Of a stretch of DNA of 34,227 nucleotides, positions 1 through 34,227 are shown piece after piece. Below the pieces are notes generated by a model. It was not told the DNA's origin, did no database searches, and saw nothing but the letters and a program-made list of their open reading frames with translations. Both the position numbers and the translations under genes were made by a program. The stretch's first letter is position 1, and the number at the start of each line of letters is the position of its first letter. The stretch is from a virus. The stretch covers positions 1-34,227 of IMG/VR virus record IMGVR_UViG_3300023181_000061; one strand, written 5' to 3'.

Positions 1-490
1 CAAGTAAAAATTTATTATCGTCTGAAATTTTAATTTCTGACAATAGAGAGTTTTGTATTTGTTTAATTGTATATTCTTGTATTGGTATTATTATAGTCTC
101 ATTGCTTTTACTTATGCTTTGAGTATGCTTTGATACATGCTTAATAGTTGCTTTATCAAGTGCTTTATCAAGTGCTTTGCTAAATATTAGTAGAGCAATT
201 ATATTACTTGAGTATTGGTTTTTACTTTTTTCAAGCATCTTTACGAACCCAAAACTAACTAAATCATTTAATGTTTTTATATAAGTTGTATATGACTTAA
301 TCCCTAAAGCCTCTTTAGCCATAGTAGTAGGTAGTCCAAATTTAGGCTTCCATCCCATTCTATTGCTGTGAGACAAAATAAAAAAATATAGTGCTGAATG
401 ATTAGGGTTTATTAATTCTGGGTTTTCGAAGCTAAAATCAAACCAGTTCCTCATATAATCATAAATAGTATCTTTATCATTTTCCTTCAT
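1..490 (-). CDS. Replication-initiator-like winged-helix protein (C-terminus cut off by window edge)
   Basis: The leftward reading frame starts at ATG 490 and stays open to the window edge, giving 163 visible residues. The N-terminal ~85 residues (NWFDFSFENPEL, ALYFFILSHSNRMGW, FGLPTTMAKEALGIKSYTTY, LNDLVSFGF) read as the winged-helix domain found at the front of replication proteins in many Bacteroidota phages; that family assignment is from memory of the pattern. After residue ~100 the protein becomes lysine/serine-rich and repetitive (KALDKALDKA). The DNA of that part carries an iteron-like array (103-178), the arrangement known from lambda O, where the origin lies within the initiator gene. 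The start overlaps the stop of the upstream HNH gene as ATGA, so translation is probably coupled. A helicase-loader or transcriptional role remains possible without the C-terminus. Confidence 0.7.
   Translation of the reverse strand, partial: MKENDKDTIYDYMRNWFDFSFENPELINPNHSALYFFILSHSNRMGWKPKFGLPTTMAKEALGIKSYTTYIKTLNDLVSFGFVKMLEKSKNQYSSNIIALLIFSKALDKALDKATIKHVSKHTQSISKSNETIIIPIQEYTIKQIQNSLLSEIKISDDNKFLL
103..178. repeat. Seven-copy iteron-like array, probable replication origin
   Basis: The hexamer TGCTTT (one copy is TGCTTA) starts at 103, 115, 126, 138, 149, 161 and 173, so the spacing is 12, 11, 12, 11, 12, 12 bases, about one helical turn. Because the spacing is not a constant multiple of three, the periodicity is a property of the DNA rather than of the encoded protein. 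It lies inside the initiator-like gene and is flanked on the low-coordinate side by a very AT-rich stretch (1-100) that could serve as the unwinding element. The origin assignment is inference. Confidence 0.6.
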
Positions 491-1011
491 ATTCCATTTA
501 TTTTATTCCAGCATATACCACAAAAGTATTTAAGGCATTTCTCTTCATTATGCATCTTACTGCAAGCCCTTTCCATTGCTTCGATTAATTCACTTAAAGA
601 TAAATGCTTTAAAAATCCCTTCACAGAAATCCTAAATTTAGGTGAGAAGTAAAACTTAAAATGATGGTTAAATATATCTTCAACTTTATCGATTAATTCG
701 TTAATAACATTTTCTTCATCCTCAATCAGTTTTAAAAACTCTCTATGTTGTTTCTTAGCTAACTTTAACCTATTTACAGCATCTTCAATAGCTTCATTTT
801 TGTTGTTAAGTAAAATGTTAGATTTTCCCCTATTACAGTCAAAGCATGCTGTTACAAGATTTTCAATATTATTCTTACCACCTTTGCTAACTGGTAATAT
901 GTGGTCTATTTCTAAAGGTGCTAATGGAGGTTTAGCGGCACAATATCTGCATTTAAAGTTATCCCTTTTAAAAACCTCAAAACGTATCTTTTTGCTAATA
1001 GCTGTTCTCAT
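487..1011 (-). CDS. HNH endonuclease
   Basis: A 174-residue protein with a classic HNH core near its N-terminus: CRYC (C21, C24), the catalytic DH pair (D36-H37, in EIDHILPVSKGG), N51 in the ENL segment, and CFDCN (C56, C59, N60) completing the zinc-binding treble-clef. Residues ~65-174 form a charged, largely helical extension I do not recognise. HNH nucleases of this size in phages act as homing endonucleases, nicking enzymes in packaging, or replication-linked nucleases. Here the gene sits directly upstream of the initiator-like gene with an ATGA overlap and far from the terminase genes, which favours a replication or recombination role over packaging. Confidence 0.87.
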   Translation of the reverse strand: MRTAISKKIRFEVFKRDNFKCRYCAAKPPLAPLEIDHILPVSKGGKNNIENLVTACFDCNRGKSNILLNNKNEAIEDAVNRLKLAKKQHREFLKLIEDEENVINELIDKVEDIFNHHFKFYFSPKFRISVKGFLKHLSLSELIEAMERACSKMHNEEKCLKYFCGICWNKINGI

Positions 1012-1056
1012 ATACTTAGTTATGTTTAATTTTACACATTATTAAAGCCAAAAAAA

Positions 1057-1215
1057 TCATTTACACAATGATATAAGCATTTGTATTTCTGTTTTCTTCC
1101 ATGTATTCTTTGCAAGCCTATTATCTAATGTAGACCTGGTTATTCCAAGTTTATCAGAAAGCCATGTTTTAGAATTACTATTTATTAAATGATATGCTTT
1201 TGTTGTTATGTTCAT
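1057..1215 (-). CDS. Small helix-turn-helix protein (52 aa)
   Basis: The ORF begins at ATG 1215 and encodes 52 residues. Residues ~16-40 (SKTWLSDKLGITRSTLDNRL) have the spacing of a helix-turn-helix: a short helix, the G-I-T turn, then a recognition helix. Small HTH proteins of this kind are Cro-like regulators or replication accessory factors. It is the first gene of a leftward unit containing the HNH and initiator genes and lies just downstream of a promoter-like element (1263-1281), so it could autoregulate that unit. The function is inferred from fold and position only. Confidence 0.65.
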   Translation of the reverse strand: MNITTKAYHLINSNSKTWLSDKLGITRSTLDNRLAKNTWKKTEIQMLISLCK

Positions 1216-1239
1216 TTTTGTACACGTTAAGTTTTAATA

Positions 1240-1265
1240 AAACCCCAATAATAAAACTGGGGTTT
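1240..1265 (-). terminator. Stem-loop between the dut unit and the leftward initiator unit
   Basis: Perfect 7-bp arms AAACCCC (1240-1246) and GGGGTTT (1259-1265) enclose a 12-base loop. On the leftward strand the 3' arm is followed by TTATTAAAA, so it could end transcripts coming from dut. It also lies where a leader would begin if the promoter box at 1263-1281 is used, so it may be a 5' hairpin instead. Confidence 0.4.
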
Positions 1266-1281
1266 GTTACTGCAAATATAA
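1263..1281 (-). promoter_or_regulatory. Leftward promoter-like element shared with the control region
   Basis: On the minus strand this holds TATATTTG (plus-strand CAAATATA, 1273-1280), a match to the Bacteroidota -7 box TAnnTTTG. The 19-base string TTTGTTACTGCAAATATAA is repeated exactly at 6332-6350, upstream of the main leftward unit. No TTTG is found at the expected -33 distance, so strength is uncertain. It would drive the small HTH, HNH and initiator genes. Confidence 0.45.
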
Positions 1282-1317
1282 GGATAATATTTAGATATAA
1301 TTATCTTAAATTAAAAT

Positions 1318-1734
1318 TTATTTTCCGGTGCTTCCAAATCCGCCACTGCCGCGTTCAGTTGATTCAAGTTCTTCTACTTCTTCAAATTCGATTTGTGGGT
1401 AAGGCATAATAATTAGTTGCGATGCTCTATCTCCTACTTTATAGCTATGTTTGGAAGTTCCTATCATAACAACGCTAATTTCACCTATATACCCACTATC
1501 TATAACTCCAACACAATTACTTAATATTTGTTTTTGCTTGTAGCAACTTGAACGAGGAAATATAAATCCTACATAACCTTTAGGTATTTGTAATGCTATA
1601 CCAAAACCTAATTTAATATGCTCATAATCTACAAATTCAGATGTTGTTATTGTTAAATCCATTCCTGCATCACCATTTTTGGCATACTTTGGAATCACTG
1701 CATCAGGATGTAATTTTTTAATTTTTACTTTCAT
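1318..1734 (-). CDS. dut: dUTP diphosphatase (dUTPase)
   Basis: A complete 138-residue trimeric-type dUTPase that hydrolyses dUTP to dUMP and pyrophosphate, keeping uracil out of phage DNA and supplying dUMP for thymidylate synthesis. All five conserved motifs are present in order: AGMDL (23-27), PRSS (60-63), GVIDSGYIGEI (76-86, with catalytic D79), GDRASQLII (101-109) and the glycine-rich C-terminal RGSGGFGSTG (128-137) that closes over the active site. The length is normal for the family. It belongs to the leftward replication/recombination block. Confidence 0.97.
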   Translation of the reverse strand: MKVKIKKLHPDAVIPKYAKNGDAGMDLTITTSEFVDYEHIKLGFGIALQIPKGYVGFIFPRSSCYKQKQILSNCVGVIDSGYIGEISVVMIGTSKHSYKVGDRASQLIIMPYPQIEFEEVEELESTERGSGGFGSTGK

Positions 1735-1738
1735 GTTT

Positions 1739-1891
1739 TTAAATATTAAGTTTTAATGTTTCTTTATTTGATAAAGCGTATTGTTGCTGTTTTAAGCGCA
1801 TAGATTTACTAATCCATACAACTCTATACTTTGTTTTGTTATTAGGGTGTTTAGTGGCTGTAAATGGATTTACAGGGTGTTTATAGATTAA
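1739..1891 (-). other. In-frame continuation of the upstream gene after a TAA (50 codons, no start)
   Basis: Directly after the TAA that ends the gene at 1892-2059, the same frame stays open for 50 codons and ends at a second TAA (1739-1741). It has no start codon before an internal ATG near its end. Its translation (YKHPVNPF, KTKYRVVWIS, RLKQQQ) looks like a real protein, resembling the beta wing and tail of a winged-helix domain, and it follows naturally from the helix VLTALQKL just before the stop. I read the two parts as one gene split by a nonsense codon, or joined by readthrough. Confidence 0.5.
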
Positions 1892-2059
1892 TTATAACTT
1901 TTGTAAAGCAGTTAATACATTACCCCATTCGCTGCCATCGCCCTTAACTTTACCACCTGCCATTAAATAGGCTTGTTTAAGATCTTCTACTGTAAATGAA
2001 ATAAACCTTTTGTTTACCCATTGTTTTGAAAATGTATAAGGGGTTAGGTTTGTTGCCAT
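1892..2059 (-). CDS. Winged-helix-like small protein, probably truncated by an in-frame TAA (55 aa)
   Basis: This 55-residue ORF (MATNLTPYTF... to ...VLTALQKL) is alpha-helical in character and ends abruptly after what looks like a third helix. The same frame continues for 50 more codons after the TAA (1739-1891), and the joined product of about 105 residues would make a more complete winged-helix domain. A one-base change in the stop (for example AAA) would restore it. The start overlaps the end of the upstream 43-residue ORF by 16 bases. It could be a functional mini-protein, a pseudogene, a readthrough gene or a sequencing error. Confidence 0.55.
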   Translation of the reverse strand: MATNLTPYTFSKQWVNKRFISFTVEDLKQAYLMAGGKVKGDGSEWGNVLTALQKL

Positions 2060-2175
2060 TTATCCTTATCGATTAATTGTTTAAGCTTATCTTTAAACTG
2101 TTTAGATAAAACCTTTTTATTTGCTATTCTATAGCGAGCTTTATCCATCCAAGGCGATTTTTCAAATTGTTTCAT
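2044..2175 (-). CDS. Hypothetical basic mini-protein (43 aa)
   Basis: Starts at ATG 2175, 11 bases after the exonuclease stop. It is a very basic 43-residue protein (MKQFEKSPWMDKARYRI... ending IDKDKWQQT) with no recognisable domain; the charge would suit nucleic-acid or protein binding. It overlaps the next ORF in another frame, in keeping with the tightly packed leftward operon. Confidence 0.55.
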   Translation of the reverse strand: MKQFEKSPWMDKARYRIANKKVLSKQFKDKLKQLIDKDKWQQT

Positions 2176-2186
2176 TGTTATTATTT

Positions 2187-3104
2187 TTAAAATTTATCCC
2201 AGTTATTTTGTACCCATTCATCACATTCAGTTACGCGGGTGTTTATTCTTTCAATTACTTCACGGTCGTATTCTAAATCAAAAGATATAATTCTTTTTTC
2301 AATAGGTAGTTCTATAAATCTTGATGTATCATAAGTACCTAAAACGAAGCTGTATATTTTCAAACCCTCTTTTGTGTAAATATGGTTCTTAATAATTTCA
2401 TAAGCTGTTTTTTCAGGCATTTCATCAAGATGAACATTGTTTTTATAACACCATGATTTTAATTCCCCCTCAACAATGTGAAAAGGAGTATCGTTCAAAG
2501 TATAACAAAGCTTAAACTTTTTCTTACCTGTTAAATCCATATATGTATGACCTTGATAAATGTAATCCTTATTTGATATTTCATTTTCAGCAAAAGGGAA
2601 TGTAAAAATAGTATAGCTGCTTTTATTATCAATTAACGTATCATTCACAATAACATCGGGTGTACCGCATTTATAGTCGTCCTCATAGTACTGTTTGTTC
2701 TTAGGTATGAAAACACCAGGATAAAGTACATTTTGAATAACATCGAAACCATCATGTTCTGTAATGTTCCCTTTTTCAGTTTGCTTGCTGCTAAACTCTT
2801 TTTTTCGACCGTACTTATTTTCTATAATCCATTCCTTAAGATAGGTTTTGCATGTTTCAGATAATTCAGTTATATGCTTTATCTTGTCATATTTTTCTAA
2901 ATCCTCTTTAGCCTTAGGTAATGATACTTCACGTATTGCTGTAGCTAACTTTTTTGTTTTGTCTTTGTACTCATCATATCTCTTAGTAAGGTCAACTATC
3001 TTTTGTTTAGAATCAATATATTTTTGGTAATTACTTAAAACTCTTGTTTCAGTCATTATTTTACCGACCATTGATGCCCTGCACTTAAACTTTATCGATG
3101 CCAT
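2187..3104 (-). CDS. YqaJ/lambda-exonuclease-type PD-(D/E)XK nuclease
   Basis: A 305-residue protein whose second half carries a PD-(D/E)XK nuclease core: E116 in a helix (GNITEHDGF), D150 in GTPDVI, D159-N160-K161 as the D-X-K part, and Q184 in YIYQGHTYMDL, the motif IV helix typical of YqaJ-like exonucleases. Residues ~25-95 are a charged, probably coiled-coil extension. Such enzymes resect double-stranded DNA 5' to 3' and hand the single strand to an annealing protein. The recT gene lies immediately upstream and overlaps this start by 20 bases, which strongly supports an exonuclease/annealase pair. The core glutamate is replaced by Asp, an accepted variation. Confidence 0.85.
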   Translation of the reverse strand: MASIKFKCRASMVGKIMTETRVLSNYQKYIDSKQKIVDLTKRYDEYKDKTKKLATAIREVSLPKAKEDLEKYDKIKHITELSETCKTYLKEWIIENKYGRKKEFSSKQTEKGNITEHDGFDVIQNVLYPGVFIPKNKQYYEDDYKCGTPDVIVNDTLIDNKSSYTIFTFPFAENEISNKDYIYQGHTYMDLTGKKKFKLCYTLNDTPFHIVEGELKSWCYKNNVHLDEMPEKTAYEIIKNHIYTKEGLKIYSFVLGTYDTSRFIELPIEKRIISFDLEYDREVIERINTRVTECDEWVQNNWDKF

Positions 3105-4041
3105 TTTTAAGTAGTTTTACTTTTGTTGTTTTTAATAAATCCTTTATTTCTTGGGTTAATTCCATATTGTCGAATTGCAATAGGCTTTCAATATTGTTGC
3201 AGTTTTCAATAAATGATATTATTCTTGCATTTTCTTGCTGTTCAGGAGTGTCAATTTGTAAATAATTAGGTTGGTCATTATCAATATACCTAACCTTTTG
3301 TGCATCATAATCTTCAATTACTGACTGGTCTGTTTGAAGCATTTTAATAATATCAACTGATTTAGGGCCATATTTACCAAGCAATAATTTAAGTACAGTT
3401 TTTTTACTCATACCATCTTTATCATCTGCCCAAACACCAAATCCTTTACCGTAAGTTTTACTATATTTCTTTGCGTGTATCTCTATTTGTTCAATAGGCA
3501 TAAAATGCATTTTTTCAAAGCCATTATCAAGTCTAAAATAACCCACATAGCCAATTATAGGAAGTTTATTACGTTGTGAGTAATCCTGTACCCATTGGAA
3601 AGTAATATCCCCTGTAAGGTGGTCAAAAAATTTAATTTCGCCATCTCTTACATCCATAGCGTTAATCCTGTGATATTCTTTAGTTCTAAGGCAAAGATTA
3701 ATAATACCTTTATAGCCTATCTGAAATTGTGCAACATTACGCCATTGAGTAGGGTTTGTGTTAGGTATTTTTTCATTAAATGGTATAATGTATGCTAAAC
3801 CTAAATTAGGGTCAATAGGCAGTTTTAAAGTAGCTGCTACAGCCGCCGCCATTAATACGCTTTGCGGCTCTGCCTGTCTTAGCTTATCATTGTTATTTGC
3901 ACAGTTTAAAACGCTCATTAAAAAGGCTGGAGAACCATCCCCTAGAATTTGCTTAAAACGTTCCTGTACTTCTTCATCCTTAATCATTAATTTAAGGGGG
4001 CGAGGTTGTTGTACTGAAACTTGATTATTATTATTATCCAT
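3085..4041 (-). CDS. recT: RecT-family single-strand annealing protein
   Basis: A 318-residue RecT-type recombinase that anneals complementary single strands during phage recombination or concatemer formation. Recognisable segments include QSVLMAAAVAATLKLPIDPN (residues ~60-80), FQIGYKGIINLCLRT, YRINAMDVRDGE-like and GYVGYF strands, and the C-terminal WADDKDGMSKKTVLKLLLGKYGP helix region. The frame is open further upstream to 4224, but that part overlaps the upstream gene, has no RecT similarity, and the ATG at 4041 (MDNNNNQ) fits the family N-terminus, so I chose 4041. It pairs with the overlapping exonuclease gene. No SSB gene is visible in the window. Confidence 0.93.
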   Translation of the reverse strand: MDNNNNQVSVQQPRPLKLMIKDEEVQERFKQILGDGSPAFLMSVLNCANNNDKLRQAEPQSVLMAAAVAATLKLPIDPNLGLAYIIPFNEKIPNTNPTQWRNVAQFQIGYKGIINLCLRTKEYHRINAMDVRDGEIKFFDHLTGDITFQWVQDYSQRNKLPIIGYVGYFRLDNGFEKMHFMPIEQIEIHAKKYSKTYGKGFGVWADDKDGMSKKTVLKLLLGKYGPKSVDIIKMLQTDQSVIEDYDAQKVRYIDNDQPNYLQIDTPEQQENARIISFIENCNNIESLLQFDNMELTQEIKDLLKTTKVKLLKNGIDKV

Positions 4042-4066
4042 ATTATTGTTTTCGTTTTTAATTTGA

Positions 4067-4447
4067 TTAATATATTGGATTTTTAGGTTTTGTAATAGAT
4101 TGATAGTGAGTAGCAAACTCTTTTGAGTAAAATTCTTTTTCGTGGTTAATAAACGGAGTCCAAATTGCTTGCTGTGGCATATTGTAAAACCAATATATAT
4201 GACCTTCGGTAAGTACTGTTTCACAGGTTATCTCTACCCAGCCGTTGTTATTTTCGATGCCGGAAAGTGATTTTGGTCTTATACTTTGAACGCTGCTGGT
4301 AAGCTTTAATAAATCACAACGATCATATTTTGATGAAAATTGACCAGGCTTTATTTTTAACCATCCATTATTATATTTCAAATTTTCATTAAAAGGTAGG
4401 TTACATTCTTCGTAAGCATTCTTAATCGCTAATTCCTTTGCTGTCAT
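4067..4447 (-). CDS. Hypothetical protein (126 aa)
   Basis: No family recognised. Two related pieces are visible: NNGWLKI near residue 26 and NNGWVEI near residue 68, each followed by a strand-like segment, which suggests an internal beta-rich repeat. The C-terminus is aromatic-rich (GHIYWFYNMPQQAIWTPF). Its start overlaps the stop of the preceding 62-residue gene as ATGA. The gene sits just upstream of recT in the leftward operon. Confidence 0.75.
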   Translation of the reverse strand: MTAKELAIKNAYEECNLPFNENLKYNNGWLKIKPGQFSSKYDRCDLLKLTSSVQSIRPKSLSGIENNNGWVEITCETVLTEGHIYWFYNMPQQAIWTPFINHEKEFYSKEFATHYQSITKPKNPIY

Positions 4448-4632
4448 AACTTATCAATTTCTTGTTTAACTTCTTCCCAGTAATCTCCATTTAAAACACG
4501 TCCTATAACGTTTGTATTAGCTTCTATAATTTCATTAACGCAGATTATAGCTGCTTTTTTAGCTAATTTATGAAACTTAGAAGTATCGCTAAATCTTAAA
4601 AATAATTGGCTTGCCTTTAGTTTTGGATTCAT
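4444..4632 (-). CDS. Hypothetical small helical protein (62 aa)
   Basis: A 62-residue helical protein with the pattern LAKKAAIICVNEII... DYWEEVKQEIDKL. Small proteins ending in this W-x-x-VKQEI-x-KL motif are common in replication/recombination blocks of Bacteroidota phages, but I know of no function. It is ATGA-coupled to the next gene (4067-4447). Confidence 0.75.
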   Translation of the reverse strand: MNPKLKASQLFLRFSDTSKFHKLAKKAAIICVNEIIEANTNVIGRVLNGDYWEEVKQEIDKL

Positions 4633-4634
4633 AA

Positions 4635-4877
4635 CTATTTATTTTCAAATTTAACAATTTCATCAAAGGTTAATCCTGTTTTATCCATAAGATATTTAAC
4701 AACCGATAAAGAGTTTGAATTAAAACCTTTATTATAGGTTACTAATGTTTTTGCTGTAAGTCCTATATCTCCTGAAATTGACTTTTGATTTATTTCAGTT
4801 CCTGGATTGTCAATTCTTATTTTCTGAATTGCGGTATCTATTAAAATAGTAACGTTATGTTTGTTTTTTTTATTCAT
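4635..4877 (-). CDS. Putative helix-turn-helix regulator (80 aa)
   Basis: An 80-residue basic protein. Residues ~28-75 (INQKSISGDIGLTAKTLVTY, then SLSVVKYLMDKTGLTFDEIV) follow the helix order of a Cro/C1-type HTH: a QKSIS helix, the G-L-T turn, a recognition helix, then a KYLMDKTGLTFDEI dimer helix. It lies in the leftward early operon and is a candidate regulator of the control region at 6313-6465. The HTH reading is by eye and of moderate certainty. Confidence 0.6.
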   Translation of the reverse strand: MNKKNKHNVTILIDTAIQKIRIDNPGTEINQKSISGDIGLTAKTLVTYNKGFNSNSLSVVKYLMDKTGLTFDEIVKFENK

Positions 4878-4890
4878 AATTTTAGTTTAA

Positions 4891-5121
4891 TTATTTTTTT
4901 ATTTCTGTAACAATAGGTTCTTGTAAAGGATACATTTTAGTACATAAACGTCTTTGTTCAATACACATTTGTTTGGCGTGTTCTTGCATACATTCATTTA
5001 AAATATCTTCAACGGTATTTCCTGATAGTTTATCTAAATCAATATCTGTTATTACCTGTTCAAAGTTTTCATATCCATGTTTAATAGCTACTTCATACTT
5101 AATTTGTTCTAATGTTTTAAT
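4891..5121 (-). CDS. Small conserved-looking phage protein with a non-ATG (ATT) start (76 aa)
   Basis: Between the genes at 4635-4877 and 5131-5526 one frame is open from a TAA upstream to the TAA at 4891. There is no ATG until codon 46, yet the whole frame reads as coding: KTLEQIKYEVAIKHGYENF near the start and EHAKQMCIEQRRLCTKMYP near the end. The first codon after the upstream stop is ATT at 5119-5121, exactly where a start giving (M)KTLEQIKYE is expected, 9 bases after the previous gene. ATT is a rare but real start codon (infC in E. coli). A mutated ATG or a sequencing error is the alternative. The function is unknown. Confidence 0.6.
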   Translation of the reverse strand: MKTLEQIKYEVAIKHGYENFEQVITDIDLDKLSGNTVEDILNECMQEHAKQMCIEQRRLCTKMYPLQEPIVTEIKK

Positions 5122-5130
5122 TTATATAGT

Positions 5131-5526
5131 TTAAAAATAGTTAATAGCTAAACCTGCCGGAATTAAATTAAAAAAATCAAAATGTTCTTTAGCCATTATA
5201 GCTATCATATAGTATGGCACATCATTTAATTTTACATTACCCCTTGATAAACGCCTTAAAGAAACAATGTCGTACCAATCTAATTCAGGATGCTCTTGTA
5301 TATCTTCAAAATAGCTTAGAGGCTTTAGTACGGGTTTAAACAGCATAACATCATATCTTTTAATTGATTCAGTTAGTGAAATTAAATTAATACCATCAAT
5401 TGATTGTATGCCATCTACTTCTAATATTCTATCAGATTTAAATATCTTATGCATTTTGCATTTAACTTTCAACCCATAAGGAAAATACACCGATAAGTGT
5501 TCAAGCGTTAGTTTAGTTGTTTCCAT
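5131..5526 (-). CDS. Conserved phage hypothetical protein (131 aa)
   Basis: The frame is open from 5538 but I chose ATG 5526 (METTKLTLEHLSVYFPYGLK), which begins one base after the upstream stop. The layout LSVYFPYGLK, then KPVLKPLSYFEDI, then an E-H-F-D-F-F-x-L-I-x-x-GLAI tail is one I associate with a frequent Bacteroidota phage protein of unknown function. The gene at 8063-8455 has a comparable KPLS segment and a similar C-terminal pattern, and may be a distant relative encoded on the other side of the control region. Confidence 0.75.
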   Translation of the reverse strand: METTKLTLEHLSVYFPYGLKVKCKMHKIFKSDRILEVDGIQSIDGINLISLTESIKRYDVMLFKPVLKPLSYFEDIQEHPELDWYDIVSLRRLSRGNVKLNDVPYYMIAIMAKEHFDFFNLIPAGLAINYF

Positions 5527-5527
5527 T

Positions 5528-5719
5528 TTATAATTCAATTATTATTTGTTCAATTAGTTTTGTTTTTTCGTCACGTTGTTTCATTAAAGCGTAAAAGTCA
5601 GTATCTGTAACATCGTTATCACAACGCCCCCAACTTTCACTAACCATTAAATCACATTGTTTTTCAATTTCCCGCTTATCATTTACAAGCTGCTTTAGTT
5701 GTTGTATTTTGTCTTGCAT
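5528..5719 (-). CDS. Small coiled-coil hypothetical protein (63 aa)
   Basis: A 63-residue protein almost entirely predicted to be helical, with heptad-like leucine/isoleucine spacing at both ends (QDKIQQLKQLVNDKREIEKQ and KTKLIEQIIIEL) around an acidic central piece (CDNDVTDTD). It is probably a coiled-coil hairpin. No function is recognised. It stands two bases from the upstream gene in the leftward operon. Confidence 0.65.
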   Translation of the reverse strand: MQDKIQQLKQLVNDKREIEKQCDLMVSESWGRCDNDVTDTDFYALMKQRDEKTKLIEQIIIEL

Positions 5720-5721
5720 GG

Positions 5722-5994
5722 TTAATAATTGTAAGATTTAATTAGCTCATCAATGGTGTCAGCAGAAAACCTTTTGTACCAATCTTTTTCAAGTGAAGGC
5801 AATTCCCTTTGCAAAAAGTTTTCAGGGGATTCGGCTATTATTTGATAATGTTCATCGTTAGAATTATCAACCCATACACGCGGATAAGATTTTCTATCAA
5901 TAATGGATAAATGATAACCGCTGTCGTCATATTCAAATCGATAAGCGGCATCACTATCTTCAAGATTATTAAGTATTTTAATTAATTCTAACAT
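5722..5994 (-). CDS. Hypothetical acidic protein (90 aa)
   Basis: A 90-residue acidic protein rich in aspartate and tyrosine (DSDAAYRFEYDDSGYHLSII, later PSLEKDWYKRFSADTIDELI). I recognise no family. Its ATG overlaps the last codons of the 39-residue ORF upstream (5988-6107). Small acidic early phage proteins are sometimes inhibitors of DNA-binding host proteins, but nothing here shows that. Confidence 0.65.
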   Translation of the reverse strand: MLELIKILNNLEDSDAAYRFEYDDSGYHLSIIDRKSYPRVWVDNSNDEHYQIIAESPENFLQRELPSLEKDWYKRFSADTIDELIKSYNY

Positions 5995-6107
5995 AATTCA
6001 ATTATTTTTTCATAGTTAGGATTTACCCCATAATTTTTATAAAGGTTACTTAAAGGCTCGTTGTAATTTGGATCGGGGTGCGTTTCGGTTATTTCAATTG
6101 TTATCAT
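5988..6107 (-). CDS. Hypothetical mini-protein (39 aa)
   Basis: ATG 6107 to TAG 5988, 39 residues (MITIEITETHPDPNYNEPL... to ...KIIELC). It fills the gap between the genes at 6109-6312 and 5722-5994, starting one base after the former's stop and overlapping the latter's start by 7 bases. This packing is the main support that it is translated. Confidence 0.5.
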   Translation of the reverse strand: MITIEITETHPDPNYNEPLSNLYKNYGVNPNYEKIIELC

Positions 6108-6108
6108 A

Positions 6109-6312
6109 TTAATAAATTTGATTATCCTCAATTAATTTTATTATATGATCTACACTTTCAGTTACCTTTAAAAAATCATTTAATCCATAAGAAATGCTAC
6201 TGCCTGTTTTAGTAGGTAATATATCGCATATTCTCTTGTAGTTAACATAAACTAAATTACCATTATTATCATCTTGATGTACTGGTATGAATCCTTTTAC
6301 TGCATTTGTCAT
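6109..6312 (-). CDS. First gene of the leftward operon, hypothetical (67 aa)
   Basis: A 67-residue protein (FIPVHQDDNNGNLVYVNYKRICDILP...) with a beta-rich first half and a C-terminal helix (SVDHIIKLIEDNQI). The sequence around VYVNYKRI resembles short phage proteins that carry a 'value at this position' strand followed by an amphipathic helix; no function is known to me. As the first gene after the leftward promoter (6342-6371) it is likely made earliest. Confidence 0.7.
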   Translation of the reverse strand: MTNAVKGFIPVHQDDNNGNLVYVNYKRICDILPTKTGSSISYGLNDFLKVTESVDHIIKLIEDNQIY

Positions 6313-6341
6313 AACTATGTATTTTATCGTTTTTGTTACTG

Positions 6342-6371
6342 CAAATATAAAACAAATAAGTTAATTACAAA
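6342..6371 (-). promoter_or_regulatory. Main leftward promoter
   Basis: On the minus strand, TATATTTG (plus-strand CAAATATA at 6342-6349) matches the Bacteroidota -7 consensus TAnnTTTG. A TTTG (plus-strand CAAA at 6368-6371) lies 18 bases upstream, near the usual 19-21. It points at the gene starting at 6312, giving a leader of about 25 bases. The 19 bases at 6332-6350 recur exactly at 1263-1281. Confidence 0.65.
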
Positions 6372-6378
6372 ACAAAAA

Positions 6379-6428
6379 AGTAAACTTATTTACTAAAATG
6401 TTTGTTTATGTAAATATATTGTTTACAT
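6379..6428. promoter_or_regulatory. Two operator-like palindromes between the divergent promoters
   Basis: AGTAAACTTATTTACT (6379-6394) has 6-bp inverted arms. A second palindrome spans 6408-6428 with arms ATGTAAA and TTTACAT and a 7-base centre. Both share the half-site GTAAA/TTTAC. The second overlaps the rightward -7 box, so a bound dimer would block that promoter. Likely ligands are one of the HTH proteins in this window (4635-4877, 1057-1215 or 10443-10793). This is inference from symmetry and position. Confidence 0.5.
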
Positions 6429-6431
6429 TTG
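6401..6431 (+). promoter_or_regulatory. Main rightward early promoter
   Basis: TTTG at 6401-6404 and TACATTTG at 6424-6431 are separated by exactly 19 bases, a full match to the Bacteroidota primary-sigma consensus (TTTG, 19-21 bases, TAnnTTTG). Transcription should start near 6438, giving a leader of roughly 28 bases before the ATG at 6466. Confidence 0.75.
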
Positions 6432-6465
6432 TACTCAGATAACAACAACATTAAACAATAATATT

Positions 6466-6597
6466 ATGATACATCACTATGAAGACGACAATAAGGTATT
6501 CCTTAATAATTACGAAGGTCAATGTGTAGAATTAGAAGGCACATATTTTTATTATGTGGGAATGGAGGATGGTTTATATAAATATGAGGACTGTTAA
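6466..6597 (+). CDS. Hypothetical acidic mini-protein, first rightward gene (43 aa)
   Basis: ATG 6466 to TAA 6597, 43 residues, strongly acidic and tyrosine-rich (MIHHYEDDNKVFLNNYEGQC... ending GLYKYEDC). It is the first gene behind the rightward promoter and so likely among the earliest expressed. No family is recognised. Small acidic first genes of this kind are a usual place to look for DNA mimics or host-protein inhibitors, but that is only positional inference. Confidence 0.6.
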   Translation: MIHHYEDDNKVFLNNYEGQCVELEGTYFYYVGMEDGLYKYEDC

Positions 6598-6599
6598 AC

Positions 6600-6857
6600 A
6601 TGCAAAACACCACCCCTTTAAACTGGAAGCCTATAAATGACTTTACAGAAACTTATAGCTGCAAAGATTTATGTTTAGCTTTATACCCTTATGAAGTTTA
6701 TTGGGGTAGTAAAATGCAAATGCTAAATTACACAGGTAAAGGAGGCATAAATTATATACCTAACCATAAAGTTGAACACTGGTTTTTGTTTTCATTTAGA
6801 AACCACAACGACTACAGTATAAAAGACATTAAAGTTTTTAAACATTGCTTAAACTAA
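6600..6857 (+). CDS. Hypothetical protein (85 aa)
   Basis: Begins two bases after the previous stop. It is an 85-residue aromatic-rich protein (LNWKPINDFTETYSCKDLCL, later VEHWFLFSFRNHNDYSIKDI). No family is recognised. Confidence 0.65.
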   Translation: MQNTTPLNWKPINDFTETYSCKDLCLALYPYEVYWGSKMQMLNYTGKGGINYIPNHKVEHWFLFSFRNHNDYSIKDIKVFKHCLN

Positions 6858-6862
6858 TAATC

Positions 6863-7027
6863 ATGAACGAACAAGGAAATACATTACAGCACTATATTGA
6901 TGTCTTAAAATGGCTTAAAACAGGCGTTACTCAATCGGTATTAAATGATATAGCAGCAAGATGTTTTGATTTAAATCTTTATACATCGGAATGCATAGAT
7001 AGGGTTAAATTATTCATTGAAATTTAA
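6863..7027 (+). CDS. Hypothetical helical mini-protein (54 aa)
   Basis: I chose ATG 6863 (MNEQGNTLQHYIDVLKWLK) over an upstream ATG at 6845 that would overlap the previous gene and add an unlikely hydrophobic stub. The 54 residues are mostly helical with two cysteines (ARCFDLNLYTSECIDRV). No function is recognised. Confidence 0.6.
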   Translation: MNEQGNTLQHYIDVLKWLKTGVTQSVLNDIAARCFDLNLYTSECIDRVKLFIEI

Positions 7028-7042
7028 AATAAAATCAACCGA

Positions 7043-7309
7043 ATGAGGACACTAAACGAACTTTACCTTTTGCTTTGGGAGTATATAAAAGATAAAGAAG
7101 AATTAAACGATGGACTATGCCTATTTATAATTAGTTTATGGAGCATGGGTGTTTTTACGGAAAAAGAAGAACGATTATTAATTGAAGACTTAAAAAATAA
7201 TAAACCCGAAAATACAGGATTACAATACTGGTTCGAAGAAGGCGAAACAGGCACTAAGCAAAGAAAGGAATTTGTACTAAGTATGATTGAAAAAACAAAA
7301 CAAAAATAA
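7043..7309 (+). CDS. Conserved phage hypothetical protein (88 aa)
   Basis: An 88-residue protein with the order LCLFIISLWSMGVFTEKEERLLIEDLKNNKP, then YWFEEGETGTKQRKEFVLSMI. The pattern 'helix, K-E-x-x-L-L, x-x-N-K-P, Y-W-F, R-x-x-F-L-x-x-I' is one I associate with a frequent Bacteroidota phage family without known function. Confidence 0.7.
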   Translation: MRTLNELYLLLWEYIKDKEELNDGLCLFIISLWSMGVFTEKEERLLIEDLKNNKPENTGLQYWFEEGETGTKQRKEFVLSMIEKTKQK

Positions 7310-7329
7310 AATCCTTATAAATAAAAAAT

Positions 7330-7578
7330 ATGACATTAATAGATAAATATCCCAAAGGTACTGAAATGGCAAAATTAAAACATTTGCCAGAAATAAGTGG
7401 ATACAATGAAAACTTTTATGTAGGCTTAAATAAGGATTTAATTTACGGTGCATCTGATGACGATAATTTTACTGAATGGTATTTAGTAGACCCGCCATTT
7501 AATCAATCTACTTACTTTGGTTATTCATATACAAGCGAAGGAAATAGATTACATCCCGATACTAAACGTATGATATAA
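7330..7578 (+). CDS. Hypothetical protein (82 aa)
   Basis: An 82-residue, probably beta-rich acidic protein with several aromatic strands (NENFYVGLNKDLIYGASDDD, FNQSTYFGYSYTS). No family is recognised. The short gap of 37 bases that follows holds only an A-rich start region. Confidence 0.6.
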   Translation: MTLIDKYPKGTEMAKLKHLPEISGYNENFYVGLNKDLIYGASDDDNFTEWYLVDPPFNQSTYFGYSYTSEGNRLHPDTKRMI

Positions 7579-7615
7579 CCAGTAACAGATAATAATAACA
7601 CTTATAAATAATAAA

Positions 7616-8059
7616 ATGGCATATCTTAACAACACAAAGCCAGTATCACAATTAGATGATAATGGCAAAGTAATAAAAAAATACGACTGCATAAACCAGG
7701 CAGCATTTGAACATAAAGTATCTGCTACATCAATAGCTAATTGCATTTCGGGTAGAATACATAAATCCGCGGGTTTTAAATGGAAGCTACAACAAAAAAA
7801 GGTTGATGAAATAAAAAAGGCTTTAAGAAGCAAAGCAAAGACAGTAAGCAGGGATAACAGCATAGGCAATGTAGAGAACCTTAAAAACAAGATACAGGCT
7901 ATTTATACTTTACCTACAGCTAAACAAATGGAGCAAAACAGAAGCTTACAAGGGTGGGTTTACATGACTAAAGAAAAAACATCAAAACAGGTGCATCCTT
8001 CTAAAATTGAAAGTTTAATTAATGAGGGTTGGAGGCAAAGTAAAAATATTAAAGCTTAA
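7616..8059 (+). CDS. NUMOD1-type DNA-binding protein without a nuclease domain (147 aa)
   Basis: Residues ~8-59 match the NUMOD1 module, the DNA-binding repeat that normally accompanies HNH or GIY-YIG homing endonucleases: KPVSQLDDNGKVIKKYD, then INQAAFEHKVSATSIANCIS, then the closing AGFKWKL. NUMOD1 contains a short HTH-like part used for sequence recognition. The remaining ~88 residues are basic and helical (KKVDEIKKALRSKAKTVSRD) and end in LQGWVYMTKEKTSKQVHPSK, with no nuclease motif that I can see. It could be the remnant of a homing endonuclease, or a DNA-binding regulator recruited from one. Confidence 0.8.
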   Translation: MAYLNNTKPVSQLDDNGKVIKKYDCINQAAFEHKVSATSIANCISGRIHKSAGFKWKLQQKKVDEIKKALRSKAKTVSRDNSIGNVENLKNKIQAIYTLPTAKQMEQNRSLQGWVYMTKEKTSKQVHPSKIESLINEGWRQSKNIKA

Positions 8060-8062
8060 AGT

Positions 8063-8455
8063 ATGGAAAATACCTTAGATAATAAATCGAAATTCTTGGC
8101 TCAATACTGGGGGCAAAAAGTATTAAGCATATCAGGAAGGGAATATTTATATATAAATAATATTGTTGACGACCCAAATTTACATGTGCTTAGCTTGCGC
8201 TTAAAACCCCTTTCATCAATTACCGATGAAGATGCTATTGATGTCGTTAAAATACATGGTGTTGTTAATTCTGCTCAATACGGGTATATAACTGAATTTT
8301 CTCCAATTGAAAAAATAAAAATTTTCATAAAATCTATTAATTATTGGAGAAGCGATATAGCTGACTACATACGTTCAAAAGGATATGCATTACTTTACTT
8401 AGATTTATCTGTTGAGCAGCAAATAGAATACGGATGGGTAAAGTTAACTGAATAA
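8063..8455 (+). CDS. Conserved phage hypothetical protein (130 aa)
   Basis: A 130-residue protein with FLAQYWGQKVLSI near the start, LRLKPLSSITDEDAIDV in the middle and YIRSKGYALLYLDLSVEQQI...YGWVKL at the end. I associate this order with a widespread Bacteroidota phage family of unknown function. It may be distantly related to the leftward gene at 5131-5526, which has a comparable KPLS segment. The stop overlaps the next start (TAATG). Confidence 0.75.
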   Translation: MENTLDNKSKFLAQYWGQKVLSISGREYLYINNIVDDPNLHVLSLRLKPLSSITDEDAIDVVKIHGVVNSAQYGYITEFSPIEKIKIFIKSINYWRSDIADYIRSKGYALLYLDLSVEQQIEYGWVKLTE

Positions 8456-8604
8456 TGGTCTACACAGTAAAAAACAAAAACGAGGTTTACATATACATGA
8501 ATGGAAACCTAATACATAAAACAAGGGTTAACAGTACTGAATCGGGCGTAACATTTGATGTTATGTCTTATCGTAAAAATGATTCACTTAAAACTATAAA
8601 ATAA
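8455..8604 (+). CDS. Hypothetical beta-rich mini-protein (49 aa)
   Basis: ATG 8455 shares its A with the stop of the previous gene, a one-base overlap that implies coupled translation. The 49 residues form what looks like a small beta sheet (MVYTVKNKNEVYIYMNGNLI, then GVTFDVMSYRKND). No family is recognised. Confidence 0.55.
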   Translation: MVYTVKNKNEVYIYMNGNLIHKTRVNSTESGVTFDVMSYRKNDSLKTIK

Positions 8605-8609
8605 ACAAA

Positions 8610-8849
8610 ATGAAAAACTTATTATTTTTATTACTTGGAGCTTTCATATTTGGGATTATTGCAGCAGGAACTATATCTGTAATGACTGTTAAGCCTGAAA
8701 CGCCTAAAAGCGTATTCGTAGGGCGTGAATATTATGCAGGGCGTGCTATTGATAAAATTAAACAATATATTAAAAAGGGATATGTAGTTAAAACTATATC
8801 TAATGGTGGAAAAGATGCTTATGTTATATTCGTAATGGAAAAATACTAA
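8610..8849 (+). CDS. Small single-pass inner-membrane protein (79 aa)
   Basis: Residues 4-30 (LLFLLLGAFIFGIIAAGTIS) form one clear hydrophobic transmembrane segment after a short positive N-terminus (MKN), so the bulk of the protein should face the periplasm. The soluble part is basic and beta-strand rich, ending GKDAYVIFVMEKY. No signal-peptidase or lipobox site is evident. Small membrane proteins in this block may affect superinfection or lysis timing, but no specific role is visible. Confidence 0.7.
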   Translation: MKNLLFLLLGAFIFGIIAAGTISVMTVKPETPKSVFVGREYYAGRAIDKIKQYIKKGYVVKTISNGGKDAYVIFVMEKY

Positions 8850-8860
8850 AGTTTTTAAAA

Positions 8861-9187
8861 ATGGAACTAACTAAAACAGCAATGGCTGCATTTGAGGCAT
8901 ACTTTGATGACCAATATCCAGAAATATCAACTGAAAACAATGGAGTGTTTAATATACCTTATACCGCTTTATTTGCTCTATACATAGAGTTTTTTGATTC
9001 AGTAGGTATTAATATATTTATTGAGCATACCCAGTTTTCACATAATCCAAGATTTGAAGGTAAAATAAATACTCACGACGACTTTATATTGCTACATGCT
9101 CATCACGTAAGGTATGATGCAGTAGAGGAATGTATAATTAAAGCTAACGAAATTTACGATGAAAAAATTATTAATTCTGTCATTTAG
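8861..9187 (+). CDS. Hypothetical acidic protein (108 aa)
   Basis: A 108-residue acidic protein with many aromatic and histidine residues (FEAYFDDQYPEIST, IEHTQFSHNPRF, LLHAHHVRYDAVEECI). The histidine-rich LLHAHHVRYD could bind a metal, but no known metalloenzyme motif is complete. Its end overlaps the following lipoprotein gene by 29 bases. Confidence 0.65.
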   Translation: MELTKTAMAAFEAYFDDQYPEISTENNGVFNIPYTALFALYIEFFDSVGINIFIEHTQFSHNPRFEGKINTHDDFILLHAHHVRYDAVEECIIKANEIYDEKIINSVI

Positions 9188-9347
9188 TATAATTGCATTC
9201 ACATCATGCACAAGAGACTGCGAACAAGAAGCAAAAGACCTCTATAAAACCTATTTAGAGGCTATACAACACACTAACGGCAATATGGATGCACTAAGAG
9301 ATATAAAAAGACAATACGAAGCTGCAAAGGCTAATTTAGATTGTTAA
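9159..9347 (+). CDS. Small phage lipoprotein A (62 aa)
   Basis: The N-terminus is a type II signal peptide: KK, a hydrophobic stretch (LLILSFSIIAF) and the lipobox TSC, so the mature protein begins at Cys17 and is about 46 residues, lipid-anchored. The mature part is helical with another cysteine soon after the anchor (TRDCEQEA) and a final cysteine at the C-terminus (NLDC), which could form a disulfide. A second protein of the same build is encoded at 12792-12998. Phage lipoproteins of this size are known to block superinfection by binding the phage receptor; that role is inferred here. Confidence 0.8.
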   Translation: MKKLLILSFSIIAFTSCTRDCEQEAKDLYKTYLEAIQHTNGNMDALRDIKRQYEAAKANLDC

Positions 9348-9366
9348 AACTTAAAACAAAAAAAAC

Positions 9367-9633
9367 ATGAGAGTAATACATAAACAGGTTTTAAAAACAA
9401 CTGACTTTCAAAAGATAGTTGTTCCATTAGATTCTAAAATACTTACCGTACAGTTACAAAATGGATTACCTTGTATTTGGTATGAACATGATTTTAATAA
9501 AGTTGATAAATATATCGATGTTTATACTTTTGGCACAGGTCATTCAATGGATTTTGAATATATAGAACCTGAATACATAGCTACATATCAAATAGGAGGA
9601 TTAGTATTTCACGTTTATATTGAACAGTCATGA
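9367..9633 (+). CDS. Conserved phage protein, DUF7352-like (88 aa)
   Basis: An 88-residue beta-rich protein with the pattern VVPLDSKILTVQLQNGLPCI W-x-E, then YTFGTGHSMDF, then YIATYQIGGLVFHVYIE. This order (V-P-x-x-x-K-I-L-x-V-Q-x-Q-N-G-x-P-C-x-W, F-G-T-G-H, Y-I-x-T-x-Q, L-V-F-H-V-x-E) is the signature of a widespread small phage family, which I believe is DUF7352; its function is unknown. Its stop overlaps the next start by four bases. Confidence 0.8.
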   Translation: MRVIHKQVLKTTDFQKIVVPLDSKILTVQLQNGLPCIWYEHDFNKVDKYIDVYTFGTGHSMDFEYIEPEYIATYQIGGLVFHVYIEQS

Positions 9634-10001
9634 TAGTTTACAACAGCCCCGGCCACAAAGAACAACGTGTTAACGTTAAGCCGCTTTCATTAAATAGGAT
9701 GAAGCTATTAATTACCAGGTTAAATAAATATATACCAATAGAAGCCGATATTACAAGAGCTTTATTGCAACGCCTTATTTGGGATTACGAAAACCTATCA
9801 CACATGAGTGAAACACAGCCCAAATGGATTGATGTAAAAACATCTCTACCTGAATTTCATACCGATGTTTTAGTTATCATGAAAGATGGAACAATGGCGG
9901 TAGATGCTATTTGTTCTAAAAGCAATAAATATTGGCTAAATTTAGGCGATATAAATAATGTTACGCATTGGCAATCTATACCTGAACCCCCAATAAAATA
10001 A
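9630..10001 (+). CDS. DUF551-domain protein (123 aa)
   Basis: The C-terminal half is a DUF551-type domain: PKWIDVKTSLPEFHTDVLVI near residue 64 and the closing VTHWQSIPEPPI. DUF551 is common in phage accessory regions and its function is not known. The N-terminal ~60 residues are basic and helical (SLNRMKLLITRLNKYIP). The gene is followed directly by a strong terminator (10010-10043), so it is the last gene of the first rightward unit. Confidence 0.82.
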   Translation: MIVYNSPGHKEQRVNVKPLSLNRMKLLITRLNKYIPIEADITRALLQRLIWDYENLSHMSETQPKWIDVKTSLPEFHTDVLVIMKDGTMAVDAICSKSNKYWLNLGDINNVTHWQSIPEPPIK

Positions 10002-10009
10002 CCCTATAG

Positions 10010-10043
10010 CCCCCTACCGATAAAAAGGATAGAGGGGTTTTTT
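10010..10043 (+). terminator. Rho-independent terminator ending the first rightward unit
   Basis: CCCCCTACC (10010-10018) pairs with GGATAGAGGGG (10027-10037) through two single-base bulges around a short A-rich loop, followed by a run of six T. It lies 9 bases after the DUF551 gene stop. Confidence 0.85.
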
Positions 10044-10054
10044 GATTAAATTAC

Positions 10055-10115
10055 GCATTTGTGTAAAATAAATGCAATAAAGCTTGTTTTGTATTTATAC
10101 TTTTGTGTATATTTG
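10055..10115 (+). promoter_or_regulatory. Second rightward promoter with an upstream inverted repeat
   Basis: TATATTTG at 10108-10115 is a Bacteroidota -7 box. TTTG occurs at 10088-10091 (16-base spacer) and CTTG at 10083-10086 (21-base spacer), so the -33 element is imperfect. GCATTT (10055-10060) and AAATGC (10070-10075) form an inverted repeat just upstream that could be an operator. It would drive the gene at 10154. Confidence 0.6.
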
Positions 10116-10153
10116 CTACAGATAAAAACAACAAAAATTAAAAATAAAATATC

Positions 10154-10399
10154 ATGGCTATATCAGACGTTCAAAAAAATAGACACAATTTATTAGTTAA
10201 CGATGTGGTTTACTATTCAGATGATGCTAATTGCGAAAAATTCACTGTTACAGATGTAGATACTCACGGTTTTGAAATTTACAGCGAAGAAACAGGGGAA
10301 TATAATTACAAAATATTCCACGAATTACAACAAGGTTGGGATATATCAGAAAAATCAAAAGCTAACAATTCTCTTAACTTCAGAACCATCTACATTTAA
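10154..10399 (+). CDS. Hypothetical protein in its own small transcription unit (81 aa)
   Basis: An 81-residue acidic protein; the middle (NDVVYYSDDANCEKFTVTDV, GFEIYSEETGEYNYKI) looks like a small beta barrel of the SH3 type, based on alternating strands and turns. No family is recognised. It has its own promoter upstream and a stem-loop just after its stop, so it is transcribed at least partly alone. Confidence 0.7.
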   Translation: MAISDVQKNRHNLLVNDVVYYSDDANCEKFTVTDVDTHGFEIYSEETGEYNYKIFHELQQGWDISEKSKANNSLNFRTIYI

Positions 10400-10407
10400 A
10401 AATTACC

Positions 10408-10430
10408 GCCCTCTTTAATCGGAGGGCTTT
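10408..10430 (+). terminator. Stem-loop after the gene at 10154-10399
   Basis: GCCCTC (10408-10413) and GAGGGC (10422-10427) form a perfect 6-bp GC-rich stem with an 8-base loop, followed only by TTT and then A-rich sequence. It is a weak or partial terminator, or a transcript-end stabiliser. Confidence 0.55.
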
Positions 10431-10442
10431 AAAAATATCAAT

Positions 10443-10793
10443 ATGAAAGAAATACTTATTGAAATAATACGGCTATCTGGTTTAATAGATTTTGATTTTG
10501 CTGCTAAGGCAGGAATCGAACAATCAAGGATTTCAGAGTGGAAAAATGGTAAAAAAAATATAAAGTTTAATACTCTGCAAGAAATAGCAAACAAGGTTGG
10601 CTATAGAATAGAATTAAGCATTGTAACGAACGAAACAATATCAAGCTATGAAAGCGACGTTAAAGAATTAAAAGCCGATATAAAGCTTTTAAAATCGATT
10701 GAGCAGGAATGCAAATGTGAAATAAAAGACAGGATATTTTTTCGTGATAAAGCTTGCAAAAAAAGAAAAGAAGACCACAAACATTTGAGATAA
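10443..10793 (+). CDS. XRE/Cro-type transcriptional regulator (116 aa)
   Basis: Residues ~17-55 are a helix-turn-helix of the XRE type: DFAAKAGIEQSRISEWKNGK with the recognition helix SRISEWKNG, then NTLQEIANKVGYRIEL. The C-terminal half is a charged coiled coil (SDVKELKADIKLLKSIEQEC) ending in a very basic tail, suited to oligomerisation. It lies 12 bases after a stem-loop and may regulate the adjacent promoters (10055-10115 or the divergent control region). Confidence 0.85.
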   Translation: MKEILIEIIRLSGLIDFDFAAKAGIEQSRISEWKNGKKNIKFNTLQEIANKVGYRIELSIVTNETISSYESDVKELKADIKLLKSIEQECKCEIKDRIFFRDKACKKRKEDHKHLR

Positions 10794-10861
10794 CCTCATT
10801 TATTGGATACTGGATAACAAAACATAAAAAAAAATAAAAATAACTTTAAAAACAAATTAAC

Positions 10862-11056
10862 ATGCTTATTAAAACAACAATCTTTATTAAAAACAAAGAA
10901 GGTAAATTTACAAACCTCTTACATGTAGACATTACAGATGATGATATAAGGCAAATTGCCATATCAAAAATGAGTAAACCTACATGGTTAGATTTAGAAG
11001 AAGATGGAGGCGAAAGCACTATAGGAGATTTCAGCATTGACAGCGTAACTACTTAG
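10862..11056 (+). CDS. Hypothetical acidic protein (64 aa)
   Basis: A 64-residue protein with a basic beta-like start (LIKTTIFIKNKEGKFTNLLH) and a strongly acidic second half (DITDDDIRQIA, LDLEEDGGEST). No family is recognised. The 68 bases before it are A-rich and contain no clear promoter. Confidence 0.65.
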   Translation: MLIKTTIFIKNKEGKFTNLLHVDITDDDIRQIAISKMSKPTWLDLEEDGGESTIGDFSIDSVTT

Positions 11057-11067
11057 TAAATATTGTC

Positions 11068-11187
11068 ATGAAAACAGAAACAATAACACCACTACAAACA
11101 AGGGGACAGGCAATAAAAGAATACCTTAAAAACCCTACTACAGTAAACAGGCAAAATGTTTTGAATGCTAATGCAAAATTAAGATAA
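11068..11187 (+). CDS. Hypothetical mini-protein (39 aa)
   Basis: ATG 11068 to TAA 11187, 39 residues (MKTETITPLQTRGQAIKEYL... ending VLNANAKLR). It is basic and helical with no recognised family. Support is the fit into the gap and the A-rich upstream context. Confidence 0.45.
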   Translation: MKTETITPLQTRGQAIKEYLKNPTTVNRQNVLNANAKLR

Positions 11188-11227
11188 CAACTAACGAGGT
11201 TAACGCCTCCCTTTAAAATAAATTATT

Positions 11228-11611
11228 ATGGCAAATAACTTTGAAAGAATTGTTTATAGTTCAAGTATAAGTACATCAAAAAACACGCTTAAGATTTGCA
11301 AACAAATTTTTGATATTACGCCTCCTATAAAATTTATTCGTAAAAGAGAAAAAAGGCGCTTAGTAAGTAAAGAAATTATTAGCGAAACTTCTTTAAGCCA
11401 AATAAGGAAAGTAATATCAAAACGAAAAAAACATATTGAATATTGGTATTTTGGATTTCAAAGTGATGAGCATGATGTTACTGTAGAACTATACGAAAGA
11501 GCCGATTTTGAAAAACACTATAATCAACAAATCGAAGTTTTAAATATTTCAAATGAAAATGTTTTTTTTAGTTCGAATAACTTATTAACCTCAACAGGCG
11601 AAAACCTTTAA
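11228..11611 (+). CDS. Hypothetical basic protein (127 aa)
   Basis: A 127-residue protein with a very basic middle (IRKREKRRLVSK, IRKVISKRKKHIEYWYFGF) and an acidic C-terminal part. The basic stretch would suit nucleic-acid binding. No family is recognised. Confidence 0.65.
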   Translation: MANNFERIVYSSSISTSKNTLKICKQIFDITPPIKFIRKREKRRLVSKEIISETSLSQIRKVISKRKKHIEYWYFGFQSDEHDVTVELYERADFEKHYNQQIEVLNISNENVFFSSNNLLTSTGENL

Positions 11612-11620
11612 ATAAAAACA

Positions 11621-12028
11621 ATGCAAAACACAACAGAGAGTAATAAGATAATAGCTGATTTCGATGATAACGTAAAGTACAAGCCGTATTACGGGAATCA
11701 TTTTTACGATAAAGAATTTAGCACATATTCAGATTGTGAACAATGGATTAAAGAAAACGCAACGTTAGAACATAAACCTGAATTAGGGTGGAATAAAGGC
11801 TTTGGTCAGTATGATACAAGCTGGGCAGAATTAATGCCTGTAATAGACAAAATAGAATCATTAGGTTATTGGATAGAGTTATCTTCAAGCGAAATAATGT
11901 CATTATGTGAAATAGGTTTAGTCAACGATGAAACCGCAATAGTTTTAATGGCAACAAATACCAAGATAAAAGCCGCTTACAATGCAGTAGTAGAATTTAT
12001 AACAGAATACAATAAAACAAAAAAGTAA
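11621..12028 (+). CDS. Phage ABA-sandwich-like hypothetical protein (135 aa)
   Basis: The C-terminal two thirds follow the pattern W-A-E-L-M-P-V-I-D-K-I-E-S-L-G-Y, strands, then IKAAYNAVVEFITEYNK. Proteins with 'WDxLMPVVEKIE...AVYxAVVEFIxWYN' are frequent in phages, and I relate them tentatively to the phage ABA-sandwich fold. No activity is known. Confidence 0.7.
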   Translation: MQNTTESNKIIADFDDNVKYKPYYGNHFYDKEFSTYSDCEQWIKENATLEHKPELGWNKGFGQYDTSWAELMPVIDKIESLGYWIELSSSEIMSLCEIGLVNDETAIVLMATNTKIKAAYNAVVEFITEYNKTKK

Positions 12029-12029
12029 A

Positions 12030-12299
12030 ATGAAAAAAGAATACAGATTTAAATGCAACCCTAAGGAACAGGAAATAGTAGAAGCGTTTGAAAAAGAATA
12101 TTTAAATGGTAAAGGGCATACAACTTTATCGGGTATATTATCAGGATGGAATAACGATTCACAAACAAATCCTAAAAAATGTCTTACAGAAGATGAAGAA
12201 CAAATATGTTTAGGTTTAGTACAATGGCTTGGCAGTCCTGTAGGGCAAGGGTTTTTAGAAAGTGTAGGCTTTGTATTAAAAAAATCAACAAATGAATAA
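12030..12299 (+). CDS. Hypothetical protein (89 aa)
   Basis: An 89-residue protein whose second half (LTEDEEQICLGLVQWLGSPV GQGFLESVGF) resembles a segment shared by several phage hypothetical proteins; function unknown. The last codons overlap the next gene by eight bases. Confidence 0.7.
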   Translation: MKKEYRFKCNPKEQEIVEAFEKEYLNGKGHTTLSGILSGWNNDSQTNPKKCLTEDEEQICLGLVQWLGSPVGQGFLESVGFVLKKSTNE

Positions 12300-12477
12300 A
12301 AAAGCAATAGAGGAACTAACTAAATTTTGGAATGGTTTTCAAGTTTGGAAAAACGCAGAAAGTGGAATAGCTAAATCATATTCAGACAAATATTATAACC
12401 TAAGAGACTTCTGCATTAAATTCGATATACTAACAATTGAAGAGGTTAGGGAAATTGAAAAAAATGTAAAATTATGA
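12292..12477 (+). CDS. Hypothetical protein (61 aa)
   Basis: A 61-residue helical protein rich in lysine and aromatic residues (LTKFWNGFQVWKNAESGIAK). No family is recognised. It overlaps both neighbours, the downstream one as ATGA. Confidence 0.65.
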   Translation: MNKKAIEELTKFWNGFQVWKNAESGIAKSYSDKYYNLRDFCIKFDILTIEEVREIEKNVKL

Positions 12478-12782
12478 AAATATTTAAGTTCCAAATAAGA
12501 GTTTATCATTTCTCTGGAAAAAAATACACAGTCCAGTATTCATGGCGATTTATACCATTTTGGTATACTATTTACGAATGTCTGGACTTAGGCAAATTAT
12601 CAACAGTTCAATTGGTTCTTTTTGATTATAAAAAAGCTGAGGAATTTGCTTTAAGATTTAAAGAATATAAAGATGTTAAAGAATATAATAAAAAAGCTAA
12701 TTATGAGTGGCACAAAATTTATAAAGAACAAAAAATAAAAGAAGCTAAAGAACAGCCATATATTTCAAAAATAATCAAGTAA
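12474..12782 (+). CDS. Hypothetical basic protein (102 aa)
   Basis: A 102-residue protein: an aromatic, beta-like first half (FQIRVYHFSGKKYTVQYSWR FIPFW) and a long lysine/glutamate-rich helix at the C-terminus (EYKDVKEYNKKANYEWHKIY). The hydrophobic FIPFWYTIYECL is too short for a confident transmembrane segment. No family is recognised. Confidence 0.65.
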   Translation: MKIFKFQIRVYHFSGKKYTVQYSWRFIPFWYTIYECLDLGKLSTVQLVLFDYKKAEEFALRFKEYKDVKEYNKKANYEWHKIYKEQKIKEAKEQPYISKIIK

Positions 12783-12791
12783 AATAACTTT

Positions 12792-12998
12792 ATGAAACAA
12801 ATAGCACTATTTATAGCCTTTATAACACTCTTTTCATGCAGCAATGAAGAAACAGACTGTACAGCCGCTAAAAATGAAATAACGGCACGCTTTGAAACTC
12901 AATTGGAAGCTGAAACAAAACATCATCCAGTAGACTACGACAAAATATCCCTGCTAATCCAGGAACGTGATAACCTAATCGATAACGCTTGTAATTAA
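12792..12998 (+). CDS. Small phage lipoprotein B (68 aa)
   Basis: A type II signal peptide (MKQIALFIAFITLF followed by lipobox FSC) is followed by a short helical mature domain of about 53 residues, anchored at Cys16. As in lipoprotein A (9159-9347), there is a Cys a few residues after the anchor (ETDCTAA) and one close to the C-terminus (DNACN), with a Q-L-E-A-like helix between, so the two proteins look like diverged paralogues. Likely outside or periplasmic location; superinfection exclusion is a possible role by analogy with other small phage lipoproteins. Confidence 0.8.
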   Translation: MKQIALFIAFITLFSCSNEETDCTAAKNEITARFETQLEAETKHHPVDYDKISLLIQERDNLIDNACN

Positions 12999-13002
12999 AA
13001 AA

Positions 13003-13425
13003 ATGGAAGAAACTTTAATCTCATTTGAGACAGCAAAGCTTGCTAAGGAAAAAGGGTTTGATGAAAAATGCAGGAAGCATTACGACCTAACAGGTAAACT
13101 ATTAGGATTTACAGGATATGATAAAATGAAGGGATTTAATATAAATTCTAAAATAAAGCTTGTAGACAACGGTACAGATGAATTTAGTTATCCTGATTCA
13201 GAATGCACAGCAACATCACAGAGCCTACTCCAAAAGTGGATAAGGGAAAAACCAACACCAATAAATGTAACTCCTTTTACAGACTTTATAACATGGCAAG
13301 TAGAAATACAGCATCCCGATAAAGGATTATCTATAATAGAAAAAAACAAGGATGGAAGTTGGTTTGACAGTTACGAGGAAGCACTCGAAGCCGGACTTAT
13401 TGAAGCACTTAAATTAATACCATAA
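13003..13425 (+). CDS. Conserved phage hypothetical protein (140 aa)
   Basis: A 140-residue protein with SQSLLQKWIREKPTPINVTP in the middle and a C-terminal helix SYEEALEAGLIEALKLI. The pair 'LLQKWLREKH...I-x-V' plus 'YEEALExGLxxALxLI' marks a family that is very common in Bacteroidota phages and prophages; its function is unknown. It often lies just before the terminase genes, as it does here. Confidence 0.8.
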   Translation: MEETLISFETAKLAKEKGFDEKCRKHYDLTGKLLGFTGYDKMKGFNINSKIKLVDNGTDEFSYPDSECTATSQSLLQKWIREKPTPINVTPFTDFITWQVEIQHPDKGLSIIEKNKDGSWFDSYEEALEAGLIEALKLIP

Positions 13426-13432
13426 TATTTAC

Positions 13433-13440
13433 TACATTTG
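13433..13440 (+). promoter_or_regulatory. Rightward -7 promoter box before the zinc-ribbon gene
   Basis: TACATTTG (13433-13440) matches TAnnTTTG, as at 6424 and 16765. No TTTG is at the -33 position. The distance to the ATG at 13462 is 21 bases, so the leader would be only about 14 bases. It could serve the zinc-ribbon, 81-residue and terminase genes. Confidence 0.5.
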
Positions 13441-13461
13441 CTTAAGACTAAAACAATAAAC

Positions 13462-13659
13462 ATGCAAACATTAGATGGGCACAACAAACAAACATGTGAC
13501 GCTTATTGGGTAGAAAGCATATACCCTAAAAATAATGGTATAGAATGCCCAAAATGCAAACATGAACTACAAGATACAAATAGTAATGTACTATGCAGCA
13601 ACCCGCCTCAGTACAATGTAAATTGCAGTAATTGTGACTACACAGGATATAGGTTTTAA
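13462..13659 (+). CDS. Zinc-ribbon mini-protein (65 aa)
   Basis: I place the start at ATG 13462 (MQTLDGHNKQTCDAYWVES), because the upstream ATG at 13438 would sit within the -7 box. The protein holds two CxxC knuckles, ECPKCKHEL and NCSNCDYTGYR, about 28 residues apart, a classic zinc ribbon. Such small ribbons bind nucleic acid or protein. Its end is followed closely by the next gene. Confidence 0.8.
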   Translation: MQTLDGHNKQTCDAYWVESIYPKNNGIECPKCKHELQDTNSNVLCSNPPQYNVNCSNCDYTGYRF

Positions 13660-13678
13660 CAATAATAACATTGAAACA

Positions 13679-13924
13679 ATGAAAGAAAAAGACATAAAAG
13701 AAATATGGGGAAATGAATTATATAAAGTATTTAAACAACATATTGACGAAGAAGGATGGCTAACAAGCCAATGGGCAGATATAATAGAAGATGAAATACC
13801 AAAGTATGATGAGGACTATAATAAAAATGTATTATTCGAGTCTACATATCAAAGAATGTATTATTTAGATATGGAGCATAACTTTGATTACACTAAAGTA
13901 AGACCTCTACCTAATCAGAATTAA
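13679..13924 (+). CDS. Hypothetical acidic protein (81 aa)
   Basis: I chose ATG 13679 (MKEKDIKEIWGNELYKVFKQ), which follows an A-rich AACA context, over a start at 13634 inside the previous gene. The 81 residues are acidic and aromatic (LTSQWADIIEDEIPKYDEDY). No family is recognised. Confidence 0.65.
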   Translation: MKEKDIKEIWGNELYKVFKQHIDEEGWLTSQWADIIEDEIPKYDEDYNKNVLFESTYQRMYYLDMEHNFDYTKVRPLPNQN

Positions 13925-13946
13925 TAAGGATTAAAAATACTTAATT

Positions 13947-14474
13947 ATGGCAGCACCACTTGGTAATAACTATTGGGAATTGAGATCTAAACATGGAAGG
14001 GATAAGTTATTTAGCACACCTGAACTAATGTGGGAAGCATGTGTTGAGTATTTCCAATGGGTAGACCTTAACAATGTTGAAAAAGAAGATTATGTAGGCA
14101 AAGACGCAGATAGAGTTTTAAGGCAACTACAACGTCCATATTCACTTTCAGGATTATGCGTTTATCTTGATTGTGGGGTAAATTACTTTAATCAATTTGA
14201 ATCGGCTTTAGATTTGAATACTGATTTAGGCAAAGGCTATTCGTTAATCTTAACACGCATTAGAGGGATTATATTTTCTCAACAGTTCGATGGAGCAACT
14301 ACAGGAGTATTTAACGCCAATATTATAGCTCGTAGTTTAGGATTAACAGATAGAAGTGACATAACAAGCGGAAACGAGATTATACAAAACCCTTCTATAA
14401 ACTTAGGTTTACTCTCAAACAAAGTCTTAGAGGAATTAGAAGCGGCAGCAAATAAGCAAAACAAAGAGGAATAG
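13947..14474 (+). CDS. terS: Terminase small subunit
   Basis: A 175-residue DNA-packaging protein that recognises the packaging site and directs the large subunit to it. The N-terminus (GNNYWELRSKHGRDKLFSTP ELMWEACVEYFQW) is the typical opening of the gp3/small-terminase family of Bacteroidota phages, followed by the HTH-like part SLSGLCVYLDCGVNYFNQFE and a helical oligomerisation region ending LLSNKVLEELEAAANKQNKE. It is followed, after a 46-residue ORF, by terL. Confidence 0.87.
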   Translation: MAAPLGNNYWELRSKHGRDKLFSTPELMWEACVEYFQWVDLNNVEKEDYVGKDADRVLRQLQRPYSLSGLCVYLDCGVNYFNQFESALDLNTDLGKGYSLILTRIRGIIFSQQFDGATTGVFNANIIARSLGLTDRSDITSGNEIIQNPSINLGLLSNKVLEELEAAANKQNKEE

Positions 14475-14476
14475 TT

Positions 14477-14617
14477 ATGAGAGCAAACGAAATAAAAAAC
14501 TGGGTTAGCATTAAGCCAAAAAAAAAATGTTTATATTCTCGTAGGAATGAGATAATAGGTAAAGTTATATTTGGCTATTCTATTTGTTTAAGAATATTTG
14601 GTTATAACATTATATGA
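14477..14617 (+). CDS. Mini-protein between the terminase subunits (46 aa)
   Basis: ATG 14477 to TGA 14617, starting two bases after the terS stop and overlapping the terL start as ATGA. The 46 residues are strongly basic at first (IKNWVSIKPKKKCLYSRRNE) and hydrophobic at the end (VIFGYSICLRIFGYNII). No family is recognised. The overlap suggests coupled translation with terL. Confidence 0.55.
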   Translation: MRANEIKNWVSIKPKKKCLYSRRNEIIGKVIFGYSICLRIFGYNII

Positions 14618-16110
14618 TACCCGAAATAACCCTAATAGATGTAAAAGCAGAGAGATCAAAACGGTCTCTTTTTTACTTTTTAAAAGAGTTTTGGCATGTA
14701 GTTATAAAAGAGGACTTTGTTTACAACTGGCATTTAGAGTATTTATGTGATGAGATACAATTAGTAGTTGATAAATATGTACTTGATAGGCAACCGCATA
14801 TTGAACCGGATAAATGGTACAAAGGCATTTTAGATAATATAGAGCAAAACTTAATTATGAACGTGCCGCCTGGTACAACTAAGTCAACTATATTAAGCCG
14901 TATGGTTAATCCGTGGCTTTGGTGTATAGATGATAGTAAGAGTATGTTAGGTAGTACCATTGACAGTAAGAATGCAACCAGTTTCAGTATAGCGTCTTTA
15001 GATATTATTAAAAGCGAAAAGTATAAACTATATTTCCCTACAGTAAAAATAAGACGTGATGCAAGTGCAAAAACGTTTTACATGAGCGGAAACAGAGGGG
15101 AAAGGTACAGCTTAACAACACGTGGTAGTAGTACGGGTAAGCACGTTCATTTATTAGCAGATGATGACCCTATGGATTATCAAACAGCGCAAAGCCCTGT
15201 TTCGGCTGCTGAATGTATAGAGGGCTTCAAAGCGTTACAATCCCGTAAAAAGGATAAATCAAAAACGCCTTACATACTTGTAATGCAAAAGCTATCAAGT
15301 AGAGATACATCGAGCCATGCTTTAAAAGTACTTAAAGGGCATGTAAGGCATATTTGTTTGCCGGCAGAAGATATATACGATAATATAATTCCAAGCGATT
15401 TAAGGAAATATTACGTTGATGGATTATTAGATCCTGTTAGACTTAATCGAAACATATTGTTAAGTCAAAAAATGGGTTTGAATGATGATAGTAAACCAAT
15501 ATCAGATATAGCCTATAACATCCAGTACAACCAAGCAATTGAGACAGGAGAAGATTTACTTTATACCAAACTTAACTTTGTTGATTCATTGCCCGAAGAT
15601 AGAAGCCAAGCAATACGATTTAGCTTTACCGATGTAGCTGATGCAGGGGATGATTACTTTGCTACATGGTTTGTAGAATTGAACGGAAATCAATTGTATA
15701 TTTATGATGCAGTTTACACACAAGAACCAAGCAAGATAACAGGCGGCAAGATTAAGAATAAAATAGAAATGCACAACTCAATGATTAACAAGATGGAGAC
15801 TAATAACCAAGGTGGTACGTTTATAACATTCTTGCAGTCACAAGGGGTTATGATAGATGGTTATTACAGTAGCGGAAACAAAGAGAACAGAATTACGTCA
15901 CACGCACAATTCTTAGGCTTTGTTAAGTTCGTTAAGCCTATGACTATGCCTTACCATACTAATGAGTACTCACAGGCCGTTAAACACATGCAGTCATACC
16001 CTAAGGTAGGCAAAGCCGATGACGGACACGACGATGCGGAAGATGCAGCTACTGAAATGCTTAAGTACTTTTATACTAATTATAGATATTTATTCACTTT
16101 AAATCAATAA
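14614..16110 (+). CDS. terL: Terminase large subunit
   Basis: The 498-residue packaging motor, with ATPase and nuclease halves. The P-loop is PPGTTKST (85-92), a Bacteroidota-phage variant of GxxxxGK[ST]; Walker B with catalytic acids is LLADDDP (180-186); the coupling segment is ILVMQKLSSRDTSS (221-234). The RNase-H-like nuclease carries acidic residues at FTDVADAGDD (D340, D346/347) and the C-terminal HDDAEDA (472-478), for metal binding. Length is normal for the family. Translation starts in an ATGA overlap with the preceding mini-gene. Confidence 0.95.
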   Translation: MIPEITLIDVKAERSKRSLFYFLKEFWHVVIKEDFVYNWHLEYLCDEIQLVVDKYVLDRQPHIEPDKWYKGILDNIEQNLIMNVPPGTTKSTILSRMVNPWLWCIDDSKSMLGSTIDSKNATSFSIASLDIIKSEKYKLYFPTVKIRRDASAKTFYMSGNRGERYSLTTRGSSTGKHVHLLADDDPMDYQTAQSPVSAAECIEGFKALQSRKKDKSKTPYILVMQKLSSRDTSSHALKVLKGHVRHICLPAEDIYDNIIPSDLRKYYVDGLLDPVRLNRNILLSQKMGLNDDSKPISDIAYNIQYNQAIETGEDLLYTKLNFVDSLPEDRSQAIRFSFTDVADAGDDYFATWFVELNGNQLYIYDAVYTQEPSKITGGKIKNKIEMHNSMINKMETNNQGGTFITFLQSQGVMIDGYYSSGNKENRITSHAQFLGFVKFVKPMTMPYHTNEYSQAVKHMQSYPKVGKADDGHDDAEDAATEMLKYFYTNYRYLFTLNQ

Positions 16111-16111
16111 C

Positions 16112-16513
16112 ATGGAAATAGAACATGAATCAATGTCTGATGTATTTCAAAAGTATCATTTAAAAGGTTTCCCTTTTGATGCTGTAATACATAAATTCAC
16201 AGAGCCCGATACAGGATACCCACACGACCATCCTTTTGGATTCTACACTTTTGTATTAAAAGGCTCTTACAAAGAAACTGTGTATGATATAAAGCATGGT
16301 AAAGTAATAGAACGTCATCAAACATGGCATAAAGGCACATCGCACTTTGTCCCCGCTAATTTAATACATAAGATTACTAAACTACATGAAGTGGAATGTT
16401 GGACTATTATAATTCCTGCACACAAAGAACAAGAGCCAGCGTTTTATAATTTTGATAATAGTAAAATACTAAAGAAGTTTTGGTATGAGGATGAATTTAA
16501 AGAGATAAACTAA
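16112..16513 (+). CDS. Cupin-fold protein (133 aa)
   Basis: A 133-residue single-domain cupin. The first metal-binding motif reads YPHDHPFGFYTFVLKGSYKE (H..H...F.......E), and a second histidine-bearing motif follows at GTSHFVPANLIHKITKL (H...), then VECWTIIIPAHKE. Cupins of this form are seen in several phage genomes, where the reaction is unknown; sugar epimerase, dioxygenase-like and purely structural roles are all possible. It lies two bases after terL, inside the packaging module. Confidence 0.8.
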   Translation: MEIEHESMSDVFQKYHLKGFPFDAVIHKFTEPDTGYPHDHPFGFYTFVLKGSYKETVYDIKHGKVIERHQTWHKGTSHFVPANLIHKITKLHEVECWTIIIPAHKEQEPAFYNFDNSKILKKFWYEDEFKEIN

Positions 16514-16531
16514 TTATAAAAAAATCATAGC

Positions 16532-16732
16532 ATGCAAGCAAATAACAAACACAACCGTAAAATAAGAGGCATTCTTAAGTATAAAAAGAGATTAAGCCTT
16601 TATGGGTTGGAATCAAGCAATAAACTACGTACAACAGGCAAACCATGTAGTTGCGCTATGTGTAGTCCCGCTAAAGTAGAAGATAAAGCAAAGTACCGGT
16701 TAAATAAATTTAACAAACAAAAGCTTTTTTAA
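16532..16732 (+). CDS. CSCxMCS basic mini-protein (66 aa)
   Basis: A 66-residue, very basic protein with the cysteine cluster KPCSCAMCSPAK at residues ~37-48 and lysine/arginine-rich arms on both sides. The same 'G-K-P-C-S-C-x-M-C-S' motif occurs in small proteins of many bacteria and phages; it probably binds a metal, but no function is established. It sits between the cupin and the portal leader. Confidence 0.75.
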   Translation: MQANNKHNRKIRGILKYKKRLSLYGLESSNKLRTTGKPCSCAMCSPAKVEDKAKYRLNKFNKQKLF

Positions 16733-16742
16733 TTATAAATAC

Positions 16743-16772
16743 ATTGTTATGTTATTAAATTAGTTACATTTG
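16743..16772 (+). promoter_or_regulatory. Promoter ahead of the portal/head operon
   Basis: TACATTTG (16765-16772) is a full TAnnTTTG -7 box; ATTG (16743-16746) lies 18 bases upstream as a weak -33 element (TTG). TTACA and TGTAA flank the box's centre as a short inverted repeat. Transcription would start near 16779. Confidence 0.65.
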
Positions 16773-16793
16773 CTGTAAATAAAGTATGTGAAG

Positions 16794-16880
16794 ATGCATA
16801 TTACCTTGCCATTTTACGATAATAAAGCCACTACATGCAGGAATGCGTGCGGTGGCTTTTTATATTTAACTAATATATGA
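16794..16880 (+). CDS. Possible leader peptide of the portal operon (28 aa)
   Basis: ATG 16794 starts a 28-residue ORF (MHITLPFYDNKATTCRNACG...) that runs through the hairpin 16824-16861 and ends in an ATGA overlap with the portal start at 16877. The overlap matches the coupling seen at several other joints in this operon. It could be a chance ORF; the hairpin would be disrupted while ribosomes translate it. Confidence 0.35.
   Translation: MHITLPFYDNKATTCRNACGGFLYLTNI
16824..16861 (+). terminator. Strong GNRA-capped hairpin plus U5 in the portal leader
   Basis: AAAGCCAC (16824-16831) pairs with GTGGCTTT (16852-16859). Inside, CATGCA and TGCGTG pair (one U-G) around the tetraloop GGAA, a GNRA loop; a U-G pair and one A/C mismatch connect the two stems. 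The right arm runs into five T (16857-16861). It has all features of a rho-independent terminator or attenuator only ~45 bases after the predicted transcription start. Confidence 0.75.
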
Positions 16881-18064
16881 ATTGGTTAGAACGTAAATGG
16901 CAAAGTGTTTTTGGAATTGAAAAGTACCGAGGCACTATAAACGGAATGCCGACACAATTTAATATTGATATGTTCGGTGCGGGTAATAGCCGTAAAACAC
17001 ATTACCCTGAATCGTTTAGTAAGTATGTATGTATCTATAGAGAAGTATTTATAGTTCAAAACGTAATAGGGCAAATAGGTAAACTTTGTGCTTCTGTAGA
17101 TTTCAGTAATGAAAACAAAAACGATAAGCTTGTAAATAAGTTAGAGAACCCTAATAACAAGCAATCAAAGCAGGAATACATAAAAGAGTTTGTTGCCTAT
17201 ATAAAGTCATCGGGTTGGGTTGTAGTTTGGAAACGTTATGTTAGCTACGGTAATTTTGATACAATGGAGCTTATTAATTTAGATCCTGACAAAACAGAAT
17301 TTACCAACACAGGCGATATAATAACAGATTACGACGATAAAGAACACAGGATTGCAAAAGAGGATGTAATAATCCTATTCGATACTGTTAGAGAAAAAAA
17401 CGGTAAAGGTTATTCGGCATTGCGGCCGTTACGTTCTCAAATAGATAATATACTTGATGCTCAAAAAGCAAAAGGAATACAAATACAGAATAGCGGTATA
17501 ACTATTATAAGCCCTAAAGCTGTTAATGGCACTAATGCAGTAGATGAGGGTATAAATGCAATGGTGCATCCTGATATACCTAATCAAGTTACACAAAAAC
17601 AGCAGATAGAGCAAAAGCTTGCCGGACGTGATTTAGAGAGTAGATATATTGTAAGTTCAAAAGGGCTTGATGCAAATAACTTAGGCGCGCAATTAAACGC
17701 TGTTAACTTTGATGATATTGAAGAAGCTGATAAACTAAGTATATGTTCGGCTTTTGGTGTAGATGTAGAATTAACACCTTACGGTAAAAATGCAACGTTT
17801 GACAATAAGCAACAGGCAGAGTTATCAATCGTACAAAAAGAAGCAACGCCATTGATGCAGAATCTAATAAACTCTTTGGTTAGTGAGTTCCCTGGTAAAG
17901 GAAACCCTAATGTGAGTTTTGCACATTTAGACTGCATGAGTATAATTGAAAAGAGAATACAAGAAACTAATACGGTTAGAATATCACATGTTACAACGCT
18001 GTTAGGTTCAGGTTTGATTGATGAGGCACAAGGTAAAAAGCTTTTAAAAGATATAATAGGATGA
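16877..18064 (+). CDS. Portal protein (HK97-type)
   Basis: A 395-residue portal protein that forms the twelve-fold ring at one capsid vertex through which DNA is pumped. It has the family layout: MNWLERKWQSVFG start, YRCVNIIA-like segment (VFIVQNVIGQIGKLCASVDF), the LINLDPDKTEF strand, KEDVIILFDTV, ALRPLRSQIDNILDAQ helix, a VSSKGLDANNLG part, and the C-terminal IEEADKLSICSAFGVDVELT PYG. The start at 16877 lies 15 bases after a hairpin-U5. Its stop overlaps the next gene as ATGA. Confidence 0.92.
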   Translation: MNWLERKWQSVFGIEKYRGTINGMPTQFNIDMFGAGNSRKTHYPESFSKYVCIYREVFIVQNVIGQIGKLCASVDFSNENKNDKLVNKLENPNNKQSKQEYIKEFVAYIKSSGWVVVWKRYVSYGNFDTMELINLDPDKTEFTNTGDIITDYDDKEHRIAKEDVIILFDTVREKNGKGYSALRPLRSQIDNILDAQKAKGIQIQNSGITIISPKAVNGTNAVDEGINAMVHPDIPNQVTQKQQIEQKLAGRDLESRYIVSSKGLDANNLGAQLNAVNFDDIEEADKLSICSAFGVDVELTPYGKNATFDNKQQAELSIVQKEATPLMQNLINSLVSEFPGKGNPNVSFAHLDCMSIIEKRIQETNTVRISHVTTLLGSGLIDEAQGKKLLKDIIG

Positions 18065-18348
18065 GCAAGTATAAAGTTTATAATGATATGAATAACTGTA
18101 TAGGTTATTTTGAAGCAGATAAAGTTACACGTAATGGAGAAGCGTTTGACTTCGATAATGGTTTAACTGTATTAACAGGAGAAATATTTGAGAACAATAC
18201 TTATATAATATATGATGGTATTAATTCTACGTCTATTAAAGGAACTCATTTATCTTTAACAGAAGACAGTATATTTATTTATGACTACAAAGAGCTTGTG
18301 GCTGTAGTACCTAAATCGACTATTGTTTGTAAAAGACAACAGATATGA
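18061..18348 (+). CDS. Hypothetical beta-rich protein in the head operon (95 aa)
   Basis: A 95-residue protein whose strands alternate through the whole length (YKVYNDMNNCIGYFEADKVT, NNTYIIYDGINSTSIKG, DSIFIYDYKELVAVV), suggesting a small beta barrel. It lies between portal and protease and is ATGA-coupled on both sides, so it is probably made with them. No family is recognised. Confidence 0.7.
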   Translation: MSKYKVYNDMNNCIGYFEADKVTRNGEAFDFDNGLTVLTGEIFENNTYIIYDGINSTSIKGTHLSLTEDSIFIYDYKELVAVVPKSTIVCKRQQI

Positions 18349-18476
18349 AAGACGTTAAAACAGAAAACACTATTAAGCGTTTAGAGAACACATCAAAGAA
18401 CGCTAATCCTGAACTTAAACAGGAAATACAAGAAAAGATTAACGCGCTTAAAAGCGGTAAAATGATACAGAAATGA
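18345..18476 (+). CDS. Helical mini-protein between portal and protease (43 aa)
   Basis: ATG 18345 to TGA 18476, overlapping both neighbours as ATGA. The 43 residues are charged and helical (IKRLENTSKNANPELKQEIQ EKINALKSG). In other phages short helical proteins at this location act as scaffold or protease partners; here that is inference only. Confidence 0.6.
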   Translation: MKDVKTENTIKRLENTSKNANPELKQEIQEKINALKSGKMIQK

Positions 18477-19321
18477 TTATTTGTAAAGAGTTTCCTAACC
18501 AAGAGTTTGCCGATAAGCAGGAAATGTTTAAGGCACTTATTGAAAATAAAAAAAGCATCCTAACCTTAAAGAAAAGTGCTATTAAGGAAACGGACGGCTT
18601 TAGCTTTGGTTATGTAGAAACTATAGATAAATCAGAAGTTATTGTAAAGGCAAATAAGCCTGTTGTAGACGAAAATATAAGCGAGGTTAAGGTAAAGGTA
18701 GTAATCAATACTATCGGTCTATTTGACAGTCACAGGGACGTTCATATAAAAGGTATTTGGAAACGTTCATTAGAGCATTCGGATATTAAGATGCATTTAC
18801 AAGAACACAATAAAAGCTTCAATGCTGTTATTACAAACGAAGCTAAGGCATATACCCGTAGTGTAGCATGGAAAACACTTGGCTCGCCTTATGAGGGTAA
18901 CACAGAGGCTCTAATATTTGAAAGTACAGTTAAAGCATCCCGTAACGAGGAAATGTTTAAACAGTATAAAAATGGATGGGTTAATAATCACTCGGCAGGG
19001 ATGCAATATGTAGACCTTAAATTTTGCGTGAATAGCGAAGCTGAATGGGCTACAGATGAAAAAGCCAACTGGGATAAGTATTACCCTATGGTAGCTAACA
19101 AAGAAGATTTAGACCAAGTAGGGTATTTTTATGCCGTTACAGAAGCTAAATTAATTGAGGGTTCGGCTGTATTATTTGGCAGCAACTTTATAACACCGAC
19201 ACTTGAAAATAACATGAAGTCCGCAGACGATGCACCTTTAGATATTGATAAAGAAGATCCGGCTACTGCCACTCACAAAGAAGAAACTGAAACTATTGTT
19301 AAACGAAGGAGACAAATTTAA
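18473..19321 (+). CDS. HK97-type prohead maturation protease
   Basis: A 282-residue protease of the U35 type, which cleaves capsid delta domains and itself during maturation. Visible core: DSHRDV (86-90) matching the D..G.D strand, the catalytic-His region HLQEHNKSF (H112 the likely His), the nucleophile segment HSAGMQYV (S174) in place of the usual S-x-G-F, and the closing LIEGSAVLFGSN (E229) that completes the triad region. The C-terminal ~35 residues are charged and repetitive. It directly precedes the capsid gene, as expected. Confidence 0.9.
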   Translation: MIICKEFPNQEFADKQEMFKALIENKKSILTLKKSAIKETDGFSFGYVETIDKSEVIVKANKPVVDENISEVKVKVVINTIGLFDSHRDVHIKGIWKRSLEHSDIKMHLQEHNKSFNAVITNEAKAYTRSVAWKTLGSPYEGNTEALIFESTVKASRNEEMFKQYKNGWVNNHSAGMQYVDLKFCVNSEAEWATDEKANWDKYYPMVANKEDLDQVGYFYAVTEAKLIEGSAVLFGSNFITPTLENNMKSADDAPLDIDKEDPATATHKEETETIVKRRRQI

Positions 19322-19326
19322 AAATT

Positions 19327-20655
19327 ATGTTTAAATACAAAACACAGGCTCAAATCGACAAAATGACCGATGATGAAGCTAACGAGTACAACATTGAAAA
19401 AAGAGAGCATGAAGCAGAAGTACAGGCTAAAGCTATTGCCGATGGTATTGCCGCTAAAAGTAAAGAATTAGAGACAGGTTTTGTGCCTAAGTCTGAATTT
19501 GATACTCTGAAAGAAGCATACGAAACAGTTAAACAGACTGTGGAGACACAAGGCGTTAAAATTGTTGAAATGTCTAAAGGTAAAGGTTCGGTTGTTAAAC
19601 AGGACATCATGGAAGCTTTTAAAGAGCAATATGATGCAATGGATAAAGACGATGACTTTTCAATTAAAGGACATGGTACAATTAAACTGGATGTAGATAA
19701 AGTAACTATTTCAAGTGATGTACTTTCTGCAACAAACGTTAACGCTGCTCAATTCCCTACAGCAGGTGCAACACAAGTTATTGATTCAGGTATTGTACTA
19801 AGAAGCTCACAAGGTATTGGTATAGCTAAATACCGTAAACCTTATAGCCCTATTATGGAGGTTGTAGATGTAAGGCCGCTAACAGCAGCTAACCTTTACA
19901 TAATGAACCGTACTATTGTTGGTGATGCTGCAATTACTCCGGAATGTACACTTAAGCCTATTGTTAAAGTTACTTATGCAGGACAATCAGCAGAGGCAGC
20001 AGCAGTAGCAGCAGAGTGGGCAACAACTACACAGATGAGGCGTTTTTACCCTGCAATAGCAAATGATGTAGAAGATACTATTGGCGAACTTGTAATGGAT
20101 AAAACACCGGCAGGCGTATTAGCTGCAATTGTAGCGGGTGGTACCGCGTTTACACCTAATTCCGCTCTTGTTATAACAAGCACTCCAAACGATTATGATG
20201 CTATCGGTGCTGTTATTGCGCAGCTTCAAACACTTGGATATACTCCAAATGCCGTAATACTTTCGCCTTCTGCATGGTATCGTATGGTACATGCAAAAGC
20301 AACTGATGGGCATTACTCTGTATGGAACGGTAACGCTATTAGCCTTGTAGGCGAAATAGGCATATCTTACCAGGGACGTTTAATACGTTGGGTAATTGAC
20401 CCTACACTTGCAGTAGATCGTTTCCTTGTAGGTGACTTTATACAAGGTGTTAAGGTAGGTTTGGATAACGAACTTATGTATTTTGAAACCGACGGACGTA
20501 CAGATGCTACTACAGCAGGCGCATCAGGACTAAGCAGAAACATACGTACACACGTGTTAGAGCGTTTTATAGCTACTCTAATACCTACAGCAACAAGGAC
20601 TGCAATTGTATCTGATACTTTTGCGAATGTAAAAACTCTAATAACAGCAGCATAA
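19327..20655 (+). CDS. Major capsid protein (HK97 fold)
   Basis: A 442-residue protein. Residues 1-~115 form a long charged coiled coil (EYNIEKREHEAEVQAKAIAD and KSEFDTLKEAYETVKQ), consistent with a scaffolding delta domain that the upstream protease removes. The remainder is HK97-like: the N-arm, RPLTAANLYIMNRTIVGDAA, the axial domain with DYDAIGAVIAQLQTLGYTPN AVI, and the C-terminal FLVGDFIQGVKVGLDNELMY. The protease just upstream supports the assignment. Confidence 0.92.
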   Translation: MFKYKTQAQIDKMTDDEANEYNIEKREHEAEVQAKAIADGIAAKSKELETGFVPKSEFDTLKEAYETVKQTVETQGVKIVEMSKGKGSVVKQDIMEAFKEQYDAMDKDDDFSIKGHGTIKLDVDKVTISSDVLSATNVNAAQFPTAGATQVIDSGIVLRSSQGIGIAKYRKPYSPIMEVVDVRPLTAANLYIMNRTIVGDAAITPECTLKPIVKVTYAGQSAEAAAVAAEWATTTQMRRFYPAIANDVEDTIGELVMDKTPAGVLAAIVAGGTAFTPNSALVITSTPNDYDAIGAVIAQLQTLGYTPNAVILSPSAWYRMVHAKATDGHYSVWNGNAISLVGEIGISYQGRLIRWVIDPTLAVDRFLVGDFIQGVKVGLDNELMYFETDGRTDATTAGASGLSRNIRTHVLERFIATLIPTATRTAIVSDTFANVKTLITAA

Positions 20656-20657
20656 TC

Positions 20658-20924
20658 ATGGCTAAAGAAGAAAACAAAGAATTAAATGCCATTACTCCTA
20701 ATGAGGCAGCAGGCATTACAGTAGCTTACTTTAAAGAGCAAGGTGCTAAAAGTAGGAAACTAATTGCAGAGGGCAAACCTGAAGGTGTTGTCGTAAACCT
20801 ATACAATACAACTAATGTAAGGTTTACACGTGATTTTGGTTATAACAAAGAAGGCGACGAACTGCTTGTATCAGATGTAGCTTATGCTATTTATGACAAA
20901 GCCGGAGTTATAGAAAAAGTTTAA
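20658..20924 (+). CDS. Small head-module protein (88 aa)
   Basis: An 88-residue protein with a glycine-containing beta part (GVVVNLYNTTNVRFTRDFGY) after a short helical start. It sits two bases after the capsid gene; a head decoration, cement or connector subunit is plausible. No family is recognised. Confidence 0.7.
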   Translation: MAKEENKELNAITPNEAAGITVAYFKEQGAKSRKLIAEGKPEGVVVNLYNTTNVRFTRDFGYNKEGDELLVSDVAYAIYDKAGVIEKV

Positions 20925-20937
20925 ATACTTAAATTAA

Positions 20938-21504
20938 ATGATAGTAGATACTTCATACTTCACTTTACCACCGCTATACGTTCCTAACGCAGTAGTGCAA
21001 CCGTTAACAGGTAATAATTTACCCACTAACATACAAAGGTTGCAATCGGTAATAGATACTATGGAGTATCAACTATTAGTTAATGCACTTGGAGTTGAAC
21101 AGTACAATGACTTACGTGATAATCCTACTCAACAAAAATGGATTGATTTATTAAATGGGAAAGGCAACTGGAAAGGTTTATCCTATACAATAGGGACAAC
21201 AAAAAAAAGCCTAATTGCTAATTACATTTATTATAACTTTCTATTAGAGGATGAGTTTTACTACACTACAACAGGCATTGTTAAGCCTAATGCAGAAAAT
21301 GCATCAAATGTAAGTGCAGTAAGTAAATTGGTAAGGGTTTGGAATCAGTTTGTATTTATGTACCAGGGCTTCAATTATGGCTGCGGTTGTTATGAAGCAA
21401 CAAATACAGAAATGTCACTTTTAGAGTTTCTTAATTCAGATAAAGAGGCATACAATAAAGATAGTTTCAGGCTTTACGAACTACAAAACAGTTGGGGAAT
21501 ATGA
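20938..21504 (+). CDS. Head-tail connector (adaptor) protein
   Basis: A 188-residue, mainly helical protein: LQSVIDTMEYQLLVNALGVEQYNDL, later SLIANYIYYNFLLEDEF and VRVWNQFVFMYQGFNYGCG. Helical bundles of this size directly after the capsid genes are usually gp6-like adaptors that sit on the portal; Bacteroidota phages have a family of them (I think DUF6712). The stop overlaps the next start as ATGA. Confidence 0.72.
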   Translation: MIVDTSYFTLPPLYVPNAVVQPLTGNNLPTNIQRLQSVIDTMEYQLLVNALGVEQYNDLRDNPTQQKWIDLLNGKGNWKGLSYTIGTTKKSLIANYIYYNFLLEDEFYYTTTGIVKPNAENASNVSAVSKLVRVWNQFVFMYQGFNYGCGCYEATNTEMSLLEFLNSDKEAYNKDSFRLYELQNSWGI

Positions 21505-22019
21505 TTTCTGTAAATGATAGGTTAACCGAGGCTTTTGCTACATTACCTGTAATGGATTTAAATCCTACAGGCAGACCGGAAGGATATAAACCTGTATATG
21601 ATTGGGGTAATTCTGAGCAGCTTATAAGGCGTGCAAAGTTATCAAACCTTGATATGTACCCGTTAATATACCAAACCTCTACAGAAAGCACGCAATTAAG
21701 CAATGAGCGTATTGTAGAAACTGATTTAACTTTAATATTAGCTGTACAAAACTTAAGTGCTGAGGATTTAAATAATGTAAGGTGGGCAACGACTTATAGA
21801 AATATATTGTACCCACTTGCAAAGAACATAGAGACGTTGTTTACAAAAGGCGGCATCTTTATATGGGATGGAGAATACACCTTAGAGGAATTTCCAAACT
21901 ACGGTAACAACAATCAAACTGAAAACGAAACAATCGATATTTGGGACGCTTTGAGTTTTAGAACAACTATAAAAATATATGGCTCACAAGTTTGTATGAA
22001 GCCATTAAAATACACATAA
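21501..22019 (+). CDS. Tail-completion/neck protein (172 aa)
   Basis: I chose ATG 21501 (MISVNDRLTEAFATLPVMDL), which overlaps the preceding stop as ATGA, over an upstream start at 21492. The protein has beta-strand segments (ERIVETDLTLILAVQNLS) and a closing part DALSFRTTIKIYGSQVCMKPL typical of tail-completion or neck proteins between connector and tube. No exact family is recognised. Confidence 0.68.
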   Translation: MISVNDRLTEAFATLPVMDLNPTGRPEGYKPVYDWGNSEQLIRRAKLSNLDMYPLIYQTSTESTQLSNERIVETDLTLILAVQNLSAEDLNNVRWATTYRNILYPLAKNIETLFTKGGIFIWDGEYTLEEFPNYGNNNQTENETIDIWDALSFRTTIKIYGSQVCMKPLKYT

Positions 22020-22023
22020 AATT

Positions 22024-22956
22024 ATGGGCTTAATAGGAGCATTAGATTGCAAGAAAAACAACTACAATGTAGGTACTGTTAGCTGTGAGATATTCCTTAA
22101 GGAGTTTAAAACGCCTATACTTGTAGATCCAAATTGGAATCCTACAGTAGCGGAATTTGAAGCACTGACAGAAGATGATATTGTTGAGTTGATACAAAGA
22201 GGTATATGGATACCTTTAATTGGTAGTAAACAGTTTACAAATAACACACCGGATCCTACTACTGAAGATTATAGTGGTGGTATTAAAACAACAATACGCA
22301 ACGGACTACCTGAATATCTTTGGGATTATGATAAAGGAATAGGATTCCACAGGAATGCATCGGGATTGAACGGATATAATAAATATAAAGTTATGTTCGT
22401 TGACTTGTCAGGTCAATTAATATTTGCTCTATCTGCAAATGGTCTTAGAGTTTCAGGCTTTGATATGGGTATGTTCAATGTAAGAACATACATGCCTGCT
22501 ACAGGAGATACTTCTGCAATGACATCTATTGAACTACAATTAACTAATGAGGATCAATTTAATCGTAGGATTGAAGTAATGACTGCTGAAAACGCGCCAG
22601 TTGACTTTAACAACCTTTGGGCTATTGTTGGCGTTGCTTTGAACATTATAAACACACCTGCTGTAGGTAGTACAAGTTTAAATGTTCAGGTTAGAGCTTT
22701 AGGAAACAGGACATGGGGAGCAAATAGCTTAGATGCCTCAAACTTTAGATTAGTAAATACAACCAACAATGCTCTTGTAACTCCTACAAATGCCGTTGCT
22801 CAAACAGGAGACGGAAATTACACATTAACAGTACCTGCACTTGTTGCTGGAACATACGAACTACGCCTTTATGATGTGACATTGGCCGTATTTGTTGCAC
22901 GTCCTGACGATACAATACAGCTTTATGCAGGCAGTTCTAAACCATTTACAGTATAA
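22024..22956 (+). CDS. Probable major tail (tube) protein with C-terminal Ig-like domain
   Basis: A 310-residue protein in the usual tube position between the neck and tape-measure genes. Residues ~1-200 have the beta-rich mix expected for a tube protein (LVDPNWNPTVAEFEALTEDD, FHRNASGLNGYNKYKVMFVD, SIELQLTNEDQFNRRIEVM). Residues ~215-310 (LNVQVRALGNRTWGANSL..., NYTLTVPALVAGTYELRLYD, then TIQLYAGSSKPFTV) look like an Ig-like domain that would project from the tube surface. It could instead be a minor tail protein. Confidence 0.7.
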   Translation: MGLIGALDCKKNNYNVGTVSCEIFLKEFKTPILVDPNWNPTVAEFEALTEDDIVELIQRGIWIPLIGSKQFTNNTPDPTTEDYSGGIKTTIRNGLPEYLWDYDKGIGFHRNASGLNGYNKYKVMFVDLSGQLIFALSANGLRVSGFDMGMFNVRTYMPATGDTSAMTSIELQLTNEDQFNRRIEVMTAENAPVDFNNLWAIVGVALNIINTPAVGSTSLNVQVRALGNRTWGANSLDASNFRLVNTTNNALVTPTNAVAQTGDGNYTLTVPALVAGTYELRLYDVTLAVFVARPDDTIQLYAGSSKPFTV

Positions 22957-22959
22957 GCT

Positions 22960-23178
22960 ATGAAAGATGGAGTACTAAGAATAGGAAAACCCGCGCTTAT
23001 ATCTTTTACAGGTAAGGCAGCAACGGACTTTTTAGCATTGACTAAAGAGAAGCAGATAGAATATGTATCTGAAAACACAAGCCCTACAGGCGATGTTGAA
23101 AGAGCTAAAAAACTTTTAGTTGGTGTTCCTCATGGGGAATCTAAACCTAAAGATGCACCGGCCGATAAGCCAAAGTAA
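22960..23178 (+). CDS. Hypothetical small structural-region protein (72 aa)
   Basis: A 72-residue protein with KPALISFTGKAATDFLALTK near the start and a lysine/proline-rich, disordered C-terminus (ESKPKDAPADKPK). It closes the unit ended by the hairpin at 23205-23237. No family is recognised. Confidence 0.65.
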   Translation: MKDGVLRIGKPALISFTGKAATDFLALTKEKQIEYVSENTSPTGDVERAKKLLVGVPHGESKPKDAPADKPK

Positions 23179-23204
23179 ACTACATAAGTAAATTAAACCA
23201 TTAG

Positions 23205-23237
23205 GGCAGGTATATATTCGTATTGCCTGCCTTTTTT
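23205..23237 (+). terminator. Terminator-like hairpin between tail-tube and tape-measure units
   Basis: GGCAGG (23205-23210) and CCTGCC (23226-23231) form a perfect 6-bp GC-rich stem with a 15-base loop, followed by six T (23232-23237). It stands 27 bases after the previous stop and 15 before the next start, with no clear promoter behind it, so it probably only lowers downstream expression. Confidence 0.75.
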
Positions 23238-23251
23238 AATACGTTTTAGTT

Positions 23252-23701
23252 ATGGCTCGTGTATCGATTCAGGAAATGGCTAATAGGCTTAATTCTTTGA
23301 AGCCTAAAATACAGCCAAAAGTTGAGGAACTTATACTATCAAGTCCACAAGTAAAAGCAGAAAAGAAAGAAGAGTTTTTAAAGGGTCTTAAACCTAATGG
23401 TAATTTGATTGGCACATATAGAAGTACTGGTTATGCTCGTGAAAAATATGCCTTAAATAAAAGAGCAGGTTTTAGGAACGTAGATTTATTTTTGACGGGT
23501 AGGTTTGTAAATCAACTAATGCCGTACAAAGTATCTGAAAGACAATACCTATTCTCTAACAGGCTTAATTACGGCAATGATCTTATACAAAAATACGGAT
23601 CTGATATATTAGGCTTAAATCAACAGTCGTTTAATGATATACAGCGCATTTACATAGCCCCTGAACTTATTAAATTTGTAAAAAAACAACTAAAGCAATG
23701 A
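23252..23701 (+). CDS. Tail-region protein ending in a slippery A7 (149 aa)
   Basis: A 149-residue basic protein. The centre (IGTYRSTGYAREKYALNKRA GFRNVDLFLTGRF) resembles a segment I associate with Bacteroidota phage proteins located just before the tape measure; function not known. The frame ends with GTA AAA AAA CAA CTA AAG CAA TGA. The seven A (23680-23686) in the phase A-AAA-AAA are a typical -1 slippery site, and the -1 frame leads without a stop into the next gene. A tail-assembly chaperone pair is possible. Confidence 0.7.
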   Translation: MARVSIQEMANRLNSLKPKIQPKVEELILSSPQVKAEKKEEFLKGLKPNGNLIGTYRSTGYAREKYALNKRAGFRNVDLFLTGRFVNQLMPYKVSERQYLFSNRLNYGNDLIQKYGSDILGLNQQSFNDIQRIYIAPELIKFVKKQLKQ

Positions 23702-24330
23702 TATTAAAAAAGCATGTTAAAAGGCGTAAAAATGAGTTAGGTATACAGTCAATTATGTATAATACATGTGCTATACCCGCTAAGTTATTTTATGAGGTCA
23801 TGCATAATAGTAAATATGAAGTAATTGGAGGCGTAGACAACTTTGATGCTATATTTGATGAATACGTTTTGGTAAGCGAGGACAAGGATATTACGAGATA
23901 TTTTCAGAAAAACAAGAAAATAAGCGATTTACAAATTACTATAAATGCTATAGATAATCATGTATTTACATTAGCTAATATGTATATGTTAATGAGTGAT
24001 GCTCAAATTAAAAAATGTATAAATTCATTAAATGAATATAAAGCTATAAGGCGAAAGTTTGACATTAAAAAAAATATACTTGATGAGATACTAAGAATGC
24101 AAAATAGTGTCGTAGGCTCGCTAAAAAATGAATTGCAGCAGCATACAGATACGGTTGATAAAGTAAAAGAAAAGGTTTACTACTCATTTGAGGATGACTT
24201 AGTAAATTTAGAGTTAGCATTAGGCAAAGATAGCATACCCGACAACATTACATTATACAAGTTTATAGCTCTTAAAAAAGCTGCTTATAAAAGGTACGAA
24301 CAACTAAAAAAACAGAATAATGGCAAATAA
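23698..24330 (+). CDS. Putative tail-assembly-chaperone-like protein (210 aa)
   Basis: A 210-residue, mostly helical protein directly before the tape measure, the usual slot for tail assembly chaperones. It has LGIQSIMYNTCAIPAKLFYE near the start and charged helices after residue 100. It begins in an ATGA overlap with the previous gene and its frame is the -1 frame of that gene, so a fusion of about 355 residues is possible. It overlaps the tape-measure start by 11 bases. Confidence 0.65.
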   Translation: MILKKHVKRRKNELGIQSIMYNTCAIPAKLFYEVMHNSKYEVIGGVDNFDAIFDEYVLVSEDKDITRYFQKNKKISDLQITINAIDNHVFTLANMYMLMSDAQIKKCINSLNEYKAIRRKFDIKKNILDEILRMQNSVVGSLKNELQQHTDTVDKVKEKVYYSFEDDLVNLELALGKDSIPDNITLYKFIALKKAAYKRYEQLKKQNNGK

Positions 24331-27300
24331 TGGTGCTTTTGCAGAGGTATTTAGCGCGGATATACCACAACAGATTGATACAATACTTGCAGGTCTTAAG
24401 AATATACGTACAGAGCAAGATAAAATAAACTCACGTAAAATATCATTACCCAGTGAGGGGCGTTCTAATGCGAATAATACAGCAGCAGTAAATAGTACCA
24501 TAAATAAAACCATGACCGAGCAACAACGGTTAATTATGCGTATTAGTGATGCACAGAAAAGAGAAGCTATTGAAACCGCTAAACTAAGAATTGAATTAAG
24601 TAACCTTAATGCTGAAAATAAAAAAGCAGCTATTGAGGGACTTGGTTTAATGAATACCTACCAAAAACTAAGTGCTGAATTAAATACTGTTAGATTAGAG
24701 GCTAAAGGTTTAGCTGCTGATATGTTCCAATTAGAACAGGCAGGAGAGCAAAATAGCGACCAATACAGAGAATTAGCAGCTACATACGCGCAGGTATCAG
24801 CGCGATCTAATCTTTTAAACACTGGATTAAATAATATTGATGCGAATTTAGGACAATATCAAAGGAATGTAGGTAACTATGCAAGCGGCTGGAACGGGTT
24901 AGGAAATGCTATAAACCAATTAACAAGGGAAGCCCCTGCATTTGCTGTTTCTTTGAGTACTGGGTTCTTAGCTATATCCAATAACATACCTACGCTTGTA
25001 GATGAACTAAGCAGGCTAAATACAGAAAATGATAGATTAAGGGCGCAGGGAGAGCCTACAAGGAGCGTTTTAAGCCAGTTAGCATCATCTTTATTTTCGT
25101 GGCAAACATTGTTATCGGTTGGAGTTACATTACTTACTTTATACGGATCTAAATTAATAGATTGGGCTTTTAGTGCAAAAAAAGCAACTGGGGAAATAGA
25201 TCAATTGAGGGCTGCTACTGAAAGATACCAAGATACTATAGTAGAAATAACTACTAATTCAGAACGTGAGTTAACTACAATGCAAAGACTCCTAACTGTA
25301 GCACAGGATGTAACTAAAAGTACAGATGAACGTACACAAGCAGCAAAGCAGTTAATAGATCAATATCCAGGCTATTTAAAAGGCCTTACAGCAGAACAAA
25401 TAATGTTAGGTAACAACGGAAAAGCATCGGATGCATACCGTAAATCTATTACTCAACTAACTACAGATATTCAGAAAAGAGTAGATGCAGAAGCTAAACA
25501 GGATAAATCAAGGGAAACGCTTAAAATAGCTGCTGAATTAGAGCAAGAGGTAGCTGTTAGACGTAGGGCAAATGATGAAGTAGTAAGGGCTAATTCGTTG
25601 TATGGGGCTGAAAGCGGACAAGCTAAAGCTACATTAAAAGATATTCAGGAAAGAATAAAAGCGCGTAAAAAACAGACTGATGAGGATGCAACATTTATTG
25701 CTAAATTCGGCAAAATAGGTATTGATGACACAGGATCTGTAAGCCGTATTAGCTTATATACAGAAGCTCAAATAACATCTATAGCATTACAGGCACAGGC
25801 ATTAAGACAGGCTGTTGCAGACGAAAAAAAAGAAATAGATAAAGCATTTGCAGATACATCATTACTTGACTATAAACCAGACACAGCAAACACAGACAAG
25901 ACAAAAGCCTTTATTGAGTTAGAAGATTATTTAGCAGCAGAATATGAGTCTAATAAGCTTAGAATAGAATATAATGCAGATGCAGACCAAAGAATATATG
26001 AAAATACCGAAATATCATTTGAAAAACGTGATGCAGCAGCAAGAGATTATATTCAAACACAAAGTGAATTGGCTAATAATGCATTGGCGGAACAACTAAG
26101 ATTAATTGAAAAAGAACGCATTGAAAAGTTAGCAAGTTATGCACAAGAGCTAAAAGACAAAAAGATAACTGAAAACCAAAAGAACGCAGAGGTTTACGCC
26201 TTGAATAGGAAATTAGCAGCGGATCAAGTTATAGCTTATGAAAACTATAATGAAGCTTTGACGCAAATAGATGTTAAGAGGTTAGAAATACTAAAAGGCG
26301 TTTATAATCAAATAAACTTTCAGAAAGCACAAAATGAAATAGATAAAATATCTTTAGAAAACGCTGAAAAATACTCTAAGGTTTTGCAAAATGCAGTTAA
26401 GACAGGTGCTAATTATAGAGAGGTATTAAAAGCTACTAAAGAATTGGAGGCAGGTAATAATGACATAGCTGTTAGGAACGCCCAATTACGTGTTGATGAA
26501 TTAGAAAAAGAAATAAGGGGTATTGCAGATGTTTCAGAAAACACGCAAAAGAGGACAGAATTAATAGGTCAATTAACTAAGGCGCAAGAAACATTAACCA
26601 ACGCAACTAACAAACAATTAGAAGTTGAGTATACTAAAATTGAGAAATTACAAAAAGCTACAGAAGCATATTTGGAAACATTCCAGTCTAATGCATTGCA
26701 AGAATTCGGTTTTAGTAGCTTAAATACATTTCTTAAAATTGAGGAAAATGGTAAAACCACATTTCAAAACTTACTTGCAGGTGCCACAACAACAGCGCAA
26801 AAAATAGGAGTTGCTTTTAACGCCATGACATCTGTAGTCCAAGAGGCTTTTACATTCTTAAACCAAAATAGGCAATTGGCACTTGATAATGAATTAGCTA
26901 ACGAAATAAAGATATTTGAGATACGTAAAAAATATGCGGGGGATAGTACCGAAGCACAAGCTGATTTAGAACGTCAATTGGAAGATAAAAAGAGGGATAT
27001 TCGTATTAGGGAAGCAAAGGCAGCTAAAGAAGCAGCTTTATTTAATATCGCTGTTAATACTGCTCAGGGAGTTGTAGCGGCATTAGCTACTATACCGCCT
27101 AACATACCTTTATCTATTGCTATTGGTGCTATAGGTTTAGCGCAAGGCATAGCGGTTGCATCACGCCCTTTGCCGGCTTATAAAGATGGTACAGAAAACC
27201 ACCCAGGCGGTTTAGCATTAGTTGGGGATGGTGGTAAAAATGAAGTTGTGTGGCAACCAAAAGGCGGCTATTCAATTACCCCAAAAACAAATACCATAAT

Positions 27301-27565
27301 GGACTTACAAAAAGGATCTAAAGTATATCCTGATATTGCCAGTAGTGGTTTATTAAATTCAGGCTTACCAATTATGAATGTACCAAGCAAGGGACTTACA
27401 GAATCACAAATGGATGCAATTATGTCTAAACATTTAGGCAGTTCTTCAAGTGTAAACATTAACTTTGACGAACGGGGTTATAGCAAATTTCAAAAAAAGG
27501 CTAATGCTAAAACTATAAGCCATAATAACAGGGTTGCGTTTAGAGGCAATGTAATAAGAAGCTAA
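24320..27565 (+). CDS. Tail tape measure protein
   Basis: At 1081 residues it is one of the two longest genes of the window and lies in the expected position. It is helical and glutamine/alanine-rich, with hydrophobic segments at ~206-230 and ~255-285 and a long hydrophobic region near residues 905-947 (AALFNIAVNTAQGVVAALAT, IPLSIAIGAIGLAQGIAVA), followed by the typical C-terminal PAYKDGTENHPGGLALVGDG. Coiled-coil stretches fill residues ~290-870. The length sets the tail length, and the hydrophobic segments may help DNA cross the host membrane. Confidence 0.93.
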   Translation: MANNGAFAEVFSADIPQQIDTILAGLKNIRTEQDKINSRKISLPSEGRSNANNTAAVNSTINKTMTEQQRLIMRISDAQKREAIETAKLRIELSNLNAENKKAAIEGLGLMNTYQKLSAELNTVRLEAKGLAADMFQLEQAGEQNSDQYRELAATYAQVSARSNLLNTGLNNIDANLGQYQRNVGNYASGWNGLGNAINQLTREAPAFAVSLSTGFLAISNNIPTLVDELSRLNTENDRLRAQGEPTRSVLSQLASSLFSWQTLLSVGVTLLTLYGSKLIDWAFSAKKATGEIDQLRAATERYQDTIVEITTNSERELTTMQRLLTVAQDVTKSTDERTQAAKQLIDQYPGYLKGLTAEQIMLGNNGKASDAYRKSITQLTTDIQKRVDAEAKQDKSRETLKIAAELEQEVAVRRRANDEVVRANSLYGAESGQAKATLKDIQERIKARKKQTDEDATFIAKFGKIGIDDTGSVSRISLYTEAQITSIALQAQALRQAVADEKKEIDKAFADTSLLDYKPDTANTDKTKAFIELEDYLAAEYESNKLRIEYNADADQRIYENTEISFEKRDAAARDYIQTQSELANNALAEQLRLIEKERIEKLASYAQELKDKKITENQKNAEVYALNRKLAADQVIAYENYNEALTQIDVKRLEILKGVYNQINFQKAQNEIDKISLENAEKYSKVLQNAVKTGANYREVLKATKELEAGNNDIAVRNAQLRVDELEKEIRGIADVSENTQKRTELIGQLTKAQETLTNATNKQLEVEYTKIEKLQKATEAYLETFQSNALQEFGFSSLNTFLKIEENGKTTFQNLLAGATTTAQKIGVAFNAMTSVVQEAFTFLNQNRQLALDNELANEIKIFEIRKKYAGDSTEAQADLERQLEDKKRDIRIREAKAAKEAALFNIAVNTAQGVVAALATIPPNIPLSIAIGAIGLAQGIAVASRPLPAYKDGTENHPGGLALVGDGGKNEVVWQPKGGYSITPKTNTIMDLQKGSKVYPDIASSGLLNSGLPIMNVPSKGLTESQMDAIMSKHLGSSSSVNINFDERGYSKFQKKANAKTISHNNRVAFRGNVIRS

Positions 27566-27566
27566 A

Positions 27567-30224
27567 ATGATTAAACACTATTTCGAGTTTATAACTACAC
27601 AACGCGGATTAATACAAGTAGATGAGCCTATCGGTTTCGATCAGGTAGGCTTTTCTATTAAACAAGACGATGGCAGAAAAGGTCGTGATGTAAGTAGTAG
27701 CGGTAATTCGGAGGCTAAATATAAAATGGTTTTTTATAATCAGCGTTATGGATATGCTTTAAATGAGTTAAAACTTGAATTTACAAGGTTTGGGGATCAG
27801 GCAAATGTAATATACCACCAAGACTTTGGAAGCGGAATAGTCCCTTTTGGTAATATAGATATGCAAACCTTTGCTGAATATAGCAATAGGGTAGAATTTG
27901 TAGTTATCGCGTTAAGTTCAGAAAGTGAATATAAAACAACATTCGATTTACCAACAAACTTATTTAGTCCTACAGACTTAAAAGGTAATCCGATAACACA
28001 ATGTCAGCCTGTAAGGGTTTTTATTCCTGTAAAGCCTATATATGCTAAATCTGTATGGGAAAACACGTCAGAAGCTACAGAAATGTATTTAACAGGTCGT
28101 GGTAACGTAAATCCAGGATTCTTTAACTCTATAAAAAACCTTACTACAAGCGAAATAAAAGCATCCTTAAGCGGCAACCTATACGATACTTCTATAGCCT
28201 TATTAACCACCTATGATAACGATCCAAGAAACTTTAAAATAATATCTGCCTTAGATAACCTACGTAATGTAAAAGCTAAATTTCAACTACATATTAAGTC
28301 GGAAGTTGGAAACATGATACCCGGCTCTTTTAATGTTAAGGGTGTTTTTGGATTAGGAAAGACTACAGATAGTTTCCAAGACTTCGTTAATGCCGTAAGC
28401 CCCGTTAGGTCTACAGTATTTTATGATAGCGGTGATTTAGGAACAGGTTTACCTTTTAGTAATGAATATAACGGTACATTAAATATAGATTTACCTGATA
28501 TGAATCGGGGCGATGTATTGTATTTTGTTTTTTTCCATCAAGGTCAGGATAACAATAATATTATAGAATCTAAAAATACTATCTACACGTCAAAACTAAC
28601 TATTACAGCTAATCAGGTTACTTATAACAGGGTTATTGAAGCTGTAAGGTACATTGATGCTATAAAATACGCCGTTAAATCAGCGTCAGGACTTGAGGTA
28701 TCAGCACCAATGTACGAACAAGGCGGGGAAGATTATAATCAATTCATAACGAACCCCCAATTGATGCGTGGTTTAAATGATAGACCTGTTTATATATCAA
28801 ATAAAGATATTATAGACCACATAAGAGCAGAAAAAAACGGAGACTACGAAGTTACCCCCACACCATCAATATTTATAGGTAAATATAAAGACTTTTATCG
28901 TGATGAATTAATGGGTGTTTATGATAGGTTAGTTCGTGAAGATGACAATATAGAAACAAATACAAGATACTCATTTAATAAGTTCCAAATAGAGTATAAA
29001 AACTATGCAGCACAAAAAGAAAATGAAAATGGGAACACTTTAGATACCGTTCATGGTAATGCTGTATATACAACCCCTAAATTAAGGGTAAATAATAGCC
29101 GTGAAGCTTCTATAAACTTAATTAGAGACGCTATTTTATGGCAACAGTACATTGACAAGTCAAATGATTTAAAATCTTCACAAGCCACTCAGGATGACGA
29201 AAAGATATTTATTGTAGACTGTATTCAAAACAATGGAACTTTATCATTTACTGAAAACTCATTTTTGCAACATGCAGGAAACGGAAATACTTTAACCCTT
29301 AAAAATGATTCTTCTTTTAGCTTTGTAGGTTTAGGTATTGATGTATCAAGCCAGTTTACAATAAACAGCACCCAGAATGCAGGTACTTATTTTGTTCTTG
29401 ATGTAAATCCGCAACAGATGACCATGTTTAGGAACGACGGTGTTACTGTTCAGTCTTATGATGAAGTAAACACTAATTACACTTATAGAATATCAGAAAT
29501 AAATGTACCTTTTGTGGCAAGGACAAATGAAGGTTTTACAATATTCAATAATTTAGACCCACAAGGCGCAATTAATACAAGGTTTACATTAGCAAGGATA
29601 ATGCGTGATAGTTATTCAGAGGAATTAGCAACAAACGTACTTTATTCTAATGGTTTACCTATACGTAATGCATCATACCTTTATAATCCTGATGCAGCTA
29701 CTAAATATTTAGATAATGAAGTAATTGTAGAGGGTGCTAATTATAACCCAACAGGAGCGTTAGTTAATGGAAAATTATTTGATTTAAAGTTAGTCCTTAA
29801 TTACGCTGAATATATGGAACTTGTAAGCAAAATAAGGACTATAAGAGGTTATATAAAAACTAAAGGCTTCAACGGATTGCCTTTAATGGGTTTTATTAAA
29901 AATATAGAGTGGCAACCTGTTAGTAAAGGCATTGACGATATAGAATTGTTTAATGGAGAAGCAGATGTTACTTTAGAAGAAAAATATAGTGAATTTGACC
30001 TCTATATATTCCGTGAAGGTCAGACTATTTTAATAAATGGAGAAACACAGCCAGTAGGAATACAGTATGAAATAGACGAGTACGGATATGTAACATTTTA
30101 TGATGTTGTAGGTATGGAATTAGAAGTTAAAGTGCTTTATGACCGCGTTAAAGTAAACAACTCTCAAAAAGCAAGTACCCCAATTGAATTAGCGGGATGG
30201 TTAAGCCTTATACAATTGGAATAA
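27567..30224 (+). CDS. Large distal tail / baseplate protein (885 aa)
   Basis: An 885-residue protein starting one base after the tape measure stop. The first ~110 residues (MIKHYFEFITTQRGLIQVDE PIGFDQVGF) are the opening I associate with the distal tail protein of Bacteroidota siphophages, which would form a ring at the tail tip. The middle has many beta segments and the C-terminal part has fibre-like beta strands. It probably joins tail tube to the fibres. Promoter-like TATATTTG follows its stop. Confidence 0.75.
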   Translation: MIKHYFEFITTQRGLIQVDEPIGFDQVGFSIKQDDGRKGRDVSSSGNSEAKYKMVFYNQRYGYALNELKLEFTRFGDQANVIYHQDFGSGIVPFGNIDMQTFAEYSNRVEFVVIALSSESEYKTTFDLPTNLFSPTDLKGNPITQCQPVRVFIPVKPIYAKSVWENTSEATEMYLTGRGNVNPGFFNSIKNLTTSEIKASLSGNLYDTSIALLTTYDNDPRNFKIISALDNLRNVKAKFQLHIKSEVGNMIPGSFNVKGVFGLGKTTDSFQDFVNAVSPVRSTVFYDSGDLGTGLPFSNEYNGTLNIDLPDMNRGDVLYFVFFHQGQDNNNIIESKNTIYTSKLTITANQVTYNRVIEAVRYIDAIKYAVKSASGLEVSAPMYEQGGEDYNQFITNPQLMRGLNDRPVYISNKDIIDHIRAEKNGDYEVTPTPSIFIGKYKDFYRDELMGVYDRLVREDDNIETNTRYSFNKFQIEYKNYAAQKENENGNTLDTVHGNAVYTTPKLRVNNSREASINLIRDAILWQQYIDKSNDLKSSQATQDDEKIFIVDCIQNNGTLSFTENSFLQHAGNGNTLTLKNDSSFSFVGLGIDVSSQFTINSTQNAGTYFVLDVNPQQMTMFRNDGVTVQSYDEVNTNYTYRISEINVPFVARTNEGFTIFNNLDPQGAINTRFTLARIMRDSYSEELATNVLYSNGLPIRNASYLYNPDAATKYLDNEVIVEGANYNPTGALVNGKLFDLKLVLNYAEYMELVSKIRTIRGYIKTKGFNGLPLMGFIKNIEWQPVSKGIDDIELFNGEADVTLEEKYSEFDLYIFREGQTILINGETQPVGIQYEIDEYGYVTFYDVVGMELEVKVLYDRVKVNNSQKASTPIELAGWLSLIQLE

Positions 30225-30228
30225 TAGT

Positions 30229-30236
30229 TATATTTG
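30229..30236 (+). promoter_or_regulatory. -7 box before the distal-tail/fibre genes
   Basis: TATATTTG (30229-30236) matches TAnnTTTG. It lies just after the previous stop and 16 bases before the ATG at 30253, giving an almost leaderless transcript. No clear -33 TTTG. It is similar to the box at 10108. Confidence 0.45.
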
Positions 30237-30252
30237 CCTTAAATAAATAAAC

Positions 30253-31578
30253 ATGCAAGCAGTATTTATAAGATTAGAAAACACTTTTGAAGAGGCTATG
30301 GAGTACCGTAATAGCCCAAACATGCAGTTTTATATCTTCGAGGGCGTACAACTAATTAAAATGGCTGCTCCATACGTACAAAGAACATACACAAGGCAAG
30401 GTATAGAGCTTGAAAACTTTGTTGTTACGGTTTGGAATACATGCGGGGATAATTTAGGAGAACTACCAACAGATACAATACAGATAGTTAGGAACTTTCA
30501 GGATGCTAACGGAATACCACAAGTTGAATGGGCTATAAACACAGATAATCAGGATTTCGGGCAACAACTTATTTATCTTGATTTTTTACAAGGTGCTAAC
30601 GAGCATATTTATAGTACTCCTTTTTACTGGACTGATTACAATAGCCAATTTACAAGCCGTTGGGATTATAAAGCAAAAGCAAGCGAAACAATGCTATCAA
30701 CTCAATTAAGGCTTTGGTACTTTCAACCTAAAGAACTTGAAGAAATAGAAATATACGATCCTGTGGGCGGTGGAAGGGCAATTGTAGGCGGTAAGCTTAT
30801 TGAATATGAAGTGTGGCGTTTTGATATATCTGATATTTATTTATTCAGATGGTTTAAGCGTATGAGGCGTAATGCTTATGTATATTGTAATTTCTTTAAA
30901 GTAACGCCTTTTGATGCTTTTGATACACCTGATTTATTAGGTAAAGAAAACTATGCAGAAGCCGATGTTAATTTGGTTTTTGATTACACAAATAATTATG
31001 ATCCATTCTATTTACCTCCTGTACCACCAGTTCCACCCGTCGTTATTATGACTTTAACGCTAACTGTAGCATCCAGCTTTAAATCTGACTACGTTAATTA
31101 TTATCCAATAGCAACAGGATTTACTCCTGATAATTTAGCGTATCAATATTCAAATAGCCCTGATGGGCCATGGATAACCTCTGAAATAGCCCCTTACGAT
31201 ACAACAAGTTTAGTAGAAATCATAGACCCTTTTTCAAACAACTGGTATTATAGGGTTTTAGACCCTGTAACAGGTATATATAGTAACGTTGTACAAATAC
31301 CATTACCTGCTATGATATTAGACGACGTCGTAAGGACAGGTGGTAGTAGTGTGAGAAACTTTATTATTTACTACAATAACCAAAACTTTGTTATAACTAA
31401 CGAAAACGCTCTATACTTCCAGTATTCTACTGATGGCTCTTATTGGCTTAACGGAATAATTATAACTCAAAACACAGGAAATAGGGTAGCAACAATTAAT
31501 ACTGATTTTGTCCCTAACTTCTTTAGGATTTACAACCAATATTATAATATTTACTCTAACGTTTATACATACTCATAA
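30253..31578 (+). CDS. Distal tail protein with a proline linker and two FnIII-like repeats (441 aa)
   Basis: Residues ~1-250 are a beta-rich domain of unknown family. A proline linker (PPVPPVPP, ~254-262) is followed by two related domains: YQYSNSPDGPWITSEI to YYRVLDPVTGIYSNVVQI, and FQYSTDGSYWLNGIII to FRIYNQYYNIYSNVY. Both repeat the order Y/F-Q-Y-S, an aromatic loop, and I-Y-S-N-V, so they look like tandem fibronectin-type or Ig-like modules, which commonly bind host surface sugars. The stop overlaps the next start (TAATG). Confidence 0.78.
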   Translation: MQAVFIRLENTFEEAMEYRNSPNMQFYIFEGVQLIKMAAPYVQRTYTRQGIELENFVVTVWNTCGDNLGELPTDTIQIVRNFQDANGIPQVEWAINTDNQDFGQQLIYLDFLQGANEHIYSTPFYWTDYNSQFTSRWDYKAKASETMLSTQLRLWYFQPKELEEIEIYDPVGGGRAIVGGKLIEYEVWRFDISDIYLFRWFKRMRRNAYVYCNFFKVTPFDAFDTPDLLGKENYAEADVNLVFDYTNNYDPFYLPPVPPVPPVVIMTLTLTVASSFKSDYVNYYPIATGFTPDNLAYQYSNSPDGPWITSEIAPYDTTSLVEIIDPFSNNWYYRVLDPVTGIYSNVVQIPLPAMILDDVVRTGGSSVRNFIIYYNNQNFVITNENALYFQYSTDGSYWLNGIIITQNTGNRVATINTDFVPNFFRIYNQYYNIYSNVYTYS

Positions 31579-32411
31579 TGGAACAGCCACAAATAACAAG
31601 TTTAGTAATAACGAGGCGTTCGGCTGTTTACTGGACTTACAATATTAACAATTCAGGAATAGAAGAAGAGAGATTCGCAAGTTCTTATCAAGGGACTATG
31701 AATGGAAATTATATAACCTTAACTACCTTATCAGGTGCAGTTTTGGCACATCAAGTCCCTTTTAGCGCAGTTCAATATATTGATAATACTAATCCAAGCA
31801 ATAATTTAACAAACCCTCAAACGCCTTTAGAATTAGAAGGACATCTTATTACAGAGGGTTTTTACACAGGTAGCGCACAAGGCACAACTCCAGGAGAAGC
31901 GACTACCTTTGTTGAACTCTTGGATGTATTTTTTAGTACGTATTTAGGTAGAAGAGGTCAGGCAGTAGTTGTGAATGACAGCGAAACAGGTCTTACATCT
32001 ATTGCTTTAGGTGCAGCTAACACTAAACTACAACAATTACAAAACTATTTAAACGGTACATATTTTCCGCCCGATAGCTATATAATGACAGGAAGCCAAG
32101 TAGATGGAGATGGCAACGCATTGGGTTTTACGGTTGGTAATTTACAATCGATTATCAATAGACCCCCTGCTTTTGACGAGCCTTATATATCAAGAAAAGG
32201 GTATACTTATGTAGATGGAGTGTTGATTAAAAATCAAAACCTTTATAGTTCAGAAATAGGAGATATATTTAGGTTAATGGTAATAAATGATGAAGGAGAG
32301 CCATACGAATATTATGGCAGATGGATGGGTGGGGATACGTCATTGTTAGAAAACTTTAAATGGTCTAAAGGTAGTTTCTCTCCTTTACCAGGCGAACCGG
32401 GTTATGAATAA
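31578..32411 (+). CDS. Tail/baseplate protein, hypothetical (277 aa)
   Basis: A 277-residue acidic protein. Segments TTFVELLDVFFSTYLGRRGQ and LQQLQNYLNGTYFPPDSYIM occur in the middle and a C-terminal YYGRWMGGDTSLLENFKWSKG. The gene shares its first base with the previous stop (TAATG), so it is coupled to it, and it precedes the fibre gene. Structural by position; no family is recognised. Confidence 0.68.
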   Translation: MEQPQITSLVITRRSAVYWTYNINNSGIEEERFASSYQGTMNGNYITLTTLSGAVLAHQVPFSAVQYIDNTNPSNNLTNPQTPLELEGHLITEGFYTGSAQGTTPGEATTFVELLDVFFSTYLGRRGQAVVVNDSETGLTSIALGAANTKLQQLQNYLNGTYFPPDSYIMTGSQVDGDGNALGFTVGNLQSIINRPPAFDEPYISRKGYTYVDGVLIKNQNLYSSEIGDIFRLMVINDEGEPYEYYGRWMGGDTSLLENFKWSKGSFSPLPGEPGYE

Positions 32412-32429
32412 AATTACAAACACAATTAT

Positions 32430-34227
32430 ATGAATATTTTAGATTTTTTAAGGTTAGCACAAAACCTTTTTGTTTCTGATAGTACAGAAGGAGTAATGCC
32501 TTTAGGTAGGCGTGATTCTGATGGTAGAATAGTGGCAATACCTTTTGATTTATTTAATGGTGGAGTGAGTGATTATTCGCCTAAAGGAACTACAAGAAGT
32601 TTTTATGTAGAAAGTGATGTAAATGTAACAGAAACAACAGTAAGAAGTTTACTAAATGCAGGAACACCTACAGGAAATTATCCTATATCTATTTCTTCAT
32701 CTGAAACACCTGTTTATATTGTTATAAATAAGACTACAGAAACCAACACTTTAAGATATGTTTTTGGATTTTCGAGGGGCGCAGGCTCATGGGGTTTTGG
32801 TGGAACAACGATACCATTATTCTCATTTACACAATTAAGTGCGCCTTATTACTTAACTATTGACGATATAACTAACGACCCTAACACTCAAACAATAGAT
32901 TTAGGTTCATTACCAACGGGAGATTATGTAACGGCTGCTAATAGTGTTTCACGTGACCTATCAAATGATGAATTAGTATATTATTTCAGCTATACGCAGG
33001 ATGGTGTTTTATATTTAGTACAATTTATTGGTGCTAATGGTATTTATGGAGGTTCAGGTACGCAATTAGTATCAGAAGACTTTGCGGCCGCTACAAACAG
33101 TAATGTTACACCTGAACAGGATTTACAGGATGTAACTACTGTAGGTAATACCACAAATAAGGATATAATACATACCGATGAGTCAGGTACGACTTATAAA
33201 AATGGTGCTGGGGATAAGCAGGCTTTTTTTAGATATGTTGACGAATTTAATTTAGAAATTTCAGACCCTACATTTAAAGTTATTAATGGTTCTGATTCAA
33301 GATATGTGCCTCTTAACATAGGAGGCGTTGAAGCTGACGAAAACGGGTTTGTAGATTTAAATGCTCAATTAGAAGGTAGTTTTATACCTTTACAAGGAAC
33401 TACAGAAGGTAACCCTGTTGCTGGAGATATAGAGTTTGCCACAGGTAATGCTTTAAGAGTTGGAACTACTACAAGTATACTTCTTGAGGAAGATGCTATT
33501 AATTTAAGAAACGAAAGCACTACAATAAGTATTAACCCTGATGGTATATCAGTAAATAAATCAATTTCAGGTTCAGAAGAATTTACAAACGATGGTTCAG
33601 ACAGAAAAAAATACACTCAAACAGGGTGGGTTTTAGATAATATTGCAGGACGTGAAGAAATAACAAACGATTTGTTTATATCATGCATGTTATACAAATA
33701 CATAGAATCTCCAAGCACCTATGATGGTAGAAGTATGTATTACAGATACAAAGGAGAAGAAAAGTATTTTGATATTAGTCCATATGTTCCTGATAGGTCA
33801 GTTTATCCAAGATTGCTTTGTCATGCTGTTTTTATAGATGGTAACAACATTATAATACAAGGTTCTACTGGCTATAATTCAGCAGACCATAATGATATGT
33901 TTATTCTTGTTTTTGAAGATTGCTATACTTTAAACGGAGAATTAAAAGCAAGTAGTTATAAGTATAAAACATTTGTTGATTTTCTTAATAGAGATTCATC
34001 GGGACTAATGTATGATGTACATGGTATTACATTATTTGACGGTTATATTTACGGAAATACAAGAATACAGCAAGCAGGGATAACAGCGGGAGCAAGAACG
34101 CAGGTCTTTAAAATAAATCCTTATGATTTAGAAGATGCCACCGTAATAACATTAAATGATTATCAAGGTAGCGCAGGAGAAATACAAGTCACAAAAGATG
34201 GTGTTTTTTCAGTAGTTGTAAGAAGCG
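32430..34227 (+). CDS. Tail fibre / receptor-binding protein (3' end cut off by window)
   Basis: ATG 32430 starts a frame that stays open to the window end, giving 599 codons. The N-terminal part (MNILDFLRLAQNLFVSDSTE GVMPLGRRD) attaches it to the tail. The middle, around residues 230-400, has the LQDVTTVGNTTNKDIIHTDE pattern frequent in beta-helical fibres of Bacteroidota phages. From residue ~407 the style changes to FIDGNNIIIQGST, DVHGITLFDGYIYGNTRIQ, VFKINPYDLEDATVI, which reads like blades of a beta-propeller. The tip domain would decide host range. Confidence 0.78.
   Translation, partial: MNILDFLRLAQNLFVSDSTEGVMPLGRRDSDGRIVAIPFDLFNGGVSDYSPKGTTRSFYVESDVNVTETTVRSLLNAGTPTGNYPISISSSETPVYIVINKTTETNTLRYVFGFSRGAGSWGFGGTTIPLFSFTQLSAPYYLTIDDITNDPNTQTIDLGSLPTGDYVTAANSVSRDLSNDELVYYFSYTQDGVLYLVQFIGANGIYGGSGTQLVSEDFAAATNSNVTPEQDLQDVTTVGNTTNKDIIHTDESGTTYKNGAGDKQAFFRYVDEFNLEISDPTFKVINGSDSRYVPLNIGGVEADENGFVDLNAQLEGSFIPLQGTTEGNPVAGDIEFATGNALRVGTTTSILLEEDAINLRNESTTISINPDGISVNKSISGSEEFTNDGSDRKKYTQTGWVLDNIAGREEITNDLFISCMLYKYIESPSTYDGRSMYYRYKGEEKYFDISPYVPDRSVYPRLLCHAVFIDGNNIIIQGSTGYNSADHNDMFILVFEDCYTLNGELKASSYKYKTFVDFLNRDSSGLMYDVHGITLFDGYIYGNTRIQQAGITAGARTQVFKINPYDLEDATVITLNDYQGSAGEIQVTKDGVFSVVVRS

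Follow-up and report, generated by a model that had tools for sequence, protein, structure and literature searches.

The DNA analyzed here, referred to as the window, is the whole 34,227-bp IMG/VR record IMGVR_UViG_3300023181_000061, which ends at base 1, and at this end lies the 5' part of a putative phage replication initiator gene. A previous sequence-only reading had reported seven TGCTTT copies inside this gene. On rechecking the plus strand, six copies are exact (starting at 103, 115, 126, 149, 161, and 173) and the one at 138 is TGCTTA, with one mismatch, while the steps of 12, 11, 12, 11, 12, and 12 bp are as that reading gave them. A further correction is needed: the initiator gene, truncated at base 1, is encoded by the minus strand, and in the direction of the gene the sites read AAAGCA at steps of 12, 12, 11, 12, 11, and 12 bp. 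The features of the region are listed below.

2-490, minus strand: initiator gene, 5' part; an open reading frame with 163 amino acids visible, cut by the contig end, its C-domain off the contig
103-178, minus strand: array A, seven sites AAAGCA (TAAGCA at 138-143)
173-178, minus strand: array A copy 1, codon frame AAA GCA
161-166, minus strand: copy 2, codon frame AAA GCA
149-154, minus strand: copy 3, codon frame AAA GCA
138-143, minus strand: copy 4 (TAAGCA), codon frame xxT AAG CA
126-131, minus strand: copy 5, codon frame xxA AAG CA
115-120, minus strand: copy 6, codon frame xAA AGC A
103-108, minus strand: copy 7, codon frame xAA AGC A
82-100, minus strand: divergent version (GAGACTATAATAATACCAA) of a box that reads GATAGTATA[GA]ATAAACAA in relatives
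53-86, minus strand: degenerate array B, with ACCA at 83-86 and ACAA at 77-80, 67-70, 59-62, and 53-56; steps of 6, 10, 8, and 6 bp versus 7 or 8 bp in relatives
1-100, no strand assigned: AT-rich stretch, candidate unwinding element, 78% AT versus a window mean of 67%

The spacing had been taken to keep all copies on one face of the helix, an argument that we rejected on arithmetic: the six steps total 70 bp, an average of 11.67 bp, and the array therefore winds round the helix. With 10.5 bp per turn, each copy is rotated by ~40 degrees and the whole array by ~240 degrees, about two-thirds of a turn. In the rest of the 34 kb, TGCTTT is scattered (56 matches on both strands versus 39.9 expected). 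When the protein was kept and synonymous codons were redrawn from the gene's own usage, AAAGC occurred in the region 2.6 times on average versus 6 times observed (P = 0.003, for this gene alone).

The first relatives found were one in IMG/VR with 70% identity and Polaribacter phage Danklef with 52%, and a profile search with the N-domain returned 211 relatives in viral contigs (80 of which were kept) and 36 in bacterial genomes. The homologues in bacterial genomes are nearly all in Bacteroidota, in agreement with the assignment of the window to a Bacteroidota phage. Alignment of homologues, which the sequence-only reading had proposed as its test, went in its favor: array A lies directly 3' of the conserved N-domain in almost all of them, its hexamers, spacing, and position are kept in nearly all across three codon frames and with variable overlapping residues, and a conserved protein lacking spaced hexamers was not the pattern found. 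Neighboring AAAGC motifs in 77 representatives are separated by 370 steps, of which 325 measure 11 or 12 bp and another 33 measure 23 or 24 bp, corresponding to one skipped copy. The family consensus of the steps (12, 12, 11, 12, 11, and 12 bp) is exactly the series of the window.

Across the homologues, the hexamer is distributed over the codon frames in the ratio 198:132:117; consensus slots 1 to 3 read AAA GCA, slots 4 and 5 xxA AAG CA, and slots 6 and 7 xAA AGC A, a three-frame pattern that arises because two of the steps are 11 bp. For the test of codon bias, slots were defined by alignment position, regardless of whether they contained the motif. Lysine in the frame-2 slots is encoded by AAG in 119 of 128 cases versus 271 of 1,640 elsewhere in the same genes (P = 3e-73), and slot serine by AGC in 110 of 110 versus 131 of 794 (P = 8e-74), P values that overstate independence, the sequences being related, with a direction that is unambiguous; slot alanine is GCA in 203 of 214 cases versus 295 of 638 elsewhere. 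The residue before AAG is varied (I, T, S, V, K, A, Q, and others) and its third base is mostly A, and in the last slots the AA is covered by E, Q, K, or R. Synonymous resampling gave fewer expected sites than were observed, with 72 of the 77 representative homologues individually below 0.05. Because the hexamer occurs in all three codon frames and carries strong synonymous codon bias, these comparisons indicate that the array is conserved as DNA and not as protein, and that the coding sequence of the initiator is constrained at the DNA level.

The initiator genes of L099 and L056 contain runs of identical 12-bp units (AAAGCACAGGGC; AAAGCACAGGTG), apparently recent in-frame expansions of the array. 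One family member (L094) is in a contig binned as a Clostridia metagenome-assembled genome (MAG), which is probably misbinned or phage contamination. Two phage proteins with SKTK repeats (L172 and L229) are encoded by codon-phased 12-bp units and may represent another embedded array.

Three spaced copies occur at a single place in 20 of 20 phage records (29 to 55 kb), and a reversed-pattern control gave 0; in the complete 47-kb genome of Danklef, the only chain is one of nine copies at 29333-29427. When viral contigs were searched with the array A pattern, 80 of 173 matches fell in the family, and the rest were mostly in proteins with Lys/Ala repeats or in unrelated proteins. The same search of 297 genomes matched family initiators only in two genomes that were already known, and the other matches listed were in unrelated genes or short frames. 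A search of a plasmid collection with a single family member found no homologue.

AlphaFold2 predicted the window protein with a mean pLDDT of 79, exceeding 90 over residues from about 10 to 100; confidence is low where the protein is encoded by the array and the AT-rich stretch. Residues from about 9 to 100 form the N-domain, a predicted winged helix (helix-helix-strand-helix-helix-strand-strand). The full-length relative L034 is predicted to have the same N-domain, an unstructured linker at about 100 to 165, and a helical C-domain, and the direct repeats sit inside the coding sequence between the two domains. Searches of Pfam, PDB sequences, and PDB folds yielded no specific relative beyond winged helices; the fold matches were generic MarR-like winged helices, none with an E value below 0.001. 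RepA_N (PF06970) was absent from the 25 Pfam families listed for 45 family members, and the window protein itself had no Pfam match. In PHROG, the truncated window protein has a weak O-like match (E = 0.0018), and 24 of the 45 members match, the matched families including replication initiation O-like, replication initiation protein, DnaD-like helicase loader, replisome organizer, and primosomal protein; the identification of the gene as an initiator thus holds. Several of the strongest PHROG matches mainly cover the region 3' of the array. Pairs of members are on average 69% identical in the N-domain and 13% in the C-domain, and C-domains are swapped between replication-initiator families. 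In several relatives, a DnaC-like loader or a replicative helicase is encoded downstream.

The sister phages Danklef and Freya, which belong to one genus, have nearly identical DNA up to about 28620 and again from about 29520, inside the initiator. Between these points their sequences are unrelated, a part that spans the gene after 28620, the N-domain of the initiator, and both arrays. Freya has a different N-domain and different repeats (AATAGTAGTGAT). In this one pair of phages, the N-domain and its repeats differ as one block, as would be expected of a recognition pair.

On the 3' side of array A in the direction of the gene, the AT-rich stretch that the sequence-only reading had pointed out is real, and 3.5% of 100-bp windows in the record are as AT rich as positions 1 to 100. 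Across the family, the 75 bp after the array average 76% AT versus 68% elsewhere in the gene, and the stretch is poor in G (10.8% versus 17.5%). In relatives, the conserved box lies after array A and is followed by AT-rich DNA; two of its codons are AGT in 70 and ATA in 72 of 74 sequences. Relatives also have a second array, array B, in which ACAA or ACCA recurs at intervals of 7 or 8 bp that do not keep codon phase: 164 of 186 steps are 7 or 8 bp versus about 27 such steps by synonymous resampling, and a slightly different choice of region gave 177 of 212 steps versus 2.6 of 36.8 in shuffles. Steps in codon phase (6, 9, or 12 bp) are rare. Because the order of 7s and 8s differs among members, the rhythm is kept while the units change. 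Freya, with its other N-domain, has AAAC at five 8-bp steps. The degenerate repeats of the window would be the same element as array B of the relatives. No counterpart of array B at a host origin was found in 148 Bacteroidota genomes, where the matches to its pattern resembled simple repeats and intergenic runs and where a reversed control was also frequent.

Short repeats are known from the unwinding elements of Vibrio cholerae ori2 (ATCA), RK2 (GGTT), and Escherichia coli (TTGT/TTATT), and in ori2 and RK2 they are held single-stranded (PMC10316083); Bacillus subtilis DnaD binds the element TnnT (PMC10201434). Array B resembles these in that its motifs are short, tandem, and located in an AT-rich element next to double-strand sites, and its complement, TTGT or TGGT, fits both E. 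coli TTGT and B. subtilis TnnT. It differs from them in that its 7- or 8-bp spacing is conserved inside a coding sequence. Because of the analogy with ori2, RK2, and the binding of DnaD to TnnT, array B is probably a strand-opening and strand-holding element, which leads to a testable prediction about the strand that is held on origin opening. More tentatively, and with the balance somewhat against it, one gene may carry two phased rulers, AAAGCA every 11 or 12 bp read as double-stranded DNA and ACAA/ACCA every 7 or 8 nucleotides read as a single strand in the opening region, the reader of the second being independent of the type of C-domain; the gene would then combine a protein code with two out-of-phase DNA codes.

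Origins inside the initiator gene are of a known kind. In lambda, the origin lies in the middle of the initiator gene, the N-domain of O binds the iterons, an AT-rich region flanks them, and the C-domain contacts the loader (PMC6022878). The proposed comparison with lambda O holds; the array and putative origin are likewise mid-gene with an AT-rich region on one side. The lambda iterons, whose known spacing of 20, 24, and 23 bp was recovered in our control scan, are 18-bp dyads bound by dimers, whereas the present family has single hexamers head to tail at 11 or 12 bp; narrow membership of the lambda O family was therefore rejected. Origins within rep are also described for the lactococcal phages TP901-1 and Tuc2009, and Rep2009 reportedly binds direct repeats that lie in its own gene (PMC8965321). 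Our scan of Tuc2009 rep, which is annotated as containing the origin, found CAACCA at steps of 11, 11, and 11 bp, and the description of the window iterons as unusually short is therefore only partly right. Tuc2009 and the present family share direct repeats at steps of about one turn within the initiator gene, but they differ in N-domain, hexamer, and host, and in Tuc2009 only 11-bp steps and no 7- or 8-bp array were seen. In the RepA_N protein of the staphylococcal plasmid pSK41, a winged-helix N-domain binds Rep boxes in the middle of rep, the segment they encode is a dispensable linker, and the C-domain is host specific (PMC5703833). The family is like pSK41 in its winged-helix N-domain, central sites, and linker-encoding segment; it differs in that pSK41 is a plasmid system with a different protein family and four Rep boxes.

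Similar arrays with other motifs were found in initiators with other N-domains: GAACAGCA at 12, 11, 11, and 11 bp in KLEP17-4, AACAGCA at 12, 11, 11, 22, and 11 bp in MPV1, TTAAGTAA at four steps of 12 bp in BS-TP3, and TGATAC at mostly 12 bp in CRP5. Further phage initiators have 21- to 24-bp arrays or no clear arrays. Recurrence of the 11- to 12-bp rhythm with other motifs suggests a common geometry for one-turn iterons. A DnaA-type origin was rejected for array A, whose motif is AAAGCA and not the TTATNCACA boxes. We found no description of the origin of this family in open-access papers, and as far as the open literature shows, the family, its three-frame hexamer, and array B are undescribed.

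We consider it very likely that array A is the iteron part of a phage replication origin inside the initiator gene, of the lambda-O/Rep2009 type, a reading that draws on DNA-level conservation, the single site per record, the predicted fold, the families matched by the C-domains, and the joint difference of N-domain and array. For the pairing of protein and sites, stoichiometry, opening, and loading, we infer the following course. The winged-helix N-domain would bind the AAAGCA sites head to tail, probably with one protomer per site, to form a protein-DNA spiral with about 11.7 bp per protomer. The strain imposed by this spiral would open the AT-rich DNA that lies 3' of the array, and one of the separated strands may be held there by the box and the ACAA/ACCA repeats. 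The C-domain, which is variable and is attached through the array-encoded linker, would then recruit a helicase loader or the helicase. The N-domain together with its sites resembles a cassette to which different C-domains are joined, an arrangement that would account for a change of loader partner without loss of the origin. For Bacteroidota phages, in which replication has been little studied, the family supplies a large number of candidate origins that can be compared with one another. GC skew was rejected as an origin test: the minimum is 0.6 and 1.0 kb from the array in Danklef and Freya, respectively, but 15 further phages show no relation, and over the 17 phages the switch in cumulative skew at the array is of median rank (0.51), which does not locate the array as the origin.

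The array could instead be an operator, with the protein acting as a transcription factor on its own operon and not in replication. Danklef_43 is annotated as a "transcriptional regulator" and the fold of the N-domain resembles MarR-family regulators, but the array is about 300 bp inside the coding sequence beside an AT-rich element, forms a single cluster per phage record, and is joined to C-domains that match replication families; we regard an operator as quite unlikely. Repeats kept as a landing strip for recombination, allowing phages to exchange initiator C-domains, would account for swaps just downstream of the array, but exchange alone needs neither an 11/12-bp rhythm nor a single orientation, and the joint difference of N-domain and repeats between Danklef and Freya means that the repeats are not shared homology, making this explanation very improbable.

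Direct repeats of 10 to 12 bp are also present in parC and tubC. A partition or centromere-like site placed in the initiator gene would fit head-to-tail repeats at about one helical turn and a winged-helix protein, and some relatives may live as plasmid-like prophages; it is nevertheless extremely unlikely, as no partition motor gene was seen beside the array in the annotated relatives, the relatives include integrase-bearing phages, and the gene that contains the array is an initiator gene close to those for loaders. Finally, the first three copies are codon phased and encode KALD repeats, as they would if a Lys/Ala-rich linker were selected for its amino acids and the DNA regularity were a by-product. 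This we tested and found unsupported: the use of three codon frames, the AAG and AGC bias, the 11-bp steps, and the synonymous-codon null leave a protein-level repeat scarcely credible.

Several Bacteroidota phages have, close to the initiator, genes for small DnaA-like proteins with a helix-turn-helix of the DnaA domain IV type (L323:27667-28113; L247:1-440; L248:137-616; L002 at about 6415-6916); these proteins could possibly be a partner or a decoy for host DnaA. In the window, an HNH endonuclease gene at 487-1011 has a stop codon that overlaps the initiator start codon, and exonuclease-like and RecT genes at 2187-4224 place a recombination module beside the replication gene. At 6300-6600, leftward early genes switch to rightward genes, a likely regulatory region.
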